Shown in pieces: positions 1 to 54,046 of a DNA stretch of 54,046 bases. Position numbers and translations under genes: made by a program. The DNA is taken from NCBI GenBank assembly GCA_014382375.1, contig JACNJU010000050.1:1-54046 (forward strand), in the 5' to 3' direction. Every line of letters begins with the position of its first letter. The stretch's first letter is position 1. The notes beneath the pieces were generated by a model. That model was not told the DNA's origin, ran no database searches, and was given only the letters and a program-made list of their open reading frames with translations. The DNA is from Rhodospirillaceae bacterium. GTDB lineage: Bacteria > Pseudomonadota > Alphaproteobacteria > Rhodospirillales > JABHCV01.

Positions 1-3000
1 GGTTTGAAGGACTCGTTTGGGGCGCGCGTTTTCGACATGGGGGCGCCCGAGGTCCTCGAACTTGTCGAACCGGTTGTCGCCGAGGCAGTGTCCGAAGAAG
101 CTCCCCCAGCCTCAGCACCCACTGAAACTTCAGCACCCGTTATTAAGGCAGCCGGTGGCCCCGCCGTCAATGTTCGCAGCGGTGTCCACGCGGACTTCAC
201 TCGTATTGTCTTCGACTGGCCAAGCAAAGTTCCTTACCGGCTTGTGCAGGCAGAAGGGAAGGCGACGATCAGCTTCGCCCGACCGGCCCAGCTGGCCATT
301 GCCAATTTGCAACGACGTCCGCCAAAACTGATTTCTGCCATCAGTTCCCAGCCTACCGATGACGGTATTTCGGTGACTTTCTCGGTGGATGAAACATCCC
401 GTGTTCGCGATTCCCTGTCCGGCTCCAAGGTGATTGTCGATGTGATGAAGCCGACCGGGGAGCCGATTCCAAAACAAGTCGAACAGGTCGAAAAAACGAC
501 TTCGCCACCGGCCAAAAAAGAAGTTGAGAAACCGGTTGTAGCTAACGCGCCTGCGCCAGCCCCTGTGTCAAAGCCAGCACCAGTGCCGCCCGCAACCCCG
601 GCCAAACCTGTCGAGAAAGTCACTCAAGTTGCCCAAGCCGTCCAAACCGCCCAAGCTCCCCAAGCCACTGCACCTGCGGCCCCTGAACAGCAACCAGCGG
701 CTGGAAAACCAACGGCGCTGACCCCGCCCAAGAAGAGCGCCTTGTCGGAAGCTGAACAGGCTTCCCTCAACCAGATCGCCGGAATCAAAATTCTTGATGG
801 CTCATCCACGGCCGGTGTCGGGTCCGGGGCAGGGGCTGCAACGGGCAAGCCGATTAAGGCTTCTGCCGTAGACAGCGGTGCCGATGCCGTTGGTATCCGC
901 ATCGATTGGGATGAACCGGTGGCTGCCGCCGTATTCCGCCGTGCAGGATATCTGTGGATTGTGTTTGATAAAAATACGGCGATGAATATCGACGACCTGA
1001 AGGCCGCTGGTGGCAACATTATCCGCTCCATTGAACAAGTCCCCAACGAAAATGCCACATTGCTGAGGCTGGCGACGGTTTCGAACATAAATCCAACCAT
1101 GAAACGCGATGGTCTGGCCTGGATTCTGGAATTTCGTCAGCAACCCATTGCCCCGACGACGGTTATTGACGTCACCCCACAACCCAATTCACCCATCGGT
1201 GCGCGCCTTTTCCTTTCGGTTACGGAACCGGGCAACGCGATTGTCCTGACTGATCCAGCCATTGGCGATACCCTGGTTGTTGTTCCGGTCATACCCTTGG
1301 GTTATGGCATCGCAAACACTTACGACTATCCCCAGGCCCGTATTCTGGCAAGTTCCCAAGGACTGGCCATTCAACCCCGTGCCGACGACCTGCGTGTCCG
1401 GCCGTTGCGTCAGGGGGTCGAAGTGACCAATGCTTCGGGGTTGCAGATTTCCCCGGTGGCGGCAGCATTGGCGGCGGACGCCAAGCTTGGCGACGGGTTG
1501 ATGATCCGCTCGTTGACCCGCCTTTTTGATCTGGACAGATGGCGTCAGGCGAACCTGGATACCTTCGAGGAAAACAAGTGGAAGTACCAGATGGCGGCGG
1601 CCACGGCCTCGTCATCGGGCCAGGAAAAGGCACGCATGGATGTGGCCCGTTTCTATTTTGCCAATGGCTTCGGGGCCGAGGCCCTTGGCGTCCTTAAAAT
1701 CGTTGCAGAAAGTCGCCCGGAAATTGCCGAAACAGAAGAATTTCGTGGCCTGCGCGGCGCTATAAACGTGTTGATGGGGCGCTATGATGATGCCCGTGAA
1801 GATCTTCATCATGAAAGCCTGGATAAAAACGACGAAGCCCGTTTCTGGCGTGCCACCTTGCAGGCCTATGAAGGCGATCTGTACGGGGCGGCCGCTGATT
1901 TGCGGCGCATGGCGGCGATCACCCGGCCCTATCCGCGGGCTCTTAAAATTCCGTTGGAAACCCTGATTGCAAATGCCGCCATCCAGCTTGGCGACATCAA
2001 ACAGGCAACCCGTTATCTGGAGGCCATGCGCGCCGATAACCCCAATCCGGCCCAATCTAGCGAGATCGATTATGTGGAGGGGCGTTTGCTTGAATTGTCA
2101 GGCGATTTCGATGGTGCCGTCGGTAAATGGGAACAGGTTCAGGAAGGCCCGCACCGGCCCAGTCGGGCCAAGGCCGCCGTTGCCCGAACCGAGCTGTTGC
2201 TGAAATTGAAACAGATCGACGAATTTGAAGCCATCGTCGAGCTTGAAAAATTGCGCTTTGCGTGGCGTGGCGGCGAGTTCGAATTTGTACTGTTGCGCCG
2301 TCTGGGCGATTTGTACGTGGCTATTGGTGATTACCGCAACGGGTTGCGGACCATGCGTCAGGCGGCAACCCACTTCCGCGACAATGAAAAGGCGCCGGAA
2401 GTGACCCAGCAAATGACCGATGCTTTCGCGGGGCTGTATCTCGATGACAAAGCTGATGATCTGGCACCGATCACCGCCATCGCCCTGTATGATGAATTCA
2501 AGGAACTGACACCGCCGGGTGAGAGAGGCGACGAAATGATCCGCCGCCTTGCCGACAGGTTGGTCGATGTTGATTTGCTCGACCGTGCCGCCGCCCTGCT
2601 TCAGGGGCAGGTGGAGTTCCGGCTTGAAGGGGTGGAAAAGGCCCGTGTCGGGTCGCAACTGGCGCTGGTTCACATCCTTGCCCGCGAATATGAGCAGGCC
2701 ATACAAACCCTTGACGAGACAGACGGGGAAGGTTTGCCCGAAGAACTTGTCGCCCAGCGTCGGCATCTGCGGGCTCGTTCACTGATGGGCGAGGAACGCA
2801 TTGAAGACGCCTTGGTATTGCTTAAAGACGACAAATCCCTGGATGCCGATCTGCTACGTCAGGAAATATTCTGGAACGAGCATGACTGGGTGCAGGCCTC
2901 GCAAATCCTCAGCCGCCTGCTCAGGACGTATGAGGCCAAGGCAGGCCAGCCTCTGGATGATCTTCAGGGCGGCTTTGTACTCAACCAGGCCATCGCCATG

Positions 3001-3231
3001 ACGTTAAGCGGGAACGAGCGCGGCATTGACCGGTTGCGCCGGGATTATGGTGTCGCCATGGATAATACCCAGTTCCGCGACGCCTTCCGCCTGATTGCCA
3101 GCCCGCAGACCTTGGGATTGATCAGTTTTTCCTCGATCGCCGGCAAGGTGGCTGATGTGGATAACTTTCAAACCTTCATGGATGCCTATCAGGAACGCCT
3201 GGACGAACGCAAACTCAGCGCCATTAACTAA
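1..3231 (+). CDS. Large TPR-repeat envelope protein, 5' end outside window
   Basis: The frame is open from the first base, and the first codons (a TTG at 4) encode no signal peptide, so the true start is probably upstream. Visible order: a beta-rich AMIN-like segment (about residues 50-150, motif FTRIVFDWPSKVPYRL), a Pro/Ala/Lys-rich linker (about 155-250), a second beta-rich domain (about 255-500), then helical TPR-like repeats to the end (about 520-1075). Proteins built this way usually sit in the periplasm or inner membrane as scaffolds; that is inference. A small coiled-coil gene follows after 27 bases. Closeness to the flagellar locus hints at an envelope or motility role, but nothing proves it. 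I do not recognise a named family for the whole chain. Confidence 0.8.
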   Translation, partial: GLKDSFGARVFDMGAPEVLELVEPVVAEAVSEEAPPASAPTETSAPVIKAAGGPAVNVRSGVHADFTRIVFDWPSKVPYRLVQAEGKATISFARPAQLAIANLQRRPPKLISAISSQPTDDGISVTFSVDETSRVRDSLSGSKVIVDVMKPTGEPIPKQVEQVEKTTSPPAKKEVEKPVVANAPAPAPVSKPAPVPPATPAKPVEKVTQVAQAVQTAQAPQATAPAAPEQQPAAGKPTALTPPKKSALSEAEQASLNQIAGIKILDGSSTAGVGSGAGAATGKPIKASAVDSGADAVGIRIDWDEPVAAAVFRRAGYLWIVFDKNTAMNIDDLKAAGGNIIRSIEQVPNENATLLRLATVSNINPTMKRDGLAWILEFRQQPIAPTTVIDVTPQPNSPIGARLFLSVTEPGNAIVLTDPAIGDTLVVVPVIPLGYGIANTYDYPQARILASSQGLAIQPRADDLRVRPLRQGVEVTNASGLQISPVAAALAADAKLGDGLMIRSLTRLFDLDRWRQANLDTFEENKWKYQMAAATASSSGQEKARMDVARFYFANGFGAEALGVLKIVAESRPEIAETEEFRGLRGAINVLMGRYDDAREDLHHESLDKNDEARFWRATLQAYEGDLYGAAADLRRMAAITRPYPRALKIPLETLIANAAIQLGDIKQATRYLEAMRADNPNPAQSSEIDYVEGRLLELSGDFDGAVGKWEQVQEGPHRPSRAKAAVARTELLLKLKQIDEFEAIVELEKLRFAWRGGEFEFVLLRRLGDLYVAIGDYRNGLRTMRQAATHFRDNEKAPEVTQQMTDAFAGLYLDDKADDLAPITAIALYDEFKELTPPGERGDEMIRRLADRLVDVDLLDRAAALLQGQVEFRLEGVEKARVGSQLALVHILAREYEQAIQTLDETDGEGLPEELVAQRRHLRARSLMGEERIEDALVLLKDDKSLDADLLRQEIFWNEHDWVQASQILSRLLRTYEAKAGQPLDDLQGGFVLNQAIAMTLSGNERGIDRLRRDYGVAMDNTQFRDAFRLIASPQTLGLISFSSIAGKVADVDNFQTFMDAYQERLDERKLSAIN

Positions 3232-3258
3232 AACCCGTACAAGCCTAAGGGAATGTTG

Positions 3259-3489
3259 ATGTCAAAGGACGCGCAGGAAATTGACCGGCTTAGGGCCGTT
3301 GATAAAGAACTTGCATTGGCCGATGCCGAATTTGAACACCAGCAGCGCCGCTATAGCGACCAGATGGAACGCAACGGGGGCAATGACTGGGGTTTTGGGG
3401 AAGACCTGAAGCGGATCATCAGAAACCGGCAGTCCATTGCCGAAGAACGGGCAGAAATCGCCACCAGACTTGCCAGGCTTAATCGATAG
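3259..3489 (+). CDS. Small coiled-coil protein, unknown function
   Basis: About 76 residues, highly charged and predicted helical throughout (rich in Glu, Arg, Lys, Gln), with no membrane segment or signal peptide. The upstream ATG at 3253 is also in frame, but the AAGGGA motif at 3247-3252 is properly spaced only for the ATG at 3259, so I chose that start. It follows the TPR gene by 27 bases and is probably co-transcribed with it. Its 3' end overlaps the convergent methyltransferase gene by 11 bases. The heptad-like pattern is similar in general style to small flagellar or secretion coiled-coil proteins, but I see no family signature. Confidence 0.6.
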   Translation: MSKDAQEIDRLRAVDKELALADAEFEHQQRRYSDQMERNGGNDWGFGEDLKRIIRNRQSIAEERAEIATRLARLNR

Positions 3490-4291
3490 AGGAAAAGCAC
3501 AAATCGATCAGGCGAACACCCGGATGAAGTTGTTTCAACGTTTCAGAAAAACCCTCAACATCTTCGACGTCATAGTTTCCCGTCGCCGTCATGCTCTCGT
3601 ATCCCAAATCCATAAGGGAAGAAGTGATCTGCGTCGCTGAGTGCGCGGTGACATCTGTATAGGCATTGAGGTCGGGGAACACTTGGGCCAGACTTATCGA
3701 TTGCTCGCCGCCATTCGTCAAAAAATAGGTGAAGAAAACGAATTTGGGTTTTTTCTTTTCAATAAGGGCAATGATGTCGGATAAATCATCAATATACAGG
3801 AGGGTTATGGTGCAAATCAGGACCTCAATGTCCGCCTCGTAACCTTTTGTCGTGGTTTTGAACTGTACCTGGTCAGTTTCCAGCAAGATATCCCGGACAC
3901 TGGTCTTTGCACCATTATCACTGAGATATATTGGCCTGTTTCCCGAAAAAATCTCCCTGCCCCTTTGGCATGCTTTGTCATTATCGATGACCGTGTAATC
4001 GATACCCATTTTCCCCCGGGTCACATTCATAAGGTGTCTCAAGGCCGGAAATACCTGACCAACGCCACCCCCAATATCCAGTATTTTAAGGGCTTTGCTT
4101 CGGCTGGCGGGGAGGAATATCTGCTTTGAATAAACAGAAAGAAAACTGTAGGCCTGTGGGATTTGCAGCTTTCTGGCTAAAACCAGACACAAAAACTCAT
4201 TCAGCTTTTGTTCGCTGTAGTCGATCCAGGCATCATGCTGAAACACGTTTTGGGAGTGAAATCCTGATATTTCATCAAGCGTAACGAACAT
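3479..4291 (-). CDS. SAM-dependent methyltransferase-like protein coupled to fliP
   Basis: 270 residues. The segment KILDIGGGVGQVF (about residues 68-80) is a class I SAM-binding motif I, followed by YTVIDND, which fits the acidic end of strand beta-2. The target is unknown; it resembles the putative sugar O-methyltransferase group in general layout. It starts 9 bases after the fliP stop, and its ribosome site (AGGAG) overlaps the fliP stop codon, so it is very likely translated with the flagellar export genes. That context suggests flagellin, glycan or cell-surface modification, which is inference. The gene is visibly AT-richer than fliP and has more Lys, Ile and Asn codons, which may mean later acquisition. 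Its 3' end overlaps the small coiled-coil gene by 11 bases. Confidence 0.65.
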   Translation of the reverse strand: MFVTLDEISGFHSQNVFQHDAWIDYSEQKLNEFLCLVLARKLQIPQAYSFLSVYSKQIFLPASRSKALKILDIGGGVGQVFPALRHLMNVTRGKMGIDYTVIDNDKACQRGREIFSGNRPIYLSDNGAKTSVRDILLETDQVQFKTTTKGYEADIEVLICTITLLYIDDLSDIIALIEKKKPKFVFFTYFLTNGGEQSISLAQVFPDLNAYTDVTAHSATQITSSLMDLGYESMTATGNYDVEDVEGFSETLKQLHPGVRLIDLCFSSID

Positions 4292-4300
4292 GCCGCACTC

Positions 4301-5059
4301 CTAACCCGCGCCGAAGCTCCGCACCAGCGATCCGATCACCATGTACCAACCATCGACCAACACGAAAAAGATGATCTTGAAGGGCAGGGCGATGATGATA
4401 GGCGGCAGCATCATCATACCCATGGACATCAGCACCGAGGCGACGACCATGTCGATAATCAGGAACGGAATAAAGATCAGAAAGCCGATTTCGAAGGCCC
4501 GCCTAAGTTCACTTATCATAAAGGCGGGGATCAGGATACGCAGCGGCATGGTGTCCTGGATTTCCTGATCGGAAACCTTGGCAATATCGGCGAACAGCGC
4601 CAGGTCGCGTTCACGAACAACGCTCATCATGAATTTTTTAACCGGTAGCATGGAACGATCAAAGGCCTCGAACTCGTCAATTTCCTCGTTGATCAGGGGT
4701 GCGATGCCGGTGTCATAGGATTCCTGAAAAACCGGCATCATGATAAACATGGTGACGAACAGGGCCAGCGATATCAGAACCTGATTGGGTGGTGTCTGCT
4801 GTGTGCCCAGGGCCGTACGCAGAAACGACAGCACAATGACGATGCGGGTGAACGACGTCACCATCACCAGTAGCGACGGGGCCAGCGACAACACCGTGAT
4901 CAGGGCGATTAGCTGAACAATGGTACTGGTGGTCGAGCCGCCCTGACCAAGATCCAGCGATAACGCCTGGGCCGCCGCACTTTCAGGAAAAGCCAACCAG
5001 ATGATGGCAAGGGTTGCGGCCGTCACCGTCGATAGAACGAGACCCTTGCGGCGGCTCAT
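4301..5059 (-). CDS. fliP: Flagellar export gate protein FliP
   Basis: 252 residues, the usual length for FliP, a core inner-membrane subunit of the flagellar type III export gate with FliQ and FliR. An N-terminal signal-like hydrophobic stretch (about 8-31, ending in ESAAAQA) is followed by the conserved segments MVTSFTRIVIVLSFLRTALG (about 66-85) and TPPNQVLISLALF (about 89-101), a periplasmic loop, and C-terminal membrane segments with the typical GMMMLPP motif. Its ATG overlaps the fliO stop by 4 bases, showing translational coupling. It lies on the strand opposite to fliQ and fliR, which are in the rightward arm of the same locus. Confidence 0.97.
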   Translation of the reverse strand: MSRRKGLVLSTVTAATLAIIWLAFPESAAAQALSLDLGQGGSTTSTIVQLIALITVLSLAPSLLVMVTSFTRIVIVLSFLRTALGTQQTPPNQVLISLALFVTMFIMMPVFQESYDTGIAPLINEEIDEFEAFDRSMLPVKKFMMSVVRERDLALFADIAKVSDQEIQDTMPLRILIPAFMISELRRAFEIGFLIFIPFLIIDMVVASVLMSMGMMMLPPIIIALPFKIIFFVLVDGWYMVIGSLVRSFGAG

Positions 5060-5472
5060 GATTTTTTCCCCATCCCGGCGTCTTCGGGAGGCGTGGTATC
5101 AGCGGGTTTGGGCAAGGGCGGTCCTTGTGGTTCAGGCGCGGTGCTGGTCGGCCTGGCGGCTTCATGAAGCGCCTTGGAAAATGCATTTTGCGGCGGCGTG
5201 ATGGCTCCTTCAATAAGCAGTTCTCTGGTCGGGCTTAACATCAGCAGATGTTCAGTATCGTCGCGGCGAATCAGCAGCAGACGGCGTTTGCCATCGACGT
5301 TCAGGGTTTCGACAATACCCAAACGGCGATCGGCTGAATTTCTCGCCGTTGTTGGCAAGCCGAAACCGAAGCGTCGGGCGACGACGGTGGCAAGGCCGAT
5401 CAACGACAGAACGAAGATAAAGGCGAGAACGAATTTCATATAATCCGCGAGATTGAAATCAAGGCCGTCCAT
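5056..5472 (-). CDS. fliO: Flagellar biosynthesis protein FliO
   Basis: 138 residues. One membrane segment near the N-terminus (about 12-32), then a small basic cytoplasmic domain with the FliO-type pattern RRLGIVETLNVDGKRRLLLI (about 49-68), then a Pro-rich tail. FliO assists assembly of the FliP ring. The stop overlaps the fliP start by 4 bases and the start lies 5 bases after the preceding small helical gene, so all belong to one leftward operon. Family assignment rests on position, topology and the short conserved stretch, since FliO is poorly conserved in sequence. Confidence 0.88.
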   Translation of the reverse strand: MDGLDFNLADYMKFVLAFIFVLSLIGLATVVARRFGFGLPTTARNSADRRLGIVETLNVDGKRRLLLIRRDDTEHLLMLSPTRELLIEGAITPPQNAFSKALHEAARPTSTAPEPQGPPLPKPADTTPPEDAGMGKKS

Positions 5473-5477
5473 AGGTT

Positions 5478-5804
5478 CTAACTTTCCTCATTATCCAGGC
5501 CATACGCGTTAATGGCGCGTTTGATGCTGGCTTCCAGTGATTGTCCGCCCGCCTTTTCGTGGCGGCTGGTTATTTCCTCGTCGAGTTGGTTCAGGTCTTT
5601 GACAATGCTTTGCAAGGCTGTGCGAACCGTGTCCGGATTGTCCAATTGGGCGCTCTGGGCACCTTTACACAGACTGCTGATTTTGCCTTCCAGGTTAGAC
5701 AAATCAACAGTTTTACCTTCACCCATCAAGTGGCGGGCGGCGGCGATCAGCGAGGAAATTTTCTCCGCTTGCAGCAGAATGTCCTCACCCGTTTTTGTGC
5801 TCAT
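5478..5804 (-). CDS. Small all-helical protein in the flagellar operon
   Basis: 108 residues, predicted helical, no membrane segment or signal peptide. It overlaps the upstream FlhB-C-like gene by 4 bases and ends 5 bases before fliO, so it is firmly inside the operon. Size, helical character and context recall export chaperones of the FlgN/FliT type, but I see no diagnostic motif and treat this only as a possibility. The C-terminus (EASIKRAINAYGLDNEES) is acidic and likely flexible. Confidence 0.7.
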   Translation of the reverse strand: MSTKTGEDILLQAEKISSLIAAARHLMGEGKTVDLSNLEGKISSLCKGAQSAQLDNPDTVRTALQSIVKDLNQLDEEITSRHEKAGGQSLEASIKRAINAYGLDNEES

Positions 5805-6247
5805 GGTGTTTCTCCCGTGTCTTCGGGGTCATCGGGCGCATCTTCTTCATTTATGAAGTCCGGCATGTTGCCGTTGGCCCGGTAGACGTAGGTCAGAATT
5901 TCTGCAACGGCGGCGAAGGCTTCGAGCGGAATTTCACTGTCAACGTCAATGGCACTCAACATCTCGGCCAGATCGGCATCTTCACGAACCTTAACGCCCT
6001 GGGCGAAGGCAATATGCAGAATCTGTTCGGCTATGGCACCGCGGCCACCGGCAACGACCTTGGGGGCGAATTCTGAATCCGGATCGTATTCAAGGGCGAC
6101 AGCGATCGCGTCGGCGCGCTTTTCACCCTTGTTTGCTCCATCATCTGAGCCGTTTTCATCATTTGCCAAAATGTTCAAACCACATGCCTGAATCAAGCTG
6201 CCATCAAACGGAGATATTTGAAGACAGATCAATTGATCGCATCCCAA
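5801..6247 (-). CDS. Stand-alone FlhB C-terminal domain protein (FlhX-like)
   Basis: 148 residues. From about residue 45 it aligns by eye with the C-terminal cytoplasmic domain of the full FlhB at 8760-9857: both share the pattern xAxALxY, APxVVAxG, IAExI, and a final VAEIxxYVYR/VMR. It lacks the four membrane segments and the NPTH autocleavage motif, so it corresponds to the part of FlhB after the cleavage site. Similar lone domains (FlhX in Helicobacter/Campylobacter, YlqH in Bacillus) are known and can support export-substrate switching. The first 40 or so residues match nothing; no good ribosome site precedes the ATG at 6247, so a later non-ATG start is possible. It is the first gene of the leftward flagellar operon. 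Confidence 0.82.
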   Translation of the reverse strand: MGCDQLICLQISPFDGSLIQACGLNILANDENGSDDGANKGEKRADAIAVALEYDPDSEFAPKVVAGGRGAIAEQILHIAFAQGVKVREDADLAEMLSAIDVDSEIPLEAFAAVAEILTYVYRANGNMPDFINEEDAPDDPEDTGETP

Positions 6248-6252
6248 AAATC

Positions 6253-6270
6253 AGGGCAATTATCTGCCCT
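6253..6270. repeat. Inverted repeat AGGGCA-N6-TGCCCT
   Basis: A perfect 6-base inverted repeat with a 6-base centre, just upstream of the FlhB-C-like gene in the divergent flagellar control region. It has no following T-run, so it reads as a candidate operator or leader hairpin rather than a terminator. Confidence 0.35.
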
Positions 6271-6330
6271 TGCTCGAAGGCAGGTTGCACTAAACCCTAC
6301 ATTCCCGACACTGATCCTGAGCCAACATGC

Positions 6331-6345
6331 TTAAGATACATTTAA
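6331..6345. promoter_or_regulatory. CtrA-like box, exact TTAA-N7-TTAA
   Basis: TTAAGATACATTTAA matches the core of the alphaproteobacterial CtrA recognition sequence (TTAA-N7-TTAAC), lacking only the final C. It lies in the 260-base divergent flagellar control region, 84 bases upstream of the FlhB-C-like gene and 163 bases upstream of flgB. CtrA control of flagellar genes is established in several alphaproteobacteria; binding here is inferred. Confidence 0.6.
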
Positions 6346-6394
6346 GGTGGCGGGCTCGTAAAAAAACACCAACTGCCAAAATCAATGAGTCTTT

Positions 6395-6498
6395 ACAGAC
6401 GTTTACTCAATCTTAAACGTTGGAGTCCGATACTGATTGTCGAAATGGGTATTTGTCATGTGCTTTGGGAGCACCTGACTTTGGGAAAACAGACGTTT
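6395..6498. repeat. Direct repeat ACAGACGTTT, two copies
   Basis: ACAGACGTTT occurs at 6395-6404 and again at 6489-6498, just before the flgB start at 6508. The first copy overlaps the second CtrA-like box and also forms ACGTTT-N10-AAACGT with 6415-6420. It could be a second regulator's site; chance is not excluded. Confidence 0.3.
6402..6416. promoter_or_regulatory. Second CtrA-like box, one mismatch
   Basis: TTTACTCAATCTTAA fits TTAA-N7-TTAA with one mismatch in the first half. It lies 91 bases before flgB, nearly the same distance as the exact box lies from the leftward start, so each divergent operon may have its own box. No convincing -10 element could be fixed for either promoter. Confidence 0.45.
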
Positions 6499-6507
6499 GG
6501 TTGAACG

Positions 6508-6912
6508 ATGGAAATAGGCAAACTCACGCTTTTCAGTATCGTCAAGAACCGGTTGTCCTGGCTTAGCCAGCGACAGGAAGTTCTGGCGCAGAATATCGCC
6601 AATTCCGATACGCCAAGGTTCAAGGCCAGCGATCTTAAGGCCTACAATTTTCAGGAACTGGTGCGAAACGAGGCTTCGCAACTGAACCTGGTGGCTAACG
6701 GGCCGGATCATATCCAGGGCAACCGCCGCCGTATTCGCGATTTTTCATCACAAGTTGAGCGCAGGCCCTTTGAAACCGCGCCCAATGGTAACGCCGTGAT
6801 TCTCGAAGAACAGATGGCCAAGCTCAATGAAACGCAAATCAGTCATAGCTTGACGACACAGCTCTACAGGAAACACCTGGACATGATCAGGATGGCTATC
6901 GGCAACAAGTAA
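6508..6912 (+). CDS. flgB: Flagellar basal-body rod protein FlgB
   Basis: 134 residues, normal for FlgB. The N-terminal rod motif LSQRQEVLAQNIANSDTPRF (about 20-39) is diagnostic for the rod/hook family, and the C-terminal helix (KLNETQISHSLTTQLYRKH) is the paired rod helix. It forms the proximal rod with FlgC and FliE, which follow. It is first in the rightward operon, and its ribosome site is weak. Confidence 0.96.
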   Translation: MEIGKLTLFSIVKNRLSWLSQRQEVLAQNIANSDTPRFKASDLKAYNFQELVRNEASQLNLVANGPDHIQGNRRRIRDFSSQVERRPFETAPNGNAVILEEQMAKLNETQISHSLTTQLYRKHLDMIRMAIGNK

Positions 6913-6951
6913 GGCCAACTGACCGGAATTTTAAGGAAAGCATCAGATAAC

Positions 6952-7365
6952 ATGGACGATCTTATGAAAACGATGCGGATTTCTTCCGCCGGAATGCGCG
7001 CCCAGGGCTCACGCTTGCGCGTTATTTCAGAAAACATCGCCAATGCCTCCTCATTGCCCCAATCGCCGGGTGGCCTTCCTTATCGCCGCAAGGTTATTAC
7101 CTTCAAGAATTCGCTGGATCGCGCCATCGGCCTTGATACGGTCAAGGTCGCCAAGGTGATTGAGGATAAATCCGAATTTACCAAAACCTTCAATCCTAAC
7201 CACCCGGCAGCAGATGCTGATGGTTATGTACAAACACCAAACGTCAACACGATGCTGGAAATGATGGATATGCGCGAAGCGCAGCGGTCTTACGAGGCCA
7301 ATCTGAGCGTTATCAAGTCGTCAAAAGCGATGCTGTCGGGCACCATCAATATCCTGAGCCGTTAA
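6952..7365 (+). CDS. flgC: Flagellar basal-body rod protein FlgC
   Basis: 137 residues. It carries the FlgC N-terminal motif SAGMRAQGSRLRVISENIAN (about 12-31), the LPYRRKVITF segment, and the C-terminal motif MLEMMDMREAQRSYEANL (about 100-117). It is a proximal-rod subunit exported through the FliPQR gate. A ribosome site (AAGGA) precedes the ATG by the normal distance, 39 bases after flgB. Confidence 0.97.
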   Translation: MDDLMKTMRISSAGMRAQGSRLRVISENIANASSLPQSPGGLPYRRKVITFKNSLDRAIGLDTVKVAKVIEDKSEFTKTFNPNHPAADADGYVQTPNVNTMLEMMDMREAQRSYEANLSVIKSSKAMLSGTINILSR

Positions 7366-7392
7366 TAAGTTTGAGATTACAGGAGCACTCAC

Positions 7393-7710
7393 ATGGCCAT
7401 AGCGCCTCTTCAAAATGCCGCTAATGTAGCATCTGCCTACGCCAAGGCGACCCAGAGCGGCGCGCAAGGTCTAAGCGCCCGTGATACGCAAGCAAGCCCG
7501 TTTGCCGATATGGTCAAGGGTGCTGTGCAGCAGGCCATAAACGTGCAAAAGACCAGCGAGAACGTTTCCATGGCAGCGATTACGGACCGGGCCGATATGA
7601 ATCAGGTGGTTACCGCCGTTGCCGAAGCCGAAGCCACCTTGCACGCGGTAACCTCTATCCGTGATAAAATCATCGATGCTTACAGAGAAATTCTCCGTAT
7701 GCCGGTATAG
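7393..7710 (+). CDS. fliE: Flagellar hook-basal body protein FliE
   Basis: 105 residues, the usual size. The C-terminal half carries the FliE signature: an Asx/Gln-rich helix, then MNQVVTAVAEAEATLHAVTS and the ending VRDKIIDAYREILRMPV-like pattern (here IRDKIIDAYREILRMPV). FliE joins the MS ring and export gate to the rod. A clear ribosome site (AGGAG) sits upstream, and fliQ follows after 9 bases. Confidence 0.96.
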   Translation: MAIAPLQNAANVASAYAKATQSGAQGLSARDTQASPFADMVKGAVQQAINVQKTSENVSMAAITDRADMNQVVTAVAEAEATLHAVTSIRDKIIDAYREILRMPV

Positions 7711-7719
7711 GGTGACGTT

Positions 7720-7986
7720 ATGGACGAGGTCACAGTTCTTGAAGTCGGGCGACAAGCCCTTTTCGTGATACTCAAAACATCCGGACCGATCATGTTGGCG
7801 GGGCTGGGGATCGGCCTGATTATTGCTTTATTTCAGGCCCTGACGACAATTCAGGAAATGACCCTGACGTTTGTCCCCAAAATCCTGGTCATCTTTATGG
7901 CCGTCGTTGTTTTTCTGCCTTTCATGATGACCACGCTTATTGAATTCACCAATGGTCTGTTCGATAGAATTTCTAACCTGGGGTAA
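7720..7986 (+). CDS. fliQ: Flagellar export gate protein FliQ
   Basis: 88 residues with two membrane helices (about 16-38 and 50-72), standard for FliQ. The conserved motif GLIIALFQALTTIQEMTLTF (about 27-46) is diagnostic. It is an inner-membrane gate subunit with FliP and FliR. It precedes fliR by 8 bases. Confidence 0.97.
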   Translation: MDEVTVLEVGRQALFVILKTSGPIMLAGLGIGLIIALFQALTTIQEMTLTFVPKILVIFMAVVVFLPFMMTTLIEFTNGLFDRISNLG

Positions 7987-7994
7987 TAATCTGG

Positions 7995-8756
7995 ATGTTG
8001 TCAGACCTGATCCAGATTAATCTTTTTGCCTTTTTCATGCTCTTCGCGCGGATTGGCACGGTGTTTATGTTGATGCCGGGAATTGGCACGGCCTACGTCC
8101 CGGTCAAGGTTCGCCTGACCATCGCCCTGGCGCTTTGTTTTATTCTAACGCCCCTGCTGGCCGGGCACATACCGGCAGCGCCAGTATCAAAAATCGACCT
8201 GATGCTGTTGCTGTTAAGTGAGGTTACGATCGGGATATTTATCGGTCTGGTGGCGCGTATTACTGTTGGTGCCCTACAGACCACGGGCACTTTGATCGCC
8301 CTGTTTTCCTCGTTGGCTAACGCCCTGATCCGCGATCCCATTGCCGAACAGCAAAGCTCACTCATTGCAACATTTCTTAGTATGCTGGGCATGGTGCTGA
8401 TTATCGTCACTGATCTGCACCACCTGATGATCCGCGGCGTTGTTGAAAGCTATAGCCTTTTCGTGCCCGGTCAGTCGCTGTCGTTTGGGGACTTTTCGGA
8501 AATGCTGGCGCGTCGTTTCGCCGACAGTTTCCAACTTGGCGTTCAGTTGTCCTCGCCGTTCCTGCTGACGGCCCTGGTCTATTATGTCGGTCTTGGTATT
8601 CTCGGCCGGTTGATGCCGGCACTGCCGGTATTTATTGTTGTCATGCCAATTCAAATTGCCGGTCAGTTGGCTTTTCTGATGGTATCTTTGTCGGCGATGA
8701 TGATGTATTTCTTGTCCCGATTCGAGGACGCTATCATCGTATTCCTGGAGCCTTGA
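7995..8756 (+). CDS. fliR: Flagellar export gate protein FliR
   Basis: 253 residues, six or so membrane segments, the normal length. The FliR-type features are an N-terminal FARIGTVFMLMPGIGTAYVP (about 17-36), the SEVTIGIFIGLVAR segment and the C-terminal PVFIVVMPIQI motif. It completes the FliP-FliQ-FliR gate; fliP is on the other arm of the locus. flhB begins 3 bases downstream. Confidence 0.96.
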   Translation: MLSDLIQINLFAFFMLFARIGTVFMLMPGIGTAYVPVKVRLTIALALCFILTPLLAGHIPAAPVSKIDLMLLLLSEVTIGIFIGLVARITVGALQTTGTLIALFSSLANALIRDPIAEQQSSLIATFLSMLGMVLIIVTDLHHLMIRGVVESYSLFVPGQSLSFGDFSEMLARRFADSFQLGVQLSSPFLLTALVYYVGLGILGRLMPALPVFIVVMPIQIAGQLAFLMVSLSAMMMYFLSRFEDAIIVFLEP

Positions 8757-8759
8757 TAC

Positions 8760-9857
8760 ATGGCTGATGAAGACGACGCCCAAAAAACAGAAGACCCGAC
8801 TGACAAGCGAAAAGAAAAGTCGAGGAGTGATGGTCAGGTTGCTTCTTCCCAGGAAATCAAAAGCTGGATGTCTCTGCTTGGCGGCGCTTTCGGCCTGCTG
8901 GTTCTGGCTCCCGGCATAGCAACTGACATCCGTTTGATCGGTGCCAAATTCATTCTTTCGCCTGAAGCAATCCCCCTTGACCGGGACCATATACAACTCC
9001 TGTTTTTCCAGGTCTTTATTGATTTATCCATGGCGATTGGGCCATTCCTGATGCTCTTGCTGCTGCTTGCCTTTGTCTCCAGTGTCGGCCAGACAGGTTT
9101 CATCTGGGCACCCAAAAAAATAGCTCCCGATTTAAGCAAGATCAGTCTCCTGAAAGGGGCGAAGCGGTTGTTCTCGCTGCGCTCCGTCAATGAATTCGCC
9201 AAAGGCTTGTTAAAACTGTCTTTGGTCACGATCGTTGGATTGACCGTGGCGGGGCCGTTTATGACCGATATGTCGTTGTTCCTGGAACGCCCCCTGAGCG
9301 CCATGCTGGACCGCTTGTTGCAAATCTCTGTGTGGTTCACACTGGCTTCTGTTGGCGTTATGGCAGTAATTGCCAGCCTCGATTTCGCTTATCAGAAATA
9401 TACCCAGAAAAAAGAAATGATGATGAGCAAGCAGGAGGTCAAGGACGAGAACAAGCAGTCAGAAGGTGACCCGCAGGTGAAGGCCCGTATTCGCCAGATT
9501 CGCATGGAGCGGGCCCAGCAAAGGATGATGGCATCGGTGCCTGATGCCGATGTTGTGATCACCAACCCGACACATTACGCGATCGCCCTGAAATACAAGA
9601 TGGCCGATATGCAAGCCCCGGTGCTGGTTGCCAAGGGTGTCGACACGGTGGCTGCGAAAATTCGCGAAGTCGCTGATGAAAATGATATTCCGATTGTCGA
9701 AAATCCCCCCCTTGCGCGTGCCCTGTATGCTTCTGTTGAGCTTGATGAAGAAGTCCCCGAGGAACATTATATGGCGGTTGCCGAAGTGATCGGTTATGTC
9801 ATGCGTCTGCGTGGTGACTTGCCGCCGCAGCAGGTAATAGAGCCGGGGCCACAGTGA
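8760..9857 (+). CDS. flhB: Flagellar export switch protein FlhB
   Basis: 365 residues. A hydrophilic N-terminus (DDAQKTEDPTDKRKEKSRSD), four membrane segments (about 30-205), a linker helix, then the cytoplasmic autocleaving domain with the conserved NPTH (in VVITNPTHYAIAL, about 260-272). FlhB sets export specificity and changes it after cleavage between Asn and Pro. A second copy of only its C-terminal domain is encoded at 5801-6247. The stop overlaps the cckA start by 4 bases (GTGA). Confidence 0.97.
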   Translation: MADEDDAQKTEDPTDKRKEKSRSDGQVASSQEIKSWMSLLGGAFGLLVLAPGIATDIRLIGAKFILSPEAIPLDRDHIQLLFFQVFIDLSMAIGPFLMLLLLLAFVSSVGQTGFIWAPKKIAPDLSKISLLKGAKRLFSLRSVNEFAKGLLKLSLVTIVGLTVAGPFMTDMSLFLERPLSAMLDRLLQISVWFTLASVGVMAVIASLDFAYQKYTQKKEMMMSKQEVKDENKQSEGDPQVKARIRQIRMERAQQRMMASVPDADVVITNPTHYAIALKYKMADMQAPVLVAKGVDTVAAKIREVADENDIPIVENPPLARALYASVELDEEVPEEHYMAVAEVIGYVMRLRGDLPPQQVIEPGPQ

Positions 9858-12394
9858 AAAATGAGCCGTTAACACAGGATGAAGTGAGCAGAGCGAGCCT
9901 GGCCTTTGGGGTTCCTCGCCAATTAATTTACGGCATCGGCTTTTGCCTGCTTGGCGTCATTGCCGTGCTTGGCGCACTTAATGCTACTGGCGCGTTCCTG
10001 GCGATCATGACGGCCCTTGCCGGGGCGACCCTGGCGGCGGCCCTGTGGTCGTTTTATCAATTGCTGCGCGGAGCCTCTGTAGAGAGCATTGTCGCCGCCG
10101 CCATCGATAACAGTGGCGAGGCTGTCTTCGTAACCGCCTTGCCGGTTGATGGTGAGACCCCGCTGACCTATGCCAATCCCGCCTTTTTTTCACTGTTTCC
10201 GCCGCCGGTTAAAAATTTAGCTGCTCTGGCGCAATTGCTGGAAGGCGGGGAGAGCGCCCTAGATGAATTTGCCCGCCTGCGGGCCACGGCCAATGCCGGT
10301 GGAGCCGGTCATAGTGAACTGTCGATCAAAGGTGCATCAGGGGCGCTTGAATGGCGCAGGATATCGGTCCAGCCTTTTCAAATACCGGGAAACCGGCAGG
10401 GTCATGTCTTGTGGCGCAGCCGGGACATCACGGCGCGGCGCGAGATGGACGCGGCACGGGCGCGGGAAGGGGAAACATTCGCCGATTATCTGGATAATCT
10501 CCCGGCCGCCTTTTTTTCGGCTGACGCGGACGGCAACATTCTTTACGCCAACAACAAGTTTGTTGAGTGGTTAGGGGTGACAGCCGAAGATCTGCGCGCC
10601 CGTAATTTGCGTTTTTCGGATTTCGTCGTCGCCGGAAGTGCGGATGCTGCCCCCGGGTCTTCGGAATCAGGGGTTAGCGGCGATGTGACCCTGCGCGGAC
10701 CCGGTGGCAGTCTGTTCAAGGCTTGCCTTGTGCAGTCTGAACAGGTCGACGAAAACGGCGAGATGATGTACAGCCGTTCAGTACTGCTCAGGGATTTGAC
10801 CTGGCGCGGTGAGACCGGGGTGCAGGGATTGCCGATGTCCTCCGCGACCGGTAATTCCCATAAACTGCGCTGGTTGTTTGACGAGGCACCGGTCGGCATC
10901 GTGCTGCTCGATCTACAGGGCAATGTGACGGAGTCCAACCGGGCCTTTTTGAAACTGCGCGGCATTCATCAGGACTCGGTCATTGGCAGGCCGTTTTCCG
11001 AACAAATCAGCAAGGAAGACCGCGGCGATGTAGCGGCCCAGTTATCGAAGGTCGTGATGGGGATCATGCCGGCATCACATCTTGAAGTTCGTATGCCGGC
11101 CATGGGCGAGCGGGAACTGGTGGCCTCACTTTATGCCAGCCGTCTAGAGGATGATTCAGGCGAGGTCTCGGGCCTGGTCCTGCACTTTATCGACACCACA
11201 GAACACAAGAACCTGGAGGTGCAATTCGCCCAGTCTCAGAAAATGCAGGCCGTCGGCCAGTTGGCCGGGGGTGTGGCCCATGACTTCAATAACCTGCTGA
11301 CCGCGATGATTGGCTTCTCCGACTTGCTGTTGATGCGTCATGGGCCCGACGATCCGTCCTTTTCCGATATTCAGCAAATCAAGCAGAACGCCAACCGGGC
11401 GACAAATCTTGTTCGCCAGTTGCTGGCTTTCTCACGCCAGCAGGAGCTGGAGCCGGTGATCCTTGATGTCACCGAAGCCCTGTCGGACCTGTCCAATTTG
11501 CTGGGCCGCCTGATCGGCGAGAATATGGAACTGCAAATGAACCACCAGCGCGATTTGTGGTTGCTGAAAGTCGACCGGGGCCAATTCGATCAGGTCATTA
11601 TCAACCTGACCGTCAATGCCCGCGATGCCATGCCCGGCGGCGGTGCGGTTTCGATCAGAACAGCCAATATCAACATCAGTGAAGCCACCCAGCGCGGTCA
11701 CGAGGTTATGCGGGCTGATGATTATGTCCTGGTCGAGGTTTCTGACAGTGGCGTCGGCATCGCCAAGGAAGATCTGTCGCGTATTTTCGAGCCGTTCTTC
11801 TCGACCAAGGAAGTCGGTGCCGGAACGGGCCTTGGTCTGTCGACCGTCTACGGCATTATCCATCAGACCGGCGGCTATATCTTCGTCGACAGCGCCCCTG
11901 GTGAAGGCACCACGTTCAGCATTTACCTGCCGCGTTTCATCGCCGATGAAGAAGCCGCGGCTGAGCTTGCGACCGCACCTTCAATCATCCACGCTGACGG
12001 GGGCAGCGAAGGGGACCTGACCGGCGAGGGCACGGTGTTGCTGGTTGAGGACGACGACGCGGTCCGCATGTTTGGCGCGCGCGCCCTGCGCAACAAGGGC
12101 TATCAGGTTCTCGAGGCGGGCGACGGCGAGGAGGCGCTGGACGTTATCAACAACGGCTCCAACCAAATCATCGACCTGATCATTTCAGACGTCGTCATGC
12201 CCGGCATGGATGGCCACACCCTGGTCCAGCTGGTCCGCCACGAAATGCCGACGATCAAGATTATTCTGATGTCAGGCTACTCCGAGGACGTCTTCGCCGA
12301 AGACGTCGAACGCGACACCAGCATCGAATTCCTGGCCAAGCCGTTCAGCCTGAAAGACCTGGCCGGCAAGGTCAAGGATGTGATGGGCGGGTAG
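9854..12394 (+). CDS. cckA: CckA-type hybrid sensor histidine kinase
   Basis: 846 residues, GTG start overlapping the flhB stop. Two N-terminal membrane segments (about 22-70), several PAS-like domains (about 75-460), a HisKA helix with the phospho-acceptor His476 in [11 protein letters not shown], a HATPase domain (N box [31 protein letters not shown]), and a C-terminal receiver with Asp779 (ISDVVMPG) and a late Lys (FLAKPF). This order and the HDFNNLL box are typical of CckA, which feeds phosphate to ChpT and then to CtrA and CpdR and switches between kinase and phosphatase. Its place at the end of a flagellar export operon with CtrA-like boxes suggests a feedback loop (inference). It could be another PAS hybrid kinase, but CckA fits best. 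Confidence 0.87.
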
Positions 12395-12397
12395 GGC

Positions 12398-13681
12398 TCA
12401 AACGCTACCTGTGGCCTCTCCCAAAGCCTCATCGAAACGCCCCAGAAATTCGCCAATCACCGCCTCGTCGTGGGCGATGGAAAGATACAGCTTGGTTCCC
12501 ATGGGGTTCAGGAAGACGCCCTTGCGCAACAGCGCCAGCATGGTTGCCCGGCCGCGTTGTTTGTCACCTTTACAGGTGCCCCGGTAGTTGATGGCGGGTT
12601 GGTCCGTGAACACCACCTGGGCCAGCGGCCCGTCACCGATGATCTGGCCTGTGATCTGTCGTTTCTCAAGAATATCAGCCATGCCGCTGCGCAACATCCG
12701 GCCCATCGCGTGCAGGCGCTCGTAGGTTGCCGGTTGTCTGTAGACCGACAGGGCTGCCAGGGCGGCGGCGCACGAGACCGGGTTGCCGCCCAGGGTCGAG
12801 GCCATCCACACATAGTCATTACCGCCGATACGCTGCTCGTTGACCATCTCCATGATATCGGCCCGGCCGCCGAAAGCGCCGATCGGATAGCCGCCGCCCA
12901 TGGCCTTGCCGTAGGCGATCAGGTCAGGGATAACGCCGTAGTATTCCTGGGCGCCGCCGTAAGCGAGCCTGAAGCCGGTCACCACTTCATCAAAGATCAG
13001 TAAGATGTCGTTATCCGTACAAAGGGCGCGCACCCCTTCCAGGAAGCCCTCCAGCGGCGGCGTGCAGCGTTGCAGGGGTTCCATGATAACGGCGGCGATG
13101 TCGTCCTTGTGCTCATCAATAATGGCGCGGGTGGTCGCTAGGTCATTGTACGGGGCGACCAGCAAAAGATCGGCAACGTGCGGGGTGCCGGCGCTGGTCA
13201 GTTCCGGGGTTGGGAAGTCGAGCATTTTGTTGGGGAACAGGCTGGTCACACCGGTCTCGTTGGCGCCGTGATAAGCGCCTTCGAATTTCAGGATTTTGCG
13301 CCGCCCCGTATACCCGCGCGCCACCCGCTGGCAGTACATGGTGGCCTCCGTGCCCGATGCGCAAAAGCGTAAACGTTCCGCCGCTGGGCTGACCGACTGG
13401 ATTTCCTCGGCCAGTTCCAGGACCTGTGCGTTGAGAAAGGCGAAGTTGGACCCCAGCGGCGCTTGCCGGGTCACCGCTTCGACCACTTCGGGCCGCGCGT
13501 GACCGACCAGACAGGAGCCCCAGGCCATGGAGAAATCCAGATACTCCCGGCCCGTCGTGTCCCACAAATGACAGCCCTGACCACGCTCCATGACGACGAT
13601 ATCTTCCGGCCCAAGACCATACTCGCCATTGGAAATACCACCCGTAAAAGCCGCCAGCGCGCGCTTTGGTGTGTTGCTCAT
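12398..13681 (-). CDS. Class III PLP aminotransferase (GSA aminomutase-like)
   Basis: 427 residues from the ATG at 13681, preceded by AGGA at a proper distance; an upstream in-frame ATG at 13726 has no such site. Motifs: ASGTEATMYCQRVARGYTGR (PLP phosphate region), FDEVVTGFR (Asp that binds the pyridine nitrogen), and YGKAMGGGYPIGAFGG with the probable Schiff-base Lys. It resembles glutamate-1-semialdehyde 2,1-aminomutase, but alphaproteobacteria normally make aminolevulinate from glycine and succinyl-CoA, so a different amino donor/acceptor pair is likely. It converges with cckA at 3 bases and is divergent from recA. Confidence 0.85.
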   Translation of the reverse strand: MSNTPKRALAAFTGGISNGEYGLGPEDIVVMERGQGCHLWDTTGREYLDFSMAWGSCLVGHARPEVVEAVTRQAPLGSNFAFLNAQVLELAEEIQSVSPAAERLRFCASGTEATMYCQRVARGYTGRRKILKFEGAYHGANETGVTSLFPNKMLDFPTPELTSAGTPHVADLLLVAPYNDLATTRAIIDEHKDDIAAVIMEPLQRCTPPLEGFLEGVRALCTDNDILLIFDEVVTGFRLAYGGAQEYYGVIPDLIAYGKAMGGGYPIGAFGGRADIMEMVNEQRIGGNDYVWMASTLGGNPVSCAAALAALSVYRQPATYERLHAMGRMLRSGMADILEKRQITGQIIGDGPLAQVVFTDQPAINYRGTCKGDKQRGRATMLALLRKGVFLNPMGTKLYLSIAHDEAVIGEFLGRFDEALGEATGSV

Positions 13682-13824
13682 GGAAATATCCTGCCTGAAA
13701 TTTGTATGCTGCCCCACCATATGCATAAAGGCCTTGTAGGAATACCGGGAAAGTACGTGCGAGTCGCCCTCCGGGAGTTCCGTTGTTCGTCAGATTATCC
13801 CATTAAAGGACTCATGTTATTGTG

Positions 13825-13839
13825 GAACCAAAATGGAAC
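13825..13839. promoter_or_regulatory. LexA box upstream of recA (GAAC-N7-GAAC)
   Basis: GAACCAAAATGGAAC is an exact match to the alphaproteobacterial SOS box (GTTC-N7-GTTC on the other strand). It lies 123 bases before the recA start, between recA and the divergent aminotransferase, so it may affect both. Confidence 0.75.
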
Positions 13840-13883
13840 ATAGCTTAATTAATCATTTAATTTCAAGGCCTTGTAAAAAGTGC

Positions 13884-13911
13884 TTGCGAATGAGAACAAA
13901 AAGGGTACATT
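13884..13911 (+). promoter_or_regulatory. Candidate recA promoter with embedded LexA-like box
   Basis: TTGCGA (13884-13889) and TACATT (13906-13911) are spaced 16 bases apart. Between and over them lies GAAC-N7-GTAC at 13894-13908, one mismatch from the SOS box. A repressor bound there would block RNA polymerase. The transcription start would be about 13918, giving a leader of about 44 bases. Confidence 0.5.
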
Positions 13912-13961
13912 GAGCATCAATTGCATCGTTGGTATCCCTGTGGAATAAGTGAGTAAGAGCA

Positions 13962-15074
13962 ATGGCAAACCCCGAACTGAAGATCGTTGAGAAGGACAAT
14001 ATGAATAAGGACAAGGCGCTTGACGCCGCCCTCGGCCAGATCGAGCGGGCCTTCGGCAAGGGCTCGGTGATGCGCCTTGGTCAACGTGAAACAGTTGAGA
14101 CGGAAGTGATCTCTTCGGGTTCCATCAGCCTCGATATCGCCCTTGGTATTGGCGGCTTGCCGCGTGGCCGGGTAATCGAGGTTTACGGCCCCGAAAGTTC
14201 CGGCAAAACGACCCTCGCTTTGCACGCCGTTGCCGAGGCCCAGAAGCTCGGCGGCACTTGCGCCTTTATCGATGCTGAACACGCGCTCGATCCGGTCTAT
14301 GCCAGGAAACTGGGCGTCAATATTGACGAGCTGCTGATCTCACAGCCCGATGGCGGTGAACAGGCCCTGGAAATTACCGATACGCTGGTCCGTTCCGGCG
14401 CCGTCGACGTGCTGGTCGTCGATTCCGTCGCCGCCCTGGTGCCACGGGCCGAACTGGAAGGCGAGATGGGCGACCATCATGTCGGCCTGCAGGCACGGCT
14501 GATGAGCCAGGCCCTGCGCAAGCTGACCGGCTCGGTCTCCAAGTCCAACACCATGGTTATCTTCATCAACCAGATCCGTATGAAGATCGGCGTTATGTTC
14601 GGCAATCCGGAAACCACGTCGGGCGGCAATGCGCTGAAGTTCTATTCATCCATCCGCATGGAAATCCGCCGCATCGGCGCGATCAAGGACCGGGACGAAG
14701 TTGTCGGCAACCAGACCCGCATCAAGGTCGTCAAGAACAAGCTGGCGCCGCCTTTCAAGATGATCGAATTCGATATCATGTATGGCGAGGGCTTCTCGAA
14801 GACCGGTGAACTGATTGATCTTGGCGTCAAGGCCGGGATTATCGAGAAATCCGGCTCCTGGTTCTCCTACGGCTCGGAGCGCATCGGCCAGGGCCGCGAG
14901 AACGCCAAGACCTACATGAAGGAACATCCCGAAGCGGCAAACGCCATTGAACAGGCGATCCGCCGGGAATCGGGCCTGATTTCCGAAGCCATGCTGGAAG
15001 ACCCGGGCAACAACACGGGCGATCAGGACGATGTGGACGGCCCTGTCGATATCCTCCCGGAAGCTGGCGAGTAG
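13962..15074 (+). CDS. recA: Recombinase RecA
   Basis: 370 residues. Walker [11 protein letters not shown] (about 79-88), the conserved [26 protein letters not shown] block split around about 160-180, loop L2 region ([20 protein letters not shown]), and an acidic C-terminal tail. RecA forms filaments on single-stranded DNA, promotes strand exchange and triggers LexA self-cleavage. The start at 13962 gives the long N-terminus seen in many alphaproteobacterial RecA proteins; the Met at 14001 has a better ribosome site (GAAGGA) and would give 357 residues. Two LexA-type boxes upstream indicate SOS control, and a hairpin plus a terminator follow the gene. Confidence 0.98.
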
Positions 15075-15083
15075 GGCGCATAA

Positions 15084-15116
15084 GGTCCCGGTGACGCCTA
15101 CGTTACCGAGGGGACC
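15084..15116 (+). other. Strong hairpin after recA, no T-run
   Basis: GGTCCC-GGTGACG, loop CCTA, CGTTACC, a GAG bulge, then GGGACC: a 13-pair stem with one G-U pair, 10 bases after the recA stop. With no T-run it is not a simple terminator; it may protect the recA mRNA 3' end. A second weak repeat (ACCGGT/ACTGGT) follows. Confidence 0.5.
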
Positions 15117-15148
15117 GGTGCCCCCAGACCACTGGTCCCCAAACAAAG

Positions 15149-15183
15149 AACGCGGTCTTCAATTGTGAAGGCCGCGTTTTTTT
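15149..15183 (+). terminator. Rho-independent terminator of recA
   Basis: AACGCGGTCTTC, loop AATTGT, GAAGGCCGCGTT (one G-U pair), followed by a run of seven or more T. This is a textbook intrinsic terminator and separates recA from alaS. Confidence 0.9.
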
Positions 15184-15248
15184 GTGACAGGGCCACAGCA
15201 AAGCTTTAAAAACGTTTCGTTTCTTGCCCTTACAGCCTAGATTGTCAC
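15182..15248 (+). promoter_or_regulatory. Candidate alaS promoter flanked by inverted repeats
   Basis: TTGTGA (15182-15187) and TTTAAA (15205-15210) are 17 bases apart. GTGACA (15184-15189) is matched by TGTCAC (15243-15248), with AGGGC/GCCCT nested inside and AAACG-TTT-CGTTT at the apex. The repeats thus surround the inferred transcription start. E. coli AlaRS is known to repress its own gene by binding a palindrome flanking the start; the same here is only a suggestion. Confidence 0.4.
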
Positions 15249-15250
15249 TC

Positions 15251-17896
15251 ATGAAAACCGTAAACGATATTCGCAAGGCGTTTCTCGACTACTTCGTCGC
15301 CCACGGTCACACCGCCGTCGCCTCCAGCCCGTTGGTACCGATGAACGATCCGACGCTGATGTTCACCAACGCCGGCATGGTCCAGTTCAAGAATGTCTTC
15401 ACCGGGGTTGAGCCGCGCGACTACAACCGCGCCGTCACCTCGCAAAAATGCGTACGCGCCGGGGGCAAGCACAACGACCTTGAAAATGTTGGCTACACCG
15501 CCCGCCATCACACCTTCTTCGAGATGCTGGGGAATTTTTCCTTCGGTGATTACTTCAAGGACGTCGCCATCGAGCTTGCCTGGAATCTGGTGACCAGGGA
15601 ATTCGGTCTGGCCGCAGATAAACTGCTGGTCACCGTTTACGCCGATGATGATCATGCTTTTGACTTGTGGAAAAAAATCGCCGGGTTGCCTGAAGAGCGG
15701 ATTATCCGTATCGCCACCTCGGACAATTTCTGGGCCATGGGCGATACCGGCCCGTGCGGCCCGTGTTCTGAAATCTTCTTCGATCACGGTGATCACATTC
15801 CCGGTGGCCCGCCCGGCAGCCCCGATGAAGACGGCGACCGGTTTATAGAGATATGGAATCTGGTGTTCATGCAGTTCGAGCAACTGACCCTTGATGAACG
15901 CATTGAGCTGCCCAAACCGTCGATCGATACAGGCATGGGGCTTGAGCGCATCGCAGCGGTTATGCAGGGCACCCACGATAACTACGAAACTGACATGATG
16001 CAGGCCCTGATCCATGCCTCTGCGGATGCCTCCGGCACCGATCCCGACGGCGAACACAAGGTTTCCCACCGGGTCATCGCCGATCACCTGCGCGCCACTT
16101 CGTTCCTGATTGCCGACGGCGTCTTGCCATCCAACGAGGGCAGGGGTTACGTCTTGCGCCGGATCATGCGCCGGGCAATGCGCCACGCCCATATGATCGG
16201 GGCCAGCGACCCCATGGTCTACAAACTGGTACCGGCCCTGATCACCCAGATGGGCCAGGCCTTTCCCGAACTGGTACGGGCCAAAGCCCTGATCGGTGAA
16301 ACCCTGAAGCTTGAGGAAACCCGCTTCAAGACGACCCTTGAGCGTGGCCTTAAACTTCTCGATGAAGCGACGGCGGATCTGGGTAAGGGCGGCGAACTGG
16401 CTGGTGAAACAGCCTTTAAACTGTATGACACTTACGGCTTTCCGCTTGATCTCACCCAGGACGCCCTGCGCAACCGGGGTATGAGCGTCGAGGTTGATGG
16501 TTTCAACGCTGCTATGGAGCGCCAGCGCGCCGAAGCGCGCGCCGCCTGGGCCGGTTCCGGTGACGCGGCAACCGAACAGGTCTGGTTTGAAATTCGCGAA
16601 GAGCTGGGGGCAACCGAATTCCTTGGCTACGGATGCGAAAGCGCCGAAGGCCGGATCATCGCCATTGTCGTCGATGGTAAGCGGGTGGAGCAGGCGGACG
16701 ATGGGGCAGAGGCCAGCATTATCGTCAACCAGACACCGTTCTACGGCGAATCCGGTGGCCAGATGGGTGATAGCGGCAAACTCAGGTGCGGCGATGTCGT
16801 GCTGGATGTCACGGCGACCCATAAAAAGCTTGGCGACTTGCATGTCCATCAGGGCACCCTTAAGGGCGGTGCCCTGAAAGTCGGTGACGAAGTTATCTTG
16901 AACGTTGATCACCAGCGCCGCAGCGCCTTGCGCGCCAATCATTCGGCGACCCACCTGTTACATGAAGCCCTGCGCCGCAAGCTGGGTGATCATGTCACCC
17001 AGAAGGGTTCGCTGGTCGCGCCTGATCGTTTCCGCTTCGACGTTAGTCACCCCAAGGCCGTGTCCATGGAAGAGCTTTCCTTCGTCGAAGCTGAAGTTAA
17101 TGGCCAGATTCGCGCCAACACCGCCGTCTCGACCCTGCTTATGACCCCTGAAGAGGCCATCGAAGCCGGGGCCATGGCCCTGTTCGGTGAAAAATACGGC
17201 GAGGAAGTTCGCGTTGTCTCCATGGGCGAGGGGGAAGAGGAGACGCATTATTCGACTGAACTGTGCGGCGGCACCCATGTCAGGCGAACAGGTGACATCG
17301 GACTTTTGAAAGTGCTCAGCGAGGGCGCCGTTGCCGCCGGGGTCAGACGCATCGAAGCGCTGACCGGTGAAGCGGCGTTGGCCTATCTTGAAGGTCAGGA
17401 CGCGGCCTTGCTTGAAGTGGCGGCGATTTTAAAAACCCCGGCTGCCGATGTGCCGGACCGGGTTGCCGGGCTTATGGAAGAGCGTAAAAAGCTGGAGCGC
17501 GAAGTTGCCGACCTACGCAAGAAACTGGCCGCCGGTGGCGGTGGTGGGACGGGTGCACTTGAGACAAAAGACATCGGTGGCATAACCTTCGCCCCGCAAC
17601 TGCTTGATGAGATGCCCGCCAAGGACCTGAAGGGGCTGGCCGACGACATCAAGGGCCAGATCGGCTCAGGCGTTGTCGCCCTGGTATCGGTCAGCGAGGG
17701 CAAGGTGTCGCTGGTTGTTGGCGTCACCGATGATCTGACGGAAAAACGGAGCGCCGTTGATCTTGTTCGCGCCGGCTCCGAGGCTGTTGGCGGCAAGGGC
17801 GGTGGCGGCAGACCCGACATGGCCCAGGCCGGTGGCCCGGATGCGGGCAACGCGCAAGCGGCACTGGATGCGATAGAGAAAGCCTTGTCTGAGTAA
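15251..17896 (+). CDS. alaS: Alanyl-tRNA synthetase
   Basis: 881 residues from the ATG at 15251, where the family N-terminus ([15 protein letters not shown]) begins; the in-frame TTG at 15224 would add nine residues foreign to the family. A class II catalytic core ([13 protein letters not shown], about 35-47), the tRNA recognition region, the editing domain with [11 protein letters not shown] (about 565-575) and [11 protein letters not shown] (about 676-686), then a C-terminal dimerisation part with a Gly-rich ending. It charges tRNA-Ala and removes mischarged Ser and Gly. No ribosome site is visible at the chosen start, which is odd for a housekeeping gene. Confidence 0.97.
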
Positions 17897-17922
17897 TCAA
17901 CTAGGCTTATCTAAGGAACACA

Positions 17923-19134
17923 ATGGATATTCAGAAATACTTCCGTGGTAACTGGCGTTCACCAGAAACCTTCCTGATCCTGATGGCGGTTGCCATGCCG
18001 CTATCATTTTCGACGTGGATGGCGCTGATCAATAACTTCGCCCTCGAGCGTGCCGCCTTCACCGGTGTTGAAATTGGCATCCTGCAAAGCCTTCGCGAAA
18101 TTCCGGGCTTCCTGGCCTTCGCCGTGGTCTTTTTACTGCTTTTAATGCGTGAACAGACATTGGGGCTGGTTTCCCTGCTGCTGCTTGGTATCGGCACGGC
18201 GATCACCGGCGCGCTGCCATCTGTTGTCGGGCTCTATGCGACGACGGTTCTGATGTCGCTCGGCTTTCATTATTACGAGACCATTCGCCAATCCCTGGTC
18301 TTGCAATGGATCAGCAAGGAAGAAGCGCCGCATTTCATGGGCCAGCTGATTGCGGTTGGATCCTTTTCGGGTTTGGTGTCCTTCGCCCTGATCTGGTTTG
18401 GCATCGACAGGGGCGGGCTGGACATGGTTTGGGTTTACGCCATCGGTGGCGGCTCGACAATCGGCATTACCCTGCTTTGCTGGGCTGCATTTCCGCGTTT
18501 CCCTGAAAAGGTTGAGCAGCACAAGAAGCTGTTTATGCGCAGTCGTTACTGGCTGTATTACCTGATTACCTTCATGGCCGGTGCGCGCAGGCAAATTTTC
18601 GTTGTTTTCGCGGGCTTCCTGATGGTCGAAAAATTTGGCTTTAGCGTTTCTGCCATCACCTTGATGTTTTTGGTCAATGGTGGCCTGAACATGTACGTGG
18701 CGCCGAAAATTGGCAAACTGATCGCCCGCTGGGGTGAGCGCCGGGCGTTAACTTTTGAATACATCGGCCTGATCGGTGTCTTTGTCACCTATGCCTTTGT
18801 CGATACGGCATGGATTGCCGTCGTCCTCTACATTATTGATCACATGTTCTTTTCCATGGCCATTGCCATCAAGACCTACTTTCAGAAGATCGCCGATCCC
18901 GCCGATATGGCTGCCCAGGCCGGGGTCGCCTTTTCCATTAACCACATAGCCGCCGTTGTCATTCCGGCCGCTTTTGGTTTTCTGTGGCTGCTTTCGCCGT
19001 CATATGTGTTCCTGGCCGGGGCCGGGATGTCTGTGCTGTCGCTGGTTCTGGTCCGCCTGATCCCTGAAAACCCGAGCCACGAAAATGTTGCCGTGATCGG
19101 TCCTTACCGGCTGGCTGTCAACGCCGCAGAATAG
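17923..19134 (+). CDS. MFS-type transporter
   Basis: 403 residues with about twelve hydrophobic segments in two halves separated by a basic cytoplasmic loop (about 190-205, RFPEKVEQHKKLFMRSR), the layout of the major facilitator superfamily. The second half opens with YYLITFMAGARRQIFVVFAGF. The substrate cannot be read from sequence. A ribosome site (AAGGAA) precedes the ATG, and the gene follows alaS by 26 bases, so it may be co-transcribed with it. Confidence 0.8.
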   Translation: MDIQKYFRGNWRSPETFLILMAVAMPLSFSTWMALINNFALERAAFTGVEIGILQSLREIPGFLAFAVVFLLLLMREQTLGLVSLLLLGIGTAITGALPSVVGLYATTVLMSLGFHYYETIRQSLVLQWISKEEAPHFMGQLIAVGSFSGLVSFALIWFGIDRGGLDMVWVYAIGGGSTIGITLLCWAAFPRFPEKVEQHKKLFMRSRYWLYYLITFMAGARRQIFVVFAGFLMVEKFGFSVSAITLMFLVNGGLNMYVAPKIGKLIARWGERRALTFEYIGLIGVFVTYAFVDTAWIAVVLYIIDHMFFSMAIAIKTYFQKIADPADMAAQAGVAFSINHIAAVVIPAAFGFLWLLSPSYVFLAGAGMSVLSLVLVRLIPENPSHENVAVIGPYRLAVNAAE

Positions 19135-19199
19135 ATCAACCTTGCCGCACGGGCCGGTGCCGAATAGGCTTGGGGGAATCATTCGTGCAGGGGGAAGAC

Positions 19200-20525
19200 A
19201 TGAACGCACTTTTCGAGGCGTTTCCGGTATTCGCAGAAGTTCAGAAGGTGGCCGAACAATTAGCGGTCTGGCTGGCCAGTAACGTCTTTGTTCTGGCGTC
19301 GTTGTTGCAACTGATTTCCATTGGCTTGATTTTCCTTGTCGTTCGTTTATTAAGCCCGCGTGTCGAGGGACTGCTTGATCATCTCAAAGTGCCTGCCGGT
19401 TACGAAAAAATTTTGCAACCCGTTATCCGCGCTTTCAAGCCTCTGACCCTTCCGGTTCTGTGGATCATCCTGCAATGGTTTTCGGTGTTTGCGGCAAGGA
19501 ATGCAGGTTGGCCATCACATCTGCTTGAAAGCGCCGTCAGTCTACTGACCGCCTGGATCATTATCCGTCTGGCGTCATCGCTGGTTGCCGACCCGGGCTG
19601 GTCGAAGATGATCGCCATATCTGCATGGTCGCTGGCCGCCCTTGATATCGTCGGTATGCTCGACCCGACCCTGCTGATCCTGGACAGCATGGCAATTAAT
19701 TTTGGCGCCACCAGGGTTTCGGTGCTAGGTGTCGGCAAGGCGTTGATTGCGCTGGCCGTGTTGTTCTGGCTGGCCGGGTTCCTGTCATCCCTTATTGAAC
19801 GCCGCATCGACAAGATGGCGGGGTTGACACCTTCCGTACAGGTGTTGTTTGCCAAACTGCTAAAGATAACCCTGTTCGTCATCGCCTTCGTCATGGCCAT
19901 GAACACGGTCGGCATCGATTTGACCGCCTTCGCCGTGTTTTCGGGCGCTGTCGGCCTGGGTATCGGCTTTGGTTTGCAGAAGGTTGTCTCCAACCTGATC
20001 AGCGGTGTTATTTTGCTACTCGAGAAATCCGTCAAACCCGGAGACGTTATCGCCATCGGTGAAACCTATGGCTGGATCAATTCCCTCAGCGCCAGGTATG
20101 TTTCGGTGATTACCCGTGACGGCACCGAACATTTGATTCCTAACGAGGATTTGATTTCCCAGCGGGTCGAAAACTGGTCCTATTCAAACCAGTTGGTGCG
20201 TCAGCGAGTGAAGATCGGCATTTCCTATTCGTCTGATGTCAGGAAAGCCATGGAACTAACCGTTGAAGCATCTATCGGTCAGGCACGGGTGCTCGAAAAC
20301 CCTGCGCCCATCTGTCATCTAAGGAGCTTTGGCGATAATTCCGTTGATCTTGAACTGCGGTACTGGTTGCGCGATCCCCGCAACGGCCTGTCCAATGTCA
20401 GGAACGAAATTTTACTCAGTGTGTGGGATTTGTTCAATGAAAACGGCATCGAATTTCCATTCCCGCAACGCGAGCTTCATTTCAACAAAACCATCCCGGT
20501 CAGGATCGAGACTGAGGACGGTTAG
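19200..20525 (+). CDS. MscS-family mechanosensitive channel
   Basis: 441 residues from the ATG at 19200, which has a strong GGGGAAG ribosome site; the TTG at 19170 lacks one. Several membrane segments precede the pore helix region, AVGLGIGFGLQKVVSNLISG, the MscS TM3 pattern, followed by the beta-domain signature KPGDVIAIG and LIPNEDLISQRVENWS. The chain is longer than E. coli MscS because of extra N-terminal membrane segments. It would release solutes on osmotic downshock. Its stop overlaps that of the convergent cyclophilin gene by 4 bases. Confidence 0.92.
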   Translation: MNALFEAFPVFAEVQKVAEQLAVWLASNVFVLASLLQLISIGLIFLVVRLLSPRVEGLLDHLKVPAGYEKILQPVIRAFKPLTLPVLWIILQWFSVFAARNAGWPSHLLESAVSLLTAWIIIRLASSLVADPGWSKMIAISAWSLAALDIVGMLDPTLLILDSMAINFGATRVSVLGVGKALIALAVLFWLAGFLSSLIERRIDKMAGLTPSVQVLFAKLLKITLFVIAFVMAMNTVGIDLTAFAVFSGAVGLGIGFGLQKVVSNLISGVILLLEKSVKPGDVIAIGETYGWINSLSARYVSVITRDGTEHLIPNEDLISQRVENWSYSNQLVRQRVKIGISYSSDVRKAMELTVEASIGQARVLENPAPICHLRSFGDNSVDLELRYWLRDPRNGLSNVRNEILLSVWDLFNENGIEFPFPQRELHFNKTIPVRIETEDG

Positions 20526-21094
20526 TCCTTGGCATCGGCAGCGACCTGCATACGGATGATCTTGTCGGGGTCGATGACCCTGCCACTTCCCGCCTCACCG
20601 CGTTTGATCTTGGCGACGGCACGCATACCATCGGTGACCTCGCCCCATACCGTATACTTATTGTCCAGATGTTTGGCGCGGGCATAGACAATGAAAAATT
20701 GCGAGTCGGCGCTGTTTACATCACTGCTTCTGGCCATCGACAGGGTGCCGCGAACGTGGGGTTCATCTGAAAATTCCGCGTCAATTTTCTGGCCGCTACC
20801 GTGGCTGCCGGTGCCGGTCGGATCGCCGGTCTGGGCCATAAAACCGCCAATCACCCGGTGGAAGACGATGCCGTCGTAAAAACCTTCGCGAACCAGTTCC
20901 TTGATGCGGGCAACGTGGTTGGGCGCAAGGTCTGGCCTGAGTGCGATTGTCACCCGGCCATCTTTCAGGTCCAGGTAGAGAGTGTTTTCAAGATCGACGG
21001 GCGTTTCGGCATGGGTGTCTGTCATCGGGGCCATCATCAATGTCAGAAGGAGTGAAAGGGCGATAGGAAATTTAAACGCTAATTGGCGAAACAT
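20522..21094 (-). CDS. Exported cyclophilin-type peptidyl-prolyl isomerase
   Basis: 190 residues. A signal peptide covers about residues 1-29 (hydrophobic [13 protein letters not shown], ending THA-E). The cyclophilin domain shows [20 protein letters not shown] (FHRV with the catalytic Arg, about 73-92), [20 protein letters not shown] (about 115-134) and a final WGEVTDGM. It catalyses proline isomerisation in the periplasm, helping folding of exported proteins. It lies downstream of cheZ-side genes on the same strand with a 40-base gap from cheZ. Confidence 0.94.
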
Positions 21095-21134
21095 GGGTGT
21101 CCTCGTGAGATTTTACAGTGGTGATCTTTGGTTG

Positions 21135-21665
21135 TTAGTCGAACAGGGCGTCGATGGCGGCCTGATCCAGGCCTTTGCCTTCCATTTGCGGACCGGCCAG
21201 GAGCTTCTCGTCTTCGGTTTTATCTTCGCCTTCAACCTCGACGCTATCCACCTCATCCTTGCCCCATACATCGATTAGCGCGTTAACACGCTCCTCTACA
21301 TAGGTCACGGACTTAACGACCTTGCTGACGCGCTGGCCGGTGATGTCCTGGAACGAGCATGCTTCAAGTATATCATTGCCATTGCCGCTAATCTGGTCAA
21401 GTAGGGTGATTTGCTCCGGATCGGTAACGCTATTGCGCAACTCGTCAACGGCGGAAATGGATTTTTCCGTCGCAGCCATAATTGTGTTGGTGGCTTTTTC
21501 CGTTGCCTTGACGATGGCGTCTAGCTGCTCGCCCATGCTCTCAAACTGGAATTCCTCGTCAGCAGGTCGGCTGATAGCGGCGATTTCCTCGCGCACCCTT
21601 TCAAGGTAACGAAACAAGCCGGTCAGCTCGGATTTCAGTCGTACATTTTCGATTTCATCTGACAT
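21135..21665 (-). CDS. cheZ: Chemotaxis protein phosphatase CheZ
   Basis: 176 residues, mostly long helices. The catalytic motif ACSFQDITGQRV holds Asp107 and Gln111, matching the Asp143 and Gln147 pair of E. coli CheZ that speeds CheY-P hydrolysis. The C-terminus GLDQAAIDALFD is the CheY-binding tail (compare LDDLLDSLGF-type ends). The linker between them is acidic. It sits apart from any che operon here, but the window also holds a flagellar locus, so it likely acts on the same motor. Confidence 0.92.
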   Translation of the reverse strand: MSDEIENVRLKSELTGLFRYLERVREEIAAISRPADEEFQFESMGEQLDAIVKATEKATNTIMAATEKSISAVDELRNSVTDPEQITLLDQISGNGNDILEACSFQDITGQRVSKVVKSVTYVEERVNALIDVWGKDEVDSVEVEGEDKTEDEKLLAGPQMEGKGLDQAAIDALFD

Positions 21666-21758
21666 GCTTTACTTCCGATTGGATAAAAATTTAGCGGTAC
21701 CTCAATCATAATCATTAAGAAGCGCTATGCCATAAAAAAACACATTAATTCCATATCT

Positions 21759-22076
21759 TTAGGTAGATCCCCCGACTTTACCCTTCATCGCTTGCATGGC
21801 AATAAGTTGAAGTTTTCGCCGCTCATTGACGGTCAGTTCGTCGAGAACCTTGGATTTTTCCTTGTGAACCGCCATGGCGCTTTCGATCAATTCCTGGCGG
21901 TTCATCGGCCTGGATTCCCCCTGATGGTCAGGAATCGCCGTATTTGTAGCTTGCTCATGTTGTACAGGGCCCCGTTTACGGGCTTGGCGGCCTTCCTTGA
22001 CGGCTTGATATTTCTCTTTGGCTTGCTTGTCCATGAAAATGGAGAGCACGGCGCTTGAGATGAATTTCTTAATCAT
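21759..22076 (-). CDS. Small protein of unknown function upstream of cheZ
   Basis: 105 residues. It has a short hydrophobic N-terminus (IKKFISSAVLSIFM), a basic middle (EGRQARKRG) and a helical C-terminus (RQELIESAMAVHKEKSKVLDEL, split here at about residues 60-82; NERRKLQLIAMQAMKGK). There is no true membrane segment or signal peptidase site. It reads toward cheZ with a 93-base gap. I do not recognise a family; codon pattern and coding length support a real gene. Confidence 0.65.
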   Translation of the reverse strand: MIKKFISSAVLSIFMDKQAKEKYQAVKEGRQARKRGPVQHEQATNTAIPDHQGESRPMNRQELIESAMAVHKEKSKVLDELTVNERRKLQLIAMQAMKGKVGGST

Positions 22077-22196
22077 GAATAATCTTTACCGCGATTTCTG
22101 GGCGAATATAACCGTCATCATTGGTATACCTGATACATAGTGATTTATAAAAGTTTCCAAATGATTGCCTAATACCAACTTTATAAAGCCCAAACC

Positions 22197-23450
22197 ATGA
22201 GCCAATCCCTGCTTCGAGACCTATACAGCAACGCGGTTGCTGCCGCCGACCCCAAGGCGGTGCTGGCGGCCCATCTGCCATCGCCGCCCAAAGGGCGAAC
22301 GGTTGTTGTCGGTGCAGGAAAGGCCGCCGCCAGCATGGCCAGAGCGGTTGAGGAAAACTGGTCGGGCCCCATAAGCGGGCTGGTCGTCACACGGTACGAT
22401 CACAGCGTTCCCTGTGATCACATTGAAGTGGTTGAAGCGGCCCATCCTGTCCCTGACGCAGCGGGCCGGGAAGCGGCGGCCCGCATTGTCAAACTTCTTG
22501 AGGATCTTGGCCCCGATGATCTGGCGTTGTGTCTGATATCAGGCGGTGGATCGGCGCTGCTCAGTTTGCCGGGACCGGGAATCAGCCTTGAAGACAAGCA
22601 GGACCTGAACAGCCAGTTGCTCAAGTCCGGCGCGCCGATTTCCGAAATGAACTGCGTCAGAAAGCATCTATCCGCGATCAAGGGCGGCAGGCTGGCGCTT
22701 GCTGCGTGGCCGGCGCGGGTTCTCAGTCTGGCGATTTCCGATGTTCCGGGCGATGATCCGGCGGTTATCGCTTCCGGGCCGACAGTGGCCGACCCGACAA
22801 CGCTCGCCGATGCCCGTAAAATTCTGGCCGTCTACGGTATCGAAGCCTCGCCGGCCATTGTCGGTGCCTTGCAGGATCAATCCTTTGAAACCCCCAAGCC
22901 GGGTGATGAGCGACTGGACAATGCCGAAATGGTGCTGATCGCAACCCCGCAAATGGCCCTGGAAGCGGCCGCCAAAAAAGCTCTCGCTGAAGGCATCACG
23001 CCCCTAATTCTGGGTGACGCCATCGAGGGTGAGGCCCGGGAAGTGGCCCGGGTGATGGCAGGAATCGCAACCCAGGTTTGCCGTCATGGTCAGCCGGTGG
23101 CAAGGCCTTGTGTATTGCTTTCAGGCGGCGAGACGACGGTGACGCTTAGGGGAAAAGGCCGCGGCGGTCGCAACGCGGAGTTTTTACTGGCTTTGGCTAT
23201 CGCCCTTGATGGCCTTGCCGGGGTTTCGGCAATCGCCTGTGATACGGACGGTATTGACGGTAGTGAGGATAACGCCGGATGCGTCATTGGCCCGGATACC
23301 CTGGCCCGTGCAAGGGCGCTTGGACTGGACGCAGAGGCCTACTTGACCGACAATGATGCCTACAGTTTTTTTGACGCCTTGGGTGATTTGGTGATCAGTG
23401 GCCCGACACTCACCAACGTCAACGATTTCCGGGCCATCCTAATTCAATGA
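22197..23450 (+). CDS. Glycerate 2-kinase family protein (GckA/TtuD, MOFRL)
   Basis: 417 residues. An N-terminal DUF4147 domain with VVVGAGKAAASMARAVE (about 36-52) and LCLISGGGSALLSLP (about 110-124), then the C-terminal MOFRL domain with LLSGGETTVTLRGKGRGGRN (about 305-324). The family includes glycerate 2-kinases that make 2-phosphoglycerate and proteins once named hydroxypyruvate reductase (TtuD). Pyruvate kinase lies 69 bases downstream, which fits glycerate feeding through 2-phosphoglycerate and phosphoenolpyruvate to pyruvate. I favour kinase activity but cannot exclude the other annotation. Confidence 0.9.
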   Translation: MSQSLLRDLYSNAVAAADPKAVLAAHLPSPPKGRTVVVGAGKAAASMARAVEENWSGPISGLVVTRYDHSVPCDHIEVVEAAHPVPDAAGREAAARIVKLLEDLGPDDLALCLISGGGSALLSLPGPGISLEDKQDLNSQLLKSGAPISEMNCVRKHLSAIKGGRLALAAWPARVLSLAISDVPGDDPAVIASGPTVADPTTLADARKILAVYGIEASPAIVGALQDQSFETPKPGDERLDNAEMVLIATPQMALEAAAKKALAEGITPLILGDAIEGEAREVARVMAGIATQVCRHGQPVARPCVLLSGGETTVTLRGKGRGGRNAEFLLALAIALDGLAGVSAIACDTDGIDGSEDNAGCVIGPDTLARARALGLDAEAYLTDNDAYSFFDALGDLVISGPTLTNVNDFRAILIQ

Positions 23451-23519
23451 AACGTTAACCCTAAGGGGTATAAAACAAAACGAATTCTGGAATTTGACGA
23501 TCAAACAGAAAGTATTTTC

Positions 23520-24935
23520 ATGAGACGCAGACGTAACGCCAAGATTATCGCGACACTCGGTCCGGGCACCTCGGACGAGAAAAGCATTAATGATCTTTTC
23601 CTGGCCGGGGTTGACGTTTTCCGGCTCAATTTTTCCCATGGCGCCCACGCAGAACACAAGGCTCGTTTCGATACCATCCGCGCTCTTGAAAAGAAACATA
23701 ACAGGCCGATTGGTATCTTGCTCGATTTGCAAGGCCCGAAACTGCGTCTTGGTGTGTTCGAGGATGGCAAGGCCGTACTGCGCAGCGGCAATCCTTTCAG
23801 GCTTGAACTGGCTGAAATCCAGGGTAACGATGTTGGTGCCTCGCTGCCGCACCCGGAAATTTTCGCCGCCCTGAAACCGGAAATGAAATTGCTTCTCGAT
23901 GACGGCAAGATCGAGCTTAAGGTCCACAAGTGCGGCAAGGATTTTGCCGAAACCATGGTTGTCACCGGCGGCGAAATATCCGACCGCAAGGGTGTCAATG
24001 TGCCAAGTGCCATGCTTGAGCTGTCACCGATTACCGAAAAAGATCATGGAGACCTTAAATACGGTTTGGAACTGGGTGTCGACTGGGTGGCGTTGTCGTT
24101 TGTTCAGCGCCCGGAAGATATTGTCGAGGCAAAAAAACTGGTCGATGGTCGTGCCGGTGTCATGGCAAAACTGGAAAAGCCCTCGGCTATTGAATATCTC
24201 GATGAAATTGTCGATCTGGCCGACGCGGTGATGGTGGCCCGGGGCGACCTGGGTGTCGAGTTGCCGCCAGAGGACGTTCCGGCTATTCAAAAGCAAATTC
24301 TGTTTTCATGTCGTTGCGCCGGCAAGCCCGTTGTCGTCGCCACCCAGATGCTGGAATCGATGATCCACACGCCGACCCCGACCCGGGCCGAGGCATCCGA
24401 CGTTGCCACCGCCATTTACGATGGTGCCGACGCTGTGATGTTGTCGGCGGAAACCGCTGTTGGTGAATATCCCATCGAGACGGTGTCGATGATGGACAGG
24501 ATCATCAATCGGGTCGAGGTTGACCCGTTGTACCGCAAGATAACGGATGCCGAGCACCGGGAGGCTGAAAGCACGGCCTCCGACGCGATTACCGCAGCGG
24601 CCCGCCAGTCTGCCCAGATTATTTCCGCAGCGGCGATTGTAACTTTCAGTTCCAGTGGTTCGACGACCTTGCGTGCTTCGCGCGAACGGCCAAGCGTTTC
24701 TATTCTGGGTCTGACGCCAAGATGGGAGACAGCCCGGCGCATGACCCTGGTGTGGGGTGTGCATTCGGTTTTGACACCCGATCTGACCAGTTTTACCGAG
24801 ATGGTCGACCTTGCTATCGAATCGGCAAAGAAGGAAGAATTCGTCAGTCTTGGAGACTATCTTGTGGTTACCGCAGGGGTTCCTTTTGGAACCCCGGGTG
24901 CGACCAATATATTGCGTATCGCCAAGGTCAAATAA
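23520..24935 (+). CDS. pyk: Pyruvate kinase
   Basis: 471 residues, the normal bacterial length. Signature pieces: KIIATLGPGTSD (about 8-19), the VFRLNFSHG block (about 32-40), LDLQGPKLRLG, the catalytic Lys region VMAKLEKPSAIEYLDEI, MVARGDLGVELP and MLESMIHTPTPTRAEASDVA. It converts phosphoenolpyruvate and ADP to pyruvate and ATP in the cytoplasm. The short spacing after the glycerate kinase gene suggests joint expression. The ribosome site at the ATG is weak. Confidence 0.97.
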   Translation: MRRRRNAKIIATLGPGTSDEKSINDLFLAGVDVFRLNFSHGAHAEHKARFDTIRALEKKHNRPIGILLDLQGPKLRLGVFEDGKAVLRSGNPFRLELAEIQGNDVGASLPHPEIFAALKPEMKLLLDDGKIELKVHKCGKDFAETMVVTGGEISDRKGVNVPSAMLELSPITEKDHGDLKYGLELGVDWVALSFVQRPEDIVEAKKLVDGRAGVMAKLEKPSAIEYLDEIVDLADAVMVARGDLGVELPPEDVPAIQKQILFSCRCAGKPVVVATQMLESMIHTPTPTRAEASDVATAIYDGADAVMLSAETAVGEYPIETVSMMDRIINRVEVDPLYRKITDAEHREAESTASDAITAAARQSAQIISAAAIVTFSSSGSTTLRASRERPSVSILGLTPRWETARRMTLVWGVHSVLTPDLTSFTEMVDLAIESAKKEEFVSLGDYLVVTAGVPFGTPGATNILRIAKVK

Positions 24936-24959
24936 GCCCGACAACCTGGAATTATAAAC

Positions 24960-25835
24960 ATGCTTGGTGACTTGTTTGCCATTATTGCGCCTGTCTTTAT
25001 TTGCGCTGGTATCGGTTTCATCTGGGCTCGACAGGAACGCCCCTTCGACGTTGACCTTGTGACGGCGCTGATGACCAATGTCGGCACACCGTGTCTGGTT
25101 TTCTTTACCCTGACGTCAGCCAAACTTGATCTCAGTGCGTTCGGCTCGATGGCTGTTTACGCGGTCTTGGCAATTGCCTGTTCCGCCGTCATCGGTGGTG
25201 CGATCCTGAAAATGTTCGCCTTGGATATCAGGTCCTTCCTGCCGCCGATGATGTTTTCCAACTGCGGCAACATGGGCTTGCCATTGTGTCTGCTGGCTTT
25301 TGGCGAGCCCGGCCTGGTGCTGGCGATTGTCTTCTTTACGGTTTCTGCGATCGGCCAGTTTACCCTGGGCATGATGATCCCTTCGGGGACGATGTCGTTT
25401 AAGGTACTGGTTCGTATACCGATCCTGTATGCGGTTTTTGTTGCGGTTGTGTTCATTGTTTTGAAAATAGAAACCCCGGCAGTGATCGCCAACACAACAG
25501 AAATACTGGGTGGCATGACCATCCCGATGATGCTGATAACCCTTGGCGTGTCGCTGGCGCGGCTTCGCTTTCATGCCCTGGCGCGGGCCACGGCTTTGTC
25601 GTTGTTGCGTCTGGTTCTGGGTTTTGGCGTCGGCGTCGGTCTTTCAATAGTGTTGGGGCTTGAGGGGATTGAGCGCGGCATCCTGATCCTGCAATCCTCG
25701 ATGCCGGTCGCCGTGTTCAATTACCTGTTCGCCCAGCGTTACAATCGCTCGCCCGAAGAAGTCGCCGGGCTGGTTTTCATTTCAACAGCGCTTTCATTCG
25801 CCAGTCTTCCTGTGCTGTTGTGGTTCGTGCTTTAA
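24960..25835 (+). CDS. AEC-family transporter
   Basis: 291 residues with about nine to ten hydrophobic segments. The N-terminal half has the pattern LVTALMTNVGTPCLVFFTLT, and the middle has MMFSNCGNMGLPLCLLAFGE (about 97-116), typical of the auxin efflux carrier (AEC) family, members of which export organic acids such as malate in bacteria. The start is 24 bases after pyk, so it may carry a glycolytic end product or related acid; this is inference. A CRP-like palindrome begins 14 bases after its stop. Confidence 0.88.
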   Translation: MLGDLFAIIAPVFICAGIGFIWARQERPFDVDLVTALMTNVGTPCLVFFTLTSAKLDLSAFGSMAVYAVLAIACSAVIGGAILKMFALDIRSFLPPMMFSNCGNMGLPLCLLAFGEPGLVLAIVFFTVSAIGQFTLGMMIPSGTMSFKVLVRIPILYAVFVAVVFIVLKIETPAVIANTTEILGGMTIPMMLITLGVSLARLRFHALARATALSLLRLVLGFGVGVGLSIVLGLEGIERGILILQSSMPVAVFNYLFAQRYNRSPEEVAGLVFISTALSFASLPVLLWFVL

Positions 25836-25849
25836 GCCAAATGTTGTTC

Positions 25850-25865
25850 TGTGACGGGTGTCACA
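25850..25865. promoter_or_regulatory. CRP-like palindrome TGTGA-N6-TCACA
   Basis: TGTGACGGGTGTCACA is an exact match to the half sites of the CRP/FNR superfamily consensus, with one further pair (C and G) outside. It lies in the 176-base gap before the FecR/FG-GAP gene, about 82 bases upstream of the inferred transcription start. It can also form a 7-pair hairpin, but the T-run after it is 20 bases away. Confidence 0.5.
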
Positions 25866-25904
25866 GTACGCAGGTCGTGTTTTTTGCTAAAAAAGGTCAT
25901 CAAT

Positions 25905-25933
25905 TTGATCGTTTTGGCTTTCCATGTTATTAA
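25905..25933 (+). promoter_or_regulatory. Candidate promoter of the FecR/FG-GAP gene
   Basis: TTGATC (25905-25910) and TATTAA (25928-25933) are separated by 17 bases. A second TTGACA lies at 25951-25956 but has no good partner. The leader would be about 70 bases long. Confidence 0.4.
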
Positions 25934-25963
25934 CTAATCAGGTTCATTATTTGACACCTGTAG

Positions 25964-25979
25964 GAACGTAGAAACGTTC
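25964..25979. repeat. Palindrome GAACGT-N4-ACGTTC
   Basis: A perfect 6-base inverted repeat with a 4-base centre in the leader of the FecR/FG-GAP gene, 33 bases before its start. It could be an operator or a short RNA hairpin. Confidence 0.4.
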
Positions 25980-26011
25980 TTCTGTTGAGCTTAGAATAAG
26001 GGAGGCCGCGC

Positions 26012-29000
26012 GTGGCGCAGTCAGGTTTGTCCCAGATACCCGTGGAGTCCGCCCCGAGCCCGCATGTCCTGCAGGCCATTGACGGCGGCATGCTGACCAT
26101 CCCTGGCGATGCGTGGCTGCTTAAGGCCGACTTTTCACCGCAAGGCCCCGACCTTCTGTTGAGCGGCCCTGATGGTACGCAAGTTCTGATCCGTGACTTC
26201 TTTAATCTTGAAAATCCACCTGACCTTCTGACAGATACAGGGGCCATGATTACCGCCGATCTGGCGATTAATCTGGCTGGCCCGCTGGCACCGGGCCAAA
26301 GCGCCTCGGCCCTGGATGATCAACTGGCGCAAGCCGCAGAGTCCATTGGCCGGGTCGAGGCGACGGACGGGCTGGTTGAGGCGATCCGCGTTGACGGTAC
26401 AAAAGTTACGCTTTCCAAAGGTGACGACATTTTCCAGGGCGATACCCTGATCACCGCCAAGGGTGCGGCCATTGGTATTACTTTTATCGATGACACGACC
26501 TTCTCACTGGGCGAGGAAGGCCGCATGGTTATCGACGAAATGGTCTATGACGGCGATACCCAGGAAGGCCAATTCAGCGCCAATCTGATACAAGGCGTGT
26601 TCTCGTTTGTCAGTGGTGAAATCGCCAAGACATCACCGGAAGGCATGACGGTGACGACACCGGTGGCGACCATCGGTATCCGCGGCACCAAGGTCGCTGG
26701 CCGAGCGGCCCAGGAAGGGGCTGAGAACACCATTTCATTGCTCCCTGAAACCGATGCTCAAGGGGTCCAGATCGTCGGTGAACTGTCAGTAACCAATCAG
26801 GGCGGCACGGTGACTCTAAATTCGGTTGGGGCGACGGTGCAGATGAGCAGCGCTTTCCAGCCACCGCCGCCGCCGGTAACGTTCAGTCAGCAGCAACTTC
26901 AACAAAATTACGGCGCCGCCCTGACGACCTTGTCGACAACGGCAGCGGCAAAGGCCACCGCCGACGCGGCCGAGGGCGCCGCAGAGGCGGAGCAGGCCGA
27001 AGCAGACGCGCAAGCAGCCGAAGCCGAAGCCGAAGCTGCGGCGGCTGAGGCCGAAGCGGCCCAGGCCGAAGCGGACGCGGCGCAAGCCGAAGCCGAAGCC
27101 AGCGGTGATCCTGAAGCCATCGCCGCAGCAGAAGCAGCGCAGGCGGAAGCTGAAGCCAAGGCTGCGGAAGCCGAGGCCAAGGCAGCAGAAGCCGAAACGG
27201 CCATCCAGGAAGCAGAAGCCAAAGCCCAGGAAGCGCAAGTTGCACAAGCCGAGGCCGAACACGCAACCAACGAAATGCAGGCCCAGGCTCAGGCCTTTCA
27301 GGCGTTTGGCGGCCCGCCACCGGGTGAAAGCCCGGTGCCCGTAGAGGGAGCGCCGGAAAGCGATGGCGATAGCCCGGTGGACGCTGTTTCGCAGGCAGAC
27401 AACGGCGGCGATACTTTTAATGGCGACAGCCCGTTCGGTGGCGGCGATACTTTTGACGGCGGTGGTGATGTCTTGTTCGGTAGCGGCGACAGCCTTTTCG
27501 GCGACGGCCTGTCACTTTTGGGTGGCGGTGGTGGTGATCTTTTTGGAGGCTCGTTGTTGGCCCCCCCGGCAGGCGGTGACACACTATTGTTTGGTTATGA
27601 ACCTCTGCCGCCGGATTTCTTTGCGACGGAGATTTTTGACGCGCCCCCGCCAGATGATCCCATCCTGCTTCTCGATGAACCCAGTGACATCGTGATAGGC
27701 AACGCAGCCCCGACGGTGTCACTGTCCGTTGACAGCACCCAGACCCCGGCCTTTACCAATAGCGGTGCCACAACCTTTGACAGTCTCGTAACCAATTCTT
27801 TCGGGGAGGGCGCCAGTGAAATTATCGATGTCGACAATGACGGCGACATGGATATCGTTATTCACGGCTATGATTCCGTCGTCGGGACAAACCCCGCCAG
27901 TACGTCTGTCGGCCTGAATGACGGCAGCGGTACCTTCACTTACAGCACCGTCCTTGCCAACAGCCTTTTTACGCACGGCATGGATATGGCTGACGTTAAC
28001 GCTGACGGCAATGTCGATATTGTCTTCGCCCAAAACAGCGCCACCGCGCAACCGGTCTATTTAGGCGACGGGATCGGCGGGTTCTCGGTTTTAACGCAGA
28101 ACAATACCATAAACACGACGGGCGGCACGATCGGTGGAAACAATGTCGACCTTGCCGATTTTAACGGTGATGGCCTAACGGACATGTTCGTCAATGTCGA
28201 TGCCGGTGCCAAGGTTTACCTGAACGCCCAAAACGGTGATGCTGCCGGCCAATTCACCGATACCGGTCAGTCGTTAACGTCAACGAAGACCGCGCAAAGT
28301 TATCGTGCGCTGGCCACGGGCGACATCGACGGCGACGGCGACATTGATGCCGTCACCGGTAGTTGGGCCGAGAAAATGGATATCTGGGTCAACGATGGCA
28401 CCGGCACGTTCTCGAATACCGGGGTGGATGGCACCGGTCGGTTGAGCGTTCTTGGTGTCGATAACACCACATGGGGGGCCACCAATGGCGTCGCCCTGGG
28501 TGATGTGGACGGTGACGGCGATTTGGACATCGTGGCCTTCAACCGCTATGTCGCCAACAAGGTTTTCCTCAACGACGGAACGGGAAACTTTACCGAAGGC
28601 ACGCCCTTCGGGAATCTTGTCGGCAGCGGCGATGGCACTTTGGCGGACATTGACGGCGATGGCGATCTGGACGCTATAGATGCCGGTTACGGTGGGGTGG
28701 TAGTGTCCACCAACGATGGCACGGGTACTTTCACCCCACAAGCTCATACATATTCTACTACCAGTTCGGATCATGTCCAAACCGGCGATCTCAACGGCGA
28801 TGGCTTTACGGACATCCTGGTCGGTCGTAGTGGTGCCGGCAGCGATATCCTGACCAACGACCTGTCGAACGCCACTGTCCTTCAGGCCAATACCTTAACC
28901 TTCCAGCAGAGTAATTTTGGCATTACCGATCCTGACAATCCGGCCAACAGCAGTCTTGTTATTACGGTCTTATCGGTTCCTGCGAACGGAAGTATCGCCT

Positions 29001-30103
29001 TGAACGGCACCGCATTATCGGCTTTTGGCACTTTTACCCAAGCCGATGTCATCGCCGGGCTTGTCACCTACACCCATTCGGGAACAGCGACGACGATCGA
29101 TAGTTTCCAGTTCAACGTCTCCGACGGCCTGGGCGGCCTCAGTGCGACCACAACTTTCAAACTAGCGGTCACCAGCAACAGCGGCAACGACACCCTGACC
29201 GGTGGAACCGGCAACGACACCCTGACGGGCGGCACAGGTAACGACACCATTAACGGTGTTTCGGGTACGGACACGGCAGTCCTGAGTGGCCCCAAAGCTA
29301 ATTACACCTATGCTTTTGCCGCCAATGGAGACCTGACCCTGACTGACACAGTCGGGACGGACGGAACCGATACCATCTCCAACGTTGATACACTGACATT
29401 CAGCGATGGCAGTGTTGGCATCACCAGCGCAAAAACCATTACCGGTGATTCCGGGGTCGACACGATAACCGCCACCGACGCTTCGAGTATCAGCACCTTT
29501 GGCGGTAATGATTCGATCACTGTCAACGGAACAACGGCGGGCACCCTGACCGGTGGTACGGGTACTGACAGCTTTTATCTTTCGGGCACGACGGGCGCGC
29601 AAACAATCCGCTTTACCACGTCTACTGACGGTGCAACGACGGCAGACAGTGTGCCAGCGCGCGATCAGATTTTTGGTTTCACTCAAGGCACGGATAAGAT
29701 CGGAATATCCGGGTCTCTGGCATCAATGATAGATGATGGTGGGGCTGCAGATGGCGTTATTTCCTGGGCAAACAATGCAGCCGTGGATTTCACGAGTACC
29801 CATGAAGCGCTATTCGTAACCGATAGTTCAAATTTCGCTGGCTATACTGGACAGGGCGGGTTCCCGGGATTATTGGCAGGTATTATCAACGGTATCGGTA
29901 TTACCACCGCTTCTGGTGATGATGGACTTATTGTCGCCAACGCCACCGGGGCCAGTGCCGGAGGCGGCGCCGGCATTTTCTATTTCCAGGAAAGTGACTC
30001 AATCTTGAATAATGTCTCCGCAAGTGAGCTGACCTATATAGCTTCCATTGAAACGACAGCCATTTCTTCAGCCATTACAACTGACATAACCATTGTTGCT
30101 TAG
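26012..30103 (+). CDS. Giant exported FecR / FG-GAP / RTX protein
   Basis: 1363 residues, GTG start with a strong GGGAGG ribosome site. Order: an unusual N-terminal part (1-120), a FecR-like domain (about 124-230, TTPVATIGIRGTKV), an Ala/Glu coiled-coil-like stretch (about 309-430), a Gly/Asp-rich stretch (about 465-526), seven FG-GAP/VCBS calcium loops of the DxDGDGDxD type (about 605-947), a cadherin-like segment (about 957-1052), three GNDTLTGGT-type RTX nonapeptides (1058-1084) and a C-terminal domain. I see no cysteine and no Sec signal, which fits type I secretion. Seven loops suggest a seven-blade propeller. A surface adhesin or matrix protein is likely. No type I export genes are in the window. 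The stop overlaps the convergent gene by 4 bases. Confidence 0.85.
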   Translation: MAQSGLSQIPVESAPSPHVLQAIDGGMLTIPGDAWLLKADFSPQGPDLLLSGPDGTQVLIRDFFNLENPPDLLTDTGAMITADLAINLAGPLAPGQSASALDDQLAQAAESIGRVEATDGLVEAIRVDGTKVTLSKGDDIFQGDTLITAKGAAIGITFIDDTTFSLGEEGRMVIDEMVYDGDTQEGQFSANLIQGVFSFVSGEIAKTSPEGMTVTTPVATIGIRGTKVAGRAAQEGAENTISLLPETDAQGVQIVGELSVTNQGGTVTLNSVGATVQMSSAFQPPPPPVTFSQQQLQQNYGAALTTLSTTAAAKATADAAEGAAEAEQAEADAQAAEAEAEAAAAEAEAAQAEADAAQAEAEASGDPEAIAAAEAAQAEAEAKAAEAEAKAAEAETAIQEAEAKAQEAQVAQAEAEHATNEMQAQAQAFQAFGGPPPGESPVPVEGAPESDGDSPVDAVSQADNGGDTFNGDSPFGGGDTFDGGGDVLFGSGDSLFGDGLSLLGGGGGDLFGGSLLAPPAGGDTLLFGYEPLPPDFFATEIFDAPPPDDPILLLDEPSDIVIGNAAPTVSLSVDSTQTPAFTNSGATTFDSLVTNSFGEGASEIIDVDNDGDMDIVIHGYDSVVGTNPASTSVGLNDGSGTFTYSTVLANSLFTHGMDMADVNADGNVDIVFAQNSATAQPVYLGDGIGGFSVLTQNNTINTTGGTIGGNNVDLADFNGDGLTDMFVNVDAGAKVYLNAQNGDAAGQFTDTGQSLTSTKTAQSYRALATGDIDGDGDIDAVTGSWAEKMDIWVNDGTGTFSNTGVDGTGRLSVLGVDNTTWGATNGVALGDVDGDGDLDIVAFNRYVANKVFLNDGTGNFTEGTPFGNLVGSGDGTLADIDGDGDLDAIDAGYGGVVVSTNDGTGTFTPQAHTYSTTSSDHVQTGDLNGDGFTDILVGRSGAGSDILTNDLSNATVLQANTLTFQQSNFGITDPDNPANSSLVITVLSVPANGSIALNGTALSAFGTFTQADVIAGLVTYTHSGTATTIDSFQFNVSDGLGGLSATTTFKLAVTSNSGNDTLTGGTGNDTLTGGTGNDTINGVSGTDTAVLSGPKANYTYAFAANGDLTLTDTVGTDGTDTISNVDTLTFSDGSVGITSAKTITGDSGVDTITATDASSISTFGGNDSITVNGTTAGTLTGGTGTDSFYLSGTTGAQTIRFTTSTDGATTADSVPARDQIFGFTQGTDKIGISGSLASMIDDGGAADGVISWANNAAVDFTSTHEALFVTDSSNFAGYTGQGGFPGLLAGIINGIGITTASGDDGLIVANATGASAGGGAGIFYFQESDSILNNVSASELTYIASIETTAISSAITTDITIVA
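26935..27300 (+). repeat. Low-complexity Ala/Glu repeat region
   Basis: GC-rich repeats of the type GCNGARGCN encode runs of Ala-Glu-Ala (AEAEAEAAAAEAEAAQAEAD and similar). The coding strand is read through without stops and gives a long charged helix, probably a stalk between the FecR domain and the propeller. Such repeats are prone to length change between strains. Confidence 0.7.
29183..29263 (+). repeat. Three tandem 27-base RTX repeats
   Basis: Three near-identical 27-base units at 29183-29209, 29210-29236 and 29237-29263, each encoding a GNDTLTGGT-type nonapeptide (calcium-binding RTX/hemolysin repeat; the third is diverged). Nearly identical units point to recent duplication. Confidence 0.85.
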
Positions 30104-33100
30104 CGGAAATCTTTCAGAAGGCTCCGTCTTTGCGCGTCTGCTTCATGGGCGGCGCGTTCCTTGACGGTGCCAAAACCACGGACTGACTGGGGCAGGGCGG
30201 CCATGGCCAAGGCGGTGGCGTGATTTTCGGGCTTAAGATTCTCAGCGATGTCATCAAGCAGATTTTCAAAATCTTTCCGCAGTCGCTTCTCCAACTTTCG
30301 TTCGGCGCTGTAAGCGAAGGGATCAAAAGCCGTGCCGCGTAAGCCTTTTAAAGTCGCTAACACTTTGAAAACGCTCATCATCCACGGCCCAAAGACTCTT
30401 TTTTTGCTACCCAGAAGCGGCGGTGCGAGACTGAAATTCAGCCGCAGCGCTCCCTCGAACTGTTCGGACAGGCGCTTTTCAAAGCGGCCATCGGTGTAAA
30501 GCCTGGCGACTTCATACTCGTCTTTATTGGCAAGCAATTTGAAATAACTTTCTGCAACGACAGCGCCGAGGCCGCTCATGCCCGGGGATTTCTCAGCCTC
30601 AATCTGCTTGATGCGTTCGACCTGCGCACTGAAACTTGCGGCGTAGGCGGCGTTTTGATAGGCGGTCAGTTCCTTGATCCGAAGCGTCATCAATTGCTCC
30701 GGGTTGGGTTCGGCTTCGGTCTCGGCAGCCGGGCCGATAAGCTCTTCCACGGCTGCCAGATCATGGGCGGCGCGACGTCCCCAAAGGAAGGACTGTTTGT
30801 TAAAATCGACGGCGATGGCGTTGATGGTGATGGCCTGTTCAATGGCTTCTGCGCTGAGTGGCAGCCAGCCTTTCTGGAAGGCGTAACCGACGGTGAACAG
30901 GTTTGAGGCGAGACTGTCGCCCAGCAACCCTGTCGCCAGTTTGCTGGCGTCGATGAAATCGGCTTCCAGGGTGGTCTCGACCAAATCCTTGTGCAGGCGC
31001 TGTTCAGGAAATTCAAGGTCCGGATTACTGGTGAAGGCCGCGGTCATGGTCTGGTGATTGTTGATGACGGCGCGGGTTTGATCCGCACTCAATTTGCTTA
31101 AAGAATCAAAACCACCGGCGGTGACCATGTCGCAACCGAGCAGCAAATTGGCGCTGCCTGCGGATATGCGGGTGGCGTAAATGTCATCAGGGCGGGCGGC
31201 GATGCGAATATGGCTCATCACCGCACCATTTTTTTGGGCCAGTCCCGTTTGATCCAGAACTGTCACCCCCTTGCCTTCAAGATGGGCGGCGACGCCTAGC
31301 AGGGCGCCAATGGTGACCACCCCGGTGCCACCGATACCGGTCACGACCAGACTGTAGGGGCTGTCGATGGAAGGTTGCTCTGGGGTCGGTAAATCGGCGA
31401 AGGGTACCGCACCGACGCCTTCCCTGGTGGTTTTGCGAACCGTTCCGCCAGTGACGCTGACAAAGCTCGGGCATTCACCCTTAAGGCAGGAAAAATCCTT
31501 GTTGCATGATGACTGATCGATGACCCGCTTGCGTCCCAGCGGTGTTTCCAGCGGTGCAATGGCGACGCAGTTGGACTTGGCCCCGCAATCGCCGCAGCCT
31601 TCGCAGACGGCCTCGTTGATGAAGATGCGCTGGGCTGGATCGACACTCAAACCGCGCTTGCGCCGACGCCTGAGTTCGGCCGCACAGGTCTGGTCGAAAA
31701 CCATAACGCTGACACCCTCAACATCGCGCAACATCCGCTGCACGGCGTCCAGATCATCACGGTGGTGGAAAGTGACACCGCTGGCGAAATTGCTGTCTTT
31801 CGGATATTTGTCCGGCTCGTCGGAAACAACGACGATGCGCTTGGCCCCTTCGGCGGAAACCTGGCGGGTGATGATCGGGACATCAAGCGGCCCGTCATGG
31901 GGCTGACCGCCGGTCATGGCGACGGCGTCGTTATAAAGAATCTTGTAGGTGACGTTGACCTGTGATGCGACGGCGGCGCGAATGGCCAGAATGCCGGAAT
32001 GGAAATAGGTGCCATCGCCAAGATTGATGAACATATGATCCGTTTCAACAAACGGGGCGAGGCCGTTCCAGTTCGCCCCTTCGCCGCCCATCTGGGTGAA
32101 GGTGACGGTGTCCCGGTTCATCCAGGTAACCATGTAGTGACAACCGATGCCCGCCGCCGCCTTTGAACCTTCGGGCACCACCGTTGATGTATTATGCGGG
32201 CAACCGGCACAGAAATAGGGTGTGCGGATGATATCCGTGGATGTGGTGGCGTTCAGTTCCTTATCTTTATTCTCAAGAAAAGCGAGGCGTTTGACAATCC
32301 GCGAGCTGGTGATGAAATTTTCCAGCCGGGCTGCGATGACGCGGGCGATGCGGGCGGGTGAAAGCTCGAATGCGGAGGGTAATACCCAGTTGCCTTCCTC
32401 GTCAAATTTGCCAACGACCCTGGGGCGGACGCTTTCACGCCAGTTGTAGAGCTGTTCCTTCAACTGGTTTTCGATAACCGCGCGTTTTTCCTCAACAACA
32501 AGAATTTCCTCAAGCCCATCGGCGAAATGGCGGATCCCGTCACGCTCTAGCGGCCACGGCATCCCGACCTTGTAAATTCTCAAACCCAGTTCGGCGGCGT
32601 AGGCCTGATCAATTCCCAAGTCATCAAGGGCCTGCATGACGTCCAGATAGGACTTGCCAGTGGTGACGATACCAAGACGGGCGTTCGGGCTGTCGATGAC
32701 GATTTTGTCTATCTTGTTGGCCTTGGCGAAGGCCAGTGTTGCGTACATTTTATGCTGTTGCAGGCGGCGTTCCTGATCCAGTGGCGGATCAGGCCAGCGA
32801 ATATGGAGGCCGCCGTCAGGCATTTTAAAATCATCCGGAGTGACGATCTTTATCCGATCAGGATCGATGGAAACCGATGCGGAACTGTCCATGGTCTCGG
32901 TGATCGCCTTCAGGCCAACCCAAACCCCGGCGAAGCGGGACATAGCCCAACCGATCTGACCGAAATCGATAATTTCCTGGATGCTGGAGGGGTTAAGGAT
33001 AGGGATCTGGGCGTCGATGAAAGCGTATTCGCTTTGGCTTGGAACGGTAGATGACTTGCAGGCCGGATCATCACCTGCGACCACCAGCACGCCGCCTTGC

Positions 33101-33507
33101 GGTGCGGTCCCTGCCATATTGCCATGGCGGAACACATCGCCCGAACGATCCACACCCGGCCCTTTGCCGTACCACATGGAAAAGACACCATCGACGGTGG
33201 CATCCTCGTACAGGTGGGTTTGCTGGGTTCCCCAAATGGCGGTTGCAGCCATATCCTCGTTGATACCGGGTTGGAAGCGGATATTGGCCTTTGCCGTAAG
33301 CGGGGCGGCACGCCAGAATTCCTTATCGACCATGCCCAGGGGCGAACCCCGGTAGCCAGAGACAAAACCGGCCGTGTTCAGCCCGGCTTTTTCGTCGCGT
33401 GCCTTTTGCATCAGGGTCAGGCGGATCAGCGCCTGGGTGCCATTCAGGAACACCCGGCCAGAGGATTGGCTGTATTTATCTTCCAGGGTAAACGTGGCCA
33501 GATCCAT
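30100..33507 (-). CDS. Indolepyruvate ferredoxin oxidoreductase, single chain
   Basis: 1135 residues, combining the alpha and gamma parts found as IorA and IorB in archaea. An N-terminal pyruvate-oxidoreductase-like half, a thiamine diphosphate region (FCAGCPHNTSTVVPEGS, then GDGTYFHSGILA), a cysteine cluster (CEGCGDCGAKSNC and CNKDFSCLKGEC, about 630-680) for iron-sulfur binding, and a C-terminal domain opening with GIGGTGVVTIGALLG (about 730). It oxidatively decarboxylates aryl-pyruvates from aromatic amino acid transamination to aryl-acetyl-CoA, passing electrons to ferredoxin. No partner gene is adjacent. It is divergent from the sugar epimerase cluster. Confidence 0.93.
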   Translation of the reverse strand: MDLATFTLEDKYSQSSGRVFLNGTQALIRLTLMQKARDEKAGLNTAGFVSGYRGSPLGMVDKEFWRAAPLTAKANIRFQPGINEDMAATAIWGTQQTHLYEDATVDGVFSMWYGKGPGVDRSGDVFRHGNMAGTAPQGGVLVVAGDDPACKSSTVPSQSEYAFIDAQIPILNPSSIQEIIDFGQIGWAMSRFAGVWVGLKAITETMDSSASVSIDPDRIKIVTPDDFKMPDGGLHIRWPDPPLDQERRLQQHKMYATLAFAKANKIDKIVIDSPNARLGIVTTGKSYLDVMQALDDLGIDQAYAAELGLRIYKVGMPWPLERDGIRHFADGLEEILVVEEKRAVIENQLKEQLYNWRESVRPRVVGKFDEEGNWVLPSAFELSPARIARVIAARLENFITSSRIVKRLAFLENKDKELNATTSTDIIRTPYFCAGCPHNTSTVVPEGSKAAAGIGCHYMVTWMNRDTVTFTQMGGEGANWNGLAPFVETDHMFINLGDGTYFHSGILAIRAAVASQVNVTYKILYNDAVAMTGGQPHDGPLDVPIITRQVSAEGAKRIVVVSDEPDKYPKDSNFASGVTFHHRDDLDAVQRMLRDVEGVSVMVFDQTCAAELRRRRKRGLSVDPAQRIFINEAVCEGCGDCGAKSNCVAIAPLETPLGRKRVIDQSSCNKDFSCLKGECPSFVSVTGGTVRKTTREGVGAVPFADLPTPEQPSIDSPYSLVVTGIGGTGVVTIGALLGVAAHLEGKGVTVLDQTGLAQKNGAVMSHIRIAARPDDIYATRISAGSANLLLGCDMVTAGGFDSLSKLSADQTRAVINNHQTMTAAFTSNPDLEFPEQRLHKDLVETTLEADFIDASKLATGLLGDSLASNLFTVGYAFQKGWLPLSAEAIEQAITINAIAVDFNKQSFLWGRRAAHDLAAVEELIGPAAETEAEPNPEQLMTLRIKELTAYQNAAYAASFSAQVERIKQIEAEKSPGMSGLGAVVAESYFKLLANKDEYEVARLYTDGRFEKRLSEQFEGALRLNFSLAPPLLGSKKRVFGPWMMSVFKVLATLKGLRGTAFDPFAYSAERKLEKRLRKDFENLLDDIAENLKPENHATALAMAALPQSVRGFGTVKERAAHEADAQRRSLLKDFR

Positions 33508-33558
33508 CTTCGACGATCCTTTGTCTTAATATGTTGTGTTGAAGAATACTGCCAACAA

Positions 33559-33613
33559 CCCCTGTCGTACAGGTTACGGAGAATTTCGCAAGTCAGTATC
33601 ACTGGGACAGGGG
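33559..33613. repeat. Inverted repeat CCCCTGTC ... GACAGGGG
   Basis: A perfect 8-base inverted repeat (33559-33566 and 33606-33613) with a 39-base centre, in the 240-base region between the oxidoreductase and the epimerase. It may be a looped operator or an RNA stem. Apart from it, the region shows only AT-rich promoter-like sequence near 33705-33735. Confidence 0.35.
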
Positions 33614-33747
33614 ATGAAGATCGATAGTTCCGCAAACGGGCGTTTCGTTGAAACATCCTAAAATATGAAGATTATGGGGGGTGATTTCTCTGGCCAGTGT
33701 CTTTATACCAAACAAAACCAAGTATATAAGAATCTTACAGGTTGATT

Positions 33748-34725
33748 ATGACTGTATTGGTAACCGGCACAGCAGGATTTATTGGCTATTTTACGACCCT
33801 TGCACTGCTTGATGCAGGTCGGCGGGTTATCGGTATCGATAATCTGAACGATTATTATGATGTTTCCTTAAAACAGGCCCGTCTTGATAACCTGCTTGGT
33901 CGTAACGGGTTTACCTTCAGCCAAACCGATATTGCCGAACGCGAGGCGGTCGATGCCGTGTTCAGGGAAAATCCCGATATAACCGAGATCATTCATCTGG
34001 CGGCCCAGCCCGGTGTGCGTTATTCGCTGATCAACCCGTACGCTTATACCCGCAGCAACATTGAAGGCCATCTGGTACTGCTTGAAGCCGCTCGCAGACT
34101 TTCCGGGTTGAAGCATTTTGTCTATGCGTCATCGTCATCCGTTTACGGCGATTCCAGTGATGTTCCTTTTTCCACTGACAAGCGAACCGATACGCCGGTG
34201 TCGTTGTACGCCGCGACCAAGAAATCCATGGAAATGATGAGCCACGCCTATTCTCATCTGTACCGGATGCCCTTGACGGGCCTGCGTTTCTTTACTGTTT
34301 ACGGCCCCTGGGGACGGCCGGATATGGCATATTACATCTTCACCAAGAAAATTCTGGCGGGCGAACCAATCCCGGTTTTCAACAATGGCGAGATGCGCCG
34401 TGATTTCACCTACATTGACGACATTGTCTCGGGCGTCGTCAGTTGCCTGGGCACGCCACCGGCCGATCTGGGCCTCCCCCCATACCGGCTTTACAACATC
34501 GGCAACAACAAAACCGAAAGCCTGATGGATTTCATTAGCCAAATTGAAAGGGCGCTGGGCAAAAAAGCGGAGATCGATTTCCAACCGATGCAAGCCGGTG
34601 ATGTAAAGGAAACCTTTGCCGATATCGATACCATGGTTGAAGATTTCGGCTTTTCCCCAAGCACCGGTATCGATGTTGGCATTCCGCGCTTTGTTGAGTG
34701 GTATAAAGAATTTCACGGCGCTTAA
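33748..34725 (+). CDS. NAD-dependent UDP-glucuronate 4-epimerase-like protein
   Basis: 325 residues from the ATG at 33748 (two codons after the first possible TTG). An extended SDR: the cofactor motif VTGTAGFIG (about 4-12), HLAAQPGVRYS (about 86-96), the catalytic YAATKKSME with Tyr and Lys (about 149-157), and a C-terminal nucleotide-sugar region. The sequence DNLNDYYDVSLKQARL is typical of UDP-glucuronate 4-epimerases, which make UDP-galacturonate for surface polysaccharide. The next gene, a TPR/O-GlcNAc-transferase-like protein, starts 10 bases later, so both may serve one glycosylation pathway. Confidence 0.92.
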   Translation: MTVLVTGTAGFIGYFTTLALLDAGRRVIGIDNLNDYYDVSLKQARLDNLLGRNGFTFSQTDIAEREAVDAVFRENPDITEIIHLAAQPGVRYSLINPYAYTRSNIEGHLVLLEAARRLSGLKHFVYASSSSVYGDSSDVPFSTDKRTDTPVSLYAATKKSMEMMSHAYSHLYRMPLTGLRFFTVYGPWGRPDMAYYIFTKKILAGEPIPVFNNGEMRRDFTYIDDIVSGVVSCLGTPPADLGLPPYRLYNIGNNKTESLMDFISQIERALGKKAEIDFQPMQAGDVKETFADIDTMVEDFGFSPSTGIDVGIPRFVEWYKEFHGA

Positions 34726-34735
34726 AGGCCCTGCC

Positions 34736-37084
34736 ATGAACACCAAAGAAATACCCCAACATCTGGTTGTCATGCTGGAAAAGGCTGTTGACCATCAGGG
34801 TGCCGGGCGCATGAATGAAGCGGCGGCTCTTTACCAACAGGTTCTGCAGGCTGATCCCACCAATACCTTTGCCAACCATCTGTTTGGCGTTATGCATGTG
34901 CACGCAGGGCAAGCGCAAGCAGGCGTAACGTTGATTGAGACGGCCCTTGAAAACGATCCGGCAAATCCAGAAATGTTAAATAACCTGAGTAGCGCCCTGA
35001 TTGGGGCGGGGCGCAGGGATGATGCCCTGGGGGCCGTTCGGCGTGCCCTGAAACACAAGCCTGACTATCCCGAAGCCCTCAACACGCTTGGGCGGCTGCT
35101 TGTCGATGCAGGCCAGTACGGGGAGGCAGAACAAAATATTCGCCGCGCCCTCGACCTGAAACCAGGACTTCTTACAGCCCACAACAATCTTGGCAACGCC
35201 TTGTTGGGACTGGAGCGTCTGGATGACGCGGAACAAAGGTTCCGCACCGCCTTGGAGTTGAACCCCAATTATCCAGATGGCCTGAATAATCTTGGCTGTC
35301 TATTGGCCAGGGAGGGCAAGCTTGACGAGGCCGAGCAATCCTTCCGCCGGGTCCTTGAACTGGTCCCCGAAAGCGTTGACGGCTTGAACAATTTGGGCAA
35401 TCTGTTGATGGTCGATGACCGCACCGGCGAAGCCGAGGAGAGTTACAGGCGCGCTTTAACGGTAGCTCCGAACAATCCCAAGACCTTGACCAACCTGGGT
35501 GACGCCCTGCAACATCTGGAACGAATTGAGGAAGCCGAGACTTGTTTTCGGCGCGCCCTTGAACTTCAACCGGATTATGTCAGGGCGCTTTGCGCCTTGG
35601 CACACGCGCAAGTGAGTGCCGGTTTTTTTCAGGAAGCCCTGTCAACCTATGACAAGGCGATCAGCCTTGAACCGCAAAATACGGGGATCAAGGTCAAACG
35701 TGCGCTGGCCTTGCCGATTATTCCGGCCTCGCTTGATGATATTGAACAAGCACGCGCCCACGTCCTGGATAGCGTTGAAGACCTGATCGCCACAGGCGGT
35801 TCCTTGAAGGAACCGGACGGGGAAGCCGGCATTACCGGATTCTATCTGGCCTATCACAATGCCAACGATGTTAGCCTTACGAAGAAAATTGCCGAGATGT
35901 ATTTGAAGTTGTGCCCGTCGCTGGACTGGCAGGCCGAACCATCTGGTCCGCAAAGCCAAAACGGCAAGTACAAGATCGGTTTCATATCATATCATTTTTA
36001 CGACCACACAATTGGCAAGCTGTGCCGCGGTATTTTGGAACATCTTGATCCTGAAAAATTCGAGCTGGTGATCTTTCGCACATCGCGAAAATCCGATGCC
36101 ATGGCCGAAGCCATTGAAAGTGCTGCGTCCAAGGTCGTATACCTTCCGCAAAAGCTGGAAAATGCCAGACTGACCGTTGCCGATGAAAATCTCGACTTGC
36201 TGTATTATCCTGACATTGGCATGGACGCCTTTACCTATTTTCTGGCCTTTGCCCGCCTTGCCCCGGTCCAGGTGACCAGTTGGGGGCATCCCATGTCGAC
36301 GGGGATTCCAAATATTGATTATTTTATCTCTTCCCAGAACCTGGAAACGGACAATGCTCAGGATCATTACAGCGAAACACTGGTCCGTCTGACTTATCCG
36401 CCTACCTACTACTATCGACCGGACATTCCAGAAGCGTTGGACACACGGGCCGTTCATGGCTTGTCGACTGATGAAAATATTTATTTATGCCCACAAACCC
36501 TGTTCAAATTTCATCCCGGCTTTGACGCCATCTTGGGGGATATCCTGCGCGGCGACCCTGTCGGCCGTCTGGTACTTTTGGCCGGGCGCTACCCAAGCAA
36601 GGAACAATTGCTGCGTGAAAGGTTTGCCAAGACTTTCCCCGATGTCCTGAACCGGGTTGTCTTCCTGCCGCGTATGAAGATGGCTGATTTCCTGTCTCTG
36701 GTGCGCTCGGCCGATGTGATCCTTGACCCAGTGTATTTCAGTGGTGGCAACTCGACGGCCGAAACATTTGCGTTAGAGGTTCCCATTGTCACATGGCCTG
36801 ACACGTTCCTGCGCGACCGGGTCACTTACGCCTTTTACAAAACCATGGGCATTGATGAACTGATCGCAGAGAACGCCGACCACTATGTCAGCCTCGCCAA
36901 TCAATTGGCGACGGACAAGGGGTTCCACGCCCGGATGTCAAAATTGATCAAGGATAATGCTGGGCGCTTTTTTGAAAATATCGAGGTCGTACGCGAACTT
37001 GAAAGCTTTATGGCCGCCGCCATTGAAGCCGAAAGAAAGGGTGGCGACCCCGTCCTCTGGGATGGTCAGGTCGCGACGTCATGA
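34736..37084 (+). CDS. TPR plus O-GlcNAc-transferase-like (SPINDLY) protein
   Basis: 782 residues from the ATG at 34736, preceded by AAAGG; the longer frame begins inside the epimerase gene and is rejected. About nine 34-residue TPR units fill residues 5-345 (pattern NNLGNALLGLERLDDAEQRF and the like). A glycosyltransferase family 41 catalytic part follows (about 415-765; IGFISYHFYDHTIGKL, QVTSWGHPMSTGIPNIDYF, LCPQTLFKFHPGFD, DVILDPVYFSGGNSTAE). Such enzymes add a sugar to Ser/Thr or Asn of proteins. In motile bacteria similar ones modify flagellins. The gene overlaps the downstream EamA gene by 4 bases. Confidence 0.9.
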   Translation: MNTKEIPQHLVVMLEKAVDHQGAGRMNEAAALYQQVLQADPTNTFANHLFGVMHVHAGQAQAGVTLIETALENDPANPEMLNNLSSALIGAGRRDDALGAVRRALKHKPDYPEALNTLGRLLVDAGQYGEAEQNIRRALDLKPGLLTAHNNLGNALLGLERLDDAEQRFRTALELNPNYPDGLNNLGCLLAREGKLDEAEQSFRRVLELVPESVDGLNNLGNLLMVDDRTGEAEESYRRALTVAPNNPKTLTNLGDALQHLERIEEAETCFRRALELQPDYVRALCALAHAQVSAGFFQEALSTYDKAISLEPQNTGIKVKRALALPIIPASLDDIEQARAHVLDSVEDLIATGGSLKEPDGEAGITGFYLAYHNANDVSLTKKIAEMYLKLCPSLDWQAEPSGPQSQNGKYKIGFISYHFYDHTIGKLCRGILEHLDPEKFELVIFRTSRKSDAMAEAIESAASKVVYLPQKLENARLTVADENLDLLYYPDIGMDAFTYFLAFARLAPVQVTSWGHPMSTGIPNIDYFISSQNLETDNAQDHYSETLVRLTYPPTYYYRPDIPEALDTRAVHGLSTDENIYLCPQTLFKFHPGFDAILGDILRGDPVGRLVLLAGRYPSKEQLLRERFAKTFPDVLNRVVFLPRMKMADFLSLVRSADVILDPVYFSGGNSTAETFALEVPIVTWPDTFLRDRVTYAFYKTMGIDELIAENADHYVSLANQLATDKGFHARMSKLIKDNAGRFFENIEVVRELESFMAAAIEAERKGGDPVLWDGQVATS

Positions 37085-37971
37085 TCACCTTCTCATCCGT
37101 CCGTCCGGCGTTGCTGCTGTTGTTGCTGGCAACGATCTGGAGTTCCTCCTTTGGCTTTATCAAGGTCGGGGTCGAAACGATTCCACCAATGACGCTGGCC
37201 GCCGTTCGTATTATTCTGGCGGCGCTGTTGCTCTACGGGGTTGCCCGTTTCAAGGGCATGGCCATACCCAAAGACAAACAATTTTGGTGGCTGGCATTCC
37301 TGATGGGAATCTTCGGCAACGGCCTGCCCTTTACCCTGATCGGCTGGGGGGAGCAGACCATCGATAGCGGACTTGCCGCTATTTTGATGTCGGTGATGCC
37401 GCTGGCGACCATCTTGCTGCTGCATGTGTTCAGCTCTGATGAACGCCTGACCCCGGCCAAACTGTTCGGTATGGTGGTTGGTTTTTGCGGGGTTGTCGTG
37501 CTGGTTGGGCCCGAAGCCCTTAAAGGTCTCGGTGGCGACGCCGTGCGCCAGATAGCGGTCGCCAGTGGTGCCTTGTGTTACGCAATCGCCACCACCATTG
37601 CCAAGAATGTACCACGCCTCCATCCGGCGGTCAGCGGTACCGCGGTGATGACCATGGGGGGGATTCAGATGACGGTGCTGTCGCTGTTTTTCGATCAGCC
37701 CTGGCTGTTGTCGCCAAGTCTGATGTCCAGTTTTTCTGCGGTTTATCTGGGGTTGTTCCCAACGGCTGTGGCGACGCTTATTTATTTCCACCTGATCAAG
37801 GAGCGGGGTGCGACGTTTATTGCCTTTAACAACTACCTAATTCCGGGCCTTGGTGTGTTGTGGGGGGTGTTGTTCCTGAGCGAACATGTCTCGGTTCAGG
37901 AAATCTTCGCCCTGGGACTGATCCTGACCGGCATTGGTATTGCCAATATCAGGAAACGGACAACCTCATAA
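37081..37971 (+). CDS. EamA-family (DMT) transporter
   Basis: 296 residues with ten hydrophobic segments in two similar halves (the second half has the pattern NNYLIPGLGVLWGVLFLSE near the end), typical of EamA/RhaT drug-metabolite transporters. Substrate unknown. The ATG overlaps the stop of the glycosyltransferase gene, so it may move a sugar, nucleotide sugar or modified metabolite for that cluster (inference). The 3' end overlaps the convergent MBL hydrolase by 23 bases. Confidence 0.87.
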   Translation: MITFSSVRPALLLLLLATIWSSSFGFIKVGVETIPPMTLAAVRIILAALLLYGVARFKGMAIPKDKQFWWLAFLMGIFGNGLPFTLIGWGEQTIDSGLAAILMSVMPLATILLLHVFSSDERLTPAKLFGMVVGFCGVVVLVGPEALKGLGGDAVRQIAVASGALCYAIATTIAKNVPRLHPAVSGTAVMTMGGIQMTVLSLFFDQPWLLSPSLMSSFSAVYLGLFPTAVATLIYFHLIKERGATFIAFNNYLIPGLGVLWGVLFLSEHVSVQEIFALGLILTGIGIANIRKRTTS

Positions 37972-38785
37972 GATCGTGGCCGATGATGATGGGGCCATCG
38001 AAATCTTTCCGGACTTCATCAAGCAGACTGTCCTCGTCAAAGCGGGGCGGCACGAAATGGGTGAGCACCAGTGTTCCCGCTCCGCACTCGGTGGCAACCT
38101 TTCCAACCTGACCCGAGACCGTGTGATAGGCCTTCATGGCGCTGACTGTTTCGGCACTGCGCTTGCCTTCGACGACCGGCAGTTCGCGGTGAATGAGAAC
38201 TTCATGCAGCAACATATCGACTCCCTGGGCCGCTTCGATCAGGGCCGGGCAGTAGGTGGTGTCGCCGCTGATGGCGAGGCGGGCGGTGGAATTTGTGAAA
38301 ATAAATCCAAAGGCATGACGCACGGGCAAATGATTGACGGCGACGATCTGGACACTCATGTCAGCAAATTGAAGCGTCTCGCCGTCGGCAATCTCACTGA
38401 CTTCGACGTCAAGGGCGACAATTGAGGGACGTTTTTCATGTGCCGTACGCTGTTCAAGTTCAGGCCCCCACAGCGCCATAAGTCCATCGACGTACTTTTT
38501 AGTGCCGGGAGGCCCGAAAATCCTTTGCGGTCGATCACGACCCTGATGCCAACTTGAAATGATCAACTGAAACAGATCGACGATGTGGTCTGAATGCAGA
38601 TGTGTCAAAAGCAGGGCGTCTATTTCACTGCCCGGGCAGCCAGCGGCCAGCAAGCGGTGGGTGACGCCGGAACCACAATCGACCAGCAACCGGCAACCGG
38701 CACCGCCATCAACAAGATTGGCCGGGCCATGACGATCCAGGTCAACGCTGGGACAGCCGGTGCCGAGCAGGACCAGTTCCATCAT
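37949..38785 (-). CDS. MBL-fold metallohydrolase (RNase Z-like subgroup)
   Basis: 278 residues. The zinc-binding motif is complete: LLTHLHSDHIVDL (HxHxDH, about 59-71), then a further His in LPVRHAFGF, the Asp in AISGDTTYCP, and a C-terminal His in LVLTHFVPPR. The N-terminus (ELVLLGTGCPSVD) matches RNase Z and arylsulfatase-like hydrolases. Lacking other features, the substrate is open. Its ATG overlaps the acyl-CoA ligase stop by 4 bases, so it may be a hydrolase acting with fatty-acid or thioester metabolism (inference). Confidence 0.85.
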   Translation of the reverse strand: MMELVLLGTGCPSVDLDRHGPANLVDGGAGCRLLVDCGSGVTHRLLAAGCPGSEIDALLLTHLHSDHIVDLFQLIISSWHQGRDRPQRIFGPPGTKKYVDGLMALWGPELEQRTAHEKRPSIVALDVEVSEIADGETLQFADMSVQIVAVNHLPVRHAFGFIFTNSTARLAISGDTTYCPALIEAAQGVDMLLHEVLIHRELPVVEGKRSAETVSAMKAYHTVSGQVGKVATECGAGTLVLTHFVPPRFDEDSLLDEVRKDFDGPIIIGHDLMRLSVS

Positions 38786-40554
38786 CCGTAAAGCGCGGTC
38801 AACCGCTCGCCATAGATTTCATTGATCTTGTGGCGGCGGATTTTCATGGACGGGGTCATCAGGGCGTTATCGATGGTAAACGGTTCATCGGCGATGATAA
38901 AACGGCGCACCCGTTCAATATTGGAAAGACCGGCGTTGATCTTCTCAATGACCGCCCCCAGAGCCTTGTGCAAATCGTCTTCGCTGGCTTGGGGATGTTG
39001 CTCCAGCCAGTCGGGATCGGGAACCAGCACCGCCACCAGATGCGGCCGTTTGTCGCCATAGACCATGGCCTGGGCAATTTGCGGCTCAAGTGTCAGAATT
39101 CCTTCGATACGCTGGGGAGCGATATTGTCGCCACCGGAATTGACGATGATATCCTTCTTGCGGTCGGTTATCAGCAACCGCCCCTGTTCGTCCATATGGC
39201 CAATATCACCCGTATGCAGCCAACCATCCTGAATGCAGTCACTGGTCGCCTTGTCATTCATCCAGTATCCCTGCATGACCAGTTCACCCTGGACCAGAAT
39301 TTCCCCGTCATCGGCAATTTTCAGGGTGACGCCGGTCATCGCCGGGCCAACTGTATCCATCTTGATATTGGAAGGCCGGTTGACGCTGATCACTGGACCG
39401 GATTCCGTTTGACCGTAGCCCTGCAGGATGCACAGGCCGAGGGACTGAAAAAAAAGACCGATGTCAGGGTTCAAAGGGGCGCCGCCCGATACCAGGGCTT
39501 TTAGGCGACCACCGAAGCGGGCCTGGACTTTCTTGCGCACCAGCTTTGAAAGCACCGCATCGAGTGTTCCATCAATGGGGCCCAGGTTGCCGTTCTGTAT
39601 TTTTTTACGGCCCAGTTGAACTGTCTTATTGAACAGTTTTTCCTTGGCTCCGCCCTGTTTTCGCACACCGTGGGTAATGCGGGCGTGGAGGGTTTCATAA
39701 AGCCTTGGAACGGCGGTCATGATTGTCGGACGGGCGTCGATCATGTTGGTGGCCAGGGTATCGGCCTCGCAATAATAAATCTGTGCGCCAATTGAAATCG
39801 GGAAGAATTGCCCGGCTGTGTGTTCGTACGAATGGGAAAGCGGCAGGAAGGAAAGGAAAACTTCATCGCCGAGCCCAAGTTCGGTCAGGGCGTCCCTGGC
39901 ACCAGTGCAATTATGCAGGATCGCGCCGTGGTGCAGCATGACGCCTTTGGGGGCACCGCCGGTGCCTGATGTGTAGATGATGCAGGCTGTCTGATCACGT
40001 TTCAGGAACTCTGCCTGACTGACAATGCTTTCATGGGCACCCGACCCGGCTTCAATAACATCGCTCCAAAGGTGCAGATTGACACCGACATATTGTTCCA
40101 GATCAGGTTTCTCAATGGTGATAATGTCTGCCATTGAATCCGCCTTAAGGGTTGCCGCTAACACCCGCTCCAACAGTTTTACGCTGGAGACGATGGCTGC
40201 CTTGGCACCGCTGTTTTCGATCAGAAAGCGGTGATCGGCCTCCGTATTGGTGACGTATCCGGGAACTGTAATCGCCCCCGCCGCCATGATGGCGATGTCG
40301 GCAATCAACCATTCCGGCCGGTTTTCAGAAATCAGCAGAACCCGGTCGCCCGCCTCGACGCCCAGGGATTTCAATCCACGCGCCAGTTCGCTGACCTGTA
40401 TGGCAGCCTGGGCCCAGGATTGTGAGACATAGGTATCTTCGATCTTGGCCCACAGAAATGGGGCGTTGCCGCCCTGTTCGGCCTGATCGAAGAACATGGT
40501 GACAAGATTGGGCCAGGTTTCAGCTGTTCGGTCCATCAAATTTCCAGTTTCCAC
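38782..40554 (-). CDS. Long-chain acyl-CoA synthetase (AMP-forming)
   Basis: 590 residues, GTG start at 40554 behind AGGAGAG (an in-frame ATG six codons on is an alternative). The ANL-superfamily motifs are IIYTSGTGGAPKGVMLHH (about 191-208; one Gly replaces the usual Thr in TSGTTG), GYGQTESGPVIS, WLHTGDIGHMDEQGRLLITDRKKDIIVNSGG. It activates a fatty acid to acyl-AMP and then acyl-CoA. The FAA1-like length and motifs favour long chains. It is divergent from the peptidase gene and overlaps the MBL gene by 4 bases. Confidence 0.92.
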   Translation of the reverse strand: METGNLMDRTAETWPNLVTMFFDQAEQGGNAPFLWAKIEDTYVSQSWAQAAIQVSELARGLKSLGVEAGDRVLLISENRPEWLIADIAIMAAGAITVPGYVTNTEADHRFLIENSGAKAAIVSSVKLLERVLAATLKADSMADIITIEKPDLEQYVGVNLHLWSDVIEAGSGAHESIVSQAEFLKRDQTACIIYTSGTGGAPKGVMLHHGAILHNCTGARDALTELGLGDEVFLSFLPLSHSYEHTAGQFFPISIGAQIYYCEADTLATNMIDARPTIMTAVPRLYETLHARITHGVRKQGGAKEKLFNKTVQLGRKKIQNGNLGPIDGTLDAVLSKLVRKKVQARFGGRLKALVSGGAPLNPDIGLFFQSLGLCILQGYGQTESGPVISVNRPSNIKMDTVGPAMTGVTLKIADDGEILVQGELVMQGYWMNDKATSDCIQDGWLHTGDIGHMDEQGRLLITDRKKDIIVNSGGDNIAPQRIEGILTLEPQIAQAMVYGDKRPHLVAVLVPDPDWLEQHPQASEDDLHKALGAVIEKINAGLSNIERVRRFIIADEPFTIDNALMTPSMKIRRHKINEIYGERLTALYG

Positions 40555-40615
40555 TGTTATTCTTGCTCTCCTTTGTAACCAGCCTTATATGGTTCGGGCA
40601 AGTATGGAGAATTGA

Positions 40616-42382
40616 ATGTCAGAGACGAACCTTCCCGAATGGGATTTAAGTGATCTTTATCCGGCCCCCGACGGGCCTGAAATCGAGGCCGATTTTGATC
40701 GTGCTGAAAGCCTGTCACGAGAATTCGCCGGGACCTATCAAGATAAGCTGGCAAGCCTTGATGGTGACGGTTTGGGGCAGGCCATTGCCGAGTATGAGGT
40801 TTTTAATGAAATTCTCTACAAGGCAATGAGTTTCGCACAGTTGTTGTATGCAGCCGATGTTAGCGATGGCGAGCGCGGGCGTTTTTATCAAACCGTACAG
40901 GAAAGGGTCACCGATATTTCGACCCTGACCCTGTTTTTCAGGCTCGAGATCAATCGTCTGGATGAGGATGTTCTGGCGGCCCAGGTGGCCAGTGGCAAGG
41001 CCACTCATTTTGCCCCCTGGATCAGGGACGTTCGGGCCTTTCGCGCCCACCAGTTATCAGACGATCTGGAAAAACTTCTGCATGAGAAGTCGGTCAGTGG
41101 CCGGGCCGCCTGGGTCAGGCTCTTTGATGAAACCGAAGCCTCGTTACGTTTTTTGCTGGATGGCAAGCAGGTCAGCATGTCCGACGTGCTTAACCAGATG
41201 TCGGACACTGACGCAGCAAAGCGAAAGGCCGCTGCCAAGGTTTTGGGGCAGGTGTTAAGTGAAAACATCAAACTGTTCTCGCTGGTCACCAATACACTGG
41301 CCAAGGACAAGGCGATCGAAGATGGCTGGCGGTCGTATCCGCGTCCGATTTCCGAACGCAACCTGTCCAATCAGGTAGAGGATCAGGTGGTCGATGCACT
41401 GGTCTCCTCGGTGCGCGACAGTTATCCCGGGTTATCGCATCGTTATTACCGGCTCAAGGCCAAGTGGTTCGGCGTTGATGCACTGGATTACTGGGACCGC
41501 AATGCGCCCCTGCCGGGTGACGATGCAAAAGTTTACAGTTGGGACGATGCCCGCCGCACGGTGCTTGACGCTTACGGTCGTTTTGAACCCAGACTGGCCG
41601 AAATCGCCGAACAGTTCTTCGATAAACACTGGATTGACGCAGCCTTGCGTGAGGGCAAGGATTCCGGGGCCTTTTCTCATTCCACGGTGCCATCGGTGCA
41701 TCCCTACATTCTGATGAATTTCCACGGCAAGGCACGTGACGTGATGACCCTGGCTCATGAACTGGGGCACGGGGTGCATCAGGTGCTGTCAGGCCCGCAA
41801 GGCACCCTAATGGCTGACACGCCGCTGACGACGGCGGAAACGGCGTCTGTATTCGGCGAGATGCTGACCTTTCGCTCGCTGCTTGAGGGCGAGGATGATC
41901 CGGCCCGTCGCAGGATCTTGCTGGCTGGCAAGGTTGAGGACATGCTCAACACGGTTGTTCGCCAGATCGCCTTTCATAGCTTTGAGGAACGCTTGCATGA
42001 CGAGCGTGCAAATGGTGAGCTTTCAGCAGAGCGTATCGGCGATATCTGGATGGATGTGCAGGGCGAAAGTCTTGGGCCGGGGATTCGTTTTGATGACGAC
42101 TATCGTTCGTTCTGGGCCTACATACCCCACTTTGTCCACTCACCGTTCTATGTCTATGCCTATGCTTTTGGCGACTGTCTGGTGAATTCGCTATACGATG
42201 TATTTCAGGCGGGGCATCCGGGCTTTCAGGAAAAGTATTTGACCATGCTGGGGGCCGGTGGAACTCTGCGCCATAAGGAACTGCTGGAGCCGTTCGGGCT
42301 TGATGCCAGTGACCCGGAATTCTGGAAGCGCGGCCTGGGCATCGTTGCCGGTTTTGTCGATGAACTTGAAAAAATGGAATAG
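40616..42382 (+). CDS. pepF: M3-family oligoendopeptidase F
   Basis: 588 residues, the usual length. The zinc-binding sequence is TLAHELGHGVHQVLS (HExGH, near 41752-41790), followed by the glutamate helix TAETASVFGEM (E downstream). The N-terminus (LPEWDLSDLYPAPDGPEIE) and FSHSTVPSVHPYILMNF segment are typical of oligoendopeptidase F/M3B. It degrades short peptides in the cytoplasm. YbjQ-like gene follows after 17 bases. Confidence 0.95.
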   Translation: MSETNLPEWDLSDLYPAPDGPEIEADFDRAESLSREFAGTYQDKLASLDGDGLGQAIAEYEVFNEILYKAMSFAQLLYAADVSDGERGRFYQTVQERVTDISTLTLFFRLEINRLDEDVLAAQVASGKATHFAPWIRDVRAFRAHQLSDDLEKLLHEKSVSGRAAWVRLFDETEASLRFLLDGKQVSMSDVLNQMSDTDAAKRKAAAKVLGQVLSENIKLFSLVTNTLAKDKAIEDGWRSYPRPISERNLSNQVEDQVVDALVSSVRDSYPGLSHRYYRLKAKWFGVDALDYWDRNAPLPGDDAKVYSWDDARRTVLDAYGRFEPRLAEIAEQFFDKHWIDAALREGKDSGAFSHSTVPSVHPYILMNFHGKARDVMTLAHELGHGVHQVLSGPQGTLMADTPLTTAETASVFGEMLTFRSLLEGEDDPARRRILLAGKVEDMLNTVVRQIAFHSFEERLHDERANGELSAERIGDIWMDVQGESLGPGIRFDDDYRSFWAYIPHFVHSPFYVYAYAFGDCLVNSLYDVFQAGHPGFQEKYLTMLGAGGTLRHKELLEPFGLDASDPEFWKRGLGIVAGFVDELEKME

Positions 42383-42399
42383 GGAAGAGGATAGAAACA

Positions 42400-42723
42400 A
42401 TGATCATCACCACCACTGACTCCGTCGAAGGGCGCAGCGTCAGTTCTTATTGTGGAATTGTTTCGGGTGAAGCCGTTATGGGCACCAATATCTTTCGCGA
42501 CATGTTCGCCGGTATCCGCGATATCGTCGGTGGCCGTTCAGGTTCTTATGAAAAAGAACTGAAAAATGCAAAAACCCTGTCCATCGAGGCGATGATGGCT
42601 GAGGCCGAAGAGATGGGTGCGGACGCCATTGTCGGCGTTGATCTGGACTACGAAGCCCTGGGCGGCAATGACAAATCCATGCTGATGGTGACGGCCAACG
42701 GGACGGCGGTTAAACTGGTCTGA
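42400..42723 (+). CDS. YbjQ-family (DUF74) protein
   Basis: 107 residues. The pattern GRSGSYEKELKNAK and AEEMGADAIVGVDLDYEAL with a final MLMVTANGTAVKL is the YbjQ/DUF74 signature; members form pentamers and were once called heavy-metal-binding. The AGGA-type site precedes the ATG, and it is likely co-transcribed with pepF. Function in this organism is unknown. Confidence 0.88.
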   Translation: MIITTTDSVEGRSVSSYCGIVSGEAVMGTNIFRDMFAGIRDIVGGRSGSYEKELKNAKTLSIEAMMAEAEEMGADAIVGVDLDYEALGGNDKSMLMVTANGTAVKLV

Positions 42724-42738
42724 TTAAAAAGCGGGGCG

Positions 42739-43137
42739 TCAGTATCTTTTGCCTTTTACGTAGGGCTTGAGCTTCATATCTTCATTTATGACGTGATCGA
42801 TAAGCCAATCGTGTAGAAATTTACTGACTTTACCAATGTCGATACTTTTTTCTTTTGTCAGGCTTTTGTGAAAGTCATCCATAGAGTCGATCAGTATCGT
42901 GTGTTGATCTGCATGGGCGCGACGATCAGGATAATGGACTGCCTCCATCAGGTTCTGTTCCCGTTCAAAATGTGAATGGGCGTATTCGACAAGGCCGTTG
43001 AAGGCATCTTCAAGAATAACCGGATTTTTTTGCTGGACGGCAATTTCATATTGATTGATCAGGACGAAAAGTTTTTTGTGATCATCGTCAATAAAATCGT
43101 TTCCTACAGACAGGCTATCACGCCATTCAATTGACAT
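42739..43137 (-). CDS. Bacteriohemerythrin
   Basis: 132 residues from the ATG at 43137, preceded by GAGG; the upstream ATG at 43173 adds residues without a ribosome site. All iron ligands of the four-helix fold are present: His in VGNDFIDDDHKKLF, His and Glu in HSHFEREQNLM (HxxxE), HADQH, and His and Asp in DWLIDHVINEDMK. Such proteins bind O2 reversibly through a di-iron centre and can act as sensors or carriers. It is the last gene of a leftward group with a DivK-like receiver and a decayed hemerythrin. The region is AT-richer than its surroundings. Confidence 0.93.
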   Translation of the reverse strand: MSIEWRDSLSVGNDFIDDDHKKLFVLINQYEIAVQQKNPVILEDAFNGLVEYAHSHFEREQNLMEAVHYPDRRAHADQHTILIDSMDDFHKSLTKEKSIDIGKVSKFLHDWLIDHVINEDMKLKPYVKGKRY

Positions 43138-43234
43138 TTTTCGACCTCTTGCATTTTTGATTTTGAAGGTCACCTGGATACTATGGTGCTCAACGCTTTC
43201 TTAACATTGACGATTATCAAATTCCGACAGAAGG

Positions 43235-43600
43235 TCAGAGTAAATGCTTTTCCACAGTCTCAAGAAACAAGGGTACTAAAATAGGTTTCCCAACAGCGTC
43301 GTCACAGCCAGCAGCAAGTATTTTTTCGATGCCCCCATCAAGGGCGAAGGCGGTCACAGCGACCACCGGAATATCTTTCAGGTCGTCATCTGCTTTCAAT
43401 TCCCTGGTCCGATCCAGACCTGAAACCAGTGGCAACTGGATGTCCATAACAACAAGGTTGGGGCGGTATTTTCTTGCCAATTCCAAGGTGTCCGCACCGT
43501 CGACAGATTGCAGGGTGTTGTAGCCATTGGCTTGAAGCAACTCGTTGAATAACCTCATGTTTTTGGGGTCGTCTTCAACGATGAGAATTGTTTTTGCCAT
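43235..43600 (-). CDS. Single-domain response regulator, DivK-like
   Basis: 121 residues, only a receiver domain. Acidic pocket Glu9-Asp10-Asp11, phosphorylation site Asp53 (VVMDIQLP), Thr83 and Lys105 are all present. The segments NMRLFNELLQANGYNTLQ (about 14-31) and DDDLKDIPVVAVTAFA (about 71-86) closely follow DivK of alphaproteobacteria. DivK couples to the CckA-CtrA pathway through DivL and PleC. Here the gene sits 9 bases after a hemerythrin remnant and 97 bases before an intact hemerythrin, an unusual setting, so it may be a paralogue carrying an oxygen or redox input. No kinase is adjacent. Confidence 0.85.
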   Translation of the reverse strand: MAKTILIVEDDPKNMRLFNELLQANGYNTLQSVDGADTLELARKYRPNLVVMDIQLPLVSGLDRTRELKADDDLKDIPVVAVTAFALDGGIEKILAAGCDDAVGKPILVPLFLETVEKHLL

Positions 43601-43609
43601 TACCGGTCC

Positions 43610-43948
43610 TTAAGTATTGTGCACAATAGAATATTTTGATACCGGCAAAAACTTGCCCGCTGTTTCGATTTTTTCAAGAGCCAGCATGATATCCTGCTCT
43701 TCCCCTTTTGTGTAATGGCCAATTTTGGTGCCGATGTTCTGAATGCGATCAACCAGCCAGTCAGTTAAAAACTTTCGAAGGTGGTCGGTAATTTCCGGAC
43801 TTTGCCGCTTGCGCCATTCATCTTCCCGTTCGTAGATCTGTGTTGATAAAATATGGTGCTGGTCCCGATGCTCATCAATTTCGGGAAAATTGCAAGCTTC
43901 CATAACCACCTCTTCACGGGTGAAATGATAACGAGTGTAGTCAATCGG
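43610..43948 (-). pseudogene. Decayed hemerythrin, N-terminus and key ligands missing
   Basis: The annotated frame can begin at GTG 43909, but in-frame codons run on to 43948 and encode DYTRYHFTREE, so the remaining hemerythrin helix B is intact upstream of that start. A stop (TGA) at 43949-43951 and another farther up close the frame; only about 55 bases separate it from the next gene, so the first helix with its His ligand is absent. In the last helix the His is Arg and the Asp is Gly (DWLVDRIQNIG versus DWLIDHVINED in the neighbour). The HFxREE and HRDQHH ligands remain. This looks like a truncated, degenerate paralogue; a repurposed helical protein cannot be excluded. Confidence 0.75.
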
Positions 43949-44005
43949 TCAATAAAGTGGATTTTTTTAAATTAGGTCACCTGACAAAGTCGTATCTGAA
44001 TGGTC

Positions 44006-45310
44006 CTACCAGTACTTCATTGCAGCCTGGTAAATTTCGGCCAGGTTTTCCTCGCTGACTGGGCAGGGGGCCTGCGCCAGTAGCCGTTGCTGGGCGTAGG
44101 AGCCTTTAACAAGGGCCGGGATGTCGTCATCGGTGTAGCCTATTTCAGCAAGACCGCTAGGCAGTCCTGTGGCGCGCATCATGTCACTTAAACGCAAGGC
44201 CAATAGCTCACCACCGTCAGCAGGTGCAGCGTTTGATATATCGGCACCCAGCGCAGCGGCGGCATGCAGATGACGCTCAGGCCCGGCAGGTCCGGTAAAA
44301 CGGAAGGCCGCCGGGGCGTTAATCACTACCGACAACCCATGAGGGACCATGGGGTTTGCGTTCTCGTATCCTTTGGCCACGTACTCATGGTTCAGACCAG
44401 CGACCGAATAGGACATGGCGTGTGGAATGTGAACGCCAGCGTTGCCGAAGGCTTGTCCGGCAAGGGTAGCGGCGAACATCAGGTGGTGGCGGGCTTCAAT
44501 ATTGTCCGGCTCGCAGACGGCGGCAACCAGATGTTCCCCACCAATACGAATGGCGGCCTCTGCGCCAATGTCTGAAAAAGGGTTGGCCCCCTGATAGGGC
44601 GGACGTGCGCCAAGGGCCGGTTTTTCGCGTGTCCTGTAGGGCCGGGCGGTAAAGGATTCAATGGCGTGGGTGAGCACATCAAAGCCTGTTGCGGCAATCA
44701 CACCTGCGGGCAGGCTTTCGGTGGTAACCGGATCAACCAGGGCCAGGGCCGGGCGCAGGTGAACTGATGAAATGCCTGTCTTGACCTGCTCGCGAACCAG
44801 ATCGAAAACGGCGACGCCAGTGGTTTCGCTACCCGTGCCGCAGGTTGTCGGGCAGGCAATATGTGGTTTGATCGGCCCCGGCACCGGCTTAGCCTGTCCG
44901 ATGGGTGCGTTGACGTAGGCCATCAGATCATCGGGGTATGTTGCCAACAGGTTGGCAATTTTGGCGGTATCAATGACTGAGCCACCGCCGAGCGATATGT
45001 AGCCATCGAAACTGCCTTCACTGGCGAACTGGGCTGCGATCCTGAAACTGTCGTCTGTCGGCTCAACCTTGACCGCGTCAAAGACAACCGTTTCGACCCC
45101 GGCTGCCTGAAGGGCGTCCAGGGCTGTTTTCAACGGTTCTGTTTCAACCACGTGCTCGTCGGTGAACAAGGCGGCGCGAGTGATCCCCAGGCGCTTGGCG
45201 TCGTCCCCCAGTTCGTTTAATGCCCCAGGGCCGTATTTGATGGTCGAGGCCGGAACGGTGAAAACGGTTTCGCCATTGGCAAGGGCGGGGAAGGCTGTTG
45301 AAGGGCTCAT
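44006..45310 (-). CDS. Hydroxyacid-oxoacid transhydrogenase-like Fe-dependent dehydrogenase
   Basis: 434 residues from the ATG at 45310 with AGGA upstream. It is a type III iron-dependent alcohol dehydrogenase with YISLGGGSVIDTAK (nucleotide binding), PTTCGTGSETTGVAVFD and the metal-ligand His residues near AGVHIPHAMSYSV. By eye the whole chain follows ADHFE1/HOT, the enzyme that moves hydride from 4-hydroxybutyrate to 2-oxoglutarate (PTDDSFRIA, NAPIGQAKPVPGP, AYQGxNPFSD, VPHGLSVVINAPAAF). It is divergent from a creatinase 104 bases away. It lies upstream of the hemerythrin remnant on the same strand. Confidence 0.88.
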   Translation of the reverse strand: MSPSTAFPALANGETVFTVPASTIKYGPGALNELGDDAKRLGITRAALFTDEHVVETEPLKTALDALQAAGVETVVFDAVKVEPTDDSFRIAAQFASEGSFDGYISLGGGSVIDTAKIANLLATYPDDLMAYVNAPIGQAKPVPGPIKPHIACPTTCGTGSETTGVAVFDLVREQVKTGISSVHLRPALALVDPVTTESLPAGVIAATGFDVLTHAIESFTARPYRTREKPALGARPPYQGANPFSDIGAEAAIRIGGEHLVAAVCEPDNIEARHHLMFAATLAGQAFGNAGVHIPHAMSYSVAGLNHEYVAKGYENANPMVPHGLSVVINAPAAFRFTGPAGPERHLHAAAALGADISNAAPADGGELLALRLSDMMRATGLPSGLAEIGYTDDDIPALVKGSYAQQRLLAQAPCPVSEENLAEIYQAAMKYW

Positions 45311-45337
45311 TCTGGCTATCCTTGATACGTCATGATA

Positions 45338-45355
45338 GGTCGCATACGGTCGCAT
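45338..45355. promoter_or_regulatory. Tandem repeat GGTCGCAT with 10-base spacing
   Basis: GGTCGCAT occurs at 45338-45345 and 45348-45355, one helical turn apart, between the divergent dehydrogenase and creatinase genes. Same-face tandem sites of this kind are typical regulator targets. No regulator gene is next to it. Confidence 0.45.
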
Positions 45356-45377
45356 GAATTCTATTTGTAAAATGATA

Positions 45378-45389
45378 GCTTCGCGAAGC
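45378..45389. promoter_or_regulatory. Perfect 12-base palindrome before creatinase
   Basis: GCTTCGCGAAGC is fully self-complementary and sits 25 bases upstream of the creatinase start, close to its ribosome site. It may be an operator. Confidence 0.4.
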
Positions 45390-45414
45390 CCAAAATCAAT
45401 ATCGGGAGGTAAAA

Positions 45415-46611
45415 GTGGAAAATATCATACACATTGACAACGGCGAGAAGCCGACACCGACATTTTCTGCAAGCGAAATGAAGGCGCGGCAGGATGCATT
45501 ACGCGCCCTGATGGCTAAAAATGACATCGACGCAGCCTTGTTCACTTCCTATCACAACATCAATTATTATTCGGATTTTTTGTATTGTTCGTTCGGCAGG
45601 CTTTACGGATTGGCCGTAACGCAAGGTAAGGCGGTCACGATCAGCGCCAATATCGATGGTGGCCAGCCGGGTAGGCGAACCTTTGGTGACAACGTCATTT
45701 ACACGGACTGGCAACGCGACAACTATTTCCGCGCCTTAAAGCAGGAATTGGCGAGCCCGAAAACGCTCGGCGTCGAGTACGACCACATCAATGTGGAGAA
45801 TCTAGCGAAACTGAAGGCGGCTTTTGCGGAAACGGACATTGTTGATATTTCCAAATCGGTGATGGCCCTTCGCATGGTCAAATCGACCGAGGAAATCGCC
45901 GTTATTGGCAACGGTGCGCGGATCGCTGATATTGGCGGTGCGGCGTGCCGGAACGCCATCGGCGAGGGGGTGCCTGAATATGAGGTGGCCCTGCAGTCGA
46001 CGGCCGCCATGGTCCGTGAAATCGCCACCACCTATCCGCACGCCGAACTGATGGACACCTGGACATGGTTCCAGTCGGGCATCAATACGGACGGTGCCCA
46101 CAATCCGGTGACCTCACGAAAAATCGTGGCCGGTGATATTCTCAGCCTGAACTGTTTTCCGATGATAGCGGGCTATTACACGGCCCTGGAGCGGACCCTG
46201 TTTTGTAGCCATGCTTCCAAGCGGCATCTGGAATTGTGGGAAATCAACTGTCAGGTCCACCGCCGCGGGCTGGAGTTGATAAAACCCGGTGCCCGTTGCT
46301 GTGATATCGCAAGCGAGCTCAACGAAATCTACAAAGAACACGATCTGCTGCAATACCGCACATTCGGCTACGGCCATTCGTTCGGCGTCTTGTGCCATTA
46401 CTATGGTCGCGAGGCAGGGCTGGAACTGCGCGAGGATATTGAAACTGTGCTCAAGCCGGGTATGGTCGTCTCCATGGAACCGATGATCATGCTGCCTGAG
46501 GGCATGGACGGTGCCGGTGGATATCGGGAACATGATATTCTGGTGATCAAAGAAGGCGGCGCCGAAAACATCACCAAATTCCCGTTCGGACCGGAACATA
46601 ATATCGTCTAA
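45415..46611 (+). CDS. Creatinase (creatine amidinohydrolase)
   Basis: 398 residues, GTG start behind GGGAGGT. The sequence matches Pseudomonas creatinase along its length: FTSYHNINYYSDFLYCSFGR (about 43-62), TWTWFQSGINTDGAHNPVTS (His229 is the catalytic base, equal to His232), SLNCFPMIAGYYTALERTLF (Glu259), FGYGHSFG and VVSMEPMIMLPEG (Glu near 355). It hydrolyses creatine to sarcosine and urea. The pita-bread fold is that of M24 peptidases, but these residues mark creatinase. No creatininase or sarcosine oxidase genes are nearby. The divergent dehydrogenase and the tandem repeat suggest shared control. Confidence 0.94.
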   Translation: MENIIHIDNGEKPTPTFSASEMKARQDALRALMAKNDIDAALFTSYHNINYYSDFLYCSFGRLYGLAVTQGKAVTISANIDGGQPGRRTFGDNVIYTDWQRDNYFRALKQELASPKTLGVEYDHINVENLAKLKAAFAETDIVDISKSVMALRMVKSTEEIAVIGNGARIADIGGAACRNAIGEGVPEYEVALQSTAAMVREIATTYPHAELMDTWTWFQSGINTDGAHNPVTSRKIVAGDILSLNCFPMIAGYYTALERTLFCSHASKRHLELWEINCQVHRRGLELIKPGARCCDIASELNEIYKEHDLLQYRTFGYGHSFGVLCHYYGREAGLELREDIETVLKPGMVVSMEPMIMLPEGMDGAGGYREHDILVIKEGGAENITKFPFGPEHNIV

Positions 46612-46628
46612 AGACTGGAAGATATTGC

Positions 46629-46709
46629 ATGTCAGAAGATCAATATCCAAAGGATGAAAATTTGCGGCTGATTTTATCGGTTATCAGAAAGATCACCGGG
46701 CGTTTTTAA
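46629..46709 (+). CDS. Possible 26-residue small protein after creatinase
   Basis: ATG at 46629 with GGAAG upstream opens a 26-codon frame (MSEDQYPKDENLRLILSVIR, then KITGRF) that ends at 46709, 17 bases after the creatinase stop. An acidic start and amphipathic, basic end are visible. Two inverted repeats overlap it (GATATTG/CAATATC and CGGTTAT/ATAACCG). It may be chance. Confidence 0.25.
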   Translation: MSEDQYPKDENLRLILSVIRKITGRF

Positions 46710-46731
46710 AAAAATATAACCGACTGTAGCC

Positions 46732-47631
46732 TCACCCGACCATCCGCCGTCTCGCTATCCAGTCACCTGTGAGCAGCGAGATGACAACGATCAGACCACC
46801 AAGGTATTGTATTCCCGATAAGGTTTCCCCCAGGATCAGGGCCGCCGCGATCATCGAAACCAGCGGTTCCAGGTTGCTTAGTAATGCCGTCATCGTCTTG
46901 CCGATGGAATGGATGGCGGCGTACAGCATCAGGATGGCCAATCCGTAAAACAGGCAAACCCCGGTCAGTCCGGCAATTCCCATGGCCGTTGTCGGGGGTT
47001 GAAAGCCGCCCAGCAGGATCATCATCACCGCCATCATCGGCACGGCGAACAGGTTGGAATAAAAAGAAACGCTGGTGGGTTTTACGTGGTTCAAGGCCCT
47101 CGATGTAAACATGAAGGTGGTCATAACCCCGAAACCACCCATCAGGGCCAGCACGATGCCGCGCCAGTCGAGCACGTTGAAGGAAGGACCGACGGCCAGG
47201 CCAATGCCGATAAAGGCGGCAGCAAAGGCAATCAGGCGGGCTTTTTCAATTTTTTGCCTGTCGATGATCTGGCTCGCCGCCGCCACCATCAGCGGATAGG
47301 TGTAAAACAACAACACCGCCAGCCCGACCGGAATATAGGAAACCGATGACAGGTAGGATGTTCCCTGAAGGACGACCGAGAGACTAACCCCAAGCAGTGG
47401 CAGGATTGCCGCCTTGGGAAGGGCAAAGCCGCGGCGGGTGAAGGCGATCAGCAAACCGACAGCAATTGCGGTCAGGCTAATACGTACGAAAACCACCGTC
47501 CCCGGGTTGGAGCCGCCTTCATAGGTGAGGCGCGCCAGGGTCGTGTTGAGGCCCAGAAAGGTCGCCGACCCAAGGGCCAGAAGGCGGCCTACAGTGTCGG
47601 CAGAATGGGTGGTTGTGGGCTGATTATTCAT
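46732..47631 (-). CDS. EamA-family (DMT) transporter
   Basis: 299 residues from the ATG at 47631; the longer frame uses a TTG at 47670 and is less likely. Ten hydrophobic segments with the two-half EamA layout (LGLNTTLARLTYEGGSNPGT near the start; TGVCLFYGLAILMLYAAIHS and AAALILGETLSGIQYLGGL near the end). Substrate unknown. It converges with the creatinase gene at 120 bases, and is divergent from pntAA. The ribosome site is weak. Confidence 0.85.
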   Translation of the reverse strand: MNNQPTTTHSADTVGRLLALGSATFLGLNTTLARLTYEGGSNPGTVVFVRISLTAIAVGLLIAFTRRGFALPKAAILPLLGVSLSVVLQGTSYLSSVSYIPVGLAVLLFYTYPLMVAAASQIIDRQKIEKARLIAFAAAFIGIGLAVGPSFNVLDWRGIVLALMGGFGVMTTFMFTSRALNHVKPTSVSFYSNLFAVPMMAVMMILLGGFQPPTTAMGIAGLTGVCLFYGLAILMLYAAIHSIGKTMTALLSNLEPLVSMIAAALILGETLSGIQYLGGLIVVISLLTGDWIARRRMVG

Positions 47632-47795
47632 GTCGGGGTCTGCTTTGCGGTATTCACCCGCATATTGCAAGTTTCATATGGTGAAATATTTTTCGGAGTC
47701 TTGACATAAAACATTTAATTGAACCCTGATAATCGTTAACTATCACCATCCAGTACTTGTTTAAAGAACGCGGAGAGGGCATAAATCCCTGACGA

Positions 47796-47812
47796 ACTTT
47801 CCTGCTGAAAGT
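47796..47812 (+). other. Hairpin in the pntAA leader
   Basis: ACTTTC, loop CTGCT, GAAAGT: a perfect 6-pair stem about 30 bases before the pntAA start. The upstream 210-base region also has a TTGACA at 47701-47706, but its best -10 partner (GATAAT at 47728) is too far away to call. Confidence 0.35.
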
Positions 47813-47842
47813 CCATTTGGAGAGCTTAAGGAACTTCTCGAT

Positions 47843-49060
47843 ATGAAAATCGCCATTCCCAAGGAAAGCCACCCCGGAGAGACCCGGGTCGCCGCTTCCC
47901 CCGATGTTGTCAAAAAGCTCATTGGATTGGGCTTTTCTGTTACCGTCGAAAAGGCAGCCGGCGCTGAGGCCGCTTTTACCGATGATGCTTTCAAGGAAGC
48001 GGGTGCGACCATCGCAAAGGACACCGCCAGTGCCTTGAAGGGCGCTGATATCGTTCTCAAAATTCTCGGACCCACCACATCGGGCGCCAAAAGCGAGCTT
48101 TCGATGATGAAAAAGGGTGCCACGTTGATGGCCAGCCTGGGGGCGCTTTCCAACAAAAAGGAAATCGACGCCATCGCCAAGGCCGGTGTCACAGCCTTTG
48201 CCATGGAACTGATGCCGCGCATTACCCGCGCCCAGTCCATGGACATCCTGTCGTCACAATCCAACCTTGCCGGTTACAAGGCGGTTCTCGACGCGGCTGC
48301 GGAATACGGCAGCGCCTTCCCGATGATGATGACGGCGGCGGGCACGATCGCCCCGGCCAAGGCCTTTATCATGGGTGTCGGTGTCGCTGGCTTGCAGGCG
48401 ATTGCCACGGCCAAGCGTCTGGGTGCGATTGTCACCGCTACCGATGTCCGTCCGGCGACCAAGGAGCAGGTCGAAAGTCTGGGCGGAAAATTCCTGGAAG
48501 TCGATCCGGAAATGGAAAAGGAAGCGCAGACAGCAGGCGGCTACGCCAAGCAAATGCCACCAGAATACTTCGAGAAGCAAAAGCAGGTCGTCTCCGAACA
48601 CATCATCAAGCAGGACATCGTCATCACCACGGCGTTGATCCCCGGGCGTCCGGCCCCGGTGCTGGTCACCGAAGACATGGTTAAGTCCATGAAAACCGGT
48701 TCGGTGATTGTCGATCTGGCGGTTGAAGCCGGTGGCAATTGCCCACTTAGCGAATATGGCAAGGTTGTCGAAAAGCACGGCGTCAAGATTGTCGGCCATG
48801 CCAACGTGCCCGGCAGATTGGCGCATGACGCAAGCTCGTTGTTTGCACGCAATCTGCTTAACTTCATCACCCCCCACGTTGACAGCGAAAGCAAGGCTTT
48901 CACCGTCGACTGGGAAGATGAAACCATCACCGGAACCTGCGTCACCCGTGACGGCAAGGTTGTTCATCCGATGCTGGGGACTAAAAAGAAACCCGCCAAA
49001 AAGGAATCAGAGAAAACCGACACGGCGGAAGAAGATCAATCCGCAAGTAAGGGGAAATAG
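47843..49060 (+). CDS. pntAA: Proton-translocating transhydrogenase subunit alpha-1
   Basis: 405 residues, with AAGGAA upstream. The NAD(H)-binding domain I: AIPKESHPGETRVAASPD (about 3-20), the QSNLAGYKAVLDAAAEYG block (about 137-154), and the Rossmann motif GVGVAGLQAIATAKRLGA (about 177-194). The tail is Lys/Glu-rich. It transfers hydride from NADH to NADP+ using the proton gradient, together with the next two subunits. The split alpha subunit is typical of Rhodospirillum-type enzymes. pntAB starts 2 bases after the stop. Confidence 0.97.
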   Translation: MKIAIPKESHPGETRVAASPDVVKKLIGLGFSVTVEKAAGAEAAFTDDAFKEAGATIAKDTASALKGADIVLKILGPTTSGAKSELSMMKKGATLMASLGALSNKKEIDAIAKAGVTAFAMELMPRITRAQSMDILSSQSNLAGYKAVLDAAAEYGSAFPMMMTAAGTIAPAKAFIMGVGVAGLQAIATAKRLGAIVTATDVRPATKEQVESLGGKFLEVDPEMEKEAQTAGGYAKQMPPEYFEKQKQVVSEHIIKQDIVITTALIPGRPAPVLVTEDMVKSMKTGSVIVDLAVEAGGNCPLSEYGKVVEKHGVKIVGHANVPGRLAHDASSLFARNLLNFITPHVDSESKAFTVDWEDETITGTCVTRDGKVVHPMLGTKKKPAKKESEKTDTAEEDQSASKGK

Positions 49061-49062
49061 TC

Positions 49063-49473
49063 ATGGATGCGGCTACTATTGCTGATCATTCGACGCGCCT
49101 GGCAAGTGATGCGGCCAAACTGGCCGAAGACGCGCTGAGAATTGCCACCGAGGCAACCCAACTGGCGGCGACGCCGACCATCGGCGGCGGAATGGATTTC
49201 CTGTCGTTGTTCACAATCTTCGTGCTTGCCTGCTTTATTGGATTTTATGTGGTCTGGAGCGTCACCCCGGCCCTGCATTCGCCGCTGATGGCGGTGACCA
49301 ATGCTATTTCATCGGTGATTATCGTCGGTGGCTTGCTGGCCGCCGGTCCCATGGATATGGAATTCTCGAAAGTCATGGGCTTTATGGCCGTGACCCTGGC
49401 ATCGGTCAATATTTTTGGCGGCTTTATCGTCACCCAGCGGATGCTGGCCATGTTCAAAAAGAAAAAGAAATAG
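49063..49473 (+). CDS. pntAB: Transhydrogenase subunit alpha-2 (membrane)
   Basis: 136 residues. A helical, Ala-rich N-terminal part (about 1-40) precedes three or four membrane helices (FLSLFTIFVLACFIGFYVVW, and IIVGGLLAAGPMDMEF region, then VTLASVNIFGGFIVTQRML). This is the PntAB pattern and forms part of the proton channel with PntB. It lies 12 bases before pntB. Confidence 0.96.
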   Translation: MDAATIADHSTRLASDAAKLAEDALRIATEATQLAATPTIGGGMDFLSLFTIFVLACFIGFYVVWSVTPALHSPLMAVTNAISSVIIVGGLLAAGPMDMEFSKVMGFMAVTLASVNIFGGFIVTQRMLAMFKKKKK

Positions 49474-49485
49474 GGGGAGCATGAT

Positions 49486-50880
49486 ATGACTGAAAATATG
49501 ACAGGCTTCGCCTACCTAATTGCCTCGGTGTTGTTTATTCTTTCCCTGCGCGGGCTTTCATCGCCTGAATCGGCGGTCACCGGTGTGCGTTTCGGTATCG
49601 CCGGTATGGTTATCGCCATTGTCACGACGCTGATGGACCCGGGCGTGCTCAGCTATTCTATGATTGTGCTGGGCCTGCTCATTGGTGGTGCGATCGGTAC
49701 CGTCGTCGCCCTGAAGATCCAGATGACCGCCCTGCCGCAACTTGTCGCCGCCTTCCATTCGCTGGTTGGTCTGGCCGCCGTCTTTGTTGCGACGGCTGCG
49801 TTCTATAACCCGGAAGCGTTTGGCATTGGCAATTTTGGTGAAATCGCCGGGGCCTCGCTGGTCGAATTATCGCTGGGAACGGCCATTGGTGCGGTTACGT
49901 TTTCTGGCAGTGTCATCGCCTTTGCCAAGTTGCAGGGGGTGATGAGTGGTTCGCCCATTACCTTCCCCGGCCAACATAAACTTAATGCACTGGTCGCCAT
50001 CCTGATCGTCGCCATGGTTATCATGCTGGTGCGAGGGCAGAGCGATACCGTGTACTGGATTCTGGTTGGCCTGTCATTCCTGATCGGCTTTCTGATCATC
50101 ATTCCCATTGGTGGGGCCGATATGCCGGTCGTGGTTTCCATGCTCAACTCGTATTCGGGCTGGGCTGCTTGTGGTATTGGCTTCACCCTGTCCAATCCGG
50201 CGCTGATTATTACCGGCGCACTGGTCGGGTCATCGGGTGCCATCCTTAGCTACATCATGTGCAAAGGCATGAACCGTTCGATCTTCAACGTCCTGCTTGG
50301 TGGCTTCGGCGGCGAAGTTGCCGGTCCGGCGGGTGCCGGTGGCGGTGAAGAGCGGGCGGTTAAATCCGGCGCTGCCGATGACGCGGCCTTCCTGTTGAAG
50401 AATGCCAGCAAGGTTATCATCGTTCCCGGATACGGCATGGCCGTTGCCCAGGCCCAGCACGCGGTCCGTGAAATGGCCGACAAGCTGAAGGAAGAAGGGG
50501 TCGAGGTCTCTTACGCCATTCATCCGGTTGCCGGTCGTATGCCAGGCCACATGAACGTGCTTCTGGCCGAAGCCAATGTGCCTTACGACGAAGTGTTTGA
50601 ACTGGAAGAAATCAACCACGAGTTTGCCAGTTGTGACGTTGCCTACGTCATCGGTGCCAACGACGTCACCAACCCGGCGGCCAAGACCGACCCGACCAGT
50701 GACATTTACGGGATGCCCATTTTTGACCTCGAGAAGGCAGGAACGGTACTGTTCATCAAACGCTCCATGGCAACCGGTTACGCCGGCGTGCAGAACGAAC
50801 TGTTCTATAGTGACAAGACGATGATGCTGTTCTCCGACGCCAAGCAAATGACCGAGGAAATCGTCGTCGCGCTGGGTTAG
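49486..50880 (+). CDS. pntB: Transhydrogenase subunit beta
   Basis: 464 residues. Nine or so membrane helices fill about residues 1-260, then the NADP(H)-binding domain III with VIIVPGYGMAVAQAQHAVRE, IHPVAGRMPGHMNVLLAEA and VIGANDVTNPAAKTDPTSD. All are typical PntB motifs. The enzyme supplies NADPH for biosynthesis and redox defence. The operon ends here, with a structured region and an intrinsic terminator downstream. Confidence 0.97.
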   Translation: MTENMTGFAYLIASVLFILSLRGLSSPESAVTGVRFGIAGMVIAIVTTLMDPGVLSYSMIVLGLLIGGAIGTVVALKIQMTALPQLVAAFHSLVGLAAVFVATAAFYNPEAFGIGNFGEIAGASLVELSLGTAIGAVTFSGSVIAFAKLQGVMSGSPITFPGQHKLNALVAILIVAMVIMLVRGQSDTVYWILVGLSFLIGFLIIIPIGGADMPVVVSMLNSYSGWAACGIGFTLSNPALIITGALVGSSGAILSYIMCKGMNRSIFNVLLGGFGGEVAGPAGAGGGEERAVKSGAADDAAFLLKNASKVIIVPGYGMAVAQAQHAVREMADKLKEEGVEVSYAIHPVAGRMPGHMNVLLAEANVPYDEVFELEEINHEFASCDVAYVIGANDVTNPAAKTDPTSDIYGMPIFDLEKAGTVLFIKRSMATGYAGVQNELFYSDKTMMLFSDAKQMTEEIVVALG

Positions 50881-50907
50881 GTCGCCACCTTAAATAACGT
50901 CCAATTT

Positions 50908-50980
50908 GGCCCCTTTTGTGGTTACTTTTCAGCTGAAAGCAGACAGAGAACCGTTGTGAGAAAAGGGCCGTTGGTAACCA
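50908..50980 (+). other. Crossing inverted repeats after pntB (pseudoknot-like)
   Basis: GGCCCCTTTT (50908-50917) pairs with AAAAGGGCC (50961-50969, one bulge), and TGGTTAC (50919-50925) pairs with GTAACCA (50974-50980). In order A-B-A'-B' these cross, which is a pseudoknot topology, or two mutually exclusive stems. A perfect 12-base palindrome (TTTCAGCTGAAA, 50927-50938) lies in the loop. It starts 28 bases after the pntB stop and may be a structured mRNA end. Confidence 0.45.
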
Positions 50981-50990
50981 GAATGGAATA

Positions 50991-51016
50991 ACTGATAAGT
51001 CTTGTCAGTATTTTTT
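50991..51016 (+). terminator. Rho-independent terminator of the pnt operon
   Basis: ACTGATAA, loop GTC, TTGTCAGT (8 pairs, one G-U), then A and six T. It ends pntB transcription. Its right arm is also the -35 element of the next promoter. Confidence 0.75.
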
Positions 51017-51030
51017 AAAAACCATATAAC
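51002..51030 (+). promoter_or_regulatory. Candidate sigma-70-type promoter of the kinase gene
   Basis: TTGTCA (51002-51007) and TATAAC (51025-51030) are spaced exactly 17 bases, giving a leader of about 37 bases. The -35 lies in the terminator stem of the pnt operon, so terminator and promoter overlap. Confidence 0.55.
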
Positions 51031-51050
51031 GGTATGGATGAGTATTCGTT

Positions 51051-51076
51051 GTTTTAAAATTTGGTTTTAAATTATG
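51051..51076 (+). repeat. Imperfect tandem 13-base AT-rich repeat at the kinase start
   Basis: GTTTTAAAATTTG followed by GTTTTAAATTATG, the second copy running into the start codon. No ribosome site is seen; the repeat may replace or mask it. Confidence 0.35.
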
Positions 51077-53908
51077 AGCATGTCTGGTGGCAGCATTGCG
51101 CGAAGAACTCTGGTCAAACTGGCCGTTCGCGTTGCCCTTATCATCTTCGCAATGACCAGTTTGGCATACTTCCATATATTCCAGCTTGTCACCGAAACCT
51201 CCCTTGAAAAACTTGAAAAGTACACCATCGAGCGCCAGCAAAGGGAGCGCCACATATTCCAGCTTGCCGAAGAAAATCATGAAACGATAAAAGCAAAATT
51301 GTTAAAGCGATTAAAAAAATTTGCAAACAACGACCCCAAAGACGCCTTCAATAAATTGTTTACGCGCTTTCCTGATGGGGTCATACGAAACCGGCTTGAA
51401 AATTTTGACGGCACCAATCAGTCATTTGTGTACATTGATAAATCGATCCAGCCCGATTCTGACCTTCGCCGCCGTATTATGGCCTTTTATGAAATTGGCA
51501 ACCAGTATGGGCCAGCCTGGATGAACAGGTTCGAGAACCTTTATTTTACAACCCCGGAAAATATTCTAGTTGGTTACTATCCTGATGTGCCGAATTACGC
51601 ACATGAATCAGGCCCCGACCTGAACATGCTTGAAGAAGAATGGTTATGGATCGCCGACAAGGAACATGACCCGCTTCGCGAAACTGTCTGGACCGGAACG
51701 CTGTATGACCCTCGCGCTGAATTGTGGCTGATTTCAAGCGAGACTCCCGTAGATGTTGACGGCCAACATATCGCCACCATCGGTCAGGATTTCAAGCTAA
51801 ATGACCTTATGCATAGATCCGTCGAAGATCATCTGGAAGGCGCTTACAACATCATTTTCCGAAAAGATGGGCGGCTGATAGCCCACCCTAAACAAATGGA
51901 AGTTATAAAGGCCAAGGGTGGGGCCTTTAACATTTCTGAAAGCAATGATTCGAACTTAAATAGAATTTTTAATCTGGTAATCAATCGCGACGATAAAAGT
52001 ATCATTATTGAAAATACAGTTGATGACGAGTTCCTGTCTGTGGGCTCACTTGACGAACCTGACTGGTTTTTTGTTACGGTCTATCCCAAAAGCATGATTT
52101 CAGGGGTTGCATTCGAAGCTGCACAGATCGTCCTTATTCTTGGGTTTTTATCGTTATTGGCGGAGCTGGTGATTTTCTATTTGATCATCAGGCACGACAT
52201 ATCTATTCCATTACAGCTTCTGATTTCCGCTACGGATGAAATTTCTGACGGCAACCTTCAGGTAAGCATTACCTCTGCTCATGATGACGAAATTGGTCTT
52301 TTATCCAACTCCTTCAATAAGATGGCTTTCTCAATTGAAGAAAAAACAAATGAACTGAGAGGGGTTCAAGCTGACCTTGAAAAAAGGGTAGCAGAACGCA
52401 CCTCCGAATTGTTGAAAAGCGAACGAGGGTTGGCTAAAGCACAAAAACTTGCCCACATCGGCAGTTGGGAATGGGATATACAGGGGAATAAACTAAATTG
52501 GTCTGAAGAAACTTTTCGCCTATTCGAACTCGACCCGGCCAAGAGCGAACCCGATTTCGAGGGCGTCATGAGTTACATTCATCCTGATGATGTTGAGACA
52601 CTAACGCGAGCGATTTCCAGGACAGTCGAGCAGGGCATTCCCCTTGACCTTGAGTACAAGATCATCACGAACGAGAAAAATATCCGGGCTGTTCATGCTC
52701 TCGGTGAAGTTATCAATAGTAAGGATGGTTCACCCTTGCATATGTATGGCACCATTCAGGACATCACGGATAACAAAAAGAAGGAGGAAGATCTTCGCAA
52801 GCTCACACAGGCTCTCGAACAAAGCCCGAATGCCCTTTTCATTACTGATCTAAACGGTAATATTGAATACATCAATCCTAAGTTCACTGACTTAACAGGA
52901 TATACGCGAGAAGAGTCCATTGGCAAAAATCCACGTATCCTCAAATCAGAGGAAACGCCAAGAAAACTATATTCCGATCTTTGGAGGACCATTCGTAGAG
53001 GTGATCAATGGAAAAGCGAAATTATGGACCGTCATAAAAACGGGAGCTATTTCTGGGCATACGAGACCGTTGTGCCTGTAAAGGATGAACAAGGCTTTAT
53101 AACAAACTACGTGGCCACGCATGAGGATATTACTGAACGCAAGAATGCCGAGTTAGCTGCGCAATCAGCGCTGGAACAGGCGGAGATTGCCAACAGAGCG
53201 AAGTCTGAGTTGATGGCCAACATGAGCCACGAGTTACGCACGCCACTCAATGCCATCATTGGCTTTTCTGAAACGATGAAGGAAGAAACATTCGGTTCCG
53301 TCGGCAGTGATAAAAACCGTGAATATCTGGACGACATCCATCTGTCTGGCCTGCATCTTCTTGAACTGATTAACGACATTCTCGATGTTTCAGCAATCGA
53401 GGCAAATGCTCTGGAATTGCACGAAGAGAATGTCAATATTGCAGCTGTCATTGAGGCTTCTGTTCGACTCGTTAAGCCTCGGGCGGAAACCGGGCGGATA
53501 ACCATTACCACTTCTGTCAATCCTGAAATTTCAATGATTCATGTAGATGAGCGACGGTTTAAGCAAGTCTTGCTCAATCTGCTGAGCAACGCGATCAAGT
53601 TTTCGCAGGAAAATGGGGAGGTCTCCGTAAATGTAAATTTGACGGAGGACGGCCCCTTGGCGATTTCCGTTTCCGATAACGGTATAGGCATGAATGAAGA
53701 TGAAATAAAACTGGCCTTGAGTTCTTTCGGTCAAGTGGACAGCGGACTTAACCGTATGCATGAAGGAACAGGTCTGGGCCTGCCCCTGACCAAGGGGCTG
53801 ATGGAACTTCACGGTGGATATTTGGAAATCAATAGTGAGAAAGGCAAGGGAACAAAAATAACAGTGTTTTTCCCGAAGGAGCGCATTCTGGAGTCAGAAA
53901 CGGGCTAA
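51074..53908 (+). CDS. Membrane PAS/HAMP sensor histidine kinase
   Basis: 944 residues. First membrane segment about 14-38; an extracytoplasmic dCache-like sensor (about 40-340); second membrane segment about 345-375; HAMP (about 380-430); two PAS domains (about 455-570 and 575-695, second ending THEDITERK); HisKA with His719 in MANMSHELRTPLNAIIGF; HATPase with N box LLNLLSNAIKF, SDNGIGM, and GTGLGLPLTKGL. It lacks a receiver, so it must signal to a separate response regulator; none is adjacent. Start has no ribosome site. The gene is AT-richer than the transhydrogenase genes, with more Asn, Lys and Ile codons, which may mean acquisition. Ligand is unknown. Confidence 0.93.
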   Translation: MSMSGGSIARRTLVKLAVRVALIIFAMTSLAYFHIFQLVTETSLEKLEKYTIERQQRERHIFQLAEENHETIKAKLLKRLKKFANNDPKDAFNKLFTRFPDGVIRNRLENFDGTNQSFVYIDKSIQPDSDLRRRIMAFYEIGNQYGPAWMNRFENLYFTTPENILVGYYPDVPNYAHESGPDLNMLEEEWLWIADKEHDPLRETVWTGTLYDPRAELWLISSETPVDVDGQHIATIGQDFKLNDLMHRSVEDHLEGAYNIIFRKDGRLIAHPKQMEVIKAKGGAFNISESNDSNLNRIFNLVINRDDKSIIIENTVDDEFLSVGSLDEPDWFFVTVYPKSMISGVAFEAAQIVLILGFLSLLAELVIFYLIIRHDISIPLQLLISATDEISDGNLQVSITSAHDDEIGLLSNSFNKMAFSIEEKTNELRGVQADLEKRVAERTSELLKSERGLAKAQKLAHIGSWEWDIQGNKLNWSEETFRLFELDPAKSEPDFEGVMSYIHPDDVETLTRAISRTVEQGIPLDLEYKIITNEKNIRAVHALGEVINSKDGSPLHMYGTIQDITDNKKKEEDLRKLTQALEQSPNALFITDLNGNIEYINPKFTDLTGYTREESIGKNPRILKSEETPRKLYSDLWRTIRRGDQWKSEIMDRHKNGSYFWAYETVVPVKDEQGFITNYVATHEDITERKNAELAAQSALEQAEIANRAKSELMANMSHELRTPLNAIIGFSETMKEETFGSVGSDKNREYLDDIHLSGLHLLELINDILDVSAIEANALELHEENVNIAAVIEASVRLVKPRAETGRITITTSVNPEISMIHVDERRFKQVLLNLLSNAIKFSQENGEVSVNVNLTEDGPLAISVSDNGIGMNEDEIKLALSSFGQVDSGLNRMHEGTGLGLPLTKGLMELHGGYLEINSEKGKGTKITVFFPKERILESETG

Positions 53909-54046
53909 ATTTCTCGCTTGGAATGACTCCCGCTTTTCCCATGCTGTCGGACATTGAGTCCGCCTTGCATTCGGTTAATTTCACGACACCACCTTTTTCT
54001 TGATTTGTGTGTTTCCCTCGCTAACATCGCCCGATGAGCAATCCCA

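Follow-up and report, generated by a model that had tools for sequence, protein, structure and literature searches.

Hemerythrin beside a DivK-like receiver in a Rhodospirillaceae bacterium: probable leftovers of a two-component operon and a recurrent link in relatives

In the 54,046-nucleotide stretch of Rhodospirillaceae DNA analysed here (hereafter the window), three small genes lie in a row on the minus strand, namely a truncated hemerythrin (Hr), a DivK-like receiver and a complete bacteriohemerythrin. The locus raises the question of whether this grouping is more than chance and whether it links oxygen or redox state to DivK-type control of the cell cycle or motility, as an earlier note made from the sequence had suggested. 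The grouping itself, which that note had described, was confirmed by the frames, the strands and the profile matches. Of the 39 receiver matches in the genome, two have an Hr match no more than 3 kb away, one of the two being this locus, and the receiver-Hr order is retained in the sister species (G001); the grouping is more than chance. In the same genome, a second receiver-Hr pair is found on contig C71 (L012), where a 330-aa receiver protein is followed by an Hr that ends at the contig end. Elsewhere in the window, positions 26012-30103 encode a 1363-aa protein with FecR, FG-GAP repeats, a cadherin-like domain and an Ala/Glu-rich stretch.

The three genes of the locus

The complete single-domain bacteriohemerythrin (42739..43173, minus strand, with ATG 43137 as the likelier start) scored 107.5 bits with NCBIfam NF033749, above the curated cut-off of 84, and all seven diiron ligand positions were found in the alignment as H, HxxxE, HxxxH and HxxxxD, which we take to be the Hr diiron ligand motif. 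It is 90% identical to the sister-species copy (dN/dS 0.070), its best solved relative is DcrH of Desulfovibrio, and a conserved gene for a YbjQ-type protein (42400..42723, plus strand) flanks the locus on this side.

The truncated Hr (frame 43610..43948, minus strand) matched PF01814 over positions 44-118 of 127 with 29.1 bits (cut-off 25.3), or 30.2 bits with one upstream TGA read as W. The frame begins inside helix B and helix A is missing; HxxxE and HxxxH are retained in the alignment, and helix D reads DRIQNIG, compared to DHVINED in the complete Hr, so that the His and Asp of helix D are lost and the set of seven diiron ligand positions is incomplete. The PF01814 coverage and the alignment thus bore out the earlier description of a frame lacking helix A and both helix D ligands. 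GTG 43909 is the first start codon of a usual type, and a product made from it is without the helix B ligands as well and reaches 35.7 bits with the NCBIfam bacteriohemerythrin model, below its curated cut-off of 84. In a search of 60 relatives, eight of its 11 best matches outside its own locus lay in frames of 608-921 aa, and nine of ten such loci checked with Pfam were HisKA-HATPase-Hr kinases with the Hr domain at the C-terminus, the tenth (L111) being cut by the contig start. The N-terminal parts of these nine kinases vary, comprising PAS, dCache, 5TMR, LuxQ-periplasmic, Tll0287, SBP_bac_3 and GAF domains. In the window, this Hr tail lies directly upstream of the receiver, and both its place and its sequence are as in the sister species. 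Judged by these matches, the truncated Hr most likely once formed the end of a histidine kinase that has been lost. An origin as a copy of the neighbouring Hr was considered and rejected, since the match to that gene was 37% (E = 3.2e-11) compared to 45% (E = 1.9e-25) for a kinase-tail Hr domain.

The receiver (43235..43600, minus strand, 121 aa) scored 76.3 bits with PF00072 and contains the phosphosite residues D53, T83 and K105. It had been said to follow DivK closely, which holds insofar as Caulobacter DivK (1m5t) is its best solved relative (E = 3.7e-36), but the same genome carries a closer DivK on contig C59 (85/116 residues identical to Caulobacter DivK, versus 63/116 for the window receiver), and the two are 61% identical over 117 residues. 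The C59 gene adjoins a Crp-type regulator, as it does in the sister species. In a receiver tree of 59 rows, the analysis by which the earlier note proposed to tell an orthologous DivK from a paralogue, the window receiver was placed apart from the cluster of 19 rows in which Caulobacter DivK and the C59 copy sit (cluster support only 90/76), and paired with the sister-species copy and then with the copies of G174 and G185 (96/95), which makes it a paralogue. That it is the DivK of this genome was ruled out by the closer C59 copy together with this placement.

The output face differs as well. D90 and Y102 of DivK are replaced by G90 and A102, and the combination of G90 with no aromatic residue at 102 is common to the window, sister-species, G174 and G185 copies; among the best-scoring DivK-like receivers of 44 relatives (first copies, see below), D occupies position 90 in 43/44 and Y occupies position 102 in 43/44. 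The aromatic residue 102 of DivK has a role as a switch. For Caulobacter DivK, the excerpted text of PMC4505887 reports that the D90G variant fails to up-regulate PleC kinase and binds DivL poorly; with G90 and A102 in place, these defects make DivL-CckA signalling by the window receiver unlikely. Two further receiver loci were recorded: a third DivK-like receiver in the window genome (contig C158, L011 1501-1713) is a fragment with an internal stop and thus a pseudogene, lying before an M24 peptidase-like gene, and in G174 (L356 4007-7684) a PAS histidine kinase stands between two DivK-like receivers on the same strand, the upstream one being of the G90 type.

A kinase in the sister species and its absence from the window

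In the sister species, contig C50 holds, in order, the alcohol dehydrogenase, a 627-aa kinase, a scrap of Hr tail, the first part of the receiver and the beginning of a transposase-like frame, and contig C29 holds a transposase-like end, the remainder of the receiver, Hr, YbjQ and an M3 peptidase; the two contigs probably join inside the receiver at their transposase-like ends. Both transposase matches (E = 0.003 and 0.002) are short and fall below the Pfam cut-offs; one covers the initial 23 positions of HTH_Tnp_1 and the other the final 20 of rve_3, and by NCBIfam the second of these sequences is weakly near IS3 and IS481. The 627-aa kinase comprises a sensor domain, HisKA and HATPase, with no Hr.

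The iron-containing alcohol dehydrogenase (44006..45355, minus strand), a conserved flank, was used to line up the two species. The aligned DNA matches up to the dehydrogenase stop and then again from the Hr tail onward (window 44004-44233 at 88% and 43547-43718 at 77%), and the gap between the aligned blocks measures 2070 bases in G001 versus 285 in the window. The sister kinase occupies the place that corresponds to the junction at 43949..44005 and is absent from the window, where no HisKA-HATPase-Hr kinase lies next to the receiver. Elsewhere in the window genome, no orthologue of the sister kinase was found among 17 kinase-core matches (best 43%, core only), and the frames of all 11 Hr matches are shorter than 300 aa. 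The alignment and the missing orthologue suggest that the two species lost different parts, which would be the kinase in the window genome, and in G001 the bulk of the Hr domain along with the continuity of the receiver gene. That the sister kinase once carried an Hr domain is suggested by the tail scrap behind it, the kinase itself having none.

Between the two species, dN/dS was 0.093 for receiver codons 17-121, 0.068 for DivK and 0.033-0.122 across five further genes nearby. The receiver value indicates constraint over most of the period since the two species diverged, with a decay that is recent or incomplete, and the window receiver may still be working.

Recurrence of the hemerythrin-receiver link in relatives

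Relatives were searched with a custom receiver HMM (14 seeds, including the window receiver) and an Hr HMM (13 seeds), and the receiver with the best score was taken as the first copy. Matches at E = 1e-30 were obtained in 44 of 60 relatives, which form the first-copy set, and the search of the 60 relatives gave 54 DivK-like receivers; judging by the tree, one of the 44 first copies (G054 C34) is unlikely to be a true DivK. Flanks of about 4 kb were taken where contigs allowed, and 1.5 kb for the window genome's own DivK (L010). The second-copy set comprised at least 38 copies in at least 29 of 297 genomes of the order, some with shorter flanks, as in G109 C111, whose contig ends 956 bases past the receiver.

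An Hr domain was present within 3 kb of 18 of the 38 second copies listed, compared to a single one of the 44 first copies (Fisher P = 1.5e-6), and absent within this distance from the other 20; a search for Hr genes next to DivK-like receivers in other genomes had been proposed as a check, and the arrangement recurs. Compared to a chosen background of 6%, the 18/38 gave P = 1e-12. Twelve of the 18 linked receivers are fused to Hr or lie no more than 103 bases from it. Counted by genus, Hr-linked second copies occur in 9 of 15, in six families by our own grouping (compared to 1/40 for first copies, the 40 being rounded), and five of the 18 linked copies belong to a single genus (g43). The sole Hr-linked first copy (G059), which was retained in the count, owes its link to a chemoreceptor gene 2.7 kb away on the opposite strand, whose product ends in an Hr domain. 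This 831-aa chemoreceptor (L123 3306-5801; HAMP, MCP signal and Hr at the C-terminus) is oriented divergently to that DivK copy and has a DcrH-like layout.

The linked loci take several forms. In G116, identified by shared DNA as Thalassospiraceae CSMAG_1704, a 791-aa kinase with the order MHYT-PAS-HisKA-HATPase-Hr is followed by a DivK-like receiver, and in G025, likewise identified as Magnetovibrio blakemorei MV-1, a kinase-Hr lies beside such a receiver twice, on C20 (the kinase in two frames, then the receiver) and on C37 (the receiver, then the kinase-Hr). A receiver with a free Hr was seen in G124 C31, a receiver with an Hr remnant in the window and in G001 C8, and the sister locus of G001 with its interrupted receiver is a further form. 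In genus g43 the receiver lies roughly 2 kb away from the Hr portion of a PAS-GGDEF-Hr gene, its domains having been checked for G215 and G189. In this genus, DivK-like receivers occur near PAS-GGDEF-Hr and Hr genes at L349, L345, L344, L347 and L348, with three such receivers in G109. We presume that G215 may be Magnetospirillum magneticum AMB-1 and that the place of its receiver may be the magnetosome island. In Magnetospirillum gryphiswaldense, according to the excerpted text of PMC3197154, no phenotype was seen for two hemerythrin-like genes when the magnetosome-island region that includes them was deleted.

Receiver and Hr are fused in six genomes, G004, G009, G066 (frame cut short), G084, G124 and G138, of which G084 is Dive100_bin3.50, and G004, G066, G124 and G138 were identified by shared DNA as SI037_bin24, Dive96_bin1.131, NORP116 and NORP128, respectively. 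Five of the six fusions are above the Pfam Hr cut-off, and an Asp is aligned with the helix D His in four of five rows, the fifth row being incomplete. An AlphaFold2 model of one fusion, built with five sequences, had four long helices besides a receiver fold (mean pLDDT 84.8, pTM 0.65). The best solved match in a fold search with this model was DivK, covering the receiver half; the 50 matches listed were all receiver-domain proteins by title, and the search thus carries no information on the Hr half. Being small and probably soluble, the fusion protein would allow a direct test of the Hr-DivK question.

In a second scan covering 80 of 579 relatives, Hr was found in the stretch at 6 of 80 loci and at none of the other 74, and the six (G138, G004, G066, G116, G124 and G084) were already in the main set. 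Around seven Hr-tailed kinases fetched for their Hr alone (L109, L110, L112-L115 and L117), no receiver above 120 bits was found in the stretch, which in L110, L112 and L117 ends at most 0.8 kb downstream of the kinase; L113 has a 96-bit receiver 3.7 kb from it. The Hr-linked receivers fall into more than one clade of the 59-row tree (8 label changes, shuffled mean 12.7), and for this reason a single origin was rejected as a proven conclusion. The nearest well-supported neighbours of the window receiver, G174 and G185, are not Hr-linked. The many Hr genes in several of these genomes (32 first-look candidates in G025) also mean that some Hr neighbours arise by chance. Collectively, the link between Hr and DivK-like receivers is real and recurrent, and the window copy is a remnant of it.

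Interpretation and comparison with known systems

We read the three genes, with a probability of roughly 85%, as the leftovers of a two-component operon that encoded an Hr-tailed membrane kinase, a DivK-type receiver and a free bacteriohemerythrin. With all parts in place, the diiron Hr domain would bind O2 or NO, or change its redox state; this state would set the kinase/phosphatase balance of the HisKA-HATPase core, phosphate would pass to Asp53 of the receiver, and the receiver would act by binding partner proteins. In the window genome, the ligand-poor Hr tail remains and the frames of the receiver and the free Hr are intact; with the kinase not found and only its Hr tail left, the receiver would be an orphan, served by some other kinase of the PleC/DivJ/PdhS type or else heading for loss, for which the sister receiver, interrupted by transposase-like sequence, would offer a parallel. 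A 944-aa PAS histidine kinase (window 51074-53908), which the PdhS and DivJ models match far below cut-off, is a possible kinase for DivK-type receivers.

A mere chance meeting of three unrelated genes is scarcely credible: Hr genes are indeed common, about 2% of the window genome lying within 3 kb of one of its 11 matches, and more than half of the second copies listed (20/38) have no Hr that near, but the neighbourhood recurs in nine genera, also as fusions, and kinase-Hr and receiver pairs are found in G116 and G025. It is likewise very unlikely that the truncated Hr serves as a functional partner or a dominant-negative subunit of the complete Hr; its frame is open over 112 codons and keeps the helix B and C ligands, yet it lacks helix A and both helix D ligands, has no usual start codon before helix B and has only a scrap as its counterpart in the sister species.

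A working oxygen or redox input to the cell cycle, in which the free Hr acts on a receiver that behaves like DivK and regulates CckA through DivL, is improbable too. It would draw on the intact and long-constrained receiver frame, on two ChpT-type matches in the genome and on a CckA-like kinase in the window (9854-12394, preceded by an FlhB-type gene). The earlier statement that CckA is in the window holds as far as CckA is the best NCBIfam match, but the score of 733 bits is below the curated 1000, and the sharing of a 54-kb window by this kinase and the receiver is no evidence of a connection. Against such an input stand the closer DivK elsewhere in the genome, G90 in the receiver (the D90G variant being a poor DivL binder with no PleC kinase up-regulation in PMC4505887, as excerpted), A at position 102 where DivK has an aromatic residue, the kinase no longer beside the receiver, and the interrupted sister receiver. 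The proposal that this receiver feeds the CckA-CtrA pathway thus lost its support. The earlier note had named a closer DivK orthologue, together with a neighbourhood that recurs in no relative, as the outcome that would speak against it; the closer DivK exists on C59, but the neighbourhood does recur.

Under our preferred reading of an operon in decay, an oxygen or redox link to DivK-like receivers is sound as a general idea, given the recurrence in the sister species and in other families, but less so for this copy, with its kinase gone and a paralogue as receiver. As a speculation that we consider rather unlikely in its full form, Hr-gated DivK paralogues across the order, including magnetotactic species, may feed oxygen or NO level into the DivK-type motility and cell-cycle network, through kinase-Hr and receiver pairs and through receiver-Hr fusions with a changed diiron site (helix D His to Asp), and the subtype with G90 and without Y102 may be a specialised branch with its own partner. 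The oxygen-to-cell-cycle input is an unproven proposal; the fuller and fused versions in related bacteria make an oxygen or redox input to DivK-like proteins testable, and the kinase-Hr version has a cultured host in Magnetovibrio blakemorei MV-1. A repeated Hr-DivK-type link would connect oxygen or NO to cell-fate and motility regulators of alphaproteobacteria.

Prokaryotic Hr proteins are reportedly covered by French et al. 2008. In the excerpted text of Bailly et al. 2008 (PMC2556348), chimeric Hr proteins with a histidine kinase (n = 4) and with CheY-like domains (n = 4) are counted; these pairings are alike in principle, and neither DivK nor a kinase-receiver pairing is named in that excerpt. 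MCP and GGDEF are the commonest Hr partners in the excerpt of PMC4919030, and Hr joined to chemoreceptors and other signalling domains has been studied as an oxygen and redox sensor according to the review PMC9388753, in which a term search found neither "response regulator" nor "receiver". In keeping with the earlier remark that the arrangement is not a standard one, the literature search, on the records it returned, gave no paper with both "hemerythrin" and "DivK", although hemerythrin and "single domain response regulator" do co-occur in one. The domain pairings have thus been known and counted before, and the association with DivK paralogues is the new part, as far as the literature search reaches.

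Among known systems, the PleC/DivJ-DivK system of Caulobacter shares with this locus the DivK-type single-domain receiver with D53, T83 and K105, and the core of the sister kinase gives matches to DivJ and PdhS that fall far short of the model cut-offs; the locus differs in that the kinases of relatives carry a C-terminal Hr and the window receiver is a paralogue without D90 and Y102. PleC-DivK without DivJ is described for Magnetospirillum and Rhodospirillum in the excerpt of PMC2877005. Osp of Rhodobacter sphaeroides, a single-domain receiver that acts on CckA and is not DivK (PMC9430884), is alike in being a single-domain receiver, is presented in its abstract without a hemerythrin link, and is set beside the window receiver by description. 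DcrH, the Desulfovibrio chemotaxis protein, similarly carries Hr at the C-terminus of a membrane signalling protein, but its output is an MCP domain, whereas the output here is a kinase and a receiver.
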